DNA from: Halorubrum sp. BOL3-1
Lineage (GTDB): Archaea > Halobacteriota > Halobacteria > Halobacteriales > Haloferacaceae
Assembly: GCF_004114375.1 (NCBI RefSeq)
Contig: NZ_CP034693.1
Coordinates: forward strand, 62,001-126,000
Reading direction: 5' to 3'
DNA: 64,000 nucleotides
Shown piece after piece: positions 1 through 64,000 of the stretch. Below the pieces are notes generated by a model. The model ran no database searches and was not told where the DNA came from. It saw only the letters and a program-made list of their open reading frames with translations. Both the position numbers and the translations under genes were made by a program. How positions within the stretch are numbered: position 1 is the stretch's first letter; the number at the start of each line of letters is the position of its first letter.

Positions 1-132
1 GAACCAGCAAACATCCCAAACCAGCGGTACTGTGCCGTGGGAAGGCTCGCCGTTTACGGCGAGGAGGAAGTCACCTCTGGCGACTTTAGCAGTCCGGAGC
101 CTACAATAGAATCCACTTCAGGAATTGACTAA
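1..132 (+). other. Gene tail at window edge / IS200-IS605-like end hairpin
   Basis: One frame stays open from base 1 to a stop at 130-132 (43 codons), so this may be the C-terminus of a gene that begins before the window. Positions 46-63 form a perfect hairpin (CTCGCCG, loop TTTA, CGGCGAG) followed by GAGGAAGTCA. That resembles the right-end hairpin of haloarchaeal IS200/IS605 (tnpB-type) elements. I cannot tell whether the frame or the hairpin is the meaningful signal. Confidence 0.25.
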
Positions 133-154
133 CGATTCAGTCAAAAACGTCTTA

Positions 155-168
155 ACTAACCAGTTAGT
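155..168. promoter_or_regulatory. Palindromic operator overlapping the tetR promoter
   Basis: ACTAAC-CA-GTTAGT is an inverted repeat 16 bp before the TetR start codon. It overlaps the TATA-like TTAACTAA at about 153-160. The spacing suggests a nearly leaderless transcript starting near 180. A TetR-family protein bound here would block its own promoter and that of the co-transcribed efflux gene. The palindrome is seen; its use as a TetR operator is inferred. Confidence 0.55.
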
Positions 169-183
169 AAGTAGTTACAGAGA

Positions 184-774
184 ATGGAGTCGGAGACACG
201 GACCGAGATCATCGAAGCGACAAATCGTGCTCTCTGCGAACACGGCTACGCCGGGCTCACGATGCAGCGGATCGCTACGGAGTCGTCGATGACGACCGCC
301 GCAATTCACTATCATTACGACACGAAAGAGGAACTACTGAACGCCTTCCTCGACGATCTTATCGAGCGATTCGAACGGAAGTTATCCTGTGAAGCTGGCG
401 ATCCGCGAAAGCAGTTGAACGCGTTTCTCGATGCGGTTTTCATCCCGTCTGATCCTGCCGACGATGGCTTTCCGGTGGCAATTATGGAACTGAAAGCGCA
501 GGCACCCTACCACGACCTCTTTCGGGAGCGGTTTCTCGACCTCGACGAAGTAATGCGGGAGGTCGTCGCGGAGATCGTCGAAGAGGGCATCGACGTCGGC
601 TACTTCGAAGAAACGGACCCCGCCGAGGTTGCTCGGCTCGTCACGACGATACTCAACGGCGCACACGCACGTACCGTCGCATTGGGTGAACAGTCCGACG
701 AAACGCGCCAAGTACTCGAACACACGCTCGAACTCCACCTTGGATGGACACCGGGTTCAGAGGTGGTCGCGTGA
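184..774 (+). CDS. TetR/AcrR family transcriptional regulator
   Basis: 196 aa, normal for the family. Residues 1-50 form the TetR helix-turn-helix (EIIEATNRALCEHGYAGL, then TAAIHYHYDTKEEL), the usual DNA-recognition motif. The remainder is the helical ligand-binding and dimerisation domain. Its stop codon overlaps the GTG of the MATE efflux gene by four bases (GTGA), so the two are co-transcribed and probably translationally coupled. The likely role is repression of its own efflux operon through the palindrome at 155-168, relieved by a drug or metabolite. The ligand cannot be told from sequence. Confidence 0.9.
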   Translation: MESETRTEIIEATNRALCEHGYAGLTMQRIATESSMTTAAIHYHYDTKEELLNAFLDDLIERFERKLSCEAGDPRKQLNAFLDAVFIPSDPADDGFPVAIMELKAQAPYHDLFRERFLDLDEVMREVVAEIVEEGIDVGYFEETDPAEVARLVTTILNGAHARTVALGEQSDETRQVLEHTLELHLGWTPGSEVVA

Positions 775-2258
775 GCTTGTTCAAGGGCCAAGAGGAACTC
801 AACCTCACGGAGGGCGGCATCGTCAAGCCGTTGCTGTTCCTCTCGCTACCGATAGTGGTCACGAACCTGATGCAGACTGCCTATAATTTGGCAGACACGT
901 TCTGGCTCGGTCAGTACTCGACGGAGGCGCTCGCAGCCATCTCGTTTGGCTTTCCGATGGTATTTCTCCTGATCTCTCTTGGGATGGGACTCTCGGTCGC
1001 AGGAAGCGTCCTTGTCGCCCAACATACCGGTGCAGACGAAACCGACCAGGCCGAGTACGCCGCCTCACAGACGGTCACGTTCGCCTTCATTGCGTCGGCC
1101 ATCCTCGGTGTGCTCGGCTATCCGTTTGTCCGCCCATTCCTGGCGTTCCTCGGGGCCTCACCGGATGTCCTGCCAGGCGCGACAGCCTACATGCAAGTGG
1201 TGGCCCTAGGCTTGCCGTTCATGTTCGGATTCTTCGTGTTCATCGCCCTGATGCGCGGAGCCGGTGACACCATCACACCCATGCTCGTGATGTTCGGGAC
1301 CGTCGTGATCAACGTGATTCTTGATCCGTTCCTCATCAACGGCTGGACGGTCGTCGAGGGTGCACCTCTCGTCGGGACGGTTGGCTTTCCAGAACTAGGT
1401 ATCCAGGGTGCGGCCATTGCCACCGTCTTCTCGCGGAGTCTGGCGATGCTCGTCGGCCTCTACATCATGCTATCGGGAACACGCGGCATCCAGATTAATC
1501 TCGCAGATATGACGCCCGACCCCCAGTACTTACGAAAGATTCTGCGGATCGGTGTCCCGGCGAGTATCGAAGGGACAGGCCGTGCGCTCTCGATCAACGC
1601 CCTGCTCATTGTGGTGGGGTTGTTTTCGACGTCAGTCGTCGCGGCGTTCGGCATCGGGACGCGCGTCTTCTCGGTCATCTTCCTCCCGGCAATTGCCGTT
1701 GCCCGCGGTGTTGAGACGATGTCCGGTCAAAATATCGGGGCCGGGAAGTACGATCGCGCCCAAGAAGCGAACTACGCCGCTGCAAAGGGGCTGTTCGTCG
1801 TTCTCGGACTCGCCGGCGTGGCCATCTTCCTCGTCCCGACACCCATCGTCGGCGTGTTTACCGACGACCCGGCCGTCTTGGACGTCGGCGCAGAGTTCCT
1901 CCGGTACGTCGCACTATCGTTCGGATTCATCGGTATCATGCGGGCGTTCACGGGCGGGTTCCGCGGTGCTGGGAAGACGCTGATCGCCGCCGCTATCTCA
2001 GTGATCACACTTGCTGGGATTCGCCTCCCCGTTGCGTACGTTGCTTCACAAGGCGTGCTTCCCACGGACCTGTGGTTCCTCGGCCAACTCGACCCCCGTG
2101 GGATCTGGATCGCCTTCTTCGTCTCAAACGTCGCCGGCGCGATCATCGCCTACGCGTGGTTCCGGCGGGGAACGTGGCGAGAAGGCGACGTTCGCAGCAC
2201 GCCGAGTCCCGGCGGGGCTGAGCCAGAGGACGGTGAGATCCCGGCCGGAGATGACTGA
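771..2258 (+). CDS. MATE family multidrug/toxin efflux transporter
   Basis: About 495 aa from the GTG at 771. An ATG at 744 is in frame, but it would overlap tetR by 31 bp, whereas GTG gives the usual 4-bp overlap. The protein has the two MatE repeats with 12 predicted helices, including LPIVVTNLMQTAYNLADTFW at the start of the first half and the matching VPASIEGTGRALSINALL at the start of the second. The tail is acidic and hydrophilic. Family members export cationic drugs or flavonoid-like compounds against Na+ or H+ gradients. Paired with the preceding TetR gene, it forms an inducible efflux operon. Confidence 0.92.
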   Translation: MSLFKGQEELNLTEGGIVKPLLFLSLPIVVTNLMQTAYNLADTFWLGQYSTEALAAISFGFPMVFLLISLGMGLSVAGSVLVAQHTGADETDQAEYAASQTVTFAFIASAILGVLGYPFVRPFLAFLGASPDVLPGATAYMQVVALGLPFMFGFFVFIALMRGAGDTITPMLVMFGTVVINVILDPFLINGWTVVEGAPLVGTVGFPELGIQGAAIATVFSRSLAMLVGLYIMLSGTRGIQINLADMTPDPQYLRKILRIGVPASIEGTGRALSINALLIVVGLFSTSVVAAFGIGTRVFSVIFLPAIAVARGVETMSGQNIGAGKYDRAQEANYAAAKGLFVVLGLAGVAIFLVPTPIVGVFTDDPAVLDVGAEFLRYVALSFGFIGIMRAFTGGFRGAGKTLIAAAISVITLAGIRLPVAYVASQGVLPTDLWFLGQLDPRGIWIAFFVSNVAGAIIAYAWFRRGTWREGDVRSTPSPGGAEPEDGEIPAGDD

Positions 2259-2441
2259 TATGGCCGGGCTCTCAAGCCGTCCGTCCGCGAGCGATGGACA
2301 GAGAATGAGCGTCCGATGGCAGCGATCGGCTGCTGCATCACCACGGAAGACAGAACCGTGACTGATGGCGCATGGATATCACTGAGTCTCACGACGCTAG
2401 TGATGCGTGGCAGAATACGTGTGTTCTCACCAGTAATCACG

Positions 2442-2450
2442 TTTATTAAC
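2442..2450 (+). promoter_or_regulatory. TATA box of the rdfA operon
   Basis: TTTATTAAC lies about 33 bp before the ATG at 2483, the distance expected for an archaeal TATA box with a very short leader. No other promoter-like sequence lies closer. Confidence 0.5.
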
Positions 2451-2482
2451 TGGCGGACCTTCCTTCTCAGTAGAACAACACA

Positions 2483-3235
2483 ATGGGATGCAAGGTCGAT
2501 TCCCTCATCGAACGCCACGCCCTGACCGTACCCGATTCCGGGTACAAGTCGGTCGATGAGTACCTCGTGGCGCGATGGACCGGCTCGGACGGTCGCTCAG
2601 CCGATGGGTACAAGGGACTCACAGAGTGGCTCAACAAACGGCTACTGAAACAGATCTACGATGAACACAGCCGTGACACGATGAGCGTCCATCTCGATCG
2701 CGAGTACGAGATTATCACGGGTAACCAAGATATACAGCGTGACGAACTCGCTGCCGACCTCGCGACTGATGGGCTCGACATCGACGATATTGCTGACGAG
2801 CTGGTGTCGTGGAGCACGATGCGCCATCACCTCAAGGGCTGTCTCGGCGCCGAGAAGGATACGGCTCCCGCAGAAACTGACTGGGAAACGAACACTGTCC
2901 AGATGACTCGCGAACGGGCCGCAGAAAAAGCCCGATCGGTGCTGTCGTCGCTCACGTCGAAGGATCGGCTTCAGGACGCCGAGCGCGCACAGGTGGATGT
3001 GCAGGTCAAACTGAGCTGCCCGGACTGTTCGGTCCGGGTACCGTTTGAGGATGCCGTTGAGCGGGGCTACGTCTGTGAGACCCACGCCGAGACCGAGTCC
3101 GAGGAACCGGTGCTTGAACGCGTTGACAACCAGTTGTCCGCTATCGGTCTTCCATACGTGGGCGTTGAAGCGCTCCAAACCGCTCTCTTCGGTGAACCGT
3201 TCCTCCTCGAAGCTGCCACGATTGCCGCTCTCTAA
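2483..3235 (+). CDS. rdfA: Rod-determining factor RdfA-like protein
   Basis: 250 aa, acidic and soluble. The N-terminal section (KVDSLIERHAL...YKSVDEYLVARWTG) and the SWSTMRHHLKGCLGAEK segment match the haloarchaeal RdfA family as I remember it. That family was described in Haloferax volcanii as needed for rod-shaped cells. A C-terminal zinc-binding segment has CPDC near residue 179 and YVCETH near 197. The next gene starts 2 bp after its stop and encodes an SMC-like ATPase, an arrangement typical for this family, so the two probably act together in cell-shape or division control. Family assignment is from memory of conserved motifs. Confidence 0.75.
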   Translation: MGCKVDSLIERHALTVPDSGYKSVDEYLVARWTGSDGRSADGYKGLTEWLNKRLLKQIYDEHSRDTMSVHLDREYEIITGNQDIQRDELAADLATDGLDIDDIADELVSWSTMRHHLKGCLGAEKDTAPAETDWETNTVQMTRERAAEKARSVLSSLTSKDRLQDAERAQVDVQVKLSCPDCSVRVPFEDAVERGYVCETHAETESEEPVLERVDNQLSAIGLPYVGVEALQTALFGEPFLLEAATIAAL

Positions 3236-3237
3236 GG

Positions 3238-5022
3238 ATGACGTGGCACCTCTCTCTCGAGAATATTGCAGGCATTCGGCAGGGTGATGCGCACATCGAG
3301 CCGGGCGTCAACGCTGTCCGGGCGAGCAACTGGCAGGGAAAATCGAGTTTCCTCGCGGGCATCAAGACCGCGTTCGGGACTGCGATGCCGCTGACCGAAG
3401 GGCAATCGACCGGTCAAGCCGTCTTGCAAACAGATGATGAGGAGATCACAGTCGAGTTAGAACGGACGAACGGGTCCGTGTCGCGCTCCGGACAGCCGTA
3501 TCTGGTGGACGAATACGATCAGATCTGTGCGGAATTATTCGCGTTCCTCGACGAGGACAACGACATCCGTCAGGCGGTACGAATCGGAGAAAACCTTGAA
3601 GCGTTGCTCACCCGTCCTCTCGGTTTCGAGAACATCGACGAGCAGATTGCGGACTTACAGACCGAACGCGAGCAAGTCGAGCGTGAACTCGAACGTGCCG
3701 ACCAGGCGGCCGAACGCCTCCCACAACACCAGCAACGGGTCACGAGTCTCGAAGAGGATCTCGAGGAGCTGCGTGCTGAACGGGACGCGATCGATGACGA
3801 CAGCGCTGGCGAGAGCGACGCTCGCGACGAGCTGAGTGAGCTCCGCGCGGAACGTGACCAAGTAGCCACGAAAATCGAGCGTCTGGAGACGACCGCCGAG
3901 CGCGTTCGAGAGACGGTGACCGGAAAGCGGGCCGAACTGGAATCGCTTACCGTTCCATCGGATGCTGACGTCGAGGACGTACTCGAGAGTCTTCACGCTG
4001 ATCTCCGTGACATCGAGCGCGATAAGGAGCTATTGCAATCGGTTTACGAAGCTAACAAGCGGGTACTCGACGAAGGGCGTGCGGAGCTGCTGACCGAGGT
4101 CTCACATGACATGCTTTCGGATTCGGTGACCTGCTGGGTCTGTGGAAACGACACGGCACGTGACGATATCGAGGCACAGCTGACGGCGCTCGACGACCGG
4201 ATCGCTGACCTCCAGTCGCAGGCTGCCGAGACACGTGATCGTGTTGAGGAGCTCGAAGCAAAGCGAGACGAAATCAAGGAAGCCCGTCGCAAGGAAACCG
4301 ACTTGACTGATCGCATTGGTGACCTGGGAACCCGACTTGCTGAGACCGAGGAGGACCTTGAATCGGCTCGTGAACGTCAAGACGAACTTGAATCCCATAT
4401 TGCTGAACTCGAAGCAGAAGTCGATTCGACTGAAGATCGGATCTCAGACCTCGAAAGCGAGATCAAATACACCGAGGCAGAGTTGACCGACGCACGTGAG
4501 GAACTCGAGGAAACGGAGACCCTTGCAGAGCAACGCGAGATGCTGGAAGAGGAGTACGACTCACTGACTGGCGAAATCACGGACCTTCGCACCCGAAAAG
4601 AGGACGTCAAGCGACGAACGCGCGAGGCGTTTTCGTCAGCACTCGCTGATCTGCTCGAACAGTTCGATACGGGGTTCGAGACAGCTCGTCTCACGAGTAC
4701 GTTCGATCTCGTCGTCGCACGCGAGGGGCGTGAAGCCCAGTTAGACGCACTGAGTGAAGGTGAACGAGAACTGCTTGGAATCGTCGCAGCACTTGCGGGC
4801 TATGGAGCCTTCGAGGTGAGCCAACGTGTGCCGGTGATGCTTCTCGATGGCCTCGGCGGACTCGCCAGCGATAATCTTCAGATCTTGGTCGAGTATCTGG
4901 CTGCGCGAACGGAGTATCTCGTCCTCACGGCGTATCCCGAAAACGAAGGCTTTGACGGAAACGAACTGTCGCCGTCTGAGTGGCAGGTCGTATCGCACGA
5001 ACCGGACGTCGGTCCAGCGTAG
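3238..5022 (+). CDS. Archaea-specific SMC-related coiled-coil ATPase with zinc hook
   Basis: 594 aa with Rad50/SMC architecture. An N-terminal ATPase half has a Walker A-like loop ending GKSS (residues 34-37). Two long heptad-rich coiled coils (about 125-290 and 310-470) flank a CWVC zinc-hook motif near residue 299. The C-terminal half carries an ABC signature LSEGE (about 504) and a Walker B-like VPVMLLDGLGG (about 531). It is shorter than true SMC or Rad50, and its Walker B lacks the usual final acidic pair (DG instead of DE), so hydrolysis may be weak. It is cotranscribed with rdfA, 2 bp apart. Sph-type proteins of this kind sit beside rdfA in other haloarchaea. Confidence 0.8.
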   Translation: MTWHLSLENIAGIRQGDAHIEPGVNAVRASNWQGKSSFLAGIKTAFGTAMPLTEGQSTGQAVLQTDDEEITVELERTNGSVSRSGQPYLVDEYDQICAELFAFLDEDNDIRQAVRIGENLEALLTRPLGFENIDEQIADLQTEREQVERELERADQAAERLPQHQQRVTSLEEDLEELRAERDAIDDDSAGESDARDELSELRAERDQVATKIERLETTAERVRETVTGKRAELESLTVPSDADVEDVLESLHADLRDIERDKELLQSVYEANKRVLDEGRAELLTEVSHDMLSDSVTCWVCGNDTARDDIEAQLTALDDRIADLQSQAAETRDRVEELEAKRDEIKEARRKETDLTDRIGDLGTRLAETEEDLESARERQDELESHIAELEAEVDSTEDRISDLESEIKYTEAELTDAREELEETETLAEQREMLEEEYDSLTGEITDLRTRKEDVKRRTREAFSSALADLLEQFDTGFETARLTSTFDLVVAREGREAQLDALSEGERELLGIVAALAGYGAFEVSQRVPVMLLDGLGGLASDNLQILVEYLAARTEYLVLTAYPENEGFDGNELSPSEWQVVSHEPDVGPA

Positions 5023-5179
5023 GAGCAACATCTTCCGGTCGTCCTTTATTGGTTCTAGTTACTGACCTCCTGCCCGTATAGGATTATGAATCCCAAGGGT
5101 TGTACCACGCTCTTTACACTGGTACTCTGTGACAGTCTCTCGCCAGAGTTAACTACGGAGTTCATCTACGAAGATTGTG

Positions 5180-5398
5180 ATGAGTCGATTTACCGAACAG
5201 CACGAGAAAGGAGTCCGTGCATTTACCGAGAGTCTGGAACACAAACAGAAGACGTGTAGCAACTGTGGATTCGAAGATAGTGTCCTTCACAGCGAGTGGA
5301 AGACACACGTCGAAACGACGCCGAAGTCCGGTCATATCAAATACAAACTCACGTGTCCGGATTGCGACTCGACCGAAATCGTCGAAATCGATATTTGA
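5180..5398 (+). CDS. Small two-CxxC zinc-ribbon protein
   Basis: 72 aa from ATG 5180 (a GTG lies one codon upstream). It has two CxxC knuckles, CSNC near residue 26 and CPDC near residue 60, that would bind one zinc. Such small CPxCG-type zinc proteins are abundant in haloarchaea and mostly uncharacterised. Its stop abuts the convergent TBP gene, with no intergenic space. Function unknown. Confidence 0.7.
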   Translation: MSRFTEQHEKGVRAFTESLEHKQKTCSNCGFEDSVLHSEWKTHVETTPKSGHIKYKLTCPDCDSTEIVEIDI

Positions 5399-5965
5399 TT
5401 ACACTCGTTCGAGCAGGTCGAGGTTTTCGAGTCGCGACTGGACTGTATCGAGTGCAGCTTCAGCGTCTTCCACTGTTCGTGCGCCCGTAATTACCAGTTT
5501 GCCACTCCCAAAGAGCAGGACGACGACAGGCGGCTCGTCAAGTCGGTAGACGAGTCCGAGAAACTGCTCTGGTTCGTACTCGATGTTCGCGAGGCTGAGA
5601 CCGATTGCGATTGCATTGAGATTCAGTCGTTCATCAAGATCGCCACTGGTGACCATGTGCTCGATGGTGATGTCTGGCTCCTCGTCGACGTGGATCCCGA
5701 GATCACGCAATTGTTGAAAGAAAATCTCGAGCGTGTCCTCGACGGCGATCACACTTTGGGCCCCAGTACAGACGACTTTCCCGGATCGGAAGATGAGTGC
5801 TGCGGCCTGCGGGCACTCGGTTCGATAGACCAAGCCTGGGAAGTGGTCGGGCACATAATCAGTAGTTGGGAGGTCGTCGGCGAGTGTTTCCAGGTCGAGT
5901 TCTTGGCCGATGCCGGTTGATGCCACAACGTTCTCAACCGCAAGCGTATCTGATGGACTGCTCAT
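5399..5965 (-). CDS. tbp: TATA-box binding protein paralogue
   Basis: 188 aa, the usual archaeal TBP length. It contains the two pseudo-symmetric repeats, each with the FPGLVYR or FLGLVYR strand and the SGKVVCTGA or SGKLVITGA DNA-binding strand (residues about 10-95 and 100-180). It binds TATA boxes and recruits TFB and RNA polymerase. Haloarchaea keep several divergent TBPs that may direct subsets of promoters, and the variation here (for example EPPVVVLLFGSG) fits an accessory copy rather than the chromosomal housekeeping gene. That last point is inference. Confidence 0.95.
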   Translation of the reverse strand: MSSPSDTLAVENVVASTGIGQELDLETLADDLPTTDYVPDHFPGLVYRTECPQAAALIFRSGKVVCTGAQSVIAVEDTLEIFFQQLRDLGIHVDEEPDITIEHMVTSGDLDERLNLNAIAIGLSLANIEYEPEQFLGLVYRLDEPPVVVLLFGSGKLVITGARTVEDAEAALDTVQSRLENLDLLERV

Positions 5966-6102
5966 CTCTCTGTTCGAATATTCCCACGAATGATAAATAC
6001 TGGCCGATATCCGTCTGACGTAGGTATCGGTTCTCTATGGGTGGGTACGAAGGGATCAACTCTTGGGGTGGCTACGTGATGCTGTCAGTCGGATACAATC
6101 GG

Positions 6103-6330
6103 TCAGTCTGTAAGTGGGAGGAAGATACCAAACCCGAAGACGGAGAACATGCCGATCAGAATGCCCATCCACATGAAATCGAAAAGGATGGTACGCTCCC
6201 AGTCCGGGAGCGGGCCTACTATATCCGGTCCAACCACACTCCCGATAACTCCGATTACGAGGAGTCCAACGCCGAGGGCAAGTCCACGCTTGGCGTACGT
6301 TCGATAGTCGAGTCTCATACCGTGGCCCAT
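6103..6330 (-). CDS. Small membrane protein, DUF7860-like
   Basis: 75 aa with two hydrophobic helices (about 17-37 and 48-70) after a short LDYRTYAKRG amphipathic start. It ends in FGIFLPLTD, a pattern I associate with the haloarchaeal DUF7860 family. An internal ATG at codon 5 could also be the start. Function unknown. Confidence 0.6.
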   Translation of the reverse strand: MGHGMRLDYRTYAKRGLALGVGLLVIGVIGSVVGPDIVGPLPDWERTILFDFMWMGILIGMFSVFGFGIFLPLTD

Positions 6331-6428
6331 GGACCTGAGTCGGTCGCAATCACTATTATCTGTTTCGTCTTTGCATGGCCCGAATACGCTAGTGATTGGT
6401 TTGACGACCCTTTCTGGGACCTATCCTT

Positions 6429-6896
6429 CTAGTCGCTCTGCGGAACCGCGTAGGTACCGAGAATAAAAAATACGACTGCTAAAACGGCGAGGATGAGTAA
6501 ATCCGGCCATACTGATTGGTGTAGATATGTGGCGTTTCGCACTCCTCGAGCGAAGTACGTGAGCGGTGAGAGGGCGATAGCCGGTCGGAACCATCTAGGG
6601 AGCATGTCCGGGGTAATGAACTTCTCAGACAGGAACACGAGGGGGAGAGCAACAGCGTTGTTCGCGGCGATAACGCCATCCTGTGAATCAGCGACTCGAC
6701 CTAACAGCGCACCGATCCCACAGAACACCACGACAGCCAGCACGACGAACGGGAGCAGGAGTGGTGAGAGACTAAAATTGGTCCCTGTCAGGAGCTCAAG
6801 CACACCCAGCACGATCGCGCTGGCGAGAAGGATGATTCCGATGTTCACCAGCGTGTGTGCTGCCAGCCATTCACTTCGGTTGAGTGACTGCCGCGG
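6429..6896 (-). pseudogene. ABC-2 type transporter permease, 5'-truncated
   Basis: Only the C-terminal half of an ABC-2 permease is present. It has four hydrophobic helices and the family segment FLSEKFITPDMLPRWFRPAIALSPLTYF. Homology-like sequence (RSEWLAAHT) continues upstream of the GTG at 6848 until an in-frame TAA near 6899, so the missing N-terminal half has been lost rather than misannotated. No ATP-binding subunit lies nearby. It is presumably non-functional. Confidence 0.7.
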
Positions 6897-6899
6897 TTA

Positions 6900-7203
6900 T
6901 ACTGGATGATTGGAACGACTTGAGGTGATCCGTTCGATTTTAGCACGAACTATTCAAACAGCCACCAATTCTATTTCTCGACCAACAGTACTCGGGAGAG
7001 CACCGTGGGAGAGAGTTGACAACCACATAGTGGTTGTTAGACGAACCGCCTGAGGGGGTGTGAATACGAGCTCTACCGGCCTTAGGGTCTACCCTTGTCA
7101 CCGACGGCTAGTATTTTGAATCTGGCTTGACGGTGTCTGGAGGCAAGGTCATTATCCGAACAGAAGAGTTGATAACTGTCTAGTTCAATTCTCAGCGCAG
7201 AGT
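6900..7203. other. Intergenic region with a perfect inverted repeat
   Basis: No gene seen. Positions 7019-7037 contain ACAACCAC-ATA-GTGGTTGT, a perfect 8-bp inverted repeat, about 170 bp before the next gene. It could be an operator or a terminator hairpin. No T-tract follows it. Confidence 0.4.
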
Positions 7204-8103
7204 ATGCCAGTAGAGCAGTTAGAGTCGTTTCTCAATAATCCCGCGATGCGTGAGGCCCTGTCGGTCGTGTTCGAACGGAGTAACAGGGGCAGCGAGGAAC
7301 TGCAATGGGCCGACGTTGAGGACGCGCTGTCGAGTGGCCAGTGGGGACGCTTGATCGAAACCGGAGTTCTGGTGAGTGGAGGTACCGGATTTACCTTTGC
7401 GAACCCAGAGCGGGTCGAGCAGACACTTGCGGAACACGGTCATCTTTCGGGCACGACTGGCGGTGGTGTCGAAATCGAATCCGAGTCGTGGGCCTGGTAC
7501 GACAAAGCGGCCGGTGTGGCAGCACTTGCCCTCTTCACCGGGTACTGGAATACAGGGATACGGGATCTCATCGCATCTTTTGACAACATCATTCTCGCGC
7601 CAATCACCAATACGCTCCCGTTTTACGCAGTTGTCATCATCCTCGCGATCGTCACCGGACTCTATTCGACCGTCCTCCAGTCGCAACTCATGGACCACGA
7701 AAAAATACGGGCGTATCAGGAGCGGATAAACGAGCTGAAAGAGCGCAAAGAGGCAGCCAAAGAACGAGGTGACGACGAAGCGCTCGAACAGATCCAGGAA
7801 GAACAGATGGAATCAGCTGGTGATCAGCTGGGGATGTTCAAACTTCAGTTTCGTCCAATGGTCTGGATTATGCTCATAACCATTCCCGTGTTCCTCTGGC
7901 TCCGCTGGAAGGTTCGTGGCGGCCATCTCGGAGTTAGCGAGACTGGGTTGGTGGTTCCGCTTGCAGGCGCTGTTTCGTGGCAAGAACCACTCCTCGGGCC
8001 AATGTCTACATGGATCGTTTGGTATTTCCTCTGTTCGATGGCGTCGCGTCAGATCATCCAGAAGACGTTCAACATACAGACCTCGGCCACCTCCTCATCG
8101 TAA
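7204..8103 (+). CDS. DUF106 (EMC3/TMCO1-like, Oxa1 superfamily) membrane protein
   Basis: 299 aa. A soluble N-terminal region (1-95) precedes a first hydrophobic segment. The Oxa1-like core starts with a helix at about 135-160, then a charged coiled coil (about 165-215, rich in EAAKERGDDEALEQIQEEQ), then RPMVWIMLITIPVFLWLRWKV and a last helix near 275. DUF106 proteins are archaeal relatives of EMC3/TMCO1 and YidC/Oxa1 membrane insertases. The usual haloarchaeal copy sits in an adk/truB context, so this one with its extra N-terminal domain is probably an accessory paralogue. Insertase activity is inferred from family. Confidence 0.75.
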   Translation: MPVEQLESFLNNPAMREALSVVFERSNRGSEELQWADVEDALSSGQWGRLIETGVLVSGGTGFTFANPERVEQTLAEHGHLSGTTGGGVEIESESWAWYDKAAGVAALALFTGYWNTGIRDLIASFDNIILAPITNTLPFYAVVIILAIVTGLYSTVLQSQLMDHEKIRAYQERINELKERKEAAKERGDDEALEQIQEEQMESAGDQLGMFKLQFRPMVWIMLITIPVFLWLRWKVRGGHLGVSETGLVVPLAGAVSWQEPLLGPMSTWIVWYFLCSMASRQIIQKTFNIQTSATSSS

Positions 8104-8159
8104 CAAGGCAGTATTCAGATTAGGATGAATGATGAGGTGGAGCGATCTTCGAGTGATAT

Positions 8160-8795
8160 ATGCCAGAAACCACATGTCTCAACGAAGACGTCGACCGCTT
8201 CGAATTAGGATTTGTGGAGCGAGAGGCGAGACCCGAGCCGGCGATAAAACTCGATATCCGACACCATTTAGCTAGTCTCTCACTTTCGAATACTATCTTA
8301 TTTATTGATATTTTAGGTGTCTATCAATGTCGATCTACCGTTCATAACTGGGTTCAAAAGGCCGATCTACAGCCGCGCGAGGGTGTGAATTCGGGTCACG
8401 TTACAGTTAACAAAACGGTGATCTAGCTCAATGATGAATGATTCTAGCTGTGTGCTCCCGTTGATCCTACAACGAACCGATTACTACACGTCAAGCTCTC
8501 TCAGACGGGAATATCCTCGATCTCTTCGATATTTCTCTCCGAACTCCGCGAGAAACATCAGGTCGACAACGCGCTGTTACTCGTCGATGGCGCATCCTAG
8601 CTCCACGACGCCTGTCACCGCCACGGGCTCCGTTTCCAACACGTCACACATATAAATCGGAATAGCATCAAACATACTATTTAACAGGTAAAACAACAAA
8701 CGGACCAGTTCTCAAACTGTTTTGGCCACGCCGAAGCAAATACCATCGAAAATTGGCTTCAAGCTCTCGCCTTCGCGTAGAATCAGCTTATCTGA
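8160..8795 (+). pseudogene. Degenerate IS6-family transposase
   Basis: The first 75 codons read as a typical haloarchaeal IS6 N-terminus (FVEREARPEPAIKLDIRHHL, then STVHNWVQKADLQP). Downstream, in shifting frames, come further IS6 pieces: TVNKTVI, VDNALLLVDGAS (the middle DDE region), HDACHRHGLRFQHVTH, and finally FSNCFGHA followed by NWLQALAFA. Several stops and frame changes interrupt it, so this is an inactive relic. Terminal repeats were not recognised. Confidence 0.8.
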
Positions 8796-8830
8796 ACACT
8801 AACACGAGAGTGGCCCCAGAATCAGGTAGC

Positions 8831-9310
8831 TTACTGGGTCGCCGATTCAAACACGAGCGTGTCGTCTTCGAGGTAGTGCTTGATGTGGTGGATGTGTTCT
8901 TCGAGGGTTTCGAGCTGTTCGAGAAGCATCTCACCGGACGCGTAGTTGCCGAGGTTCTCGGCCAACTCAACATGTTTGCGGTAGCTCTCGGTGGTGTCGC
9001 CCATCACTTCGAGGTCGTTCGACAGCGACGTCCGGATGTCGTAGACGTTCTCGTCTTCGACCACGACGGTCGCGCGGTCAGCGAGTGTGGTCATACTTGT
9101 GTGCGGTACGCCACCGAGTGCCTGAAGCCGTTCCGCGAGCTCGTCGGCCGCGTCCTCGACATCCTCGTAGGCCTCCTGTAGGAACACATGGACGCCAAAG
9201 AACTCCGCGCCTTCGACGTTCCAGTAGTGTTTGTGTAGCTGGTAGTAGAGAGTGTACGCGTTCGCGAGATCCGCATTCAGCGCGTCGAAGATCTGTTCGG
9301 CTTTGCCCAT
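8831..9310 (-). CDS. dps: Dps/ferritin-like DNA-protecting protein
   Basis: 159 aa, a four-helix ferritin-like protein. It shows the Dps ferroxidase signature LHKHYWNVEGAEFFGVH followed by EAYEDVEDAADELAERLQALGG. Dps proteins form 12-mers that oxidise and store iron using H2O2, protecting DNA in stress. The gene stands alone between an IS6 relic and a TrkA-type gene, and would be transcribed leftward. The related haloarchaeal DpsA is longer at the N-terminus, so this may be a paralogue. Confidence 0.9.
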   Translation of the reverse strand: MGKAEQIFDALNADLANAYTLYYQLHKHYWNVEGAEFFGVHVFLQEAYEDVEDAADELAERLQALGGVPHTSMTTLADRATVVVEDENVYDIRTSLSNDLEVMGDTTESYRKHVELAENLGNYASGEMLLEQLETLEEHIHHIKHYLEDDTLVFESATQ

Positions 9311-9526
9311 GTCGAACCGGAGTACGTTCTCTTCGACGGTACTCGTCGCGGACGCCGACGACTACCCTAGGTGAGCAATGCCAGCCCGCCGACCAACCCG
9401 ACGAACAGAAAGAGGGGATAACCCATAGATTTCGCTCGGGGGATCACTCCGGGTCTCCCGGTCGGAGGGCTTGATTCTTTAGACCGGCCCCCAATCGTTG
9501 CGCTCTTTCGATGAACCATCGTCAGG

Positions 9527-10192
9527 CTATCCCCGAAGGAGCCGAACGACCTCGTTGGTCACCTCCGTCTGGACGGCCAAGATGTACTGAACACCGGGTT
9601 CGAGTACCGTATCCGGGCCCGGGAACGCGCCCGTGCGCTGTTCGGCCACGACAAATGCGCCCCGGGGGAACGAGATGGCGTCCAGTGACTTTCCGGCAGC
9701 CGGCGCTCCCTCGGCGACCTCGATCTCGATGAGTTCCAGCCGATCGGTGATCTCCTCGATCGTCCGGACCCCACCGCCGCTGACATCGATGATGTCGTTG
9801 GCCGCCGCATGCGCGGCCAGCTCCTCGGGATACACGACGGCGTCGACGATCTCTTCGAACTCGTCGTGCTCGCCGTGGTCGATCCGGGCGACGGTCTTGA
9901 TCTCGGGCGAGAGCCGCTGGGCGGTCATGCAGATCCCGACGTTCGTCATCGCGCCGTAACTCGTGAGTCCCGCGATGACGTCGGTGCGTTCCAGTTGTGC
10001 TTCTCGGAGCACGCTCGGGCGACCACCCTCGCCGTGGATGACGGAGGCGATGTACTGGTCGCTCAGGAACTGGACGCGGTCGTCGTCCTTTTCGATGATG
10101 ACGATATCGTGGCCACGATTATCCAGTCGCTGTGCCGTGTGGTATCCGACGCGTCCGCCACCGACGATGACGATCCGGAGGTCCTTTTTCAT
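9527..10192 (-). CDS. trkA: TrkA-type potassium regulatory (RCK) protein
   Basis: 221 aa. A Rossmann TrkA-N domain (residues 5-125, with VIVGGGRVGYHTAQRL as the NAD(H)-binding loop and IIEKDD ending strand two) is followed by a TrkA-C domain (140-220). It is probably a cytoplasmic gating subunit for a cation transporter. It is transcribed after the APC-family gene with a 59-bp gap, so that transporter may be its partner. TrkH and another RCK protein lie 20-25 kb away. Confidence 0.85.
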   Translation of the reverse strand: MKKDLRIVIVGGGRVGYHTAQRLDNRGHDIVIIEKDDDRVQFLSDQYIASVIHGEGGRPSVLREAQLERTDVIAGLTSYGAMTNVGICMTAQRLSPEIKTVARIDHGEHDEFEEIVDAVVYPEELAAHAAANDIIDVSGGGVRTIEEITDRLELIEIEVAEGAPAAGKSLDAISFPRGAFVVAEQRTGAFPGPDTVLEPGVQYILAVQTEVTNEVVRLLRG

Positions 10193-10251
10193 GAGTGGGT
10201 CAGAGGTGCGTGCGCGACGATTGTGGGTGTTTCTATCATTTTTTTGTTATT

Positions 10252-11706
10252 TCAGTCTTCCTCAACCGGCTCGCTCAAGTCCGGCTCCCCAGCAGATTCA
10301 GTGTCCGGGTCGGCGGACTGCCCCCTCGACAGGAGGACACGGACTCGGCCCGGGTTGAGTCCGGCGTAGACGACGGCACCGAACAGGAGCCACCCGACCG
10401 CGACGGCCCACGTCAGCGGCGAAATGAACGCGGCGAGGAGCAGGTTGAGCACACAGCCGAGGACCGGCGGAGCAGGATACAGCGGAATCTCGAACGGCCG
10501 GTTCAGGCTGGGCTGGTCCCGCCGGAGCTTGATCACCGCCAAGTTCACAACGATGAACCCGAGCAGCGAGAACAGGCTGGCGAGGTTGCCAACGAGACTG
10601 ATCGGGGCCACGACGGTCGCCACGAGCATGATCGCCGCACTCGCCATCAGGGCCGAATACGGCGTCCCGTAGTCGTGGTGGATGTTCCCGAGCTGGCTCG
10701 GAAGCTGTCCTTCCCGCCCCATGGCGAAGGCGACGCGGCTGGACCCGATCACGACGGCGTTAAGCGCGCTGATAGTCGAGAACACCGCGCCGAACGCGAT
10801 GAGCGCCGCGCCGATCGACGCGCCGAACAGCGCGACGTCGGGCATAAAGGAGACGGCCGCCTCGACGACGGCCTTCTCGCCGGCCCCACCCAATCGCGGC
10901 GCGCCCAGCGTCCCGATCGCGACACCGACGACCAGCAAGTAGATTAGCACCGTCACGCCCAGACTCAGGAAGATGGCCCGTGGAATGTTCTTCCGCGGGT
11001 TCTCCACCTCCTCGGTGACGGTCGCGATCAGGTCGTACCCCTGGAACGCGATGAACGTTAGGCCCATTGCGGGTAGCACCTTCAGCGTACCCTGCGAGAA
11101 GAACTCTGAGAGCCCGAAGCTCGCGCCCTCCTCGACACCCATGAACGTCTCAGGTGAGACGGCACCGATCCCGAAGATGATGAACACGCCGAGGATCCCG
11201 ATCTTGACGAGCGTGATGATCGTCTCCGCGCCACCGCTGGCCTCCGTCGAGAGGGCGTTCAGCGCGACGAACGAGACGACCGCAAGCAGTGCGTAGCCGA
11301 CGTGCCACACCGGTCCCGATGGGAGGCCTGCCCAGTAGAGGTGGACGAACTCAACGAAGTTCGATGAGAACCCGAGCGCGTACAGGGCACCGGCGGCCGT
11401 ATAGGTGAACCACCGCGTCCAGCCCATCACGAACGCCACCGGGTCGGAGAACGTCTCGCGGACGTACGCGTAGCCACCCCCGTTTTTCGGGATCGCACTC
11501 GCCAGTTCGGCGTAGGACAGGGCAGTGAAGGTGGTGACACCTCCGTTGAGAGCGAATACGAGGATAGCAGCGGGACCGGCGATTTCGGCTGCGAGCCCGG
11601 TCAACACGAAAATACCCGCGCCGATCATCGCGCCGATGCCGACCATCGTCGCGTCTAACAGCCCCAAACTCGCAGCCGGAGATCGGTCTCCCTGTTCTGC
11701 CCCCAT
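10252..11706 (-). CDS. APC family amino acid/cation permease
   Basis: 484 aa with about 12 helices. The N-terminal substrate loop [16 protein letters not shown] and the TM3 region YAELASAIPKNGGGYAYV are diagnostic of APC superfamily transporters. The hydrophilic tail is acidic. The substrate cannot be read from sequence. The TrkA-type gene that follows suggests nucleotide-regulated transport. An AT-rich TATA-like tract (about 11757-11770) lies upstream on this strand. Confidence 0.85.
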   Translation of the reverse strand: MGAEQGDRSPAASLGLLDATMVGIGAMIGAGIFVLTGLAAEIAGPAAILVFALNGGVTTFTALSYAELASAIPKNGGGYAYVRETFSDPVAFVMGWTRWFTYTAAGALYALGFSSNFVEFVHLYWAGLPSGPVWHVGYALLAVVSFVALNALSTEASGGAETIITLVKIGILGVFIIFGIGAVSPETFMGVEEGASFGLSEFFSQGTLKVLPAMGLTFIAFQGYDLIATVTEEVENPRKNIPRAIFLSLGVTVLIYLLVVGVAIGTLGAPRLGGAGEKAVVEAAVSFMPDVALFGASIGAALIAFGAVFSTISALNAVVIGSSRVAFAMGREGQLPSQLGNIHHDYGTPYSALMASAAIMLVATVVAPISLVGNLASLFSLLGFIVVNLAVIKLRRDQPSLNRPFEIPLYPAPPVLGCVLNLLLAAFISPLTWAVAVGWLLFGAVVYAGLNPGRVRVLLSRGQSADPDTESAGEPDLSEPVEED

Positions 11707-12083
11707 CGTCAGCCTCGTGTTTCCGTCATTTAGGCATTCGATGCTTTACACGGGGAATAAAAAAAAACATTCCGACATCTTGACGGGTCGCGCCTGACAC
11801 TTCGGTCTCCACTGTTTCGAGCACGGAGACTGGGGCTCCATCACTATATTGCTCGTCCAACGACACAGTCCGTGAGTACTTCCCGATCCAGTCAAATACA
11901 CGAGGCTGTCCAGCCAGTTCTCATACTAGTGGGAGGGCCGGCCGTACCGCTCTAGCTTATGAACACGGCTGTAGTGTCCGGTGGAATCGGTGTCTTCCTC
12001 GCGGTCCACGCACTGAGTGGGGCCATCGCTTTCGTCGGACCTGTCCCCGGACGATCGTCGCGGCACTGTTACGTTTGAAATCC
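11707..12083. other. Intergenic region, possible small frame
   Basis: This holds the promoter of the leftward APC gene (T-rich tract near 11757-11770). A frame from ATG 11959 (39 codons, one hydrophobic segment, MNTAVVSGGIGVFLAVHA) may be a gene remnant. Nothing else recognised. Confidence 0.25.
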
Positions 12084-12377
12084 ATGACACGCCTCTTCGA
12101 CCCCGTTTCTCTACCATGGCGGGCCACAACCATCGGCGTCCTCACTTCGTTACCCGCGACTGTACTAATAAACTGGCTGCCAAACTCCGAAGCGAACATT
12201 GCCGGCGGGGCAATGATCGTGGGTGCGGCGATCGCAGGCGCCGTCGCCACCGAGCCGATACTCGGTCGTCGTGCGAGTGAAATCGCTCGTCGTTTCGCTC
12301 GTGTATTGTCGTCGATCCACCGAGTCGATCGTAACCGGCAGATCGGCGATGCGCGTATACAAGCCCATCTTACGTAG
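12084..12377 (+). CDS. Hypothetical membrane protein, DUF5518-like N-terminus
   Basis: 97 aa from ATG 12084. Residues 10-45 (WRATTIGVLTSLPATVLINWLPNSE, then a glycine-rich helix GGAMIVGAAIAGAVA) resemble the first two helices of the haloarchaeal DUF5518 family. The rest is basic and unlike a third and fourth helix, so the 3' part may be frame-shifted or replaced. It overlaps the end of the convergent gene by 8 bp. Function unknown. Confidence 0.4.
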   Translation: MTRLFDPVSLPWRATTIGVLTSLPATVLINWLPNSEANIAGGAMIVGAAIAGAVATEPILGRRASEIARRFARVLSSIHRVDRNRQIGDARIQAHLT

Positions 12378-12621
12378 TCTTGTTAACGGTAATCAATGCG
12401 GTCGGAACGATGATCGCAATCGTCAGGATCGCCCCGCTGATGACTGCGAAGGGCGCGACCGCGTTCGTGGGGTACGCTAGCAGGCTGACGGCCGCCCAGT
12501 CAACGACAGTTAAAATAACTGTGTAGGCGATCGCTGCAAGCAGTACGACAACACTGAATGCGCCGACGACGACACCGACGAGCGGTGGCGACGAACCGGC
12601 TGTATTTGAATCGGGTTTCAT
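12370..12621 (-). CDS. Hypothetical two-helix membrane protein
   Basis: 83 aa with two long hydrophobic segments (about 15-40 and 55-78) and a short polar start. A TATA-like ATTATTTAA (about 12660-12668, reverse strand) lies about 40 bp upstream of the ATG, as expected for a real haloarchaeal gene. No family recognised. Confidence 0.5.
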   Translation of the reverse strand: MKPDSNTAGSSPPLVGVVVGAFSVVVLLAAIAYTVILTVVDWAAVSLLAYPTNAVAPFAVISGAILTIAIIVPTALITVNKTT

Positions 12622-12840
12622 CGATATGCTCCGTAGTAGTATAGTAGAGTCGCCACATAGTTAAATAATGCGAAGCGCGCGGCAATTGGATTTTTGAAGT
12701 GTCGCTCCGTCTAAAACTCCGCAGATAGAGCTTCCAGGGGATAATACGGGGAAACAGCGGCTTCGTTCTAATATCGATTTGCCCGCCGGACAACATATAA
12801 AAGTGTGATATTCCCATTATTACACAACAAGCGATTTATT

Positions 12841-12852
12841 TATACATGTATA
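12841..12852. promoter_or_regulatory. Perfect palindrome at the promoter of the metal-transport cluster
   Basis: TATACATGTATA is a perfect 12-bp palindrome directly after TTTATT at 12835-12840, so it overlaps the probable TATA box of the rightward FmdE-like gene. A repressor bound here would occlude TBP. The downstream genes handle divalent metals, so a metal-responsive regulator is a reasonable guess. Confidence 0.5.
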
Positions 12853-12965
12853 TCGAGATACCTCAATATGAAGCGGCACGGAACACCCCGTCATCCCGCG
12901 GAGTGGCTGATCGGCGGACGCTCCCGGCAATCGCGGCGGTGTTTCAGTGTCTCGTGAGCAAATCT

Positions 12966-13592
12966 ATGATGGACATCACAATCGACGACGACGAGGTCGA
13001 ATCGCTGTTCGAAACGACGCAGGCAGTCCACGGCCACACCTGTCCGGGGTCAGCGATGGGACTTCGGGCGGGGTTGGCAGCCCGAAAGGCCCTCGATGTC
13101 GAGCCCGACGCGAACAAGGAACTTCGGTGTGAGGTCTCGACGGGGCCGGCTCATCCGGCCCACTGTTTCATCGATGGCGTCCAGGTCACGACCGGGTGTA
13201 CCTACGGCAAGGGCAACATCGAGAAACTGGATCACGGCAAAAACGCACTCCGGCTGATCGACACCGAATCCGAGCGGGCCGTCCGGGTCTCGCTCGACCC
13301 CGAGTGGTTCGGCCACGCCTTGGAGAACTCGCCGTTTATCGCTGAACGGAAAAAGGGTGTCCAGCCGATGGATATCGATCCTGAGATCACGGAATCTGCG
13401 GTCACCTCGGTACTGACGAAACCCGACGACAAACTGCTCACCATCGGCGATGTCGAGGAGGTTGATCTCGACGATGGCGGTCACGGCTCGTTCTACTGGG
13501 AGCACTGCAGTTCCTGTGGCGAGGTCACCTTCCAGCCGGGGCTCCGGGTCGTCGACGGCGATATCGTCTGTGCCGAGTGCGCTGGGTTCTAA
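12966..13592 (+). CDS. FmdE-like protein with C-terminal zinc finger
   Basis: 208 aa from ATG 12966 (a second ATG follows immediately). The frame stays open to 12846, but the extra 40 residues are not family-like. The FmdE core includes HGHTCPGSAMGLRAGLAA and CTYGKGNIE, whose Cys and His probably bind metal or a cofactor. The C-terminus is a CxxC...CxxC finger (CSSC near 185, CAEC near 203). FmdE was first described with molybdenum formylmethanofuran dehydrogenase, which haloarchaea lack, so the role here is unknown. It is followed after 3 bp by a TauE/SafE gene, and CDF and ZIP metal transporters come next. Confidence 0.8.
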   Translation: MMDITIDDDEVESLFETTQAVHGHTCPGSAMGLRAGLAARKALDVEPDANKELRCEVSTGPAHPAHCFIDGVQVTTGCTYGKGNIEKLDHGKNALRLIDTESERAVRVSLDPEWFGHALENSPFIAERKKGVQPMDIDPEITESAVTSVLTKPDDKLLTIGDVEEVDLDDGGHGSFYWEHCSSCGEVTFQPGLRVVDGDIVCAECAGF

Positions 13593-13595
13593 CCG

Positions 13596-14372
13596 ATGGA
13601 TCTCGGCGTCCTCGCACAGCCCGTCGTCCTCGCGCCGGTGCTGTTCTTCTTCGTCGCCCTCCTGTTTTCGATGCTGGGGATGGGCGGCGGCCAGCTGTAC
13701 GTGCCGATCCTCTTCTGGATGGGGTTCGATTTCACGACCCAAGCCGTCCCGCTGGGCATCCTGTTGAACGTGATCGTCGGCGGTTCCTCGACGGTCACCT
13801 ACGTTCGCGAGCAACTGGTCGACTGGCGGATCGGAATCCCCTTTGGGATCGCGATGATCGTCTTCGCGCCACTAGGCGCGTACGCGACGACGTGGTTCCC
13901 GACCGAGACGATTGTCGCTATCCTCGCGCTGTTCACGGCGGCCGCGGCGGTGTTTATTGCCTCGGGTTACCAGCCTCGCGAGGAGCTGGGCTTTTCGCGG
14001 CGTGCGGAGACTGGGGTCGGCCTTGGCGGCGGCTCGGTGCTGGGCTTTTTCGCCGGGCTGATCGGCCAGGGTGGCGGAGTGTTCGTCGTCCCGTTACTCT
14101 ATATGCTCGGTATCGAGGCCAAAGTCGCCGCCGCGACCTCCGCTCTCGTTATCACCGGGGCCGGGCTATCGAGTGTCGTCTCTCATCTCGCCATCGCGTC
14201 GACGCCGATCTGGGACCTCTGGATCGGGTGTTCGATCGCCGTCCTCGCCGGGAGTCAGGTCGGCTCGCGCCTGATGGCTACGCGGCTGGAGTCCGAGACG
14301 ATCAAGAAGATATTCGGGGTCGTCCTCTTCGGGATCGCGATCGTCCTGCTGTATCAGGCATTCGGGGCCTGA
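13596..14372 (+). CDS. TauE/SafE family anion exporter
   Basis: 258 aa with about eight helices in two similar halves. The first opens with FSMLGMGGGQLYVPILFWMG, the second with GGSVLGFFAGLIGQGGGVFVVPLLYMLG, both diagnostic glycine-rich TauE/SafE repeats. Family members export sulfite, sulfoacetate or related organosulfur anions, and substrate is not predictable here. It is cotranscribed with the FmdE-like gene, and its partner role in a metal cluster is unclear. Confidence 0.88.
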   Translation: MDLGVLAQPVVLAPVLFFFVALLFSMLGMGGGQLYVPILFWMGFDFTTQAVPLGILLNVIVGGSSTVTYVREQLVDWRIGIPFGIAMIVFAPLGAYATTWFPTETIVAILALFTAAAAVFIASGYQPREELGFSRRAETGVGLGGGSVLGFFAGLIGQGGGVFVVPLLYMLGIEAKVAAATSALVITGAGLSSVVSHLAIASTPIWDLWIGCSIAVLAGSQVGSRLMATRLESETIKKIFGVVLFGIAIVLLYQAFGA

Positions 14373-14437
14373 CCGATTGCTGATCCCGTCCTCGAATCAC
14401 GACCTCCGAACACCCTCCATCTACTCTCGAGATCACA

Positions 14438-15373
14438 ATGACTGACTACGAGTTGACACACGAAACGGACGGAGACGAGGGGCATAGCCACGGACAGACC
14501 GGGGAGACGAGTAGCCGAACGCTGGCAGCGGTGTCAGTAATCAATCTCCTGGGATTTGTCGCCGAACTCACCGGAGGACTTCTCTTCGGATCGGTCGCGC
14601 TGCTCAGCGATGCCTTCCATATGCTGTTCGACGCGCTGGCGTACGTCATGGCGTTTGCTGCCACCTACATCGCTGAGAACTATGGCGATGGCGACCGGTG
14701 GTCGTACGGACTGCATCGACTGGAACCGACCGCGGCGTTTCTCAACGGTCTGCTTCTGTTACCGATGGTCGGGTTCATCCTCTGGGAGTCCTATCAGCGG
14801 TTCCTCTCGCCGATCGAGATCGGAACGGGCCCCACACTCGTCATCGCGTTCGGTGGTCTGCTCGTCAACGTTGCGTCGGTCTATATCCTCCAAGGCGAGG
14901 GGATGAGTCTCAACGAGCGCGGCGCGTTCTACCATCTTCTCGGCGATGCTGGCGGATCGGTGGCGGTCATCGTCTCGACGGTCGTCGTCGAGGTGACCGG
15001 CCTCCGGATCGTCGACCCGGTCACGGCCGGCCTCATCGCCGCCGTCGTGACGTGGTCTGCGGTGCGGGTACTGCGCGACAGCGGGGCGATCTTCCTCCAG
15101 CGGACGCCGATCGACGGCGAGGTACTTCGGGACCGACTCGGCGAGATAGACGGCGTGGCCACGGTACACGACCTCCACACTTGGCAGATCTGTAGCCAGC
15201 TCACTGTCGCAACGGTCCACGTCCAAACCGATGCCGAAACGATCGCTGACGCCGACGCGGTGGTCTGTCGCGCCCACGAGGTTCTGGCCGACCAAGGGGT
15301 CGACCACGCGACAATCGAGCGGTGTTCAGCAGCCGACACCCACGGGTTTCACCGCTGTAACCTCAGCCATTAA
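14438..15373 (+). CDS. Cation diffusion facilitator (zinc/divalent metal efflux)
   Basis: 311 aa. An N-terminal His-containing stretch (GHSHG) leads into six helices and a C-terminal cytoplasmic metal-sensing domain (from about 220, VATVHDLHTWQI). The transport site reads HxxxD in TM2 (FHMLFD) and HxxxD in TM5 (YHLLGD), the His/Asp set typical of Zn2+ exporters. The tail contains several Cys and His residues. It should pump metal out against a cation gradient, opposing the ZIP transporter that follows. Confidence 0.92.
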   Translation: MTDYELTHETDGDEGHSHGQTGETSSRTLAAVSVINLLGFVAELTGGLLFGSVALLSDAFHMLFDALAYVMAFAATYIAENYGDGDRWSYGLHRLEPTAAFLNGLLLLPMVGFILWESYQRFLSPIEIGTGPTLVIAFGGLLVNVASVYILQGEGMSLNERGAFYHLLGDAGGSVAVIVSTVVVEVTGLRIVDPVTAGLIAAVVTWSAVRVLRDSGAIFLQRTPIDGEVLRDRLGEIDGVATVHDLHTWQICSQLTVATVHVQTDAETIADADAVVCRAHEVLADQGVDHATIERCSAADTHGFHRCNLSH

Positions 15374-15545
15374 TGGTCTCGTATCGCTCTGTGGTTGTCG
15401 AGCCGTGTCCGCTACCCGTCGGCTCATATGGTGAAAATCGGTGACGCTGTCGAGGAGCTGCTATCCGACTGTTTTAGGTTATCCAAAATAATATTTCTAA
15501 TTTCAAAATATTCTTTGCTATATAGCGTAGACTTAGATATGAGAG

Positions 15546-16424
15546 ATGCTCCAAGACTTCGTCTTCGTCTTCGTCGCAGGGTTGATCACGGCGTTGGCAA
15601 CCGGGCTGGGAGCGGTCCCGTTTTTCTTCATCGAGGAGTTCGGCGATCGCTGGAACGTCGCGCTATGGGGGATCGCCTCGGGGATCATGGTCTCGGCCTC
15701 GCTGTTCGGCCTGATCAACGAGGGGTTGGCCTACGCCGCCGACGGGCTTCCGACGCTGATGGTCGGCGGCCTGCTGGCCGGGGTCGTCCTCGTCGAGGTC
15801 TCCGACCGCGTACTCGACGGGACCGATGTCGGCGGTCGCTCCGAGGCGGACGCCGACACAAATGACGCCGATACCGACGAGTCGACCCAGAGTCCGGACG
15901 CCCCGATCGATGTCGAGGCCTTCGCAGAGGGCGACCCGAAGAAACTCGTGCTCATCCTCGGTATCCTGACGGTCCACAGCTTCCCCGAAGGGGTCGCCGT
16001 CGGCGTCTCCTTCGCAGAACTCGGGTTCGACGGGGGACTCGGAATCTTCGGGCTGTCGGTACCGGTGTTGGCCGTCTTCATGACGATTGCCATCTCGATC
16101 CACAACATCCCTGAAGGGACGGCGATCGCCATCCCGATGCGGGCGATGGGGCTCTCGAAGTGGCGGATGGTCGGCGCGGCGGTCTTTTCGAGTCTCCCTC
16201 AACCGATCGGCGCGGTGATCGCCTTTGCGTTCGTCCGATGGGCCGAGGCGTTCCTCCCCTTCGGCTTCGGCTTCGCGGCCGGCGCGATGATCTACCTCGT
16301 CCTCACCGAGTTCATCCCCGAGGCCCTCGAAACCGGCGTTGACCTCCCCCGTAGCGGCTACCGCGAACTGTCCGCTGGGATCGGCGCCGGCGTCCTGCTG
16401 ATGGTTCCGCTACTGTTTGTCTGA
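15546..16424 (+). CDS. ZIP family metal transporter
   Basis: 292 aa with eight helices and an acidic loop (about 105-130). The binuclear metal-site motifs are VHSFPEG in TM4 and IHNIPEG in TM5, both intact. ZIP proteins bring Zn2+, Fe2+ or Mn2+ into the cytoplasm, although related GufA-like members can act differently. An AT-rich stretch (about 15485-15540) provides its own promoter about 170 bp after the CDF gene, so expression may be separate from the efflux pump. Confidence 0.92.
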   Translation: MLQDFVFVFVAGLITALATGLGAVPFFFIEEFGDRWNVALWGIASGIMVSASLFGLINEGLAYAADGLPTLMVGGLLAGVVLVEVSDRVLDGTDVGGRSEADADTNDADTDESTQSPDAPIDVEAFAEGDPKKLVLILGILTVHSFPEGVAVGVSFAELGFDGGLGIFGLSVPVLAVFMTIAISIHNIPEGTAIAIPMRAMGLSKWRMVGAAVFSSLPQPIGAVIAFAFVRWAEAFLPFGFGFAAGAMIYLVLTEFIPEALETGVDLPRSGYRELSAGIGAGVLLMVPLLFV

Positions 16425-16866
16425 CGGTCCTGCGGCAGTGCACCCGAGACGGCCGAGTCGTCGAAAGCGAGGAACGATGTTGGCGTGACCCATGACAGAA
16501 CTGGCTGCCAAGGGGAGAGACGGTCAAAACGATCCTCGAAACTGCGCTCTAACTCAGCAACAATCACTGCCACAAGAGCGTCTTCGACGAGCTCCGAAAT
16601 CGCTCAATCAAAACAACAACGAGTTGTGACCTCTCAATTGAGAGTACCAGAGGTAAAATCTAAACCGCTTAACGATACGGCCAATTCGTTACAACGATCC
16701 GTATCAGGACTCACCTCACTCTTGGAATGGATTCGATAGTTGTACGAAGATTCGAGGGTTGGACGCGAACGCCTTACTAAACCGGTCTTCACCTTCTAAT
16801 CGTAATGGTAGAATGTAATGTCAAACACATCGAAAAAAGCGGCTCTAAACCGAGAGGCAACTAATT
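16425..16866. other. Intergenic region without a recognised gene
   Basis: Short open frames occur on both strands, but none has a recognisable domain or convincing start. The region probably carries the terminator of the ZIP gene and the promoter of the rightward redox-like operon, including ATTATGCG just before its start. Confidence 0.4.
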
Positions 16867-17241
16867 ATGCGTATTCCAGTTCCCAATAACAAACTCGTCG
16901 CGTTCACCCTCATTGGTGCGTTGCTTACAGCTGGTGTCGCTGGGGCCCTCGCACTGCCTGGCGGCGGCCTCGCGCAGATCGGCGATACGTCTGACACGTC
17001 GGATACGTCCCAACAGGCAAGTCCTGATGCTCCAACGCCTAACGAGGACTTCACCCCCGCTACCCAGACACGGGACGGCTACGAAGACGAGGAGTACGAG
17101 GATGATGACAACGAGTACGATGACGACGACGAGTACGATGACGATGATGACGACGATCATGACGACGACGATCATGATGACGATGATGACGACGATCATG
17201 AAGAATACGAAGACGACGATGACGATCACGACGACGAATGA
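16867..17241 (+). CDS. Exported Asp/His/Glu-rich low-complexity protein
   Basis: 124 aa. Residues 8-36 form a signal peptide or membrane anchor (LVAFTLIGALLTAGVAGALA). A short Thr/Ser/Asp linker follows. From about residue 70 to the end nearly every residue is Asp, Glu, His or Tyr in repeated DDD, DDDH and EYDDD blocks. Such a tail is extremely acidic and, with regularly spaced His, could bind divalent or ferric cations outside the cell. Its stop overlaps the ApbE start by 4 bp. No named family recognised. Confidence 0.75.
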   Translation: MRIPVPNNKLVAFTLIGALLTAGVAGALALPGGGLAQIGDTSDTSDTSQQASPDAPTPNEDFTPATQTRDGYEDEEYEDDDNEYDDDDEYDDDDDDDHDDDDHDDDDDDDHEEYEDDDDDHDDE

Positions 17242-18116
17242 CTGAGATCATGGGATCGTTCGCATCAGTTCACGAACGGTTCGGAGACACACACCGCGAG
17301 TTCAACTGTTGTGACACGACGTTTCGAGTCCATACAACCGGGATTCGAGGCGAGTCAGGGGTGACTGCAGCCCAAGACACAGCTGAGTCGCTTGAAGCGC
17401 AGCTAAACGCCTTCGACGAAACGAGTGCTGTTAGCCACCTCAATAGCAAGGGTGAGGTCACAAACGAACACGTCGCTCGTATCGTCCGGCGCGGACTCGA
17501 ATACGACGACCGTACAGACGGGGTATTTGACATCCATCAAGGCCGCGTCGAACACGACCTCAAATCGTTTTTACGTGGCGACAGCGACACACTGCCAACA
17601 GCGTTCGACACCGGAACCATCCGCGTTGACGGGCCACACGTCGAAGCGGATGTCGAGCTTGATCTCAATGGTCTCGCTAAAGGGTATATTGTTGATCGGG
17701 CTAGCGAGGCACTCGCGGGACTTGGTCGACACGGGTTTGTCAGTGGCGGTGGAGATATGTCCCCACCGACAGGCCCGGTCGCCATCGACAGTCCGTACGG
17801 TGACGAGACACCGATGAAAATCCTTGACACGGACTGGTTTGTCGCAACGTCCGGCGGATACCGGCGCTCACGAAACGGCACCGACCATATTTATAACTCG
17901 ACCACCGAGTCGCTCGGTGCCCGACACGAGTCCGTCACCGTCGTCGCGGGGCGAGACTGTATGGAGGCTGACGCCCTCGCGACAACGCTTGCTGCGCTCC
18001 CACTCGCTGCGGCACGTGAATTAGCGTCGGAGTGGGAGGAACTGGAGGCGCTCATCATTCACGACGGCGTCTTTCATACGACAGGAGGGTTCGAAACACA
18101 TGTCTTGGACAAATAA
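17238..18116 (+). CDS. apbE: ApbE family FAD:protein FMN transferase
   Basis: 292 aa. The ApbE motifs are present: an N-terminal AQDTAESLEAQLNAFDETSAVSHLN region, LDLNGLAKGYIVDRA, FVSGGGDM, and a metal-site DALATTLAALP near the C-terminus. ApbE transfers FMN from FAD onto a Thr or Ser of target redox proteins using Mg2+. There is no obvious signal peptide. The gene overlaps both neighbours (ATGA before, 17 bp after). No protein with the usual flavinylation motif (SGAT-type) is seen in this window, so the acceptor is unknown. Confidence 0.88.
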   Translation: MTEIMGSFASVHERFGDTHREFNCCDTTFRVHTTGIRGESGVTAAQDTAESLEAQLNAFDETSAVSHLNSKGEVTNEHVARIVRRGLEYDDRTDGVFDIHQGRVEHDLKSFLRGDSDTLPTAFDTGTIRVDGPHVEADVELDLNGLAKGYIVDRASEALAGLGRHGFVSGGGDMSPPTGPVAIDSPYGDETPMKILDTDWFVATSGGYRRSRNGTDHIYNSTTESLGARHESVTVVAGRDCMEADALATTLAALPLAAARELASEWEELEALIIHDGVFHTTGGFETHVLDK

Positions 18117-18387
18117 ACAACGAATCACGGTTGTAGCACTCGTCGTCATGATGGTTGCTGTTCCTGTTCTCTGGCAGGTTGGCGACGTGCGTGCAGCACA
18201 AGTGACCGAAGAGAAGCAAAGCGATCTCGTCGATCAGACCGTTGCGGAGCGACAGGCACCAGCAGATTACGACGGAGATGGCATCAACGATTCTACTGAC
18301 AAATGTCCGACACGCTCGGAAACAACGAACGGGTTCCAAGACTCGGATGGTTGTCCCGATATCGTCGAAAATACAGGGGCATCATAA
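18100..18387 (+). CDS. Exported protein with thrombospondin type-3-like calcium repeat
   Basis: 95 aa. It has an N-terminal signal or anchor (ITVVALVVMMVAVPVLWQVG) ending near VRAA. The short mature part ends in DYDGDGINDSTDKCPT...DSDGCPD, a type-3 repeat with Asp-rich Ca2+ loops and a Cys pair. It overlaps apbE by 17 bp and its stop overlaps the next start (TAATG), so it is translated as part of the operon. It is probably a surface protein working with the other members. Confidence 0.75.
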   Translation: MSWTNKQRITVVALVVMMVAVPVLWQVGDVRAAQVTEEKQSDLVDQTVAERQAPADYDGDGINDSTDKCPTRSETTNGFQDSDGCPDIVENTGAS

Positions 18388-18929
18388 TGTCACAACTCGT
18401 CTGGCTCCTTGATCGTGGTGCTGCACTCGTTACATACCCACTGCTGTATCTATCTGTACTCACAGGCATTTTTTACAATACAAAATCGTTCGGAATACTC
18501 CACAAGGCTTCCCAACGTATCCATATCGAACTAGCTGTGTTCGCAATGATTGTCACGTTGATTCATGCGAGCTTGGGCGTCCTCGATGCGTGGTTCGTCG
18601 TCACCGGACAGGTTCCGGCACCGGCATACTCGATGCCGTACTTTCTCGGTGGGATAACCGTTGGCGTCGGGGCACTGCTAATGCTCGTCGTTGCAGTGCT
18701 GGGCTTTACCGACGCGAAGCGCTTCCAGCGCCCGTGGGGGCCACGTGTCGTCCACTCGTTCGCGTACGCCGGGTTCGCATTCGGAACGATTCACGCCGCA
18801 GCGATCGGCACCGATTTGACCGAGCTTATCCGTCCCTTACTGGGGCCCTCGGTGGCGTTTCTCGTGTACGTGCTCCTGTTGCGCTTGCTGGTGCTTCGCG
18901 GAATAGCATCGACGACGACGCCGAGTTAG
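18387..18929 (+). CDS. Ferric-reductase-like cytochrome b membrane protein
   Basis: 180 aa from ATG 18387. The frame extends upstream, but this start overlaps the previous stop by one base. Five to six helices are predicted, with paired histidines (LHKASQRIHIELA, VTLIHASLG, VVHSFAYAGFAFGTIHAAAIG) positioned as in the heme-b ligands of ferric-reductase-like membrane domains. It would move electrons across the membrane. With ApbE and two exported ion-binding proteins it suggests an extracytoplasmic redox system. Heme ligation is inferred, not shown. Confidence 0.7.
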   Translation: MSQLVWLLDRGAALVTYPLLYLSVLTGIFYNTKSFGILHKASQRIHIELAVFAMIVTLIHASLGVLDAWFVVTGQVPAPAYSMPYFLGGITVGVGALLMLVVAVLGFTDAKRFQRPWGPRVVHSFAYAGFAFGTIHAAAIGTDLTELIRPLLGPSVAFLVYVLLLRLLVLRGIASTTTPS

Positions 18930-19447
18930 TAGCCGTCCCAGAGGCCCAGAATACGATCGACGATTTTGTCAGTGAACGAGCGTTGGTGAACCGTGTAGAG
19001 ATATCTTACTTGGTCAGGATCGCTGAGTTCGTATACGACACTCCGGCCGTCGCGCTCTTTGGTGACGAGGTCGGCCTCGGCGAGCTTCGAAAGATGCCAC
19101 GAGACAGTCGACTGGGCTTTGTCGAGGCGGTCGCTCAGATCGGTCGTCGAGAGTGGGCCGTCCGTGAGAAGGTGTGCGAGGATACGGCGACCGTACTCCC
19201 GTCGTAAGGCGTTTATGACTGCTTGATCAGCTTCATTGAACTCGGCAGCCGGATAGTACCGCGTGTACTTACCGTCGTCTGAGACATCAATCAGGTCTTT
19301 ATCAGCGAGCCATCGGATGTGATACTGAAGCGTTCCCTGTGCGTACTCGAGGTCATCAAGGAGCGCGCGAAAGTGGACACCCGGCGTGTCGACTATCCGC
19401 TGGTAGATTTCCCGCCGAGAGTCCAGTTCGAGATCCGGTTCCGACAT
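18926..19447 (-). CDS. Double winged-helix transcriptional regulator
   Basis: 173 aa with two wHTH domains in tandem (about 8-65 with ALLDDLEYAQGTLQYHIRWL, and 72-140 with STTDLSDRLDKAQSTVSWHLSKLAEADLV). The layout is common in haloarchaeal ArsR-like regulators. It converges on the ferric-reductase-like gene with a 4-bp overlap. The DUF7521-like membrane gene lies 3 bp upstream in the same operon. It may control the adjacent redox operon, which is inference from position. Confidence 0.85.
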   Translation of the reverse strand: MSEPDLELDSRREIYQRIVDTPGVHFRALLDDLEYAQGTLQYHIRWLADKDLIDVSDDGKYTRYYPAAEFNEADQAVINALRREYGRRILAHLLTDGPLSTTDLSDRLDKAQSTVSWHLSKLAEADLVTKERDGRSVVYELSDPDQVRYLYTVHQRSFTDKIVDRILGLWDGY

Positions 19448-19450
19448 TGC

Positions 19451-19738
19451 TCAGTCCCGCGTCAAAGCGACAAAAAACGCTAGTAGCCCACCGAGGATGA
19501 GCAGCGCACTGGCGTGTTCAAGCAATTCGAGCCTGGCGTACGGGAAATACGGGAGCAACAGATATTCCAGGAACACGATGAGTCCGTAGACAGCGAACAT
19601 CGCGTACCCGAGGGTGACGATTCGCATACGACTATCCCGTTCCCGTCGCCACGCGAGGAAGGTCAGGAAGCTGAGCCCTGTAGCGAGTACGAAGATACCA
19701 AGACTGACGTACTGTTCGAGGAGTTGAGCGAGTAGCAT
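19451..19738 (-). CDS. DUF7521-like three-helix membrane protein
   Basis: 95 aa with three hydrophobic helices and a basic loop (WRRERDSRMRIVTLGYAMFAVYG). Haloarchaeal proteins of this kind (DUF7521) usually sit directly before a double-winged-helix regulator, as here. The pair may form a membrane-linked sensing unit, but the mechanism is not known. Confidence 0.7.
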   Translation of the reverse strand: MLLAQLLEQYVSLGIFVLATGLSFLTFLAWRRERDSRMRIVTLGYAMFAVYGLIVFLEYLLLPYFPYARLELLEHASALLILGGLLAFFVALTRD

Positions 19739-19992
19739 ACGTGACTATCTGTATATACGAGCGGTGGGACGTACTCGGAGAGCGGTACAACTCAACGGAT
19801 GAAGGTATACGGGAAAACGATTGGCGTCCAACCGTCGAATCCAATCTCATGGGCGTCGGAAAACCGTTCGGGTCGTGTCGCAAAGCCGTTTAGAATTCTC
19901 AACTCCGCCCTGATCAGAAGACAAACACCCCTACTGATGGTACAGTGAAGTGCAGATATAACGCCTCTATCTGTCGGTTTCTACTGTCTCAC

Positions 19993-20218
19993 CCATTCGT
20001 CTTTAGTTAAGCCTGATAGTAATATTTATTTGTATTATTATGTCTAGTAGTATTGGAAAGCACTAATTGAACGAGTCAGACACCGTACCCACCGAAACCA
20101 AGCGATAAAACAACCCTAGAAACATGGTTTTCTTGCCGTAGCGGGAGTAAATCGACAGAATTCGGGCGGAAACTGGGCCCACATAGTATTACTGAAAGTA
20201 TTAACTAAAGACGGATGG
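19993..20218. mobile_element. MITE, copy 1 (226 bp)
   Basis: A non-coding element bounded by near-perfect 18-bp terminal inverted repeats (CCATTCGTCTTTAGTTAA on the left, the complement of CCATCCGTCTTTAGTTAA on the right; 17 of 18 match). A second copy lies at 51468-51691, about 90 percent alike by eye. No transposase is encoded and no target duplication is obvious. Its right end lies 51 bp before the histidine kinase start and contains TATTAACTAAAG, which could act as a promoter element. Confidence 0.8.
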
Positions 20219-20269
20219 TAGGCCAATTAACCCACAATATTTTGCAGCGGGACAATCTATCACTATCAA

Positions 20270-23017
20270 ATGAATAAGTCGAGTGAAATTTCCGTTCTCC
20301 ACGTTGATGACGAGCCGGACGTTGCTGATGTGAGTGCAGAACTTCTCAAACGAGCGGATGAGCGGATTTCTGTCCAGACAGCCACCAGTGCCGATGCGGG
20401 ATTGAAACACCTCACCGAGTCCGAAATCGATTGTATCGTGTCCGACTATCAGATGCCGGGGATGGACGGCATGGAGTTCCTCGAAACCGTCAGAGAGGAG
20501 CATCCCAACCTGCCATTCATAATGTATACCGGGAGGGGGTCCGAAGAAGTCTCCAGTCGAGCCATCCGTTCTGGGGTTACTGATTATCTCCAGAAAGAGA
20601 CCGGCACCGACGACTTCACTCTATTGGCAAACCGAATCGTCAACGGAGTCGAAAGTCACCAGCACGAACAAAGACTGAATTTCTTGGAAACACTCGAACA
20701 CGAACTTACAGAACTCTCTATTGAGTTTCTCCGGACCGAGAATGGGGATATCGATGCCCTCATTGAGGAAGGACTGGAGACACTTGGAAGCCTTGTCGAG
20801 GCAGACCGGAGCTATGTCTTTGAAATCGACCACAAGGCCGAAACACTCAGCAATACGCATGAATGGTGTGCGGAGGGCGTCGAACCGCAGATCGACGGGC
20901 TCCAAGATCTGCCGCCGGATACCTTTCCCTGGTGGATGCAGAAACTCGAAAGTTTTGAGAATTTAACCATTCCAAACGTTTCCGATCTGCCACCAGAGGC
21001 CGAAACCGAACAGGAAATTCTACAAGAGCAAGACATCACATCATTGATTGTCACTCCGATGATTTCGAACGGCGAACTCGTCGGCTTCATCGGCTTTGAT
21101 TGGGTAAACGAGCAGGAAGCATGGTCGGATGGGTTCATCGACATCCTCAGAATGGCCAGCGAACTCATCACGACTGCACGCAGACGCAAGGTCCGAAGGC
21201 AGGAATTAGAGCGACATGAGGCGTATTTGGAGTACTCCCGCGATATTATCGCAGAGGTTGATGAAAACGGGACCATCCTGTACCAGAATCCGGCGGTAGA
21301 GGACCATCTAGACTTTGAGGTCGGAGAGATGCGGGGTGACCGCTTTTTTGAATATGTCCACCCAAAAGATAGTGAACGGGTGAAAACCGCGTTCGAGGAA
21401 TTTGTGAATCAGGGGGCAGCGTCGATGAAACGAATCGAATTCAGGATGCAAAATGCTGATGGTTCGTACCAATGGTTCGAGTCGATTGGGTTAGATCAGA
21501 CCAACACGGTGGTTGGCAGCTATGTTGTCTATTCCAGAGGTGTCACCGAACGAAAAGAGCGCGAACAGGAGATCCAGCAACTCAAGGACCGTCTCGAACT
21601 CGCGGTCGAAGGCGCTAAACTGGGCGTCTGGGACTGGGATATGACGACTGACTATGTGGATTTTAACGAGCAATGGGCCCAGATGCTTGGGTACTCACTC
21701 GATGAGATCGAGCCAGACCTCGACGCTTGGGAGAAACGCCTCCATCCTGAGGATGTCGACGATGTCGAGGCAGCCCTCGATGCTCACATCGCTGGCGAGA
21801 CTGACATATACGACTTCGAACATCGACTGCGGACCGCCGACGGTGATTGGAAGTGGATCCGCGACGTCGGAAAAGTCTTCGAACGCGATGAGGACGGCGA
21901 GCCAACTCGCGCCGTGGGAATTCACATCGATATCTCCGACCAGAAAGAACGCGAGCAGCAACTCCGCCAGTTCAGGCGGGCCGTCGAGCGTACCGCTCAT
22001 ATGGTCTACATTACTGACAGAGACGGCACCATCGAGTATGTCAATCCGGCCTTCGAGGAAATCACCGGATTCAGTAAGTCAGAGGCGGTAGGTCAAACTC
22101 CTAGGATCATCAAGTCCGGCGAGTACAGAGACAACTACTACGACGAATTATGGGAGACGATCCTGTCGGGCGGCCAATGGAAAGACGAAATGATTGAAAT
22201 GCGAGCAGACGGGAGAGAAATTGTCCTCAACCAAACTATCTCGCCGCTTATGAACGACGCCGAGCAGCCCAAAAAGTTCGTTGCCGTGGCCGATGATATT
22301 ACGCAGAAGAAAGAGTACGAACAGCAACTCGAAGAGCAACGGGACAATCTCAAACTGCTCAATGAGGTCCTCAGACACGATATCCGCAACGATATGAACG
22401 TCGTGTATGGCCATACGGATCTGCTGGAAGAGCACGTCGATGAGTCGGGCCAGGCACATCTCGACACCGTCCAGAAATCGGCTGAAAGTGTGGTTAAGTT
22501 GACGAAGACGGCTCGGGACCTCACCAAGACGATGCTCAGTACCGAAGCAGACATCGAGCCTGTCAGACTCGATCAGCATCTCAACCCGGTGGTCGAGAAC
22601 GCACGCGAGGAACTCGATGACGCCGTCATCACCACTGAGGACCAGATTCCGAACAGTATGGTCCCGGGGAACGAACTGCTCAAAGCCGTATTTCGGAACC
22701 TCGTTCAGAATGCGGTGGTTCACAACGATAACGACATCCCGCAGGTCCAAATCTCGGTTACGGTCGCTGACGAAACCCTCACGGTAGCGGTTGCGGATAA
22801 CGGCCCTGGCGTTCCAGATAATCAAAAGGAGCAGATCTTTGGAAAAGGTGAGAAGGGGCTCGATAGCCCCGGAACCGGAATCGGGCTCTATCTCGTTCGA
22901 ACGCTCGTCGACCTGTACGGTGGCGACGTGTGGGTCGAAGATAACGACCCACGTGGAGCCGTGTTCGTCGTGGAACTGCCAACGATTAACTCGCCAAACA
23001 GTGATACCAATGAGTGA
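20270..23017 (+). CDS. Hybrid receiver-GAF-PAS sensor histidine kinase
   Basis: 915 aa, soluble. Domains in order: an N-terminal receiver (5-125) with acidic pocket VDDEPD, phosphoacceptor Asp59 in SDYQMPGMDG, then YTGRG and LQKETG; a GAF-like domain (about 160-305); three PAS domains (about 320-440, 445-570, 575-695); a HisKA-like segment with His near 702 (LRHDIRNDMN); and an HATPase (about 775-910) with DNGPGVP and GTGIGLYL. It should sense an intracellular signal and autophosphorylate. Its stop overlaps the start of a second kinase by 8 bp. Putting the receiver first is common in haloarchaea. Confidence 0.9.
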   Translation: MNKSSEISVLHVDDEPDVADVSAELLKRADERISVQTATSADAGLKHLTESEIDCIVSDYQMPGMDGMEFLETVREEHPNLPFIMYTGRGSEEVSSRAIRSGVTDYLQKETGTDDFTLLANRIVNGVESHQHEQRLNFLETLEHELTELSIEFLRTENGDIDALIEEGLETLGSLVEADRSYVFEIDHKAETLSNTHEWCAEGVEPQIDGLQDLPPDTFPWWMQKLESFENLTIPNVSDLPPEAETEQEILQEQDITSLIVTPMISNGELVGFIGFDWVNEQEAWSDGFIDILRMASELITTARRRKVRRQELERHEAYLEYSRDIIAEVDENGTILYQNPAVEDHLDFEVGEMRGDRFFEYVHPKDSERVKTAFEEFVNQGAASMKRIEFRMQNADGSYQWFESIGLDQTNTVVGSYVVYSRGVTERKEREQEIQQLKDRLELAVEGAKLGVWDWDMTTDYVDFNEQWAQMLGYSLDEIEPDLDAWEKRLHPEDVDDVEAALDAHIAGETDIYDFEHRLRTADGDWKWIRDVGKVFERDEDGEPTRAVGIHIDISDQKEREQQLRQFRRAVERTAHMVYITDRDGTIEYVNPAFEEITGFSKSEAVGQTPRIIKSGEYRDNYYDELWETILSGGQWKDEMIEMRADGREIVLNQTISPLMNDAEQPKKFVAVADDITQKKEYEQQLEEQRDNLKLLNEVLRHDIRNDMNVVYGHTDLLEEHVDESGQAHLDTVQKSAESVVKLTKTARDLTKTMLSTEADIEPVRLDQHLNPVVENAREELDDAVITTEDQIPNSMVPGNELLKAVFRNLVQNAVVHNDNDIPQVQISVTVADETLTVAVADNGPGVPDNQKEQIFGKGEKGLDSPGTGIGLYLVRTLVDLYGGDVWVEDNDPRGAVFVVELPTINSPNSDTNE

Positions 23018-25919
23018 AAAGGCCACAGACCTGTTCGGAGACCCCAGCAGAACGGCTCCACGGGTTTTTCCCGTCATTTCGGACAAGGAGAACCGGAAAC
23101 AGCTTTCCGACTGGATAGACTCCCATGAATCCTTGGAGTATGTTCCATTCGAGGACGATCTGGAAGCGATTGATTTTGACGTCTGCATTCTCGATAAAAA
23201 GGCGCTACGGGAGTATCGTGAGGAACTGGCGCGCATCAAAACGAAGGCCGAACCGGTTATCGTTCCGTACCTGTTGTTAGTCCCGGAGTACGATGTAAGC
23301 CTTATCGAATTCGAACAGGAGCAACTCATCGATGCGGTCACACCGGCTTCAGTTGACGAAATCGCAAGCCTGCCTCTCAAACAAAAGGAGGTAGAATGGC
23401 GAGTGCGCGCGCTCCTTCGTCTGCGAAACCAGTCGGTTCAGACGAACGCGAAGGCACGCCGCTATCAGTCGTTCTTCGAGAGCATTCGTGATGCGTTTCT
23501 CGTTACGGATACGGACCGAAATATCGTCGACTGCAATCCTGCGTTTACTGACCTGTTCGGCTACTCGCTCGACGAGATTGCTGGCAAACCCACGCATTCT
23601 GTCTACGAGAGCAAAGCGGAGTTCGAGGAGATGGGCGAAGCCATCCAGGGGAACATCGGCGATCGGGAGTTCACCAATATGGTCTCCTATGAAACTAAAT
23701 CCGGCGAGGTGTTCCCTGGTGAAACGAACATCTTCTACCTCCACGATCAAGACGGGGAAATTCAGGGCTTTGTCGGATTGATTAGGGATGTCTCGGAGCG
23801 CCTCGAACGGGAGCGCGAACTCGAACGCTACGAGGCCGCTGTCGAGGGCTCAACTGACATGTTGGTGGCCGCGGATCGGGACCGACGCGTTCTCATTGCA
23901 AACGATCGCTTCCGCGAACTCGTCGGACAAACGAATGATGAAATTCGTGGGTCTCACCTCCGCGACGTTGTGGGCGAGGACGATTTCGAAGATATCGAGC
24001 CCCGTTTCGAACGAACCCTGGACGGGGAGCAGGTTAACTACATATGGGATACCACGATTGATGAGAATAAAACTCGCTTCCTCGATGTCCGCACTTATCC
24101 TCTTCGGGACGGGGAAGACGACGAAATCACGGTGGTCGTGGCGTCACTGCGGGACATCACCGAGGAAAAAGAGCGCCAAGAACGATTGTCGGTCTACGAA
24201 CGCGCCATCAAGGGAGCCGATGAATTAATGGCCGCCATCGACGACGAATGTCAGTACCTGTTTGCGAACGAGGCATATCGGAGAGTTCATGGTCTGGACT
24301 CCGAGGAGTACACTCAGCTAACTCTCAGAGAGGGAGTCGGCGAGGAGGCGTTCAAAACTGCGAGGCCATACGTCGAGCGAGCGTTTGAGGGCGAGACGGT
24401 TACCTATCGAATGACGCGCAGCCCGGAAGTAGGGGCCGAACGCACCCTCTCGATTCAGTACAGTCCACTCCAGGATGAGTCGGGGTCTACCTGGGGCGTC
24501 GTTACAACAATGCGGGACATCACCGACCGCAAGGAGCGCGAGCGTGAACTCCGGCGCGTCAACCAAGCGGTTGAAGCCTCCGTACACGCGATCTTCATCA
24601 CCGATCCTGACGGGACGATCACATACGCCAACCCAGCCTTCGAAGAGATGACAGGGTTCTCCCCGGAGGAGGCTCGCGGTGACACACCGGCCATCCTGGA
24701 CTCCGGGGAAATGTCCGACGCGTATTTCGAGGAGTTCTGGGAGACAATCCTCTCGGGTGAGACGTGGGAAGCAGAGGTAATTAACCGTCACAAGAACGGA
24801 GAGACGTACACTGCCAATCAGACTGTCGCGCCGGTCACCGGGAACGGCGACATCGAGGCGTTCGTGGCGGTCCAGACCGATATTACGGAGCGCAAACAGC
24901 GAGAACAGCGTCTTCAGCGACAATCACGAGCGATTGCGAACGCCCCGGTCGGTATTACCATCTCCGACCCTGACCAAGAGGACAACCCGCTGATCTATGT
25001 GAACGACGCCTTCGTGGAGATGACAGGGTATCTGCGTGAGGAGATCTTAGGGGAGAACTGCCGGTTCCTTCAGGGAAAAAACACGGATTCCGAGCGGGTG
25101 GCACGGATTCGAGAGGCGATTGACAACGAGGAACCGATTGCTATCGAACTCCGCAATTACCGGAAGGATGGCACGGAGTTCTGGAATCACCTCGAAATCG
25201 CTCCCGTCAGGAACGATGAGGGAGAGGTGATCAACTACGTCGGGTTCCAACAAGACGTGACCGAGCGGCGGCAACACCACCAGCAGTTAGAGACGATCGA
25301 CCGGATGTTGCGTCACAATCTCCGTAATGACATGAATGTGATTCAGGGGCATGCTGAACTAATCCACTCCGAGACTTCGGGGGATGTCGCACAGTCTGCC
25401 GCGAAGATCGGGGATGTGAGTTATGGACTGATGGAGACGGCCGAGAAGGAACGGGAAATAACGGAGATACTCTTGGAAGACCCAATCCAAGAAGAGATCA
25501 CTATCAAGCCAGTTCTCCAGCGCGTTGCTTCGACTGTCAAATCCGACCACTCCGAAGCGACAATTACGGTTGAGTGCCCCGAAGACGTGACTGTGCGAGC
25601 GACGACACAGTTCGAGGAGGCACTCCTTGAACTCGTTGAGAACGGGATCATTCACGATGACTCAGATTCTCCTGACGTTGCGATCACTGTCACCCGTAGT
25701 GACGAGAAGACCTATATCGACATAGCCGATACCGGACCGCCGATACCTGAGATAGAACAGAACGTACTAGATGAGAAGGCGGAGCAAACACCAGTGTATC
25801 ACGGGACTGGTCTGGGGTTGTGGCTCGTCAAGTTGATTACGACCCGTTCGGGTGGGACCATCACGGTCAACGAGAATACTCCGACCGGAAATATTGTTAG
25901 GATTACGTTCCAACAGTGA
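23010..25919 (+). CDS. Multi-PAS histidine kinase with LOV blue-light domain
   Basis: 969 aa from ATG 23010, which overlaps the previous kinase gene (ATGAGTGA). A receiver-like N-terminal domain (15-130) lacks the normal acidic cluster. Five PAS-type domains follow. The fifth (about 640-760) has the LOV signature GENCRFLQG with the photoactive Cys near 683, then NYRKDGTEFWN and GFQQDVTER with the flavin-contacting Gln. A HisKA-like His near 768 (LRHNLRNDMN) and an HATPase (DTGPPIP, GTGLGLWL) complete it. LOV domains bind FMN and form a Cys-flavin adduct in blue light, so this is probably a photoreceptor kinase. Output partner unknown. Confidence 0.88.
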   Translation: MSEKATDLFGDPSRTAPRVFPVISDKENRKQLSDWIDSHESLEYVPFEDDLEAIDFDVCILDKKALREYREELARIKTKAEPVIVPYLLLVPEYDVSLIEFEQEQLIDAVTPASVDEIASLPLKQKEVEWRVRALLRLRNQSVQTNAKARRYQSFFESIRDAFLVTDTDRNIVDCNPAFTDLFGYSLDEIAGKPTHSVYESKAEFEEMGEAIQGNIGDREFTNMVSYETKSGEVFPGETNIFYLHDQDGEIQGFVGLIRDVSERLERERELERYEAAVEGSTDMLVAADRDRRVLIANDRFRELVGQTNDEIRGSHLRDVVGEDDFEDIEPRFERTLDGEQVNYIWDTTIDENKTRFLDVRTYPLRDGEDDEITVVVASLRDITEEKERQERLSVYERAIKGADELMAAIDDECQYLFANEAYRRVHGLDSEEYTQLTLREGVGEEAFKTARPYVERAFEGETVTYRMTRSPEVGAERTLSIQYSPLQDESGSTWGVVTTMRDITDRKERERELRRVNQAVEASVHAIFITDPDGTITYANPAFEEMTGFSPEEARGDTPAILDSGEMSDAYFEEFWETILSGETWEAEVINRHKNGETYTANQTVAPVTGNGDIEAFVAVQTDITERKQREQRLQRQSRAIANAPVGITISDPDQEDNPLIYVNDAFVEMTGYLREEILGENCRFLQGKNTDSERVARIREAIDNEEPIAIELRNYRKDGTEFWNHLEIAPVRNDEGEVINYVGFQQDVTERRQHHQQLETIDRMLRHNLRNDMNVIQGHAELIHSETSGDVAQSAAKIGDVSYGLMETAEKEREITEILLEDPIQEEITIKPVLQRVASTVKSDHSEATITVECPEDVTVRATTQFEEALLELVENGIIHDDSDSPDVAITVTRSDEKTYIDIADTGPPIPEIEQNVLDEKAEQTPVYHGTGLGLWLVKLITTRSGGTITVNENTPTGNIVRITFQQ

Positions 25920-26611
25920 TCCAGTGCCGCTCTACAGCATTCAGCTACTGAGGGACCAATAAAAAGGGCCCTCGGCAGCCTAATACTGATTTTTGGTAGG
26001 TAGAGCGTCTGTTACGGCTGTCCATCTGAGGTGCCCTCAGTCACTGTGTATTGAAGTTGTTACCTTGTGGCATCTTCTGGACAGTTTCTGGATCGCCCTT
26101 CTTGTGAACGTTCAGGACAGTAGTGGTACACGACGAATGCCGTGCTGGCCGGTTCACAACGACCTAATTTCAGTGATCTCCATGCAAGATTTGCGCGTTG
26201 TATCTTGCACGGCGCTCTGAATATTCTCTAAAACTGGCAGGACCCGTAGCGGTCAATTCGCAGGTCTCATCGACCGGCTGTTTTAGGCGAGAATATGTCT
26301 GAAGAATGGGGTTTCAACAGAGCTTGAGCTATAGTCCTGCCCATAGTGGTATTCTGAGTCCTAATCGAGCTGTTCGGATACACCCCGTTTTGTACGGTTA
26401 CACTTCCGGATATGGATTCAGTCGATCACATCGAGCTAGAGGAAGGGTCTGCTTGGAGAGGAGGTGGAAGATGGCGGTGCCCCCTCGTGACAGAGCGTGA
26501 TCAATGTTATACAGCTTCCCTAATCACACCATTATTTTAATCTAATGCGATCGAATGAAACTAACTTCCACCTTCCAAACTGCTTTTGTTCACACGGCTT
26601 CTTAAACGGGT
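25920..26611. other. Long intergenic region
   Basis: No recognisable gene in about 690 bp. One small frame (ATG 26412 to TAA 26540, 42 codons, start MDSVDHIELEEGSAWRGG) is acidic and could be a microprotein, but there is no family support. Base composition is lower in G+C than in neighbouring genes, so gene relics are likely. Confidence 0.35.
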
Positions 26612-27517
26612 GTGTCACGTATTCCGATCGATACCGATTTGTCACCAAAACTGACATCAGCAAGTATCGTCCTAGTTGTAGCGATGTTACTCCTCGGGGT
26701 TGTATTCTTATTCTCAGTCGTGACTGTCGACGAAGGCGACCGTGGTGTATTAAAAGAGCAGGGTGCCGTTACTGGCGAGGTTATGGAACCCGGATGGCAT
26801 GTTGTGCTCCCGCTCGTTCAGTCTGTTGAGCACATTGAAATTCGTCCGCGGACGTACACAATGAGTGGCGACGTATTTGAAGGCGATGTCGATGAAGAGG
26901 ATGCTGTTGCGTTCCGGTCAGCCGACCAACAGCAGGTGGGCGCCGATATTACGGTTCGATACCGAGTTGTCGAAGACGGGGTTGACACATTCCACAGCGA
27001 GTGGAACACGATTTCTCAGTACGAAAATCGACTGTTACGGCCTGAAACAATCGATACAGTCGCTCGGGAAGCGTCAGCACTGAACGCAACGGAAGCAAAT
27101 AGTGATGAAGGGCGGGAGCTACTGTCCGAGATTATTGCAGAGTCACTACGTGAGCAGTCGCCGAATTACCTCGTGATTGAGTCGGTCCAAGTCAGAGATA
27201 TTATTTTTGCTCCCAGTTACGAGGACGCGCTAGAGGATGTCGAGATTGCCCAGCAGGAGGCCGAAGCCGAACGAACCCGTGCACAGGGTGACGCCGATGC
27301 TGAACGGATCCGAGCCGAGGGAGAAGCAGATGCACTACGTGAAGTTCAGGATGCTATTGAGCAAGAGAATCTGGCATTAGAGCAGATCCGGGCATACGAT
27401 GAAGGAACGGTATATGTAACAGATGGTGGAACACCAGTGATCCTGTCTCCGGATCAAACCGCCAGCAGTACACAGGACGAAGATGACGAAATCACGGCGA
27501 ACAGCACCAATGATTAG
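26612..27517 (+). CDS. SPFH/prohibitin (band 7) membrane protein
   Basis: 301 aa from a GTG start. One N-terminal transmembrane helix (about 15-40) is followed by the SPFH domain (VDEGDRGVLKEQGAVTGEVMEPGWHVVLP to about 200). A long Glu/Ala-rich coiled coil follows (AQQEAEAERTRAQGDADAERIRAEGEADALREVQ), then an acidic tail. Such proteins assemble into large membrane rings that organise microdomains or modulate proteases. Overlap of 8 bp with the following small membrane gene suggests a joint role. Confidence 0.88.
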   Translation: MSRIPIDTDLSPKLTSASIVLVVAMLLLGVVFLFSVVTVDEGDRGVLKEQGAVTGEVMEPGWHVVLPLVQSVEHIEIRPRTYTMSGDVFEGDVDEEDAVAFRSADQQQVGADITVRYRVVEDGVDTFHSEWNTISQYENRLLRPETIDTVAREASALNATEANSDEGRELLSEIIAESLREQSPNYLVIESVQVRDIIFAPSYEDALEDVEIAQQEAEAERTRAQGDADAERIRAEGEADALREVQDAIEQENLALEQIRAYDEGTVYVTDGGTPVILSPDQTASSTQDEDDEITANSTND

Positions 27518-27674
27518 GGCTGTGTTCCTCGGCGGCTTGTTACTATTGTTACTGTTAGGACTCTTATTACTATATCGAGTAATACTTCAGAAGATACAGA
27601 CTCGGCAAGAGATACAGGAGCGGAAGATGGAGCATGATGAACGAAAGGAACTGTTCGAAGACGAGGATCTATAG
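27510..27674 (+). CDS. Small single-helix membrane protein
   Basis: 54 aa from ATG 27510 (an ATG at 27483 is also in frame). A leucine-rich helix (about 5-25, GGLLLLLLLGLLLLYRV) is followed by a charged cytoplasmic coiled-coil stretch (QTRQEIQERKMEHDERKELFEDED). It overlaps the SPFH gene by 8 bp (ATGATTAG). It may be an accessory subunit of that assembly. No family recognised. Confidence 0.6.
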   Translation: MIRAVFLGGLLLLLLLGLLLLYRVILQKIQTRQEIQERKMEHDERKELFEDEDL

Positions 27675-27794
27675 TGGAACTGTACGAACCGACCATGCCA
27701 GCTAATCAAAGGCGTAAGAAAACGAACGTCAGCAGTACCGACTGTAATTCCCGTCTGGAATGTAGGTAGTCCTCTGTTCCACACTTATTCATTC

Positions 27795-28723
27795 TGCTCT
27801 GTTGAATAGACGTTGAGTCACGGTTACAGCGACTCACACAGTGGTTCTATGTTGCTGATGGCGAACATCAGGACAATTTCACGGAACTGTCGATACCAGC
27901 TCAGCGCTCGCACGGCATCGCCGAGCGAGCGCTTCGTTGTCGAGTAGGATGTTTCGGCCATCCACCGCTGAGCGTAGCCGTTTGCTCGGTTGAGCGCGTT
28001 GTTCGCAGCTGCTTTCGCTGACGAACCACGGTAGTGGACGAGGTACTCAACGTCATGTGCGGCGATTTCGTACTCGGTATGCCAGTCTTGGAAGCCGTTA
28101 TCGGCGGCGACGGACTGCAGGTCGTCCGCGTTTCGGCGGACGACCTGCGGTCCGGTCTTTGTATCATGCTTCCACCGTGCTGCGATGTGAACATCGAGAA
28201 CAGCAAGTGATTCCACATCAGTCAATGTCGTCGCTTTGAGCGTCTGTATTGTTCGTCCTGCCCGCTGGCGGAAGTACGATGACGCACGTCGGCGGTCGAA
28301 AAACGTGCTGTCGAGCGCAGCGTGGCCAGACTGCGGGTGCTGCTGCGCGGAAACGCGCAGCAGCGCCCGCCACACCCACATTTTCAGCCGATCAAACGAC
28401 TTGTAGATCGTCGTATGATCGGGGAGATCGTCCTGATCTAAGTTGAGCGCATCACGAACCTCGGCCATGTACTTCAGCCGATTCGGCGTTTCACGGTAGC
28501 TGCGCTCGTCTTCGACCCGAAAACAGTGTAAAACGACGTGAACCCAGCGGGCGAACCCGCCGCTGGCGGGCTCGCCCGCGTGCTTCCCTAACGCTTGTTT
28601 AGCTAGGTCACGACACTGCTCAATGAAGTCGAGGATGTCGATCTCCATGGTAGGTTCGATTTTCTCGGCTTCACCCTTCTAAACCGGTGATATCGGCTAA
28701 TAAGATCGCTCTTCAACAGAGCA
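27795..28723 (-). mobile_element. Intact IS5-family insertion sequence (929 bp)
   Basis: The element starts TGCTCTGTTGAA and ends with the exact complement. An 8-bp direct repeat ATTCATTC flanks it at 27787-27794 and 28724-28731, the duplication length expected for ISH1-like IS5 elements. It carries one full-length transposase gene. Intact ends, open frame and perfect target duplication indicate a recent insertion between the SPFH locus and trkH. Confidence 0.92.
27824..28648 (-). CDS. IS5-family transposase
   Basis: 274 aa, full length. DDE residues appear in AALDSTFFDRRRASSYF (first Asp), VAADNGFQDW (second Asp) and RWMAETSYSTTKRSLG (Glu, with the Y-(2)-R-(3)-E-(6)-K-like spacing). It catalyses cut-and-paste movement of the surrounding element. 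The open frame is uninterrupted, so activity is plausible. Confidence 0.92.
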   Translation of the reverse strand: MEIDILDFIEQCRDLAKQALGKHAGEPASGGFARWVHVVLHCFRVEDERSYRETPNRLKYMAEVRDALNLDQDDLPDHTTIYKSFDRLKMWVWRALLRVSAQQHPQSGHAALDSTFFDRRRASSYFRQRAGRTIQTLKATTLTDVESLAVLDVHIAARWKHDTKTGPQVVRRNADDLQSVAADNGFQDWHTEYEIAAHDVEYLVHYRGSSAKAAANNALNRANGYAQRWMAETSYSTTKRSLGDAVRALSWYRQFREIVLMFAISNIEPLCESL

Positions 28724-29219
28724 ATTCATTCACGCTCGGAGCTGCTCTATGTTACATCGTTGCTAAACGTTAGGCACAGGTAGAATGCGGTCTCAAAATC
28801 CGTTCCACTGAGTGTCGTATGAGTAGTAGACACTTATCCAGCCGAGCCGATTAACCATAGAAACCTCTTGACCGGAGGTGTACTTTCTGCGGCAGAAGTA
28901 TTGTATATAAAAGAACCCACCTTTTTGAGAGAGCGTAAAAAGCAGTACCTTCTCGACGCATTTTGAGTTCAGCTGCCCCGTACTCAGGATGCTTTTGAAA
29001 AAGTATCATTCAAAGTTTATATATCCATTCTCTTCCTCCTAATTCGCTCAGTACAGAGGAATGATCTAACGCGATAGATTACGATTTATATGCTCCTTGT
29101 TAGGACGCAGTACAAGATGTAAAGGATATATACAACACGGTGATTACGCTCATTCGTTTCGATATACTAACCGGCTGTATTTGCAAAGTGCGAACTGACC
29201 GCCGAATCATGGAACGCTG
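28724..29219. other. AT-rich intergenic region
   Basis: No gene recognised. This stretch is markedly AT-rich (for example TTTATATATCC near 29017 and TTATATGC near 29086). Before the IS insertion it would have been one spacer with the sequence left of 27795. It holds the 3' region of trkH. Confidence 0.4.
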
Positions 29220-30752
29220 TCAGTCATCGATCCCAGCCACGAATAGAGCTAATACCGGGACAATCTCCAACCGGCCGATCCACATGAGTATTATCATGAG
29301 GACTTTTGTCGTGTTGGGGAGAAACTCATAGCTCCCAAATGGACCGAGCGGTCCGAGGCCGGGGCCAATGTTTCCGATTGTAGCGAGTGACGCTGCAAGC
29401 GCTTCTGTCCCACGAAGTGTCTCTCCAATCCGTGCCGTATCAAGTTCGATGAAAACGGCTGCAAGTGCGAAAAGCAGAAAATATAGCAGTGTGAAGATGA
29501 GTATTCCACGGATAATCTGCTCGTCAACGACCTCGTCACCGAGCCGAACAGGGTGAACCACATCCGGATTTGCCGAGGTGTACAGTTCGCGTCGGAGTGT
29601 TTTCAATAGAATAAGCCAGCGGATCACCTTGATTCCACCACCGGTTGACCCTGCAGATCCCCCGATAAACATCGTAAATAAGAGGAGAAAGTGCATATGA
29701 GTGTCCCACTGGGCGAAGTCGGCAGTTGCGAAGCCGGTCGAGTTTAGCAGTGACCCGACCTGGAACACTCCGTGTCGAAGAGCGCTCTCGGTGACACCTT
29801 CTGTAACGCCGCCGATCTCGGTTGGTGGCGCACCGCCTCGAAAGAGCGCAACCGCGAGGATTCCGCTGAGAAGTGCTACTGCTCCGAGATAGATACGGAA
29901 TTCTGTATTCTCTATCAGTTTCGCTGCCTCATCACGGAGTACATACCAGAATAGCGCAAAGTTCACACCTGCGAGAATCATGAATGGGATAATTGTCCAT
30001 TGTACAATGGGCGAAAACGCAGCGATACTATCAGCTTCAGGGGAGAATCCGCCTGTTGGCATCGTCGAGAGTCCGTGGGCAATAGCGTTGTACATGTTCA
30101 TGTTTGGGGCGGCCCCAAGCAGATGAAGCGCGTACAGTACGGCGATAAGGGTGACTGTGAAGACAAGGTAAATCAACCAGAGGGCGCGTGCGGTCTCTGT
30201 AATGCGGGGTGTGAGCTTTTGCAGCCCGGGACCGGGAGCTTCTGACTGCATCAGCTGAGCACCGTTAACCGCTAGCTGCGGGAGAATGGCGATCATGAGG
30301 ACAATAATCCCCATGCCACCGAGCCACTGTGTGAGCTGTCGCCACATCAAGACAGCGTGTGAATGTTGTTCGAAGCTAAGCTCGGTCGTGACAGTTGCAC
30401 CAGTAGTCGTGAACCCACTCATCGACTCGAACAGCGCGTTTACTGGGTGGCCAAGCGCAGACCCGTTCCCATACCCCGCAAGGATATACGGAATTGCTCC
30501 AACGATTGCTGCCAGTAACCACGCAAGTGAGACGACAGCGAGTGCCTCGCGGGGACCGAGATCAGGGTTCGGATCAAGCTGTTCAAGTCCGATCCCGAAG
30601 GCGACTCCAAGCACCATCGAGACGGCAAAGACCCAGACATCTTGTGAGTAAATAACGGCGATTAGAAGTGGGACGCTCATCGCCACCGAGAGATATTTTA
30701 CGATAGTCCCAACGTAGCTAAATGTCGCTCGAGTATCGATAGTTTGTACCAT
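29220..30752 (-). CDS. trkH: TrkH family potassium uptake transporter
   Basis: 510 aa with about ten helices. Four pore-loop repeats are visible, the first being SMSGFTTTGATV with a TTGAT selectivity strand and others LSTMPTGGFSP, LNSTGFATADF and LATIGNIGPG. TrkH is the membrane channel-like subunit for K+ uptake and needs a TrkA-type RCK ring, for which candidates are at 9527-10192 and within the protein at 34893-36539. In salt-in halophiles K+ accumulation balances external salt. Confidence 0.93.
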   Translation of the reverse strand: MVQTIDTRATFSYVGTIVKYLSVAMSVPLLIAVIYSQDVWVFAVSMVLGVAFGIGLEQLDPNPDLGPREALAVVSLAWLLAAIVGAIPYILAGYGNGSALGHPVNALFESMSGFTTTGATVTTELSFEQHSHAVLMWRQLTQWLGGMGIIVLMIAILPQLAVNGAQLMQSEAPGPGLQKLTPRITETARALWLIYLVFTVTLIAVLYALHLLGAAPNMNMYNAIAHGLSTMPTGGFSPEADSIAAFSPIVQWTIIPFMILAGVNFALFWYVLRDEAAKLIENTEFRIYLGAVALLSGILAVALFRGGAPPTEIGGVTEGVTESALRHGVFQVGSLLNSTGFATADFAQWDTHMHFLLLFTMFIGGSAGSTGGGIKVIRWLILLKTLRRELYTSANPDVVHPVRLGDEVVDEQIIRGILIFTLLYFLLFALAAVFIELDTARIGETLRGTEALAASLATIGNIGPGLGPLGPFGSYEFLPNTTKVLMIILMWIGRLEIVPVLALFVAGIDD

Positions 30753-31124
30753 TTCATCTCCTCGAACGCTTTGTGGATATTACCTGTTCGTCGTGTTCTC
30801 AAGTACCCGTCGATGCAACCGTTCTCATAAAATAACGCCGATGATTTCCCCTGACCAGTGTATTGGAAGCCAGTAGTACCCAATTTAAAATAGCCGTTTT
30901 GATGGAATACCGGTGTAAGATCTACGCCCTACATCTTGCCTCGAAGAAAGGCTAATAAGTCTTGTAGTAATATCTCTCAGAGAGTATGGGGGTATTCAAG
31001 TCTCTATATGGGACAACACGCGGTAATTGTGTACTTTACATCAGTGTCCCAACGGTAGTTCTGGGGAGATAATCTACCATAATCTACATCAGTCAGGGTA
31101 ACAGTTCACCGAGAATAAGAGATC
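30753..31124. other. Intergenic region
   Basis: It carries the leftward trkH promoter (TTTAAAATAG region near 30882-30895) and the promoter of the small gene at 31125. Nothing else recognised. Confidence 0.4.
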
Positions 31125-31403
31125 ATGAAACAACTCTATTATGACGTGACTGTAGAATGCACGAGCTCGGCTGCAAGAGATACTATTGATACCCTTGCAT
31201 CCGAAAAGTCAGACGGGCATATCAGTGGATATACGATCGAATATAGAGACAACGAAGGGGAGCTCAAGCTACATATCTGGCACGACATTCCCGACGGGGA
31301 TAACCTCGATACACATTACGACAAAGTAAACACCGTCTTGTCGAAATTACCCGTTTCAGTCCCTCTCGAGGCGGAAGATAGCCCTATTCGGTATAAGGAC
31401 TAA
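31125..31403 (+). CDS. Hypothetical acidic protein
   Basis: 92 aa, hydrophilic and acidic, with the alternating strand and helix pattern of a small alpha/beta fold (KQLYYDVTVECTSS, YTIEYRDNEGELKLHIWHD). No Cys pair, signal or known motif. It stands alone between trkH and the Usp gene. Function not recognised. Confidence 0.6.
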   Translation: MKQLYYDVTVECTSSAARDTIDTLASEKSDGHISGYTIEYRDNEGELKLHIWHDIPDGDNLDTHYDKVNTVLSKLPVSVPLEAEDSPIRYKD

Positions 31404-31617
31404 CAATAACAGAGATGCGTAGTAAGAAATATAGATATGGCTCTGTTGGAATTCCCTTCACGTTTTGCGATTTTGTATGCCGGCGTCGATAAGCGGTAGC
31501 GACTACCCTCGAAAGCGCAAACAGCGCGTTCTAACCAATAATACGACAAATACGCCGATCTAACGCCATAGAATCAGAGAGCGTATATTCTTAACTAACG
31601 AGGATATGGTAGTTCGT

Positions 31618-32058
31618 ATGACGAGCACGGCCCAACCGGGCGAGCGGGACCTGATCGCCCACGTTCTCTTACCTGTCGCCAACGAGGACGACGCACTGGC
31701 AACAGCGCAGGCTCTCGAACCGTACGCCCCCAAGCGTGTGACCGCGCTCCACGTCGTTGAAAAGGGCGGAGGCGCACCTGACAAGACGCCCGTCGAGCAG
31801 TCCGAGAAGCTCGCCGCGGAGTCGTACGCCGCGGTTCGGACCGTGTTCCCCGACGCCGACGACCACACTGCGTACGCCCGAGACGTCGTAGGCGCGATAT
31901 TCGACGCCGTCGACGAGGTCGACGCAAGCGCCATTGCCTACCGCTCTCGGGGCGGAAACCGACTGATGCAGTTCCTCTCCGGTGACCTTTCGATCAAGCT
32001 CGTGACGAAGTCACACGTGCCCGTGATCGCGCTCCCGCGTGAGGGATCGACCGAATGA
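31618..32058 (+). CDS. Universal stress protein (UspA family)
   Basis: 146 aa from ATG 31618 (another ATG at 31606 is in frame). The UspA fold is seen as [33 protein letters not shown], and the C-terminal strand SHVPVIALP. The nucleotide-binding glycine loop reads [20 protein letters not shown]. It overlaps the following transporter gene by 4 bp (ATGA), so it probably regulates that transporter. Confidence 0.85.
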
Positions 32059-34373
32059 GCGACGAGGAACTGGCCAAAGACCTCGGCCCCCTCGCCGCGC
32101 TAACAATCGGAATTGGGACGATGATCGGGGCCGGGATCTTCGTCCTCCCTGGCACCGCGGTCGCACGTGCCGGTCCGCTCGCGGCGTTCACGTTCGTCCT
32201 CGGCGGCGTCATAGCGCTGTTCACAGCGCTTTCGGCCTCCGAACTCGGGACGGCGATGCCCAAGTCCGGCGGCGCGTACTTCTACGTCAACCGAGCGCTC
32301 GGACCCATGTTCGGCTCGGTCGCGGGGTGGGCGAACTGGCTCGGCCTCGCGTTCGCCTCCGCGTTCTACATGTACGGCTTCGGCGAGTACGTCAACGCGC
32401 TCATCGGGCTCGACCCGGTCGGGCTCGGACCGGTCACGCTGCAGGCCGCGCAGGTGATCGGGCTCGCCGGCGCGCTGCTTTTCATCGCGGTCAACTACTT
32501 CGGCGCGAAGGAGACGGGCGGGCTCCAAATCGTTATCGTCATGTCGCTTCTGGGGATCCTCGCTGTCTTCACCGTTGTCGGTCTGTTGAACGCCAACATG
32601 GAATCGCTGCGCCCGATCGCGCCGCCGGGGACGACGAGCCAAGTGCTCCCAGTCACGGGAATCATCTTTGTCTCGTATCTGGGGTTCGTCCAGATTACCT
32701 CGGTCGCCGAAGAAATCAAGGACCCCGGTCGGAACCTCCCGCTTGCGGTCCTCGGCTCGGTCGTGATTGTCACGGTCGTGTACGCACTATTCTTGCTTGT
32801 ATTGCTCGCGGCCGTCCCGAACGAGCTGGTAGCGAACAACGAGACCGCGGTCGTCGACGCCGCTCGCCTCCTGTTCGGCAACTACGAGGTGTTCGGCTAC
32901 TCGCTGGGTGCCGTCGGTGCCGGCATGCTCCTGATCGGCGGGCTGCTCGCGACCGCCTCGTCGGCGAACGCCTCGATCCTCTCGTCGTCGCGGATCAACT
33001 TCGCGATGGGTCGCGAGAAGATTGTTACACCGAAGCTCAATGAGATCCACGAGAAGTTCGGCACGCCGTACAAGTCGATCGCCCTCACCGGCGGGCTCAT
33101 CCTCGTGTTCCTCGTCGCCGGCGGCGTCGAGTCGCTGTCGGCGATGGGATCCGTGCTTCACCTCGTCGTCTACGGCCTGCTCAACATCGCGCTGATCGTG
33201 ATGCGCGAGTCGGAAGTCGAGGGGTACGACCCCGACTTCGAGGTCCCCCTCTACCCCGCCGTGCCGATCATCGGGGCGCTGTCGTCGTTCGCGCTGATCG
33301 TCTACATCGAACCGCGGATCATCGCCATCTCCGGCGGCCTCGTCGCCTTCGCGCTGCTCTGGTATCTGCTGTACGCCCGCGGGAAGGTGGAGGCGCGTGG
33401 CGTGTTGGGTGCGTGGATCCTCGACCGCTCGGACGAGCTACCGAAGGCCGCCGTGTCAGCCGCCACGTCGGTCCAGCCGAGCGGCGACGACTACCGCGTG
33501 ATGGTGCCGATCGCGAATCCCAAGACCGAGGAACACCTGATCACGCTCGCGTCCGCTATCGCCAAACAGCGCGACGGGACCGTCGTCGCGGTCAACATCG
33601 CGAACGTGCCTGACCAGACCTCGCTCGAAGCCGCCCGCGAGCGCGGCGCACACAACGCCGCTCACGACCTGCTCGACCGCGCGCGAGACGACGCCGAGAC
33701 ATTCGGCGTCGACATCGAGACCCACGTCGTCTTATCTCACCGCGTGTTCGAGGAAGTATTCGATGCCGCGCGCACCTACGGTGCCGACCTCACGGTGATG
33801 GGCTGGGGCGAAGACTCCCACGGTGCGCCGGGACGCGCTGAGACGGCGGTCGACGAGCTCGCTCACTCGCTTCCGTCCGACTTCCTCGTGTTCCGCGACC
33901 GCGGGTTCGACCCCTCGCGGATCCTCGTGCCGACCGCCGGTGGGCCTGCCTCTAACCTGTCCGGAGCGGTCGCGAAGATGCTCCAGACGGAGTTCGACGG
34001 CGAGGTCACCCTGTTGCACGTCGCGGACGACGAGGACGCCGGACGGCGGTTCCTCACCGAATGGGCCGAGACGCACGACCTCGCGAACGCGACCCTGCGG
34101 GTCGAGAGTGGCGACGTCGAGGCGTCCATTGAGCGCGCTGCCCGGGACGCGACGATGCTCATCATCGGTGCGACCGAGAAGGGCCTGCTCTCGCGGCTCG
34201 TCCGCGGGTCGCTCGTGTTACAGGTGCTCGAAGATGTGGAGTGCTCGGTACTGCTGGCCGAGCAGAAGAGCGACCGCGGGATCTTCGGTCGACTGTTCGG
34301 GAGCGGCGCGCGGGCGACCGAGGTCGGTGGGTCGGTCGACACGCCGTCAGACACGGTCACCCAAGACACATAG
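32055..34373 (+). CDS. APC permease fused to two universal stress domains
   Basis: 772 aa. Residues 1-440 form a 12-helix APC transporter ([21 protein letters not shown], then [16 protein letters not shown]). Residues 480-625 and 640-755 are two cytoplasmic UspA domains ([30 protein letters not shown], and the glycine loop [16 protein letters not shown]). UspA domains bind ATP, AMP or cyclic dinucleotides and here likely gate transport. Substrate unknown, either amino acid or cation. The preceding stand-alone Usp gene is translationally coupled. Confidence 0.9.
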
Positions 34374-34892
34374 AGAACTGTCACTCCATCAGGCAAAAGA
34401 AATCGACTATCTAACGCTGCGGACATCGGGTGTAGCAATCAATAACAAGACTGTATACAGTCAGCAGAGCTTCGCCACCGCCGTCATTCATGGTCTCACT
34501 GATGACAACACGATACTCTCCACCGTTGAGTTGGATCTCATCAACACGGTCTCCATAGTCGTTACCGGGATCATTATTGGGTACGGCGGTCGCAACTATC
34601 GGACTGCCGATGGATAATCCAGATAAATTACCTCGCCCGCCAGCCTGCCCCCCCCGGACGAGATTGAGACGGTCGATGACTCAATTGGAGTTAACGATAG
34701 CTCATCTGTATTGAGCGATCCGGACACTCCAATCCCAACACATTCATCTGCGGGATAAGCGCATTCTGTTTAGTAGTGTCAATTCCTTCTACCCAGTTGC
34801 TGTCACAAATTGACCGCTGAATATAGAGGATGAATCTATCACTATATCTTTTATCATTTCTTCTCGATTGTTTTGAATAATTAGTCTATCGG
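34374..34892. other. Intergenic region with possible gene remnants
   Basis: Reading from about 34440 to 34617 a plausible protein piece appears (STVELDLINTVSIVVTGIIIGYGG), and a second acidic piece follows up to a stop near 34757. Neither has a start or a family match that I can defend. These look like debris of a lost gene. Confidence 0.3.
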
Positions 34893-36539
34893 TCACTTGA
34901 TGTTGGACTGGAATTCCTGCTCAAAGGCGTTAATCCCCTCATCGGTCCCGACGACGACGAGTTCGTCTCCGGGATGGATGGCCGTGTCCGGTCCAATGTC
35001 AGAGACGACATCCTCCTCACGCTTGATTGCAACCACCGTACATCCGGTTCGACCCCGTATATTTGCCTCCCTGATAGTCAGTCCATCGAGTGCTGGCACC
35101 TGTTGACGGATGGTTTTAACCTGCTGCTTCAGCGACACCACATCCCGGCCCTCTAAGAGCTGTGAGGCTGCCATCCGACCTGTTACCCGCGCCAGCGACA
35201 GAACGTAGTCGGCCCCGGCGCGGTACGTCTTCGAGATGTTCGCCTGCTTTTCTACTCTGGCGAGGATCTGTGTGTCAGGTGCCAGATCACGGATCACGAG
35301 GGTGGCAAACTCGGTAGTGGTGTCGTCGGGCAACGCGAGAACAACAGTTTCGGCCTCTGCAATTCCGGCGGCGGCAAGTGTCTCTAGATCCGTCACATCA
35401 CCGACTACATCGACGCCGTCGCCATCTTCTTTATCAATTACCGTATACGGAACTCCAGCCTCGGCAAGTTCGGCGGAAACGGCCTGACCGACCTGTCCAT
35501 AGCCAACAACGACCGTCCCGCCGGCCGCGAAGCCGCGAACCGATGCTTGGGCCATCTCAGCGAGCCGCTGTAGCTGGTCGGCACGGCCCGAAACGAGAAG
35601 AACGCTCCCTGCTATCAGCTCCGTATCAGGCGACGGGGCAGAATTAAAATCGCCACGGATCCATATCCCTATTACGTTGGCCCCTGATCGTTCCCCGATA
35701 CTGCTACTAGCCAGTGTCTCTCCCACAAGAGGGCCACCGTGTCGGATCGAAACTTCTGCGAGTTGCAGGTGATCTTCAATCTCGACCGCGTCGATTATAT
35801 CCGTCCGCGCAGCCGTAGTGACCTTCGCAGCGAGGCTCTCACCCAACAACGACCGGGGGAAAAGGACGGTATTGGCCCCCGCCAACTGGTGGTACCTCTC
35901 TGCTTCCGGACTTTCGATAACGCTGATAATAGGGATATCATCGGTGAGTTCCTTCGCAGCCAAGACGATACTCGCGTCAATCTGGTCGGATAAGTCCACA
36001 AACAGGGCGCGAGCCGAAGGCAAACGAGCATCAGCTAACCCGTCTACTGATTCGGGGTCTGCACAAATGACGGACTTTCCGGCCTCATATAGTTTATCTG
36101 CCCGTTCACGGTTGGATTCAACGATAACGTAGGGGATGTCATTGGCTTCGAGTTCTCTTATGAGTTCGTCGGCTCGTGTCGTGTTCGAACAGATCACGAT
36201 GTGGTTAGTGAGGGCCGTCTCCAGTTCCGATGGCGCTGTCGTAGAGAGAGCGCTCTCCACGAGTGGTGCCACGAACACGGGCAGTGCACCAACGAGCAGT
36301 ACCATCCCAAGTAGGTCGGTCACGGTGATGAACAGGTGCATCTCCGCGCTTTCCCACGGTGAATCCCCACCGAATCCAGTCGTGGTAAACATCTCGACAG
36401 CGAACTGAAGCGAATCGAGAAATGTCCGTGGCCGTCCCTCGTAGACACGCATACCGATCTGATATCCCTTCGCAGTCAGTACGATCGCCGCAGCTAGAAG
36501 GACGAGGTATCCCAAGGCGCGTCGTTTCCATGTGTCCAT
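34893..36539 (-). CDS. Potassium channel-like protein with two RCK modules
   Basis: 548 aa. Two N-terminal helices frame a pore loop with TTTGFGGDSPW (K+ filter-like TGFG), then a third helix-like segment (about 85-110). Two TrkA-N Rossmann domains follow (VICSNTTRADELIREL, about 110-240, and TVVVGYGQVGQAVSAEL, about 340-460), each with a TrkA-C part. The first Rossmann domain has a degenerate glycine motif. It should conduct K+ gated by NAD(H), ATP or nucleotides. Potassium genes trkH and APC-Usp lie nearby. Confidence 0.88.
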   Translation of the reverse strand: MDTWKRRALGYLVLLAAAIVLTAKGYQIGMRVYEGRPRTFLDSLQFAVEMFTTTGFGGDSPWESAEMHLFITVTDLLGMVLLVGALPVFVAPLVESALSTTAPSELETALTNHIVICSNTTRADELIRELEANDIPYVIVESNRERADKLYEAGKSVICADPESVDGLADARLPSARALFVDLSDQIDASIVLAAKELTDDIPIISVIESPEAERYHQLAGANTVLFPRSLLGESLAAKVTTAARTDIIDAVEIEDHLQLAEVSIRHGGPLVGETLASSSIGERSGANVIGIWIRGDFNSAPSPDTELIAGSVLLVSGRADQLQRLAEMAQASVRGFAAGGTVVVGYGQVGQAVSAELAEAGVPYTVIDKEDGDGVDVVGDVTDLETLAAAGIAEAETVVLALPDDTTTEFATLVIRDLAPDTQILARVEKQANISKTYRAGADYVLSLARVTGRMAASQLLEGRDVVSLKQQVKTIRQQVPALDGLTIREANIRGRTGCTVVAIKREEDVVSDIGPDTAIHPGDELVVVGTDEGINAFEQEFQSNIK

Positions 36540-36681
36540 AGCTATTGGTAATAGAAATCGGAGATAGACGTATGTGAATTCTCATATCTCTTTACTGTTC
36601 TGCCGTTTGAACGACTGATAGCAAAGAACTCAGTACAAGACTCGTGCCCTCCATCTTACACGCTAACTTGCCACAATATTA

Positions 36682-36936
36682 CTAATCTGATAGCTGTTCC
36701 ACCAGATGAGACAAGAGCTCCTCAACAACTCGACGAGTGGGCCTGACATCCGCCGGTTTGGAAGCGACAACCGCGTCGATTGTCGAGCGATCGGCCGTAG
36801 TCCCACGTTTTGGGGTTGCGGCCCCTATCTCGACATGTGGTCTGACCGTCCCAAACACGTGACCGCCGGGGTGGATACGCCAGCGTTGAGTGATAGATGG
36901 GATCAGCGCGAAGAACCCGAATATGCTACAAGGTTC
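36682..36936 (-). pseudogene. C-terminal gene remnant of unknown family
   Basis: An open frame with convincing protein composition (SITQRWRIHPGGHVFGTVRP, then a helical end RRVVEELLSHLVEQLSD) runs between two stops but has no credible start. It is therefore probably the 3' end of a gene whose 5' part is gone. I do not recognise the family. Confidence 0.4.
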
Positions 36937-37075
36937 TTAGAGTGGACATTGTGCCGTCCAAACCGCTCTCTCCTCCGATTTGTACCTGTATCATCCCGTA
37001 GGCCACACCCACCGACCGGAAAGTAAACTTGGGAGGAGTGTAACCACAGAGACATCCGATTGATTTAGTACTCCT

Positions 37076-39559
37076 ATGTCGCCCGACTCTACCCAACCAG
37101 ACCGATTGCGGGAGGTGCTTGAGGACTTCGTGGACAGCCTCGGCACTAGTGCTTCCGACGCCCACCTCGTTGAACGGGTTCTCGCAGGCGAGGAAACGCT
37201 CACGATCGACGCGCTAAGCAATCAGCCCGAGGAGTGGACTGAAGGGAATCTCATCTGGCCGTTGCTCGAGGCCGTCGGACTGAACCGTGAACCGGGTCGT
37301 CCCGCTAGCCAACGATCAGCTGCTGGCACGACTCAACGGGAGGCCCCTGATTTCCGTCTGGTCGAACGCGGCGGTGAATTCGTTCTAATCGGGGAAAACA
37401 AGTCTCCGAACAAGATCGAACGTGCCGAACAGGAGCTCGTCGGCGACTATCTCTCAAACAAGGCCTGGCCTGACTACGGGATCGCCACTGATGGATTCGA
37501 GTGGGTAGTCTATCGTGCCGAGCACGGAGGTGACTTCCTCGAATTCAGTGAGGTAGAGCGTGTGGACCTCCGACCAGTCATCAACGCTATTGCCCGTGAC
37601 CTCGGGTACTTGGGGTCTGGCAGTGTAGATGATGTCGATATCGAGGAGACGCTGGAAACGTTCGTCTCGGTGTTCAACCCGGAGGGCCTACACACGCTCC
37701 TGACCCAGACTGCTCCAAAAGAATTCCGCGACACTCGGAGCGCGGACATCGAGGAGTTCTACGAGCTGTACATCGAACTGTTGTTCGGCGAGAGCGATGA
37801 ACACGAGTACGACACGTGCCTCCGTGATGACATCCAGGCTCCACCGACGGCAACTGAGGAGGACCAAGACCTGTTTGCTGTCACATTGATGAATCGGCTA
37901 CTGTTCATCAAGTTCCTCGAAACGCGTGATGTCCTCCCAGACGGCTTCCTGCGGACACTAGTGCGAGACTACGAAGACAATGCCGAGTCGATCCCCGGAA
38001 CGCTCTACGAGGCGTATATCAAGCCGCTGTTCTACGATCTGTTCAATACAGACGAAGGTGAGCGCCGTCCAAAACTCCGAACGGGCCGATACGCAGATGT
38101 GCCGTATCTGAACGGTGGGCTCTTCCGTGAAAACGTCCCGAACGAGTCGCAGTACAACCTCGTGGACCGGACGCTCCCGACGGTCATCGAGGACCTCATC
38201 GAGGGGCACCGGTTGGAGATGAGCGGCCAGAACTTCGATCCGGCGATCCTCGGAAGCGTGTTCGAGAAGACGATCAACCACATCGGCGGCGAGGAAGGCC
38301 GCCAGAAAGAGATCGGCGCGTACTACACGCCCAACGACGTGACGCGCCATCTCTCCGAGCAGACGGTTGATCCGAAGGTGAAGGACCTCTTCATTGAGGC
38401 GTTCGTCAAGCACTCTGACGACGACGCCGAGGAGTACGTCCGCAGCCAGATCGAGCAGACAGACCTCAGTGAGATCCTGCGGCACGTCGAAGACGGCGCA
38501 GCGATGTACGGTGCGAACCCGAGCGCGTTAGAGGACGTCCTCGACCGGCTCACAGACCTGACCATTCTCGACCCAGCGTGCGGCTCTGGGCACTTTCTGA
38601 CGACAGCAATGGAAGAGCTCCACCAGGTACAACTCTCGCTCCTGCGTGGGCTCAACGGCGGCGAAGAGCCGTCGCCCCAGGAACGATACGACGCGAAGCA
38701 GGAGCTCGCACTCCACGCCATCTACGGCGTCGACGTGGACGACGTCGCCGTCGAGATCGCGAAGCTTCGGATCTGGCTGAAGATCATTGAGGGGAACAGC
38801 TGGAACGAGGAGTTCGGACGGCTCCCCAACATCGATGTGAATATCGTCGCCGGCAACTCTCTCGTTGGCTTCCCGGTCAGGGGGGATGTACAGACACAGT
38901 TCGGGGCTATCGATGAGCGGCTCCCGACGCTCGCCAAAAAGCGCCGTGCCTACAAGTTCGAGAACAAGGGCACGCGCCAAGAGGTGATGGAACTCGAACA
39001 ACGGATCCGCAAGGACCGTGATGAGAAGTTCCTCCGAAACCTAACTCACACGTTTGAGTCGGAGGTGACCAGCGTTGAGGAGTTTGATGCCCTCGTTGGG
39101 TCGATCCCCGGCGGCGAGTTCCACCCGACCGTGCAGTCTGTGAAGGTTCAGCGGTGGGATGAAGACGGCGACACGATCGCCCTCTCTGAAGAAGACAAGG
39201 AACTGCTTGCTGATTCCGGGTTCGAGTGGCAAGAGTGGCGGAACACGAACAAGAGCGCGACACTCGACGTCGGGGAGCGCATCCAAAACGCCGGCGGCGC
39301 ACGTGGCGAGCTCGCAGAACACCAAGACATCGTCGACGACCTCCGCCAGCTCCTCGACGCCGGGTTCATCTTCGACGCTGTCAACCGGCAGCCGACACGG
39401 TATGACCTCGACCATATCTCGGGGAAGCCGTTGCACTGGGACATCGAGTTCCCCGAGCTGCTCCCACTCGAGGAAGCCAACGGGATGCACCCCGAGATCG
39501 AGTTTGATATCGTCATCGGCAACCCGCCCTACGGCGATATCCTCAACCGGCTGTGTTGA
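37076..39559 (+). pseudogene. Type IIG (Eco57I-like) restriction-modification enzyme, N-terminal part, IS-disrupted
   Basis: The open frame gives 827 aa, the last few residues coming from the inserted IS. An N-terminal nuclease-like domain carries PDF...ENK (PD-(D/E)xK type, about residues 96-113). A helical region follows, then the N6-adenine methylase domain with motif I DPACGSGHFL (about 500) and motif IV NPPY (about 820). The IS enters at 39549, right after the NPPYGDIL coding sequence, so the target-recognition part is separated. Removing the IS plus one target copy restores a single 1170-aa frame. As it stands, the enzyme is very likely inactive. Confidence 0.9.
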
Positions 39560-40488
39560 ATCGCCATACGGCGGCAGGGTAGGTCGCTAAATCAAAGGAG
39601 CTGAAGCGGGAAACTGCGGTTGTCTATGACGCAAATCTCCCGCTTCATCGGGGAAGTTGTGCCGGTTGCTCAAAGAGTTACTGGCGATGGAGGCGAATCC
39701 GCCGCCCCGGAAGGCGGCGGCGGATTCGCCGACTACGCACTCGTTTCCCTCCACTGTCTGCGAATTTACCTCGACACATCCTATCGGATGACAATCGACC
39801 TACTCAAAGAGATGCCACAAATAATTGGGGAGATCGGCCTTGACGCGGCCGATCTCCCCGTGCCGTCCACGTTGTGTAAGGCGTTCGACCGGATCAGTAT
39901 GAGCGTCTGTCGAGTGCTGCTGCGCCAGTCGGCGCAGCTGCACGATCTCTCCGAACACGCCGCGATCGACGCCACATTCTACGAACGCTCAGCAGCGAGC
40001 CGCCACTACTGCCAGCGAATCAGCTACCACGTTCAGAAGCTGAAAGTCACGAAACTCGTCGATACAGCGTCTCAAGCTGTCCTTGACGTTCACTGCTCAA
40101 CCAACCGGGAAGGAAGTGACGCAGATCTCGCTGAGCAGATCGCCCGCCGGAACGCGGGCGATCTGCGGTCTCTCGCTGCCGATAAGGGCTACGACAAGCA
40201 ATCGCTCCGCGAAGGATTACGCGATCTCAGTATCAGACCGCTGATCAAGCACCGCATCTTCGCACCGTACGACCACGCACACAACGCCAGAATCGACGAT
40301 AACCGCTACAATCAGCGCTCTATGACCGAAACCGTGAACTCGGCTATGAAGCGCTCGCTCGGCTTCGCCGTGCGAGCGCGGTCGTGGTTCCGCGAGTTCC
40401 GTGAGATCGCTCTGATGTGTATGGTCTACAACATCAAGCGCTTTGTCAAACAGTGAATCTCTACGCCTTACAGCGATTCAACACAGCC
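39549..40488 (+). mobile_element. IS5-family insertion sequence (940 bp) inside the RM gene
   Basis: Terminal inverted repeats GGCTGTGTTGAATCG (left) and its exact complement (right) bound the element. An 8-bp target duplication CCTCAACC flanks it at 39541-39548 and 40489-40496. One uninterrupted transposase is inside. The ends resemble those of the element at 27795-28723 (both contain CTnTGTTGAA), so the two are related but distinct. Confidence 0.95.
39626..40456 (+). CDS. IS5-family transposase
   Basis: 276 aa from ATG 39626 (TTG at 39620 is an alternative). DDE residues lie in AAIDATFYERS, LAADKGYD and SMTETVNSAMKRSLG. It is similar in layout to the transposase at 27824 but clearly divergent in sequence. 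The frame is intact and the element has a fresh-looking target duplication. Confidence 0.92.
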   Translation: MTQISRFIGEVVPVAQRVTGDGGESAAPEGGGGFADYALVSLHCLRIYLDTSYRMTIDLLKEMPQIIGEIGLDAADLPVPSTLCKAFDRISMSVCRVLLRQSAQLHDLSEHAAIDATFYERSAASRHYCQRISYHVQKLKVTKLVDTASQAVLDVHCSTNREGSDADLAEQIARRNAGDLRSLAADKGYDKQSLREGLRDLSIRPLIKHRIFAPYDHAHNARIDDNRYNQRSMTETVNSAMKRSLGFAVRARSWFREFREIALMCMVYNIKRFVKQ

Positions 40489-41536
40489 CCTCAACCAGAA
40501 TGAGGAGATGTTCACCGCGCCGTACCTCACTGGGTCAGTAAACGATGTCTCAGCGCCGTTCGTCGAACGCCAGCTACAACTGACGGCCGAGCATGGCTAC
40601 TTCGGGAACGTCACGACCCTCCGGCTGATCTATCAGTCGTCGCTTGAGGAGTTCCACGATCTTCTCCGTTCCACGCTCGATCCCGCACGTGTGGCCTGTT
40701 TCGGGATGTGGGGACGGGTCGGCGTCTTCGAAAACGCCCTGGTCCGTGTTGCGCTCCTTTCGGGGCAGAAGAACACAGAGACGACAGGGACCATCCACAC
40801 AAGCGACTTCACCGTGTTCAACCGAGACAACAGACAGCATCGCTTCGAGAGTCTCGAATACAGTCCGGTCGATGGCCTGATCCTCCGAGACCGGATCGGA
40901 GGTGACGGTTCTGGTGGCCCGCTGCTCCCGAAGATCGGCGGAGACGTGAAGAGAGACATCTTGCTACAGCTGAAAGGCTACTCCCACACCATCTTCGAGG
41001 ACAAGTACGAACAGGATCCAACCGGAGAGGACGAGCACCCTGTATGGCGGCGCGAGGGAGCGGGATACTGGATCAATCCGATGATGGAAGAGTTATACGA
41101 GGCACGTGAAGTTGAGCCGGTATTCTTTGAGTCAGAATTGGAGCAGAAGACGGCATTCTTAGTGCTGAACTCCTCGCTGTACTACGTCTATTGGATGACG
41201 TACGGGAATCAGCATCACCACAATTGGACGCAGCTCTCGGCGTTCCCCTGGCCCGATGAATCCGTGGTGGAGGAGTACGAAGACGAGATTGTCGAACTCG
41301 CAGACACGCTCTGGTCGCAGATGAAAGACGGATTCAGTGGATCGAGCTTCCGGATGACTCCACTCCGGCCGATCGTCGACGACATCGATGTGCTGATGGG
41401 TGAGTTGTACGACCTGACGGACGAACAGGTTGTGTACACACAGAGCTATCTCACCGACCTCGGTGAGGGGAGTGCTCGGGCAGGGGGCGGCGATGAAGAT
41501 CTCACCTACAGCCCGGTTGTTGCTGAGACGGATTAG
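40489..41536 (+). pseudogene. Type IIG restriction-modification enzyme, C-terminal part
   Basis: This continues the frame of the gene cut at 39548 (after excision the join reads GDILNQNEEMF). It contains the rest of the methylase fold and the target-recognition region, ending with a short acidic tail. An internal ATG at 40508 could allow translation of a 342-aa fragment, but without motif I, motif IV and the nuclease it would have no catalytic function. Confidence 0.88.
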
Positions 41537-41918
41537 TTGTATACCCCTTCCTCGGACACCATACGCTCTCACAGAGGCTGCTACCGCGGGGCAGTGTTGG
41601 TTAATTCCGGGTGTTGTAGTTAAGACCTCTCACCGGCACCACGAGCGCCCAGCGGTTGATCGCCTCCAAGAGCATCAGGCGTCATCGGGAGCGGACTCGG
41701 TGTCGTCTCGCTCGTCTGGAACACACCCGAACTGTGAGGACCGGTGTCGACGTCGCCACAAGCGTCGCGAGAGGCAGAGTCGAGACCCTGCTCAACATAG
41801 AGGTACCGATCTCCAGACCGTGACGAGGTGGCGAGCAAGGAAGAGTTTTCCCGCGCCTTCACGCGCGCAAGGCCGGGCGAGCAGTGCGCCGGGGAGCGCT
41901 GCGAGAAAGGAGGTACAG
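41537..41918. other. Intergenic region between RM gene and TA pair
   Basis: No recognised gene. The right part is GC-rich and contains several small hairpins (for example around 41867-41905). It separates the convergent RM and antitoxin-like genes and may hold terminators for both. Confidence 0.35.
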
Positions 41919-42446
41919 TCAGGCGGGAGCAGCGTCGTCAGCCGAGTGGGGCGTCGAGATCTCGAGACTGACCTCGATAGTGTCGTAGGGCACGAACGCG
42001 CGCTTCGCCCGGCCAGCCTGCTCGAAGTGGACAATGTCGTACTCGGCAAGCACTTGGAGGTCGTCATGGACGGTCTTGACGTCACGGTCGAGTCGGTCGG
42101 CCAGCTGGCGGATGCTGTCCGGACGCTCGGCCATGATGCTCCGGAGGAGCTCGACCCGACGGTCGGTGAGGAGCGCCCGGAGGTCACTCGGGTTCTGGAA
42201 GTTGATGACGTGCGGCACCTCTTCGCCGGCTTCCCAGCGGTCGAGCCGGTCGAGCGCCTCCTGGCGGTGCGCCTGTTCGGAGTCGGACGTGATCCGGAGC
42301 ACCGAGGGGTAGTCTTCGAGGTCGCGGTCCTCAAGGAAGCCCGCCTCGGCTTCGACGTCGTCCATCACGATCTCCTCGTCACCGGGGTCGGTGCTGTTGA
42401 TGTCGTCGGTGTCGTCGGGCGTGTTGGTGTTGGATTCGTCGGGCAT
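41919..42446 (-). CDS. HTH antitoxin/regulator (HVO_A0114-like)
   Basis: 175 aa. An acidic N-terminal extension (about 1-45) precedes a winged helix-turn-helix with RALLTDRRVELLRSIMAE, SIRQLADRLDRDVKTVHDDLQVLAEYDIV. The family commonly follows a TumE-type gene. The gene starts 6 bp after the TumE stop, so the two are one operon. It probably neutralises TumE and represses the operon through the palindrome at 42801-42819. Confidence 0.82.
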   Translation of the reverse strand: MPDESNTNTPDDTDDINSTDPGDEEIVMDDVEAEAGFLEDRDLEDYPSVLRITSDSEQAHRQEALDRLDRWEAGEEVPHVINFQNPSDLRALLTDRRVELLRSIMAERPDSIRQLADRLDRDVKTVHDDLQVLAEYDIVHFEQAGRAKRAFVPYDTIEVSLEISTPHSADDAAPA

Positions 42447-42452
42447 GGTGGG

Positions 42453-42752
42453 TCACCTCTTACGGCGGTCGTCCATCTCGGTGTGGAACTCCTGGATGTG
42501 GGCTTTGAGACCGGTGTACTCGATGTCGTCGTAGACGCCATCGGGCGTGTGGTAGTGGTGACGATCAACGTTGGGATGATCCGGGAAGTTGTCGAACCGC
42601 AGGAGGGTTCGACCATCTTCGGCCATGTACTGGAACCGGTACTTGACCCCCTCGGGGTAGTCGTCGCTTTTGGGGACCCCGGTCGCGATCATCTCGTACC
42701 GGGAGCCGTCGTCGAACGTATCCTCGTCTTCGTAGATGACCGTCGATCCCAT
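42453..42752 (-). CDS. TumE-like toxin (DUF6516)
   Basis: 99 aa, small and soluble. Characteristic segments are DGSRYEMIATGVP...YPEGVKYRFQYM and RFDNFPDHPNVDRHHYH, as in the toxin-antitoxin TumE family (DUF6516). It is first in a two-gene operon with the HTH partner. The toxic mechanism for this family is not well established. A TATA-like ATTATTGTATG (reverse strand, near 42790) and a short leader fit an autoregulated promoter. Confidence 0.8.
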   Translation of the reverse strand: MGSTVIYEDEDTFDDGSRYEMIATGVPKSDDYPEGVKYRFQYMAEDGRTLLRFDNFPDHPNVDRHHYHTPDGVYDDIEYTGLKAHIQEFHTEMDDRRKR

Positions 42753-43292
42753 CTATGCTACCTATGTTGGTGTAACGGGTCAACATACAATAATCTTCCT
42801 GTTGGTGTCTGACACCAACGAACCGGTGGCAGGCGTCAGTCCTTGCTATTCGGGGCGCTGGCGCTTACCACCTCGGCGGCCACGACCTCGATACCGACAC
42901 CGGAAGCGTGGTGTGTTCTTAACCTACAATCTGCTGTCCCCCGACCAACTGTTGGTTAAGCTTCCTCGCTGTGAGGAATGGTTCGCAGAAGACAGCGTCA
43001 GAAGAGGCGGCGTTCCGGTGTCTCGGAGGTGTCGTCTTCGGGTGGGCTCCCCCGACTTATACCGGAGACATTTTTACTCGGAAGATTTATTACAACCCCC
43101 TCGCTCTCCGGGCTGTCTCAGTCACGGACGACGTCACCTGGAAAGAAGGGGCAGTCGCCCCATCGCTCTTCTCTCGACATCATCAGTACCCACCCGCTCG
43201 CAACCACTTGTAGTTCGGTATTGTTCAAAGAGCAGTTGTCCTGATGAGTTGCTCGTGAACACAATTAACCCCTCAACGCGAGAATGTGAGTT
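42753..43292. other. Intergenic region right of the TA promoter
   Basis: Beyond the operator there is no convincing gene. A near-palindrome ACCAACTGTTGGT lies around 42943-42955. Open frames here have poor composition. Confidence 0.35.
42766..42819. promoter_or_regulatory. Operator/promoter of the TumE-HTH operon
   Basis: GTTGGTGTC-T-GACACCAAC at 42801-42819 is a perfect 9-bp inverted repeat, and a matching half-site GTTGGTGT lies at 42766-42773. The TATA-like element sits between them, so a dimer bound at both sites would close the promoter. This is typical of autoregulated toxin-antitoxin operons. Confidence 0.6.
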
Positions 43293-43460
43293 ATGGCCCC
43301 TGACGAGGAGGAACTGGTAGTAGTGAAAGAAGGTGAGATGCTTCCGGACGAGCGGGAGGTTATTGCCGAACGCATCGAGTTGCTTGAGGAAGCTGACGAA
43401 GGTGATTTCCTCACTGTCGACGAGGTTGCGACAGAGCTCGAAATCGATCTTGACAGCTGA
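43293..43460 (+). CDS. Antitoxin-like acidic microprotein
   Basis: 55 aa. The frame has a stop two codons before the ATG, so the start is fixed. It is strongly acidic, with an N-terminal strand (EEELVVVKEGEML) and a C-terminal FLTVDEVATELEIDL that looks like a short helix-turn-helix or MerR-like fragment. Small proteins of this kind are often antitoxins. No toxin-like gene follows, so it may be an orphan. Family not certain. Confidence 0.5.
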   Translation: MAPDEEELVVVKEGEMLPDEREVIAERIELLEEADEGDFLTVDEVATELEIDLDS

Positions 43461-43703
43461 GTGTGTTGCGTCGGCAGATGGACCCATTCACTTTCGCACG
43501 TGACGGGCGAGCTGCGGGGACTGATCGGTATCCCGAATCTGTTACCAGTAGATTTGTAGAAATAGGGACCGCGTCGCTCAGCTCAGAGGACACGGTTCGT
43601 GATGGTGACCGCAGCGCTCAGTGCGAAAACGAGATTATCAAACTGACAGAGGTGTTGCTCGTGATTATTGCGCTAATCGGGTCGAGCCACCAGGGTGAAG
43701 CTC

Positions 43704-44069
43704 TCAATAGTCTCCGGCAGAGTCGAACACGTCGGTGAAATCCTGAAGAATATCTTGTGACGACTTCCCATCAGCACGAGATGGGATTGGATCTTCCCAG
43801 CATTCGATCTCGAGTGTTTGTGCGTCCGATATCGGATGCGGATCAGTTGTCACATTGAGAATTGCCGTATGATAGATAGCAAGGAGTCGGTGATCATGGA
43901 CACTAACGTGATCGATGCCAGCCCGATTCAGAACTGCTGGAATATCTGTGGGGCCAGAGAGAGATACCGAGACGGTTGGAGAATCCGGGTCACCCATACC
44001 ATCGATTCTCAGACGGATAAACCATCTGTGCTGGAGAGCCTCGAGATACTCGCGTTGATCGTTAGACAA
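43704..44069 (-). CDS. Hypothetical protein
   Basis: About 121 aa if it begins at TTG 44069, which overlaps the upstream stop (TTGTCTAA). A longer frame to 44129 has an unlikely basic start. Segments such as HRWFIRLRIDGMGDPDSPTVSVSL and IDHVSVHDHRLLAIYHTAI suggest a compact alpha/beta domain. It belongs with the two genes upstream on this strand. Function unknown. Confidence 0.5.
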   Translation of the reverse strand: MSNDQREYLEALQHRWFIRLRIDGMGDPDSPTVSVSLSGPTDIPAVLNRAGIDHVSVHDHRLLAIYHTAILNVTTDPHPISDAQTLEIECWEDPIPSRADGKSSQDILQDFTDVFDSAGDY

Positions 44070-44298
44070 ACGCCTGCGTCCGCTCTGCTGTGTGCTTGCT
44101 GACGACCTCGGTGACACCCTCGCGATCAAGCATCGCTTTGTGGAGCGCTTCCTCGATTGTTCTCAGCTCGCTTATTTCGTCGGCATCGTCGATTCCTTCC
44201 TCCCATGCTTCGCGTTCACCGGGTCGGAAGACTCCACGGTCGTCGAGCGCGGCGACCAGCTCAGACAGATCCTCGGAATACGCAGACAACTGCGCCAT
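44062..44298 (-). CDS. Hypothetical small helical acidic protein
   Basis: 78 aa, acidic, and predicted mainly helical (DLSELVAALDDRGVF, DEISELRTIEEALHKAML). It overlaps the next gene by a few bases, which supports a joint unit. No known domain. Confidence 0.5.
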   Translation of the reverse strand: MAQLSAYSEDLSELVAALDDRGVFRPGEREAWEEGIDDADEISELRTIEEALHKAMLDREGVTEVVSKHTAERTQAFV

Positions 44299-44519
44299 AT
44301 CCCATTTTCCATTCTGTATCTGGCTTAGGTCTTTCTTTCAGACTCGAATTCGTTCACTGTGATGTCCAGTGGAGTCCAGCAGACGATTAGTGAGCAGTAC
44401 GTGAGAAAACTGGTCCCCCAACTGGGTTGGTACTCTTGATCGGTAGCTCGAGAACACCCACGTCAGGGCCGACGTCGACCGTGGCGTGTCTCGCCTCCTC
44501 GTCACATCGCCGGACCGAC

Positions 44520-45512
44520 TCACCGGTCAGATCTCGAGCGCGTGTGATACGACTGTCCAGACTTGAACTCAGTGAGTTCCTCGATTCGGGATTCGAGCTC
44601 TTCGACTTCGTCGCGAAGTTGGTCGGCGTCGTCAGCATCGCTCGCCGCAAGCTGGTCTTTCAGCCCTTGGAGCCGTGTTTCCTTGCGATCTTCATCCACC
44701 TCGGCTTTCCGAACGTACTCGGTTTCTTCAGTCTCATAGACGTCGCTTTCGGCGACGTCGGTAACCTCAAGCGCATCGTCAACCTTCCCGCGGTCAACGC
44801 TCACCACCCGGTCACGGTCGATCCCGGCTGCTTCAAGCGTGTCCAGCACTTTGTCGTCGTCTTTAAGCGAGCGGTTCGTCCGAGCAGTCCGCTGGACCGA
44901 GCCGTACGATCCCGAGACAGGCCGGTCGTGATGGAGTCGATCTAAGAGCGTGTCAGCAATCTCCTTGCGGAGGTCGTCGGCATTCCGTTGGACGTCCGAG
45001 AGCAGGGTATACAGGTCGATGAGTACCCCTGTCTCCACCGCTTCAAGTGCTGTAACCTCGTGACGTTCCAGTGCGTCGACGAGCAAGAGCGCATCCGCGT
45101 AGACATCAAGATCGGGCTCTGTTCGCTCGTCGGGATCTGGGTCAGGAGGCGCGCCCTCATCAAGTAACAGTGAGGTGGTTGGCTCTTCGGTCTCGATAAT
45201 CACACCTCGGTCGTCGTTCACCTCGAATCGTGGATGGAGACTCAATACCGTCGGGTATGGATCCGCATCGGGTGGGAGCCGATCGAGGTCGAATCCGCCG
45301 GTAGAGTCGGATACCCGCCGATATAGCGTCTCGAACTGGTCTTGCTGGAGCGGTCTCGACTCACCGTTGTCTGTGAACCTGATGATGACACGGTGTTCCT
45401 GAACACCAGTGATCTGAAACCGGTCGTTCGAGAGTGGTGTCCGGAACGTGGCCCCTTCCGGAAGCTCATCTAACCGCTCAAGGAGATTATGCCAGCCAAC
45501 CCGAAACGACAT
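44520..45512 (-). CDS. Hypothetical protein with C-terminal coiled coil
   Basis: 330 aa from ATG 45512, chosen because a TATA-like ATTTAATC lies about 25-30 bp upstream on this strand, which fits a leaderless gene. An upstream GTG or ATG would place the start before the promoter. The N-terminal 65 residues (SFRVGWHNLLERLDELPEGATF, QDQFETLYRRV) look like a small beta domain. A long acidic middle follows, then a coiled coil (about 285-320, DQLRDEVEELESRIEEL). Function not recognised. Similar genes occur on haloarchaeal plasmids, which is my impression only. Confidence 0.6.
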   Translation of the reverse strand: MSFRVGWHNLLERLDELPEGATFRTPLSNDRFQITGVQEHRVIIRFTDNGESRPLQQDQFETLYRRVSDSTGGFDLDRLPPDADPYPTVLSLHPRFEVNDDRGVIIETEEPTTSLLLDEGAPPDPDPDERTEPDLDVYADALLLVDALERHEVTALEAVETGVLIDLYTLLSDVQRNADDLRKEIADTLLDRLHHDRPVSGSYGSVQRTARTNRSLKDDDKVLDTLEAAGIDRDRVVSVDRGKVDDALEVTDVAESDVYETEETEYVRKAEVDEDRKETRLQGLKDQLAASDADDADQLRDEVEELESRIEELTEFKSGQSYHTRSRSDR

Positions 45513-45747
45513 ATTCGTACTGAAACAGTCGGCGATTAAATGTTTGAGGTTGCTTACCACAGCTGTATCCGAGTGCGTGAACTCTCCGGTGAATTCACGG
45601 GACGGCGCTAACGTGAGACCCACAATAATTGCTAGTTACCCACTCTGGAGGCCGTAGGTCACCCAAATACGAATCCTGAGGCTACATGATAGTAATTAGA
45701 AATATGTCTGACGCTCGGCGTGAGTATTAAGACGGAGGCCGGCGCAA

Positions 45748-45865
45748 CATCGCAGTATGCACGGCTAGGCGATGTCAATAATGGGGGTAAGATCCCCTGG
45801 TGGCAGCAGGGGCCGCTTGGGAAGGGACAGGATGGCACCTGTCCGAAGGATGTCTCGTATCCTTC
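45748..45865 (+). ncRNA. Candidate structured RNA: four consecutive hairpins
   Basis: Four perfect stems follow one another in a gene-free stretch: CATCGC/GCGATG (45748-45753 with 45769-45774), CCCCTG/CAGGGG (45794-45799 with 45807-45812), GGACAGG/CCTGTCC (45825-45831 with 45838-45844) and GAAGGAT/ATCCTTC (45845-45851 with 45859-45865), then a T-rich tract TTTTCTT. A TATA-like GTATTAAG at 45723-45730 stands at the right distance upstream. GGGG at 45783-45786 could pair with the CCCC of stem 2 instead, giving an alternative fold. Not tRNA, 5S or any RNA I recognise. Confidence 0.4.
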
Positions 45866-46042
45866 TTTTCTTCCGAAGTGGTCTTAATGGTTGCGGTGGT
45901 GAGAGTCATCTCCGGCTTTCGCCGATAATCCCACCTGCTGTCTCTGAGACGGCCGATTACCGGATTTCGGCCGTAGCGTCGAGCACGTGCGCGGAGAGCG
46001 CACTATGCAGGACCACCCGGCTCATGGAGGTGTGCCAGCGGC

Positions 46043-49000
46043 GTGAGTCGCTTCGCTGTCGTTGGCTGTTCCAACTGTGGTCAACACTGGGTCATCGAGG
46101 ACAGTGTCAGTAACAGCGCTGCTGGCCGGCGTGAGTGTCTCCGCTGTGGGAATCAGTATTCAGATGATCAGTTGCGACGTCGAGCGAGAGCAGACACGTG
46201 GGAGGCCGCTGTTGAGCAACGGTCGGCACTTCTCGCGAGCGCTCGTAGTGCCAGCGCTGAGTTCGACGAGGTCGGCCGCTACGCCGAGCTTGAACACGAG
46301 TGGGACCGCGACCTCGTCGGCGAGCCGCTCGGCGTCCAAGTGCTTACAGGGGCCTTTTCGGACGACCAGCATCTTGACGCGGCACAAGGAGAGACAGACG
46401 ACGGGAGCGATCACACTCCTCGGCAGCTAGGAGATCTCCGCTGTGGCGAGGACGCGGGTCTCTGGATGGTCCAGCAGTACCCGGCCGTGTCATCGGGGAC
46501 AGTACGCCTCGATGAGGAGAGTCGGCCGGGTGAACTCTGGCAGCGTCTTGTGGCTGTCCTCGAAGCCGATATTGCGCTCGCCGTGCGCGAACTCGTCGGT
46601 GGTGTTGCTGATGGAGTTGCCTGGCAGACGCTCGAAGCGATCATCGACGATCAGCTCGGGACCGTCGATCAAGAGGCGCTTCCAGACGCAGCGAGTCTGA
46701 ACGGGTCAATCGTTGCGTCAACGCTGTTGAGCCTGTGTAACGACGTCGAGTCCGAGCAGCATCAGCAGGCGCTCGAACTGCTCGAGAGCTTTGGAAGCGC
46801 AGAGTTCGGTCCGCTTGGTATCGGTTTCAATGGTGAGCTAGAGGACGTCCGTCGGATTGTGAAGCCGTTGCTCGCCGCCGCAGAGCACACGCCGACGCTC
46901 ACCGTGCGGATCGATGAGTCATTGCGGGAGATCGGCCACGTCGACCAACGCCGGCAAATGGTCCAGCTGCTCAGTTGGCTCGGTCACGGGGTGGACGTCC
47001 GGGTCGTGTTCGAGTCCTCTATCTGGATGCGGCGCTTTGCCTGGAGTTATGATCCGGAGATCGATGTTGACGGATTAGAGGGGAACGTCTCGGACGTGGC
47101 CGCGTTCAATGTGAGTTCACAGTGCGATACAGGCCAGCGCACGCACGGTACCGTTGACGACCACGTTGCGGCCGCGTGTGAGGCGCTTGAGACGGACGGT
47201 GAGGTTGTCGCCACCCTCGAACGTATTGGGGCAGAGGCCGGCCAGACAGCCGCCTACGAGGCGCTCTATGAGGCTGCTCCGTACGATGACCCCGACCAGT
47301 CCCGGAACAACATCGCGTACCACCTACGGCAGCTTCGCAAACACGAACTCGTGACCGAACGCATCGTGACCAGCGACGGGAGCAAAGTCGCAATTCGCCC
47401 GGCTGGCGTGCGTTTCCTCGACGAAATTAGCCGATCTGGAACGCATCAGAAACGCCTTCAGAATTCTGTGAGTCGGACCGGAAAATCTGACGACAATTTG
47501 GAGTCTAGACCCGCGCACACACGTGAGAGGGGGACCGGCTGGAGCCGTGACCGCCTCCCGGCACTCCACTCCATCCGACCGCTTCCCCGCTCTACGTATC
47601 AGGCTGCCGTCGCAGCGACCCCCGAGAATGGCGTCGCGACGGTCGGTGCTGCGGTTTCTGAGTGGGATGACCGAGCATCTCCCCACCGGTACATGGACTG
47701 GGAAAACGATCGCCTCGCCATAGCCGCTGAGGTCGACAATCCGATGCAGTGGGCGGTCTGTACTGCTCGGTCGTTAGGTGATGTGTTCGTCTGGGATAAC
47801 CTGCTAACTGACGAGCGGCTCGACGAGCATAGTGAGTTCCGGCGGCTCCTCCAGGAGGCACCTGGAGTTCTCCAAAATAGTGCGTGTCTCGGGTGGATTG
47901 CTGAGGAAGACGAGCTGGTTGATGATATCGGTGAGTTCAGCGATCGAATACAGGATGTCCTTGAGGAGATCTGCGAGATGACGCGGGACATGACCCACGG
48001 GGAATACCGCGAATACAACTCCCGAACGGCCTTCCGAACGCAGATCCTCAAAGAGTCACTTGGCGTGATCGGCGTGATGACCCGATTACTGGACTTCGCT
48101 GGCATCGATATCCTTCGAATCGGTCGGATGCCCCGGTTCAAGAGCGATTTTGATGACGAGAAGCTCTCGAGTATCGCGAAGTTCGTCGGGATCAATTCGG
48201 CGATCGCGTCAAAGTACGGGATGGCATCGGTGTTCCGCCAACTGTTCGAGGACCGTGACGAGGTGCTTCGGTGGTCGATGGACGTTGATGTCGACGCCGC
48301 AGAGCCGTTCGGTGAACTCATCGGCTCGTGGTGTCTGTTTGCCGATTACGGCGACCGCCAAGAAGTGTTTGCTGAGAAGCTTCGATCCAACGTCTCGCCG
48401 AAGGACGTCCGGGATGATGCCCCGGAGATCGGCGTCCGTGTCCCTGTTCAGACGTCGACGAGCCGAGCCCAGTACCGGGATCGGCTCGAGGAAGCGCTTG
48501 AGGCGAAGAATCTCCTTGCGACTCCAGAGGCAGTATCGGTACTTCACGGATTATGTCGGTCGCCATTGGCTATCGCGAACGGCGTCGCCCGAGGCTTGGA
48601 GCCGGAAACCGAGACGCGACATATCCGCTCTGCTGAGCTCCGGCGCATCATCGCAGCCCTGTCACCAGAGCAGGTCCTCCGGGATGCGTCGTCGACGCCA
48701 CGAAAGGCGCTTGTGGCGCTTGCCGACGCCGATGAATTCGTGACGCAGTCAGCACTCGCGGAGAGTGCTGGGGTGTCGGCTCGCTCGCTTCGTGACCACC
48801 TTCCCGACCTCGTCGATGCTGGGATCGTCGCGACGGCAAATGCTGGCTATCGACTCCAGCTGTCGTTTGCGGAAACGGATCGGGACGACGGAGAACTGCC
48901 TGAGCGGTATCGGGACATCTACCCACACTGGGTGAGCGATCCGACTGTTAGCAACGACGTCCACGCTGCGGCCGGAGCGTTACGGACAGCTCGGGATCAT

Positions 49001-49252
49001 CACGGACCGGATGGACCAGTCTCATCAGAGGAAGTCGGCTTCGCTGGCGACGTCTTGCTGGAAGTTACAGAGCCATGGCCGTTACTCGATGAGGTGCTGC
49101 CAGCGCTGTGGGCAGTGACTGCGAGAGCGTGCTATCGAGAGGACGCCACTGTCGCTGGTGGCGCTCTGGTTGAACGCAAGACTGAGATAATGGGGAGACG
49201 TCCGCGTCAGCTGAGTCTTCAAGAAGCGACTAGCAAGAAGCCTATCAGCTGA
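46043..49252 (+). CDS. Large DUF5817-type protein with zinc ribbon and winged helices
   Basis: 1069 aa from a GTG start. The first 65 residues are a zinc ribbon of the DUF5817 kind (VVGCSNCGQHWVIED...CLRCGNQYSDDQLRRRARAD, four Cys). The middle contains a winged-helix-like region (about 410-460, PDQSRNNIAYHLRQLRKHELV) and the C-terminal third another (about 905-940, VTQSALAESAGVSARSLRDHLPDLV). No ATPase, nuclease or membrane segments are visible. Such long proteins occur on haloarchaeal plasmids and proviruses with unknown function. It is probably DNA-binding. Confidence 0.7.
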   Translation: MSRFAVVGCSNCGQHWVIEDSVSNSAAGRRECLRCGNQYSDDQLRRRARADTWEAAVEQRSALLASARSASAEFDEVGRYAELEHEWDRDLVGEPLGVQVLTGAFSDDQHLDAAQGETDDGSDHTPRQLGDLRCGEDAGLWMVQQYPAVSSGTVRLDEESRPGELWQRLVAVLEADIALAVRELVGGVADGVAWQTLEAIIDDQLGTVDQEALPDAASLNGSIVASTLLSLCNDVESEQHQQALELLESFGSAEFGPLGIGFNGELEDVRRIVKPLLAAAEHTPTLTVRIDESLREIGHVDQRRQMVQLLSWLGHGVDVRVVFESSIWMRRFAWSYDPEIDVDGLEGNVSDVAAFNVSSQCDTGQRTHGTVDDHVAAACEALETDGEVVATLERIGAEAGQTAAYEALYEAAPYDDPDQSRNNIAYHLRQLRKHELVTERIVTSDGSKVAIRPAGVRFLDEISRSGTHQKRLQNSVSRTGKSDDNLESRPAHTRERGTGWSRDRLPALHSIRPLPRSTYQAAVAATPENGVATVGAAVSEWDDRASPHRYMDWENDRLAIAAEVDNPMQWAVCTARSLGDVFVWDNLLTDERLDEHSEFRRLLQEAPGVLQNSACLGWIAEEDELVDDIGEFSDRIQDVLEEICEMTRDMTHGEYREYNSRTAFRTQILKESLGVIGVMTRLLDFAGIDILRIGRMPRFKSDFDDEKLSSIAKFVGINSAIASKYGMASVFRQLFEDRDEVLRWSMDVDVDAAEPFGELIGSWCLFADYGDRQEVFAEKLRSNVSPKDVRDDAPEIGVRVPVQTSTSRAQYRDRLEEALEAKNLLATPEAVSVLHGLCRSPLAIANGVARGLEPETETRHIRSAELRRIIAALSPEQVLRDASSTPRKALVALADADEFVTQSALAESAGVSARSLRDHLPDLVDAGIVATANAGYRLQLSFAETDRDDGELPERYRDIYPHWVSDPTVSNDVHAAAGALRTARDHHGPDGPVSSEEVGFAGDVLLEVTEPWPLLDEVLPALWAVTARACYREDATVAGGALVERKTEIMGRRPRQLSLQEATSKKPIS

Positions 49253-49515
49253 GTTCTGGAGATATTTTAGCGTCTGTCACCGATGATTTGTGGAGGCTTG
49301 GCACCTTGCTCTCGCTTTCATATACCTCACGAGATTGTTGCGCCACATGCTGTTCCTCCTGAATCGCTCACCAACGTTTACTCCGTTTATTTCGTCTTAT
49401 TTACGATGAACTACCCGGTAGACTGAGCCTGCGTATTAAACGATAACCCACTAATGGGTGTCAAAAACCAGTGAGAGCGAGTATTTAATGGAGTACGGAA
49501 GAATAGAATCTTTAT

Positions 49516-49713
49516 ATGGAAATAGTCTGTGTATTAAAACGCTGGAAAGAGGAAATCTCTCTCCTCTTTCTATGTATCGGTTGGATTATTCTTGGAGTTA
49601 TTAATGGGGGACCCTCTATTCCAAGCACGCCTTACGAAGTTTCTCTCCTTGTGATGTTTCTCCTCACGTTTGGGATTCTGGTTCACAAGGTGCGACAGTC
49701 AGCATCGGCCTGA
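49516..49713 (+). CDS. Small two-helix membrane protein
   Basis: 65 aa with two hydrophobic helices (about 14-32 and 43-58), a basic first loop and a basic end. An AT-rich promoter-like TATTTAATGG lies about 35 bp upstream. It ends about 20 bp before the left inverted arm begins. Function unknown. Confidence 0.5.
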   Translation: MEIVCVLKRWKEEISLLFLCIGWIILGVINGGPSIPSTPYEVSLLVMFLLTFGILVHKVRQSASA

Positions 49714-49873
49714 GCAGTACTTCCTCTGTATTGACCGATCCGACCTGCTAGTTTTTCGAGGAGCTTCTGTTCGAAATACGCGTATTCTCTTCAGCACACA
49801 CTAGATTACCATCTCAGAAGACCGTAAAACGCGAGATTTAGGTACTTTGGGTAGCTTATACTCGTGATACTTG

Positions 49874-50305
49874 ATGATCGAGATTCCTGATTCGCTTCGC
49901 TCTGTGTTCAGTGCTTAACTCGAACAACGTGATGGGTCATATGTCGTCGATATACCGACGAGTGAAATCGAACATGACGCGCTCGCTGCCGACGAAACGT
50001 ACCGCGTCGCGATCTTGGCGTCAGAATCCTCGACAGACCAGACGACTCACCAAGAGCAACAGCAATCGACTACACAAGATACGGCTCCGACGTCGAACGG
50101 TCCTCCGGTAAATGAAGGTGAGGTCCGCGACGTGACGATCGAGACGACTGGTGATCAGGGCGACGGCATCGCGAAGGTTGAACGCGGCTACGTCGTGATC
50201 GTTCCTGGCGGGCAACCAGGTGATGAGCCGACGGTCGAGATCGAGCAGGTCAAAGCAAACGTCGCGTTTGCCAGTATCGTCGAACGCGACTCACGAGCGC
50301 TATAG
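49874..50305 (+). pseudogene. TRAM-domain protein, nonsense-disrupted copy
   Basis: Codon 15 is TAA (49916-49918), where the intact copy at 62959-63390 has CAA. The rest of the frame is open and nearly identical, including the C-terminal TRAM domain (VRDVTIETTGDQGDGIAKVERGYVVIVPGG). TRAM is a small beta-barrel RNA-binding domain. Only a weak TTG start (50015) remains downstream, so this copy is probably not expressed as full protein. Confidence 0.85.
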
Positions 50306-50371
50306 CGTCGATTTATCACCGACCGCCTGTAGGGCCAGCGTCGTTGAGATTCTAACTGTCTCGGCTCACGT

Positions 50372-50719
50372 TTACTCACTTCCCGGCTTGCCGACGTACT
50401 CAGATTTCATTGTCCCATTCTCACGATAGTAGCGGTAGAGATATGGACCGTGCATATCCGCGGGATCCCCGCTGGTGCATTTACAGCTGTCGTCGCCACA
50501 GGTGACTTTCTCTTTGACGACGGTTCCGTTCTCCGCATTGTCGGGTTCGTCAACGGGGTCGGCGGTCTCGGGAAGCTCGTTGATGCCGACCGACTGGCCA
50601 CGATACTCGATGAGCGCCTCGATGTAGCGCTGTACCTCGTCGAGTGTCTCCGTATCCTGTTTCGGGAGCCCCTCCGCGAGATACTTCGGGAGCGAGGCGG
50701 GTGGTGACGGCTGCTCCAC
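50372..50719 (-). CDS. DUF6788 family protein, copy A
   Basis: 115 aa from GTG 50719 (a stop lies two codons upstream in frame). The N-terminal half is helical (LPKYLAEGLPKQDTETLDEVQRYIEALIEY). The C-terminal part has a compact Cys motif (VTCGDDSCKCTSG) followed by HGPYLYRYYRENGTMKSEYVG, typical of the haloarchaeal DUF6788 family. It is probably a small nucleic-acid-binding or regulatory protein, but the function is unknown. Its start codon lies within an 11-bp inverted repeat. Confidence 0.75.
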   Translation of the reverse strand: MEQPSPPASLPKYLAEGLPKQDTETLDEVQRYIEALIEYRGQSVGINELPETADPVDEPDNAENGTVVKEKVTCGDDSCKCTSGDPADMHGPYLYRYYRENGTMKSEYVGKPGSE

Positions 50720-50770
50720 GCCTTATGTAACAACTGGAGCCACTTTAGCGCTCGCTTGATACATAAGGCG
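50719..50770. promoter_or_regulatory. 11-bp inverted repeat before DUF6788, copy A
   Basis: CGCCTTATGTA (50719-50729) and TACATAAGGCG (50760-50770) are perfect inverted repeats 30 bp apart. One arm covers the DUF6788 start codon and the other flanks the end of the zinc-ribbon gene. The same pair is conserved in the other arm at 62494-62545. It could be an autoregulatory operator or a transcript hairpin. Confidence 0.55.
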
Positions 50771-50806
50771 CTGAACCCGCTCCGCCAACTGTGAGTTCTT
50801 CAGCAA

Positions 50807-50962
50807 TCACTCGAGATCGTAGGCCGCAATCTCGTGAGCGCCACACTGTGGACATTCATCGACGTTCTTCTCGACGCTGTATCCACAGTGACGGCATTCG
50901 TAGATGGTTGTCGATGACGGCTCAGGTCTGACGATTTGCTGGATGAACTGTTTACTGAGCAT
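50807..50962 (-). CDS. Zinc-ribbon microprotein 2, copy A
   Basis: 51 aa. An N-terminal helix (SKQFIQQIVRPEP) leads to a rubredoxin-like ribbon CRHCGYSVEKNVDECPQCGAHE with four Cys. Its ATG overlaps the previous microprotein by 11 bp (ATGCTCAGTAA), so the two are translationally coupled. The family matches haloarchaeal CPxCG zinc proteins. Function unknown. Confidence 0.7.
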   Translation of the reverse strand: MLSKQFIQQIVRPEPSSTTIYECRHCGYSVEKNVDECPQCGAHEIAAYDLE

Positions 50963-51119
50963 TGATGGGATCGACGATCTCGCCACAGCCGGGACATTCG
51001 GCCCACACACCCGGTTCACCGCTAGCTGTTTCATACTCGATGATCGCGTGTCGATCGGTCACTGTCTCGCCGCAGAATGAGCAGGTGCCACGGACCGTCT
51101 CTGGATTATCGGGGGTCAT
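50952..51119 (-). CDS. Zinc-ribbon microprotein 1, copy A
   Basis: 55 aa from ATG 51119. It has two Cys pairs, CSFC (residues 13-16) and CPGC (42-45), separated by a HAIIEYETASGEPGVWAE strand segment. The conserved frame in both inverted arms, with mostly silent or conservative changes, supports a real gene. Confidence 0.68.
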   Translation of the reverse strand: MTPDNPETVRGTCSFCGETVTDRHAIIEYETASGEPGVWAECPGCGEIVDPINAQ

Positions 51120-51347
51120 TCTCACAAGATCGGCGGCTTCTTTCAGGGGGAGAGGGAGCGTGTGACACTGTTTTGGAGCTGGTTCGGTCAGTGAGACCGA
51201 CTCAGCTTTGCTCCCTCACCTCGTGATTACAGACTCTGTGACTTATACCTCGGGCGAGCGGGGCGAAAGTACTACTCTAAGAAATCAGCGTGACCGCGGG
51301 TCGCAAGTAGCCATCGCGCAGTTGTAATCTGTGACGAAGGTAGACAC

Positions 51348-51437
51348 CTAGTGCCGCTTCAACAATTGGGTGCTAGAAACGACCGATGAACGGCCTGTAG
51401 AAGGAATCTAGCAGATCACAACTGAAGGCCCACTAGC
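51348..51437 (+). repeat. About 90-bp direct repeat, left copy
   Basis: CTAGTGCCGCTTCAAC... to ...CTGAAGGCCCACTAGC recurs in the same orientation at 52301-52391 with scattered changes (roughly three quarters identical by eye). The repeats flank the MITE and SnoaL-like gene. It begins exactly where the left inverted arm ends. Confidence 0.75.
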
Positions 51438-51467
51438 CACTTTGCTGCGTTCGGGAAGATCAAAGGG

Positions 51468-51691
51468 CATTCGTCTTTAGTTAAGCCTGATAGTAATATT
51501 TACTTGTAGTATTATGTCTAGTGATATTGAAAAGCACTAATTGAACGAGCCAGACACCGTATCCACTGAAACCAAGCAATAAAGCAACCTAGAAACAAGG
51601 TTTTCTCGCCATAGCGGGAGTGAATCGACAGAATTCGAGTGGAAACTGGGTCTAGATAGTATTACTGAGAGTATTAAATAAAGACGGATGG
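51468..51691. mobile_element. MITE, copy 2 (224 bp)
   Basis: Same element as at 19993-20218, with matching terminal repeats (CATTCGTCTTTAGTTAA left; its right end AATAAAGACGGATGG). No coding capacity. It lies directly before the SnoaL-like gene, and its right end contains TATTAAATAAAG, a good TATA-like sequence that could drive that gene. Confidence 0.8.
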
Positions 51692-51732
51692 ACCAAAAGG
51701 TAATTATCATACACGCAAAACACTACATCTCG

Positions 51733-52170
51733 ATGACTGAATCATCAAACGCGACACGGATCCGTCGTCTTTTCAACGAAGTATGGACCGACGGCAATCT
51801 CGACGTGGTCGATGAGATCGTTGCCGATGAGTTTGTCTTCACTCGCGGCGGCGAAATCCAGACGGGAGGCGTGGAACTCTACAAGTCCCTCGTTCGCAGC
51901 ACACGAGAAATGTTCCCCGACATGGAGTACACACTAGACGACGTACTCGTTGGCGAGGACGGCAACGCTGTCACAGTCAGGTGGACAGTGACAGCAACGC
52001 ACGAAGGCGAATACATGGGCATCGAACCCACCCACCAGACGATCGAGATGGAAGGGCTTGAACTCAACAAATTCGAGGATGGACGTCTCGTCGAAACGTG
52101 TACGCATCCACACTGGGAAGGATTCCTCGAAGACGTCGGCGTACTCCCCCTCAGCTCCACTGAACCGTGA
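51733..52170 (+). CDS. SnoaL-like ester cyclase family protein
   Basis: 145 aa from ATG 51733 (the frame opens at 51688 inside the MITE end, but the SnoaL fold begins here). It is a cystatin-like alpha+beta fold: ATRIRRLFNEVWTDGNLDVVDEIVADEFV, MFPDMEYTLDDVLVGEDGNAVTVRWTVTATHEGEYMGIEPT, ELNKFEDGRLVETCTHPHWEGFLEDVGVL. Family members bind or cyclise small hydrophobic molecules, but most are uncharacterised. It is bracketed by the direct repeats, which hints that it moved in as a unit. Confidence 0.8.
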   Translation: MTESSNATRIRRLFNEVWTDGNLDVVDEIVADEFVFTRGGEIQTGGVELYKSLVRSTREMFPDMEYTLDDVLVGEDGNAVTVRWTVTATHEGEYMGIEPTHQTIEMEGLELNKFEDGRLVETCTHPHWEGFLEDVGVLPLSSTEP

Positions 52171-52300
52171 TATCACTCCTCGTCGCACCCCGAGCAAGTG
52201 GCTATTTCAGCCTTTTTGTAACTCTTTCTCAGTGAAAGGGGTCACCAGCAGTGCTGATTTCCCCGCCGGAGTACATAAAAATCGATGTCGACACAGATAT

Positions 52301-52391
52301 CTACTGCCGTTTCAACGATAATCTGCTAGAAACGGCCGATAGACGATCTGTAGCAGGAGTCTAGTAGATCACGACTGAAGGCCCACTAGCT
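52301..52391 (+). repeat. About 90-bp direct repeat, right copy
   Basis: Second copy of the sequence at 51348-51437. It ends at the stop codon of the leftward HNH gene. No gene lies inside. Confidence 0.75.
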
Positions 52392-52863
52392 ATGTCGTCT
52401 CTGAGTTATCACCGTCTGTCGTCTCTGACGTCGAGTCAGTGTCGGATTCAGTCGTTTCGTGAGACTCATCAGGTGATTCTGACTGTTTATCGTGGGATCG
52501 TGCGCTCTGTGGTGTGCCCTCATCATCGCCGTAGAACCACTCGGCTTGTGCGCTGTTGAGCCGTGGCCCCTCGTAGTACACTTTATGATGCGCATTCCAC
52601 GCATTCCGGTGTTCGATCGGGAGTTGGCGATGCCACTGCCTGTATGGAGTCGCGTCCGTCTTGTGGACGTGGATATGACAGCGCTGACACAGTGGGATCA
52701 CGTTGGCGACGCAGTCGTCGGTATCGTCGCCGTTGATGTGGTGGAGTGAGTTTACCAACGGCCGATTGTCACTCCTAACCCAGTCTTCAGGTGGCCGCCC
52801 ACAGATGAGGCACTCAGTACCCCACGCATCGCGGACAGCCTGCCGAAATGAGCCGTCAGACAT
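52390..52863 (-). CDS. HNH endonuclease, paralogue 1
   Basis: 157 aa. The N-terminal half is an HNH/zinc domain: CLICGRPPEDW, SLHHINGDDTDDCVANVIPLCQRCHIHVHK, with the paired CxxC motifs and the His-His-Asn catalytic segment. The C-terminal tail is acidic and of low complexity. It is closely related to the gene at 54982-55515. It nicks or cuts DNA, and target and role are not known. Confidence 0.85.
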   Translation of the reverse strand: MSDGSFRQAVRDAWGTECLICGRPPEDWVRSDNRPLVNSLHHINGDDTDDCVANVIPLCQRCHIHVHKTDATPYRQWHRQLPIEHRNAWNAHHKVYYEGPRLNSAQAEWFYGDDEGTPQSARSHDKQSESPDESHETTESDTDSTSETTDGDNSETT

Positions 52864-54038
52864 GAGTTTCGGCCCCCTGTGAGCGCTTGCCTACGATGGG
52901 TCCACTGAGAGTTGGCAGCGTGTTCAGGCTGCCAGCTAGCAGTCGCTGTCTGAGAGTGTGAGTCGATACGACTATTCGTTCGTGTCGCATGTGTAACCAC
53001 CACTCCAACCGTGAAACAGTCGCGTTGGTGGCGGTCGCATACGTTGTGTATTTTGGTTGCTGCATGGTTCTGAGCGGGATCGGATGCGGGTCATCCCTTT
53101 TCCGAATCCCTCTCACTCCACTCGAGGGATACAAACAGATCTACAAGCGCATCAATTTCCACAACACAGCTCTGGTCGTATCATGAAACGTCGACTGATC
53201 GATGTGCCGTTGACAGCGTATGTTTACGACACCTGAACCCCACATCGCAGTTGTGATACACATATTATTGATATCTCGTTGTATCGGCTCGTGTATTCGG
53301 TTGCACCGGCGAGGACTTCGACACTGCACGCCGGACGGTGGATGTATTCCACGCCAGGCGAGTTTAGACGATCTTGGGTAAATAGAGAGCCGCCGTGTAG
53401 ATCATATCTGAGAAGTTTGTTGATAGAATAATTATACTGAGGATAATCTGTGTAATTATCCATAGTTACTCACTTCGACCTAATGTGAAAACGGGTGTCC
53501 TGACGATTACAGTCAAGTACGCTTACTTGTCTCTATTGTTTGCCTCCAAGATAGAATAATCAGATTTTGATCGCGACAGATAGTGCTAATATTGGCAGCA
53601 AAAGTCTGGAGACACGTATATTTGATATAATCATACTATATATTATCTTTATTAGGATCGAGTGCTAGTCGTGTTTGCTTGGAACAACCAGACTAGCAAG
53701 AGCGAATCGCAAGACGGGAACGAGACGGGTAAAATATCGTTGTGCAATCGTGGCTCCGGAAGTTCCGCGGACTGTCCAAGCAGGGCTTGGAACAGTCCGC
53801 TCATACGTTCGGCCTCATCAGATCGCTGAACCTCACCGGCGCATCCGTCGATATTACCATCGATTGCCTTGTTATGGGGGCTTTCCGCAGTTCTACATAA
53901 GAGCGTTTGGTCTTAACCAACAATCGTCTATTAGACACCAGATTGTTGGTTAACGAAATCCGTCTGTAGTTCCACATAGCTCCGAGCAATGCTGGTAGGG
54001 AAATTCCGAGATACAGTATAAAAAGAGAGAAGACGGCC
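52864..54038. other. AT-rich region with a 41-bp palindrome
   Basis: No convincing gene in about 1.2 kb, and composition is AT-richer than in the neighbours. TTAACCAACAATC (53913-53925) and GATTGTTGGTTAA (53941-53953) are perfect 13-bp inverted repeats. Their 15-bp spacer itself contains GTCTA-T-TAGAC. This could be a replication or partition site, a terminator or an operator. Confidence 0.45.
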
Positions 54039-54278
54039 TTAACGGTCGCGAGCGACTGCCGGGCAATCGTGGACGGCAATCCGTTCTGGGAGCCCGGTCG
54101 CTCCACAGACGGGACACTCCACGAGCGGCGTCGGCGGCAGGTTGCGACACTGTTCGCGGGCTGCCTCGAGATGCGCGCGGACAGCGGGCGACTCACACCG
54201 CGTGATCGCCTGTGCGAGATGCATCTCGAGTGCGTCGCGAGCCGTCCGTTCGGGCATGCGTCTCTCGCGACCAGTCAT
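54039..54278 (-). CDS. Small C2HC-type zinc protein
   Basis: 79 aa from ATG 54278, or 72 from ATG 54257. A helical N-terminal part (ERTARDALEMHLAQAITRCESPAVRAHLEAAREQC) precedes VECPVCGATGLPERIAVHDC, a C-C-H-C zinc site. The start overlaps the stop of a 25-codon upstream frame (TGATGA). A conserved CCCGATTGGGG motif lies about 160 bp upstream. Function unknown. Confidence 0.65.
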   Translation of the reverse strand: MTGRERRMPERTARDALEMHLAQAITRCESPAVRAHLEAAREQCRNLPPTPLVECPVCGATGLPERIAVHDCPAVARDR

Positions 54279-54981
54279 CGCAATCTTCCCGGTGGTCGGA
54301 TGGCGGTGGTCAAATGTCGAGACGACGGTCTGTCGGTAGTCGTCTTATCCATAGTGTCGAGGCGAGAACGGCCGCTGACCACACCAGCATCACCGAAATC
54401 TGGAGTGACCAACGCACTCAACTTTCTCACCTCACCCCAATCGGGAGATACAAATGATCTATCTCAAACCAATCCAACCATCCACTACCGCCGCACCACC
54501 ACGAGTCCATCACGTATCGACGCAGGCGAAGACAGCACCACAACCGCACCGCAGGTCCCGTAGCCAGAAGAAAAAAGTCGCATTGACGTTGTTGTCACTG
54601 GGGGGTAGCTACAGTGTTGCTCACTATCGATGGGCTTTCCCCATCGACATCCGCTCGAAGCCCCCAAGTCGGTGACCCCGAGTGAACCATGTACTCCAGA
54701 TTCCTTTGGCAGCCGACCCCAGCTCGGGACCGCAACTCCCAACTGAAACAGGGAGCCCAAACCACGGTGACGGCCTGATCGCTTGTTAGGCGACCTACAT
54801 GGGTTGCAACCTTTTGCTTACCTCCACCTGCCGCACGCGACAGGTGGCTTCTCCACGCTACCAGGGCATACTTATCCTAAAATTTCCCCTACTCATATAA
54901 GAAGGTCAGTATTTTTCTAAAAATGGACTTAACCAAGAGCAGAGACGCTACACCGCAAGAAGTTGGCCCTAATGTCGGGCG
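54279..54981. other. Intergenic region with operator copy 1 and a hairpin
   Basis: It holds the shared operator at 54428-54454 and a short frame (54352 back to 54276, 25 aa, MDKTTTDRPS...) coupled to the zinc protein. A hairpin CCACCTG/CAGGTGG lies at 54824-54830 with 54841-54847, and the palindrome GGTTGCAACC near 54802-54811. No larger gene seen. Confidence 0.4.
54428..54454 (-). promoter_or_regulatory. Shared operator/promoter motif, copy 1
   Basis: On the reverse strand this reads TTTGTAT, then CTCCCGATTGGGG, then TGAGGTG. The same arrangement recurs at 55665-55691 and 58388-58414, each before leftward genes of this segment. The TATA-like part followed by a short inverted repeat suggests a repressor site between TATA box and transcription start. 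Confidence 0.6.
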
Positions 54982-55515
54982 TTATAACGCAGAGTTGTCG
55001 TCTTCGTCACGGTCGACATTGCCGTCATCGGCTTGGTCAGACTCGCCACAACCATCGCCGGTGTGATCGTCAGGAAGCAAGTCGATATCAGGTGCTTCGA
55101 ACTCATCAGGGTCGAAACCCTCGCGTTCATGGATGAGATACTTTACACTCACTGGGACGCCTCCATCGTCGCCGAACTGGTTCACGGCTTCTTCACGAGT
55201 CAGGCGTGGCCCCTCGTAGTATTCGTGGTAGTAGGCGTTCCATGCATGACGGTGTTCGATCGGGAGCTGCCGATGCCATACCCGGTAGGGTGGCTCGTCC
55301 ACTTTGTGGATGTGGACGTGACAGCTCTGACACAGCGGGATTACGTTCTCGACACGGTGGTCCGTATCGTCGCCGTTGACATGGTGGAAGGAGAGTTTGT
55401 CTTGGTTGCGCGCTCCGTAATCGGTCTCAAGCCATTCCTCTGGCGTTCGACCGCAGACTACGCATTGCCGGCCCCAGCGGTCGAAGACTGCTTGTTCAAG
55501 ATGTTCTGGTCGCAT
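54982..55515 (-). CDS. HNH endonuclease, paralogue 2
   Basis: 177 aa from ATG 55515, which overlaps the stop of a small upstream frame (TAATG). HNH core: CVVCGRTPEEW, LSFHHVNGDDTDHRVENVIPLCQSCHVHIHK, then the paralogue-shared WHRQLPIEHRHAWNA. The acidic C-terminal tail is longer than in paralogue 1. It is preceded by operator copy 2. The nearby C5 methyltransferase operon carries the same operator, so a nuclease-methylase pairing is possible but unproven. Confidence 0.85.
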   Translation of the reverse strand: MRPEHLEQAVFDRWGRQCVVCGRTPEEWLETDYGARNQDKLSFHHVNGDDTDHRVENVIPLCQSCHVHIHKVDEPPYRVWHRQLPIEHRHAWNAYYHEYYEGPRLTREEAVNQFGDDGGVPVSVKYLIHEREGFDPDEFEAPDIDLLPDDHTGDGCGESDQADDGNVDRDEDDNSAL

Positions 55516-55667
55516 TAGTTGATGTGAATGGCCGCTCGCGTGGCTAGTCGTCTGGACTCTGTCGACAGTGTGTATCCACACGAAAACGCGAGCGACAAGT
55601 TGGTTGGAAATCGAGACGGTTCTGTGGGAATTTTCTCCTGTGCGGTGTTTCTCTTTTGATTGTTCAC
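55515..55667 (-). CDS. Possible leader peptide or small protein before HNH
   Basis: 50 codons from GTG 55667, placed just after the operator inverted repeat. It ends with TAATG, overlapping the HNH start. Composition is polar with a basic centre, and no domain is recognised. The coupling suggests it is translated, but it could be a chance frame. Confidence 0.35.
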   Translation of the reverse strand: MNNQKRNTAQEKIPTEPSRFPTNLSLAFSCGYTLSTESRRLATRAAIHIN

Positions 55668-55691
55668 CTCACCCCAATCGGGGAATAAAAA
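55665..55691 (-). promoter_or_regulatory. Shared operator/promoter motif, copy 2
   Basis: On the reverse strand a TTTTTATT TATA-like stretch is followed at once by the perfect inverted repeat CCCC-GATT-GGGG and TGAGGTG. It precedes the HNH unit. This is the best-conserved copy. Confidence 0.65.
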
Positions 55692-55810
55692 CACTCCCAC
55701 GCCGCTTCCTGACAGTCATTCAGTCTCAAGCGAAAAGTGAACTACAGGAGGGCTTCGGGGTTGACAAGCTGATTAAGCAAACCACCTCATATGGGGCGAA
55801 CACGGGTTAC

Positions 55811-57352
55811 TCATCCAGACACTGCTACATGCTGAGATACGAGCGGACCGGTCACTGGCTGGGCAGTCCCGTTCCCGTAGTATTCGACGAGATACGGCTC
55901 GATGAGTCCACGCTTGATCGCCGAAGCTGGGATCGTCGGGTGCGGCTCGCTGATGTCATGCGTCCGCGGGCGCTGGCCAGAGCGTTCACCGTAAAAGGGA
56001 ACCAGGTACGGCGTCACGCTGTACCCTTGGTCGATCCGGCCTGCGACGATCGTGTGGAGGGGCTTTTCGAGGTACGTCTTGTTCGAGAAGAGGCCACGCT
56101 GCTTTCCGTTCTTCGGGAGAACGAACGGCGACGCAGTGAACTTGCTGATCGCGCCTCTGCTCGCGACGGTCGGCAGGGGATTCTCGGTAACGGGCTTTGC
56201 CTGAGCGCCTCCATGCTGGCCGAGGACGTAGGGCGTACACAGTGCGAACTTCTGGCCCCCGGAGGTCACCGTATCCGGCGACTCTGTGACGGGGCGAGTA
56301 GAGGACGTTCCGTAGTACTTGACCAGGAAGGGGTCGGACACCGACTGCGCGACGAGCTCGGCGTCTGCCGCCGGCACGATGTTCTCACGCATCTCGAACA
56401 CTTCGTCACGGCCGATGTTCGCGAGCGCGTCGGCGAACGGCTCCAGCATCTCGCTCCCGTGACGCCGGACCCCCTCGGCGATCCGTTGCATCGTCGTGTT
56501 CTTCAACGGCTTTCGCCGCCCGTCCTCGAGGTCGCGGCTCCAGATGGACTCGCCGGGATCGCTCCAGTCGATGATGTCCGCAGCGGTCCGCCACTCTTGG
56601 GTACCGGGGACGCTCCCGTCCTCGCTGTGGGTCTGTTTCGGCCAAGACACGCCGCTGTCCTTTCGGCCGGCGACGAACAGCCGCCGCCTCGATGTCGCAT
56701 CCCCGTAGTCAGCGGCGTTGAGGATCTTCCAGTCGACCGCGAAGCCCTCGATGTTGAGTGCGTTGATCCAGTTGTCGAAGTATTCGCCCTTCTTGCCGTC
56801 GATGACCTCGTTGTTGTCGTCGAGCGGCCCCCAACTCCGGAATTCAGGCACATTCTCGAACAACAGATTGCGGACGTCGAGCCGCTCGACCCAGTCGAGG
56901 ATTTCCCTCGGCGTCGCGCGTGAGTCCGGGTCTTTCGGCCCGCCACCACGGGCGGAAGAGAAGTAGGTACAGTCCGGACAGCCGATGAGGAGGTGGATCG
57001 TATCGCTACTCTCCAATCCCGTGCGCTCGTCCTTGATGATGTCTCGAGGGCGGAGTTCCTGAATTTTCGAATGGAAGTGGGTGGCCCAGGGGTAGTTCTC
57101 GTTGTGGGTGTCGATCGCGCAGGACCAATGGTTCACCGCGATTACTTCGGCGATCTCCTCGACGGGCTCATCGACCTCGTCGGCGATACGGCTCAGAACT
57201 CGAATTGCGCCCGAGCTCATCCCGCCAGCGCCGGCGAACAGGTCGACTACGTTGATCTTTTCGCCGGCCTCGATCGTCTCGAAGAGGCTGGCTGCGGGAC
57301 CAGTCTTGTTGATGGAACTTTGCGAATTCGTATCTGCGCTGTTGGTTGCCAT
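55811..57352 (-). CDS. C5-cytosine DNA methyltransferase, 3'-shortened
   Basis: 513 aa. Motif I is VVDLFAGAGGMSSG (about 35). Motif IV is GCPDCTYFSSARGG with the catalytic Cys. Motif VI is ENVPEF and motif VIII ends SRRRLFVAGR. Repeated segments with SPFVLPKNG, YLVPFYGERS and YLVEYYGNG follow. The final GNAVP-type motif X that closes the fold is absent and the frame ends abruptly (PVTGPLVSQHVAVSG), so the gene seems to have lost its 3' end. It is last in an operon with the two genes to its right. Activity is doubtful. Confidence 0.85.
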   Translation of the reverse strand: MATNSADTNSQSSINKTGPAASLFETIEAGEKINVVDLFAGAGGMSSGAIRVLSRIADEVDEPVEEIAEVIAVNHWSCAIDTHNENYPWATHFHSKIQELRPRDIIKDERTGLESSDTIHLLIGCPDCTYFSSARGGGPKDPDSRATPREILDWVERLDVRNLLFENVPEFRSWGPLDDNNEVIDGKKGEYFDNWINALNIEGFAVDWKILNAADYGDATSRRRLFVAGRKDSGVSWPKQTHSEDGSVPGTQEWRTAADIIDWSDPGESIWSRDLEDGRRKPLKNTTMQRIAEGVRRHGSEMLEPFADALANIGRDEVFEMRENIVPAADAELVAQSVSDPFLVKYYGTSSTRPVTESPDTVTSGGQKFALCTPYVLGQHGGAQAKPVTENPLPTVASRGAISKFTASPFVLPKNGKQRGLFSNKTYLEKPLHTIVAGRIDQGYSVTPYLVPFYGERSGQRPRTHDISEPHPTIPASAIKRGLIEPYLVEYYGNGTAQPVTGPLVSQHVAVSG

Positions 57353-57418
57353 GTATGTGTGTGGTTTGAGTGGTGTTGGTGATGCCCGCCAAGGCAGGCA
57401 AGCATCCGAAATCGCGTC

Positions 57419-57637
57419 CTACGCTTCGGACTCGGCTTCTGACTGCTCCTCAAAAGCGTCGTCGACGGTGATCGGGCCGTCTCGGTAGAGGCTCCGGAGT
57501 TCTGCTTCGCTCATCGCGTCGAAGTGGTCTTCTGCTGCCGCAGCGAGTTCCTCGTCGTCCAGTTCGTCCGGGGGCTCGTCGAACTCTTCGGTCACCGACT
57601 CAGCGAGAACGGCCACGAAATTGACGTGGTGGCTCAT
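57419..57637 (-). CDS. Small acidic protein of the methyltransferase operon
   Basis: 72 aa from ATG 57637, which overlaps the previous gene's stop (ATGA). Very acidic, mostly helical (FDEPPDELDDEELAAAAEDHFDAMSEAELRSLY). No known domain. Confidence 0.6.
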   Translation of the reverse strand: MSHHVNFVAVLAESVTEEFDEPPDELDDEELAAAAEDHFDAMSEAELRSLYRDGPITVDDAFEEQSEAESEA

Positions 57638-58356
57638 ACCGCTACCCCCCACGCCGGTGACTTGTCTTCATCCGGCTCGACGAGTGTCTTCGGGGAGTCG
57701 CCTTCCCATTCGGTGCCGTCGAGAGCCGCTTCGATCGCTGCCTCGATGTTCCCCTTGTCGTCCCCGCCGACAATGTAGTTCGCGTCGTCGACGGCGCTGT
57801 CATCGATTTCCCAGTCAAGATCTGCTTGGTCGTTCACGAAGACCTCGCGTACCGGGTCCCAGTGAAGTTCGCAGCTCATCCACCGCGAGGTGTTTGCGTC
57901 CGTGTCCGGGAACACGGGTTCGACGACGGTGATCGGGTCGACGCCGTCGTCCTCGGTTCGTTGTTCGGGGATCGCTGGCCACTCTCGCTCTCCCTCGTTT
58001 GCCTGCATCGCGAAGACGGTCGCCACCCATTCGTCGAGTTCCGTTTCGACCCCCGTGAGCGGTCGCTCCCCGTTCTTGAGGTCGAGGATTCCGTACGCCC
58101 CGATGTCGCGGATCTTCTCCGTAGCGTCGTTGATCTCGAATTTTTCTGCGGTGAATTCGTGGAGAAGTCGCTGGTACGTTGTCCGTGCAACCCGAATCGT
58201 CTCTTCTGCGTATACGAATTCGATTCGAACGTACGCATACCCCTCTGCGACGAGCCCCCAGTCTTGACCGTTCAGGGGGTCGTCTATTGGGAGGCCAATT
58301 CGTTCGACCGCTTCGTCCAAACTCGGCATGTATACGATTGTGCGTTCGTGGTCCAT
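57634..58356 (-). CDS. Hypothetical protein heading the methyltransferase operon
   Basis: 240 aa from ATG 58356. An in-frame ATG at 58401 lies inside the operator repeat and is less likely. Acidic alpha/beta protein with no signal or membrane segment. Noticeable segments are ERTIVYMPSLDEAVERIGLPIDD and VARTTYQRLLHEFTAEKFEINDATEKIRDIG. No family recognised. Operator copy 3 lies directly before it, and it is followed by overlapping small and methyltransferase genes. Confidence 0.6.
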   Translation of the reverse strand: MDHERTIVYMPSLDEAVERIGLPIDDPLNGQDWGLVAEGYAYVRIEFVYAEETIRVARTTYQRLLHEFTAEKFEINDATEKIRDIGAYGILDLKNGERPLTGVETELDEWVATVFAMQANEGEREWPAIPEQRTEDDGVDPITVVEPVFPDTDANTSRWMSCELHWDPVREVFVNDQADLDWEIDDSAVDDANYIVGGDDKGNIEAAIEAALDGTEWEGDSPKTLVEPDEDKSPAWGVAV

Positions 58357-58387
58357 GGTTTCTCTCTGGGGTGTCTTCTTCCGTCCA

Positions 58388-58414
58388 CCCCTCACCCCCA
58401 TCGGGGACTACAAA
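58388..58414 (-). promoter_or_regulatory. Shared operator/promoter motif, copy 3
   Basis: On the reverse strand TTTGTAGT is followed by CCCC-GAT-GGGGG and TGAGG. It precedes the three-gene methyltransferase operon by about 30 bp, the closest of the three copies to its start codon. Confidence 0.6.
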
Positions 58415-58472
58415 CCAACCTCTTGGCGGCCTTGGGCGGTGGCCTGCCTGTCTCTGTTCAGCTATACACCGT

Positions 58473-60071
58473 TCAACTGTAATCGGACAAGGATGCTTGC
58501 CCACCGCTTGTGGTCGTGGACTCGTCTTGGAGCTCGTCGACGTCCGGCATCTGGTCTGTGCCTGTTGTCTCTGCGCGTTGTGCGAGCGATACTCGACGTC
58601 GGACCTCTGGGTGCGAGAGTGCTTTCTTCGCTTTGTCCCTGATCGATTCGATCTTGGCGACAATCGATTTTCTCGCTGCCTCGTATTCCACAATCGGACG
58701 CGGGTAGTCGTCTCCGATCGATACGCCTGCGTCTGCTTGAATGTGGAGTGGTGTCTTCTCTGGCCTGTCTAGGTGTTCAGCGGGCAGACCCGATAGCTCC
58801 GGGACCCACTTTTTAATGAACGTCCCGTCTGGGTCGTTGTCTCGGACCTGCTTTCGTGGGTTGTATATCTGCATCAGATTCGTCCCGTCGGCTCCCGCGT
58901 GCAGTTGCCACTGACAGTAGTTGATTGCGGGATCGGCGTCGAGAAGATGATAATAGAAATGGTCGGCTCCGATTTGCCACGGCTGCTGGAGGAGATCACT
59001 GAAGAACGACGCACACATCGCCCGCATCCGGAAGTTAAGCCACCCCGTCTCCTGAAGACAGCGCATCGAAGCGTCCACCAGTGGATACCCTGTCGCTCCC
59101 TCTTTCCACGCTGTGACGTACTCGGGGTTGTGGGACTCTTCGTGGAAATCTTCCATGATGGGATTGACTGCGGTGTCCATCCACCCCGACCAATCGGCGA
59201 GCTTCTGGTTGTAGTGGCGGTTCCAGTACAGTCGAGAGATATACGCTTCCTTCCCCCGTTTGTGGCCGATCTCGGCTGCCACTTTCTGGTAGGCTTGTCG
59301 GATGGACAAACATCCGAACCGGAAGTACGGCGACAGCTGGCTCGTCCCCGAACGGGCGTCTTCTGGGGCAGATATACTGCTGGGATACGCTCCAAGCCGA
59401 TCGGTGAACTCTTCGAGGAGTGCTTGTGCCTGTGTTGTCCCGCCGGTTCGATCGATCGTTTTGTTCGGCGACACTCCGTACCGATCGCCGATTCTTTCGG
59501 GTGTCACGCCCGTGTGGACATCCAGCACGTCGGCCGATTCGCTGTCGAAGGTGTACTGGTCGTCGGTGAGCCATGACTCTACGTGCTCGCTCCAGTTTTC
59601 TCTCGTGTCCTCCACATTGCGTCTAAGCCCGTCGTCGTCGATGAACGAGATGTCACACGCTTCTGCGACGGCGTTGTCTCGTTACAACCCGTATCTCCCG
59701 GTTGGGTCGGCTGTCGTCACGACCTCGTCGACATGTGTGTCTAGGGCTGCCAGCAGATCAACTGGGTCGTCATGGATGAAGGTTAATTCCCCGTTGAGTG
59801 TGCGATACTGTCCTGCCAAATCGGCGAGACACTCGTGGAGAAATTGGATTCTGGCGTCACACGCAAGGCCGCCTTCGCTGTAGAAACTCGAATCGAAGAC
59901 GAAGAGGGGAAGAATCGACTCATGCTCTCGTGTCGCGTATTCGATTCCAGGGTGGTCCTGTGTCCGAAGATTTCGCCGGTGCCAAACGACAGCCAGATCG
60001 TCGACTGTTTCGAGGGCTGTTTCGATCGCCTCTCGTTTGGTGTTTTGTGTCTGGTTTGTGTTTTGGTCCAT
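58473..60071 (-). pseudogene. phr: Cryptochrome/photolyase family gene with internal stop
   Basis: A full-length photolyase frame (532 codons) is interrupted only by TAA at 59682-59684, codon 130. Before it lies the N-terminal antenna domain (VVWHRRNLRTQDHPGIEYA, PLFVFDSSFYSEGG, DPTGRYGL). After it comes the FAD-binding domain (TSQLSPYFRFGCLSIRQAY, SRLYWNRHYNQKLADW, ETGWLNFRMRAMCASFFSDLLQQPW, DADPAINYCQWQ). The frame does not shift. It follows the ParB-like gene by one base. Photolyase repairs UV-induced pyrimidine dimers with light, but this copy should make only fragments unless the stop is read through. Confidence 0.85.
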
Positions 60072-60072
60072 G

Positions 60073-60609
60073 TTAATTAAATTGGAGCCCCCACTCCTCG
60101 GCCATCTCGAATAGCTCTTCTGTGTGTAACAGCCCCCATACCAACGCGAACTCGCGGAGGTCTGCCTTGTTGATCTCTGCGTCGTACTGAGCCTCGAACT
60201 CCCGCATCGCTGCCTTCACGAGGTCGTCAACCTCGGAGCTGAGTTCGATGGTGGTCCGATCGCGTCCCGTGGATGTCCCGCTTCGCCATGTGGCGTACGG
60301 GACACGCGGGTCCTCCTCACGATACGCTTGGGCCATCAGCATTCGGGCGAGTTCGGCAGTCGAATAGTCGTCTGTCACGTCGATCTCGTTGAAGGCTCGT
60401 GTCTCGGACGCTCCGCGGGGTTGGGTGGTCTGCTGGTCGTCAACTGCTGTCTGCCCCCGTGACGTGTTCTGTCCGTCTGCGGTGGTCTCCTCGGGCGATG
60501 TGGTCGGTCGCTCTTGCTCTGGTGGCTGTTCTGCGGCTTCGGTCTGGGGGTTGTCGTCGCTCTCCTCGTCTTCGAACGGATCGTCTCCGGAACCACTTCC
60601 AAACCCCAT
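60073..60609 (-). CDS. ParB-like partition partner protein
   Basis: 178 aa. It starts MGFGSGSGDDPF, followed by a long acidic, Gln/Thr/Pro-rich disordered region (to about 75). A C-terminal helical domain follows (ELSSEVDDLVKAAMREFEAQYDAEINKADLREFALVWGL) resembling the ribbon-helix-helix or helical partners that follow parA on haloarchaeal plasmids. It starts 2 bp after the ParA stop. It is expected to bind a centromere-like site, which I have not located. Confidence 0.6.
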   Translation of the reverse strand: MGFGSGSGDDPFEDEESDDNPQTEAAEQPPEQERPTTSPEETTADGQNTSRGQTAVDDQQTTQPRGASETRAFNEIDVTDDYSTAELARMLMAQAYREEDPRVPYATWRSGTSTGRDRTTIELSSEVDDLVKAAMREFEAQYDAEINKADLREFALVWGLLHTEELFEMAEEWGLQFN

Positions 60610-60611
60610 CG

Positions 60612-61553
60612 TTACGCCTCCATCTCCATTTCAGCATCTGTCGGTACTGGCATATCTCCCCAGAACTCGTCGCCGTGCCAGAATTCGTTCTCGTCGAGAG
60701 CTGCTTCTGGGAGTGGGTCGCCCATCTCTTCCCGGAGGTACGCAAGGAGCGTCCGGTACTTCGGAAGGACGTCTGTCTGGGACTTCCGTACCCGGTCGAG
60801 CCCCTTGATATGCCGGAAGAGGCTCTGCTGTTTATCTGAGGCGTCGTCGTACACGCTGAGGTCCTTGAAATAGCCGATTGCGTCGTGTTCGTCGCGAAGT
60901 TCTTCGGCCTTCTTCTGGTGTTTTTTCTTTTGGAGGTTGGCCTTGGTTGCGACGACACCAAGGTTCCCGATGTTGATGTCTTTGGCTTCTGCGAAGTTCG
61001 AGGCGGTATCGAAGACGTCGTCGATACTGGCAACGCCTTTCGGAGTGGTCGCTGCTGGGATCAACACGTTCCGAGTCGCGTAGAGCGCGGAGTAATAGGC
61101 ATCGTCTGCTTTCGCGTTCGGGTCACAGAGAACGACATCGTACTCTGAGGGGATATCGTTCTCGTTGAGGACCCGGAACAGCTGGGTGTACCGGTCGAAG
61201 CCCCCGCCGTCGACGCCGCGGTTCTCAAGCGCCTCCATGTCGTCGAGGATGTCATCAAGATCGTTTAGCTCCTCGTGGCCTGGGATGATATCAATACCTG
61301 GTTCGGCGGTGTGGATGAGATCCTCGAAGTCGCCGGCGGGGCGGTTGATGATGTGGAGCGTTAACCGGTCAGCGTCCCCGGCATTTTTGTCGTAGTCGAT
61401 GTCGTTGCTGACGAGGGCGAACTCCTTGAGGCGGTCGCGTCGTTTGTCACGAACCAACTCGATGGTGACACCCACTACGTGACTGCGTTCAACGGAGAGA
61501 TGTGGAACGGTGGATTCGATCTTCCCTTCTGTCGGACGCGATTTCTCCAACAT
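60612..61553 (-). pseudogene. parA: ParA-family ATPase lacking the Walker A region
   Basis: The central and C-terminal ParA parts are clear: ADRLTLHIINRPAGDFEDLI, DIIPGHEELNDLDDIL, and Walker B-like YDVVLCDPNAKADDAYYSALYATRNVLIPA. The usual N-terminal KGGVGKTT loop and first strand are missing, and the first 45 or so residues are not ParA-like. They coincide with sequence that reads as an RNase-H-like gene on the other strand. So parA has probably lost its 5' end by recombination, and ATP binding should be lost. Confidence 0.65.
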
Positions 61554-61856
61554 GGACTACGGTGGCCCTTTGGTGATATCGCGTACGCCGATATGATACA
61601 GGTGGTTGACCGGTTCAATACACAAGATCAGAGTGATCTCGTTGGGGTGTATGATGTCCTTGTTGGTGAGGAGACGTGCGACCCGTTTGACGATAGCGCC
61701 GAAGCTGTTGATGCGTTCGAGACAAGTGACTGGCTACCGCTCTGTAAGCACAATCTGGCCGATATCCAGCGAACCCGGAAGTTGGCTGAACTGGCCGGGC
61801 AGTTTGTCGCTCAGTCGGATTTCAAGATGAAGAATCTACAGCCACCGTATCGATAA
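61363..61856 (+). pseudogene. RNase-H-like (exonuclease fold) gene, 5'-truncated
   Basis: The frame is open from 61363 and reads VVVDVVADEGELLEAVASFV, then THYVTAFNGEMWNGGFDLPF, then CKHNLADIQRTRKLAELA, ending at TAA 61854-61856. This matches the C-terminal half of haloarchaeal ribonuclease-H-like nucleases found on plasmids. The N-terminal half is replaced by parA sequence. A GTG at 61479 is a possible internal start but leaves only 125 aa. Confidence 0.6.
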
Positions 61857-62144
61857 AGAATTCATCGTGAGCGAAATGACGCAAGATGTAGAACAGCATG
61901 TCAATGGAATAGATCGGTGTCTACCTTCGTCACAGATTACAACTGCGCGATGGCTACTTGCGACCCGCGGTCACGCTGATTTCTTAGAGTAGTACTTTCG
62001 CCCCGCTCGCCCGAGGTATAAGTCACAGAGTCTGTAATCGTGAGGTGAGGGAGCAAAGCTGAGTCGGTCTCACCGACCGGACCAGCTCCAAAGTAGTGTC
62101 ACACGCTCCCTCTCCCCCTGAAAGAAGCCGCCGATCTTGTGAGA

Positions 62145-62312
62145 ATGACCCCCGATAATCCAGAGACGGTCCGTGGCACCTGCTCATTCTGCAGTGAGAC
62201 AGTGACCGGTCGGCACGCGATCATCGAATATGAAACAGCTAACGGTGAACCGGGCGTGTGGGCCGAATGCCCCGGCTGTGGCAAAATCGTCGATCCCAGC
62301 AATGCTCAGTAA
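62145..62312 (+). CDS. Zinc-ribbon microprotein 1, copy B
   Basis: 55 aa, the homologue of 50952-51119, with CSFC and CPGC pairs. The substitutions preserve all four Cys. Overlaps the next gene by 11 bp. Confidence 0.68.
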   Translation: MTPDNPETVRGTCSFCSETVTGRHAIIEYETANGEPGVWAECPGCGKIVDPSNAQ

Positions 62313-62457
62313 ACAGTTCATCCAGCAGATCGTCAGACCTGAGCCGTCATCGACAACCATCTACGAATGCCGTCACTGTGGATACAGCGTCGAGAAGAAC
62401 GTCGATGAATGTCCACAGTGTGGCGCTCACGAGATTGCGGCCTACGATCTCGAGTGA
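62302..62457 (+). CDS. Zinc-ribbon microprotein 2, copy B
   Basis: 51 aa, predicted identical in sequence to copy A by eye. Four Cys in CRHCGYSVEKNVDECPQC. The strict conservation, compared with changes elsewhere in the arm, suggests selection on this protein. Confidence 0.7.
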   Translation: MLSKQFIQQIVRPEPSSTTIYECRHCGYSVEKNVDECPQCGAHEIAAYDLE

Positions 62458-62493
62458 TTGCTGAAGAACTCACAGTTGGCGGAGCGGGTTCAG

Positions 62494-62545
62494 CGCCTTA
62501 TGTATCAAGCGAGCGCTAAAGTGGCTCCAGTTGTTACATAAGGCG
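62494..62545. promoter_or_regulatory. 11-bp inverted repeat before DUF6788, copy B
   Basis: CGCCTTATGTA (62494-62504) and TACATAAGGCG (62535-62545), identical to the pair in the left arm. The second half ends at the DUF6788 GTG. Confidence 0.55.
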
Positions 62546-62892
62546 TGGAGCAGCCGTCACCACCCGCCTCGCTCCCGAAGTATCTCGCGGAGGGGCTCCC
62601 GAAACAGGATACGGAGACACTCGACGAGGTACAGCGCTACATCGAGGCACTCATCGAGTATCGTGATCAGTCGGTCGACACCGACGGGCTTCCTGAGACA
62701 GCCGAGCCCGTCGACAGGCCCGACAATACGGAAAAAGGGACGGTCGTCAAAGAGAAGGTTACCTGTGGTGACGCGAGCTGTAAGTGCGCCAGCGGGGATC
62801 CCGCGGATATGCACGGGCCGTATCTCTATCGGTACTATCGTGAGAATGGGACGATGAAATCGGAGTACGTCGGGAAACCAAGCAGTGAGTAA
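62545..62892 (+). CDS. DUF6788 family protein, copy B
   Basis: 115 aa from GTG 62545. It differs from copy A mainly in the middle acidic segment (residues 40-65), while the N-terminal helix and the C-terminal CxxxxCxC segment (VTCGDASCKCASG) with HGPYLYRYYRENGTMKSEYVG are kept. Confidence 0.75.
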   Translation: MEQPSPPASLPKYLAEGLPKQDTETLDEVQRYIEALIEYRDQSVDTDGLPETAEPVDRPDNTEKGTVVKEKVTCGDASCKCASGDPADMHGPYLYRYYRENGTMKSEYVGKPSSE

Positions 62893-62958
62893 GCGTGAGT
62901 CGAGACTGTCAGAATCTCAACGACGCCGGTTCTACAGGCGGTCGGTAATAAATCGACG

Positions 62959-63390
62959 TTAGAGCGCCCATGAGTCGTGTGCGACGATGCTGGCAAACGC
63001 AACATTTGCTTTGACCTGCTCGATCTCGACTGTCGGCTCATCACCTGGTTGTCCGCCGGGGACGATCACGACGTAGCCGCGTTCAACCTTCGCGATGCCG
63101 TCGCCCTGATCACCAGTCGTCTCGATCGTCACGTCGCGGACCTCACCTTCATTTACCGGAGGACCGTCCGACGTCGGAGCCGTATCTTGTGTAGTCGATT
63201 GCTGTTGCTCTTGCTGAGTCTTCTGGTCTGTCGAGGGTTCTGACGCCAAGATCGCGACGCGGTACGTTTCGTTGGCAGCGAGCGTGTCATGTTCGATTTC
63301 ACTCGCCGGAATATCGACGACATATGACCCGTCACGTTCTTCGAGTTGAGCACTGAATACAGAGCGAAGCGAATCAGGAATCTCGATCAT
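62959..63390 (-). CDS. TRAM-domain protein, intact copy
   Basis: 143 aa from ATG 63390. The N-terminal part (IEIPDSLRSVFSAQLEERDGSYVVDIPASEIEHDTL) is a small beta domain common to haloarchaeal TRAM proteins. A Gln/Thr/Ser linker follows, then the TRAM barrel (VRDVTIETTGDQGDGIAKVERGYVVIVPGGQPGDEPTVEIEQVKANVAFASIV). TRAM domains bind RNA, and archaeal TRAM proteins have been proposed as cold-shock-like RNA chaperones. Its twin at 49874 carries a nonsense codon. Confidence 0.85.
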   Translation of the reverse strand: MIEIPDSLRSVFSAQLEERDGSYVVDIPASEIEHDTLAANETYRVAILASEPSTDQKTQQEQQQSTTQDTAPTSDGPPVNEGEVRDVTIETTGDQGDGIAKVERGYVVIVPGGQPGDEPTVEIEQVKANVAFASIVAHDSWAL

Positions 63391-63703
63391 CAAGTATCAC
63401 GGGTATAAGCTACCCACAGTACCTAAATCTCGCGTTTTACGGTCCTCTGAGATGGTAATCTGGTGTGTGCTGAAGAGAACGCGCGTATCTCGAACAGAAG
63501 CTCCTCTGAAAACTAGCAGGTCGGATCGGTGCTGACCTATCTACTAACTGGCAAGATATCCGTACAAGATACAGAGGATCAATACAGCACGGCTCTTTCG
63601 TTCATTCTGTTCCTGATCTCCCGAATAATCTGTGCTACTCAAAGTGCTTGTTGCTCAACGTGAAATGGGGTACATATATGCCTATTTGGAAATAAATTGT
63701 AGT

Positions 63704-63934
63704 ATGGTGAATAGATCGAGTCTCTCTGATTTCATTCTGCAAGCTATCCTAATTGTAGGTTTGAGTATGATTATGATCCGTTCAGGGCAAATTGTCGGGA
63801 CGCGATTTGTCGCATTTGACATCCCCTACGCAGGTCAATTAGGATTCATACTAGGTGCCGTATTTATACTCGCTACATTCGCTGTGCTGCGTCGAACATA
63901 TAGAACGTATCGGAACGACAAGTTGGGAGCGTAG
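63704..63934 (+). CDS. Small two-helix membrane protein
   Basis: 76 aa from ATG 63704 (the frame opens at 63632 but the earlier part is not convincing). Two hydrophobic helices (about 10-28 and 45-62) and a basic C-terminus (RRTYRTYRNDK). A TATA-like ATATATGCC lies about 30 bp upstream. It sits just outside the right inverted arm, as the small membrane gene at 49516 sits just outside the left one. Confidence 0.5.
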   Translation: MVNRSSLSDFILQAILIVGLSMIMIRSGQIVGTRFVAFDIPYAGQLGFILGAVFILATFAVLRRTYRTYRNDKLGA

Positions 63935-64000
63935 TGCCGTTTTTTTCTAATTGGCTAATTAATCCTCTGCAGAGACCGATCCGAATAGACGATCTTTCTC

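Follow-up and report, generated by a model that had tools for sequence, protein, structure and literature searches.

Organisation of the locus

The window analysed here, 64,000 nt of a 163-kb plasmid (contig C4), carries four copies of a directional element of about 27 bp, all on the minus strand. Coordinates below are positions in this window, and the sites and the genes behind them are as follows.

52390..52863, minus: second HNH-like protein, paralogous to the HNH endonuclease-like protein below
53109..53135, minus: site 4, first base 53135, TTTGTATCCCTCGAGTGGAGTGAG / TTTGTATCCCTCGAGTGGAGTGAGAGG, 5' of the second HNH gene
54039..54278, minus: 79-aa protein with CxxC motifs (zinc protein), whose relatives keep the element upstream
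54428..54454, minus: site 1, first base 54454, TTTGTATCTCCCGATTGGGGTGAG / TTTGTATCTCCCGATTGGGGTGAGGTG, 5' of the zinc-ribbon protein gene
54982..55515, minus: HNH endonuclease-like protein (PF01844, E 0.0015, below the curated cut-off)
55665..55691, minus: site 2, first base 55691, TTTTTATTCCCCGATTGGGGTGAG / TTTTTATTCCCCGATTGGGGTGAGGTG, 5' of the HNH gene
55811..57352, minus: C5-cytosine DNA methyltransferase (PF00145)
57419..57637, minus: small acidic protein of the methyltransferase operon
57634..58356, minus: first gene of the methyltransferase operon, no Pfam family; its homologue in G411:C31 also has the element upstream
58388..58414, minus: site 3, first base 58414, TTTGTAGTCCCCGATGGGGGTGAG / TTTGTAGTCCCCGATGGGGGTGAGGGG, 5' of the methyltransferase operon

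Read on the minus strand, the sites have the general form TTTnTAnnYCCCGATnGGGGTGAG, i.e. a TATA-like box (TTTnTA) followed by a C-tract, four variable bases, a G-tract and TGAG. The initial annotation had placed three copies at 54428-54454, 55665-55691 and 58388-58414. All three are real and lie there on the minus strand; the count was incomplete, as the fourth copy at 53135 (minus) had been missed. The core CCCCGATTGGGG, said to be common to the three, is exact in site 2 only, with sites 1 and 3 one base off.

All four sites are intergenic and lie upstream of a start codon on the same strand, and the zinc protein, the HNH gene and the methyltransferase operon are indeed preceded by sites in this way, as had been proposed. 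Counted from its first base, the element of the methyltransferase operon lies 59 nt before the start codon, similar to the wider class described below. The zinc protein and HNH genes lie farther away, at 177 nt each (HNH ATG at 55515), with an unusually long leader of about 150 nt. Leader peptides starting from a GTG just 3' of sites 1 and 2 were considered and rejected: in the window these frames stay open and extend over the following start codon, yet they are not conserved in relatives. A paralogous copy of the element is found on contig C2, 5' of an HNH gene copy that has decayed.

Several other features of the region were recorded. The 10.6-kb segment containing the four sites is bounded by an inverted repeat of 1615 bp (94%) at 49734-51348 and 61916-63530, which carries TRAM-domain and DUF6788 genes; this segment may be able to invert. 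A DNA photolyase at 58473-60071 is split into two frames (N-terminal part 59682-60071, C-terminal part 58473-59615), so that either the gene seems to be broken or there is an error in the sequence. Between the HNH and zinc protein genes, a non-coding stretch of about 280 nt (54600-54880, minus) is kept in three other plasmids with 71–84% identity. Its predicted fold has a long-range closing helix, GGUAGC/GCUACC, and ten pairs in which both bases have changed; the window copy has z = −2.2. It matches no Rfam family at threshold, nor does any known RNA family appear elsewhere in the window at Rfam thresholds, and it is possibly a new structured RNA. Elsewhere on the window's own contig, G000:C4, GTTTCAAACCCA/ACGGGTACATCC-type words occur about 30 times on one strand; none lies in the window. 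They suggest a repeat array, possibly CRISPR-like.

Statistical standing of the sites

The 12-bp core with up to two mismatches gave nine matches against 5.5 expected, which is not beyond chance; the 24-bp element does exceed it. When the whole 163-kb plasmid was scored with a 24-bp matrix of the element, the four sites reached 34–40 bits and the next best 12.8, a gap that arises partly by construction because the matrix had been trained on the same site type; the highest score among 30 column-permuted matrices was 18.8. A second, independent matrix, built solely from promoters that precede unrelated genes in other genomes and including no window-type site, ranked the window sites 1–4 on their plasmid (17.3–19.5 bits; next 12.7). 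The strict class pattern is matched exactly by two of the four. Judged by the independent matrix, the window sites are divergent members of a wider haloarchaeal plasmid class.

Conservation in related plasmids

The element precedes the same genes in related plasmids despite diverged flanks, with block identities of 90–93% over 27–30 bp. The block is 27 bp long at 92.6% in Haloarcula sinaiiensis pHsi204, and in Halobacterium noricense it covers 30 bp at 90%, the upstream flanks having diverged; more copies occur in Halorubrum ezzemoulense and in Halobacterium salinarum R1 PHS2. An isolated block that stays conserved beside diverged flanks is typical of a functional site. The proposal of a shared cis-regulatory element at promoters is therefore well supported by this phylogenetic footprint, by its order-wide recurrence and by the independent matrix. 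On G199:C7, two sites at 9545 and 9803 are 258 bp apart and point in opposite directions; one is class-type (126-aa gene family by its flanks) and the other window-type, before an HNH gene, linking both subtypes on one plasmid.

The CCCC-N4-GGGG repeat, if transcribed, could fold as a short hairpin, and the element might then act in RNA as a terminator or attenuator. The arrangement makes this very improbable. The T-rich box lies 5' and not 3' of the repeat, the sites are found at fixed spacing on the start side of genes, and the arms covary weakly. An intrinsic terminator is a hairpin followed by a T-run at a gene end, whereas here the T-box comes before the repeat and the sites come before the genes.

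A wider class on plasmids of Halobacteria

A window-type pattern allowing two mismatches already picked out contigs rich in copies. Of 392 haloarchaeal genomes, 114 contained a looser pattern (TTTnTnnnCCCCnnnnGGGGTGnG / TTTNTNNNCCCCNNNNGGGGTGNG), nearly always on contigs of plasmid size; the reversed-pattern control was zero in every entry listed. The class is defined by a T-box, a C-tract, four bases, a G-tract and TGnG at fixed spacing. An exact scan of 84,980 prokaryote genomes with a slightly stricter pattern returned 72 stretches, 70 of them haloarchaeal and nearly all on plasmids or plasmid-sized contigs. The regulon had been described as private; the element class instead occurs on plasmids throughout Halobacteria. 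The window-type pattern was absent from IMG/VR, where the looser one was found in three stretches only. A tailed virus was considered and set aside on a search that covered one terminase family (PF03237), to which the motif-rich genomes showed no match.

The 88 open reading frames downstream of class sites fall into seven recurrent, unrelated families and singletons. The families are a 126-aa family (26 members), DUF6166 (15), TFB (10), HNH_3 with HTH (8), a MSSEHEQ-type family (6), ArdC-like proteins (6) and probably DUF6735 (4); PCNA and a MarR-type protein are among the singletons. Start codons mostly follow the T-box at 46–60 nt, and at 49 nt in most of the 26 cases of one family. In a set of 49 sites whose flanks are unrelated, the element is sharply bounded at T1 and at about G27, although apparent conservation is inflated by pattern-fixed positions here as in the 392-genome, 84,980-genome and 88-ORF analyses; no clear conserved upstream BRE was seen among these sites. 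On Haloarcula marismortui pNG600, all seven sites scoring above 11 bits in the 30 kb beside a conjugation gene are intergenic, on the coding strand and 39–66 nt before a gene; the matrix used had window-type sites as one training group. TFB and DUF6166 are among the genes that follow.

This breadth bears on the function first suggested for the sites, namely that a repressor coordinates the HNH nuclease and the DNA methyltransferase as in restriction-modification control. The site does stand before both gene types in the window. The reading nevertheless fails, as the two units are separable (relatives have HNH and zinc protein units without the methyltransferase, or the methyltransferase without those units) and the site is common to many genes outside restriction-modification, among them TFB, ArdC-like, DUF6166 and PCNA genes. 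The HNH proteins are moreover small, nothing marks either as a restriction enzyme, and neither a controller gene nor a restriction enzyme was identified in the methyltransferase operon. We regard such a circuit as highly implausible.

Alternatively, the sites could be duplicated promoter cassettes that moved with their genes by recombination and have no common regulator. Paralogy of the two window HNH genes, and of the copy on C2, fits this idea. It is difficult to reconcile with non-homologous genes that have only the element in common amid unrelated flanks, with an element held at about 90% while its flanks diverge, and with its presence before seven unrelated families at constant spacing; cassette transfer is accordingly improbable.

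Large elements with sites mostly in one direction

Two large elements carry many sites. On G411:C31 (297 kb) there are dozens, nearly all on one strand, composed of a T-box, a C-tract, CCGAG and GGGGTAGA or GGGGTGAG; a stricter pattern gave 25 forward and no reverse matches. G299:C4 (226 kb) has 62 forward and two reverse sites of the form TTTGTAC-N3-CAG-N7-TG, with an ATG often 25 or 27 nt after the first T. As judged from their sequences, these sites may represent divergent versions that form an element-wide promoter signal in one direction; G299:C4 lacks the C4/G4 arms and so may be only an analogue of the class. The window's ParA and its partner, together with the leading gene of the methyltransferase operon, have homologues in the same order on G411:C31, and methyltransferase homologues directly follow two sites on G299:C4. 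The small ParA-linked protein of the window (60073-60609) was considered as the binding factor and rejected, its relatives being common in motif-free genomes and contigs. G411:C31 also contains a stretch of about 450 bp (L091 10339-10792) with no annotated gene and about 75% identity to four other large haloarchaeal plasmids.

TFB is encoded on each of the large elements G411:C31, G299:C4 and the Natronomonas marina plasmid, and a variant of the element lies directly 5' of the TFB gene in G411 and N. marina. The element could thus be a core promoter read by dedicated plasmid TFBs, in the manner of phage or plasmid sigma factors, with the TFB genes under their own element. TFB genes are recurrent targets (10 of 88; also L045, L056 and L065). 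In G299, start codons pile up 25–27 nt after the T-box, nearer than the AT-rich peak of host chromosomal genes (about −30 to −26), which hints at an unusual promoter. On the other hand, TFB contacts are expected mainly beside the TATA box, and the class has no clear conserved upstream BRE, a weak GCAGAGAG being present upstream in G411 only. The window plasmid has no recognisable TFB, and TFBs are in any case frequent on haloarchaeal plasmids (252 records). Taken together, a dedicated TFB promoter seems rather unlikely, if worth keeping in mind.

Discussion

The four sites are probably one promoter-proximal element and a candidate site through which a common factor would control a plasmid regulon, as far as their sequence and placement allow us to judge. 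The element would reach from the TATA-like box roughly to the transcription start, and this position is best read as that of a candidate site for a factor controlling RNA polymerase recruitment. One DNA-binding factor, encoded by the host or by the plasmid, would recognise it and switch the genes together. Most simply, it would bind between the TATA box and the start site and in this way block or assist the recruitment of RNA polymerase; it could be a repressor, an activator or a specialised TFB. The dyad symmetry of the element is imperfect and covariation of the dyad in the G411 and G299 sites is weak, so that the site may be something other than a simple dimer operator. On plasmids, the predicted regulated set comprises TFB, ArdC-like proteins, HNH nucleases, a DNA methyltransferase, PCNA, DUF6166 and families without assigned function, which suggests a role in establishment or self-protection of the plasmid.

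A bolder reading is that large haloarchaeal plasmids have a private transcription programme, in which plasmid TFBs or another general factor would read a 27-bp promoter class of their own and drive dozens of genes lying on the same strand, the window sites being remnant fragments. We consider this unlikely.

Among known systems, TrmB, Lrp and similar archaeal repressors have operators between the TATA box and the transcription start. These resemble the element in position and in their partly palindromic core; they differ in sequence, taxonomic range and target genes, and the element was matched to no regulator. In cluster A mycobacteriophages, stoperators serve to stop transcription and are not necessarily promoters. 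Like the sites of G411:C31 and G299:C4, they are present in many asymmetric copies along the direction of transcription across one mobile element, whereas the haloarchaeal element has a TATA-like box built in. Bacterial conjugative plasmids possess coordinated anti-restriction promoters in their leading region, with a similar gene set (ArdC-like, DNA methyltransferase), and the pNG600 sites lie near conjugation genes; the archaeal machinery differs, however, and a single-stranded promoter or transfer would be conjectural here. The C-box operators of controller proteins in type II restriction-modification systems are likewise short, repeated and near a methyltransferase gene. In the window, by contrast, no C protein and no restriction-modification pair were found, and the site is common to unrelated genes.

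No description of the motif and its gene set was found in the open-access literature searched, in agreement with the initial annotation, to which no described system with this motif was known. Regulons with a shared operator on the promoter side are of a known kind; this one is, as far as checked, new in its sequence, range and targets. It provides a concrete sequence tag for a regulon across plasmids of the whole class Halobacteria, containing anti-restriction, DNA-modification, replication and transcription-factor genes, in a field of plasmid biology where few regulators are known. The association suggests roles for families of unknown function such as DUF6166 and the 126-aa family, and with the tag the timing of archaeal plasmid establishment and defence genes becomes directly testable.
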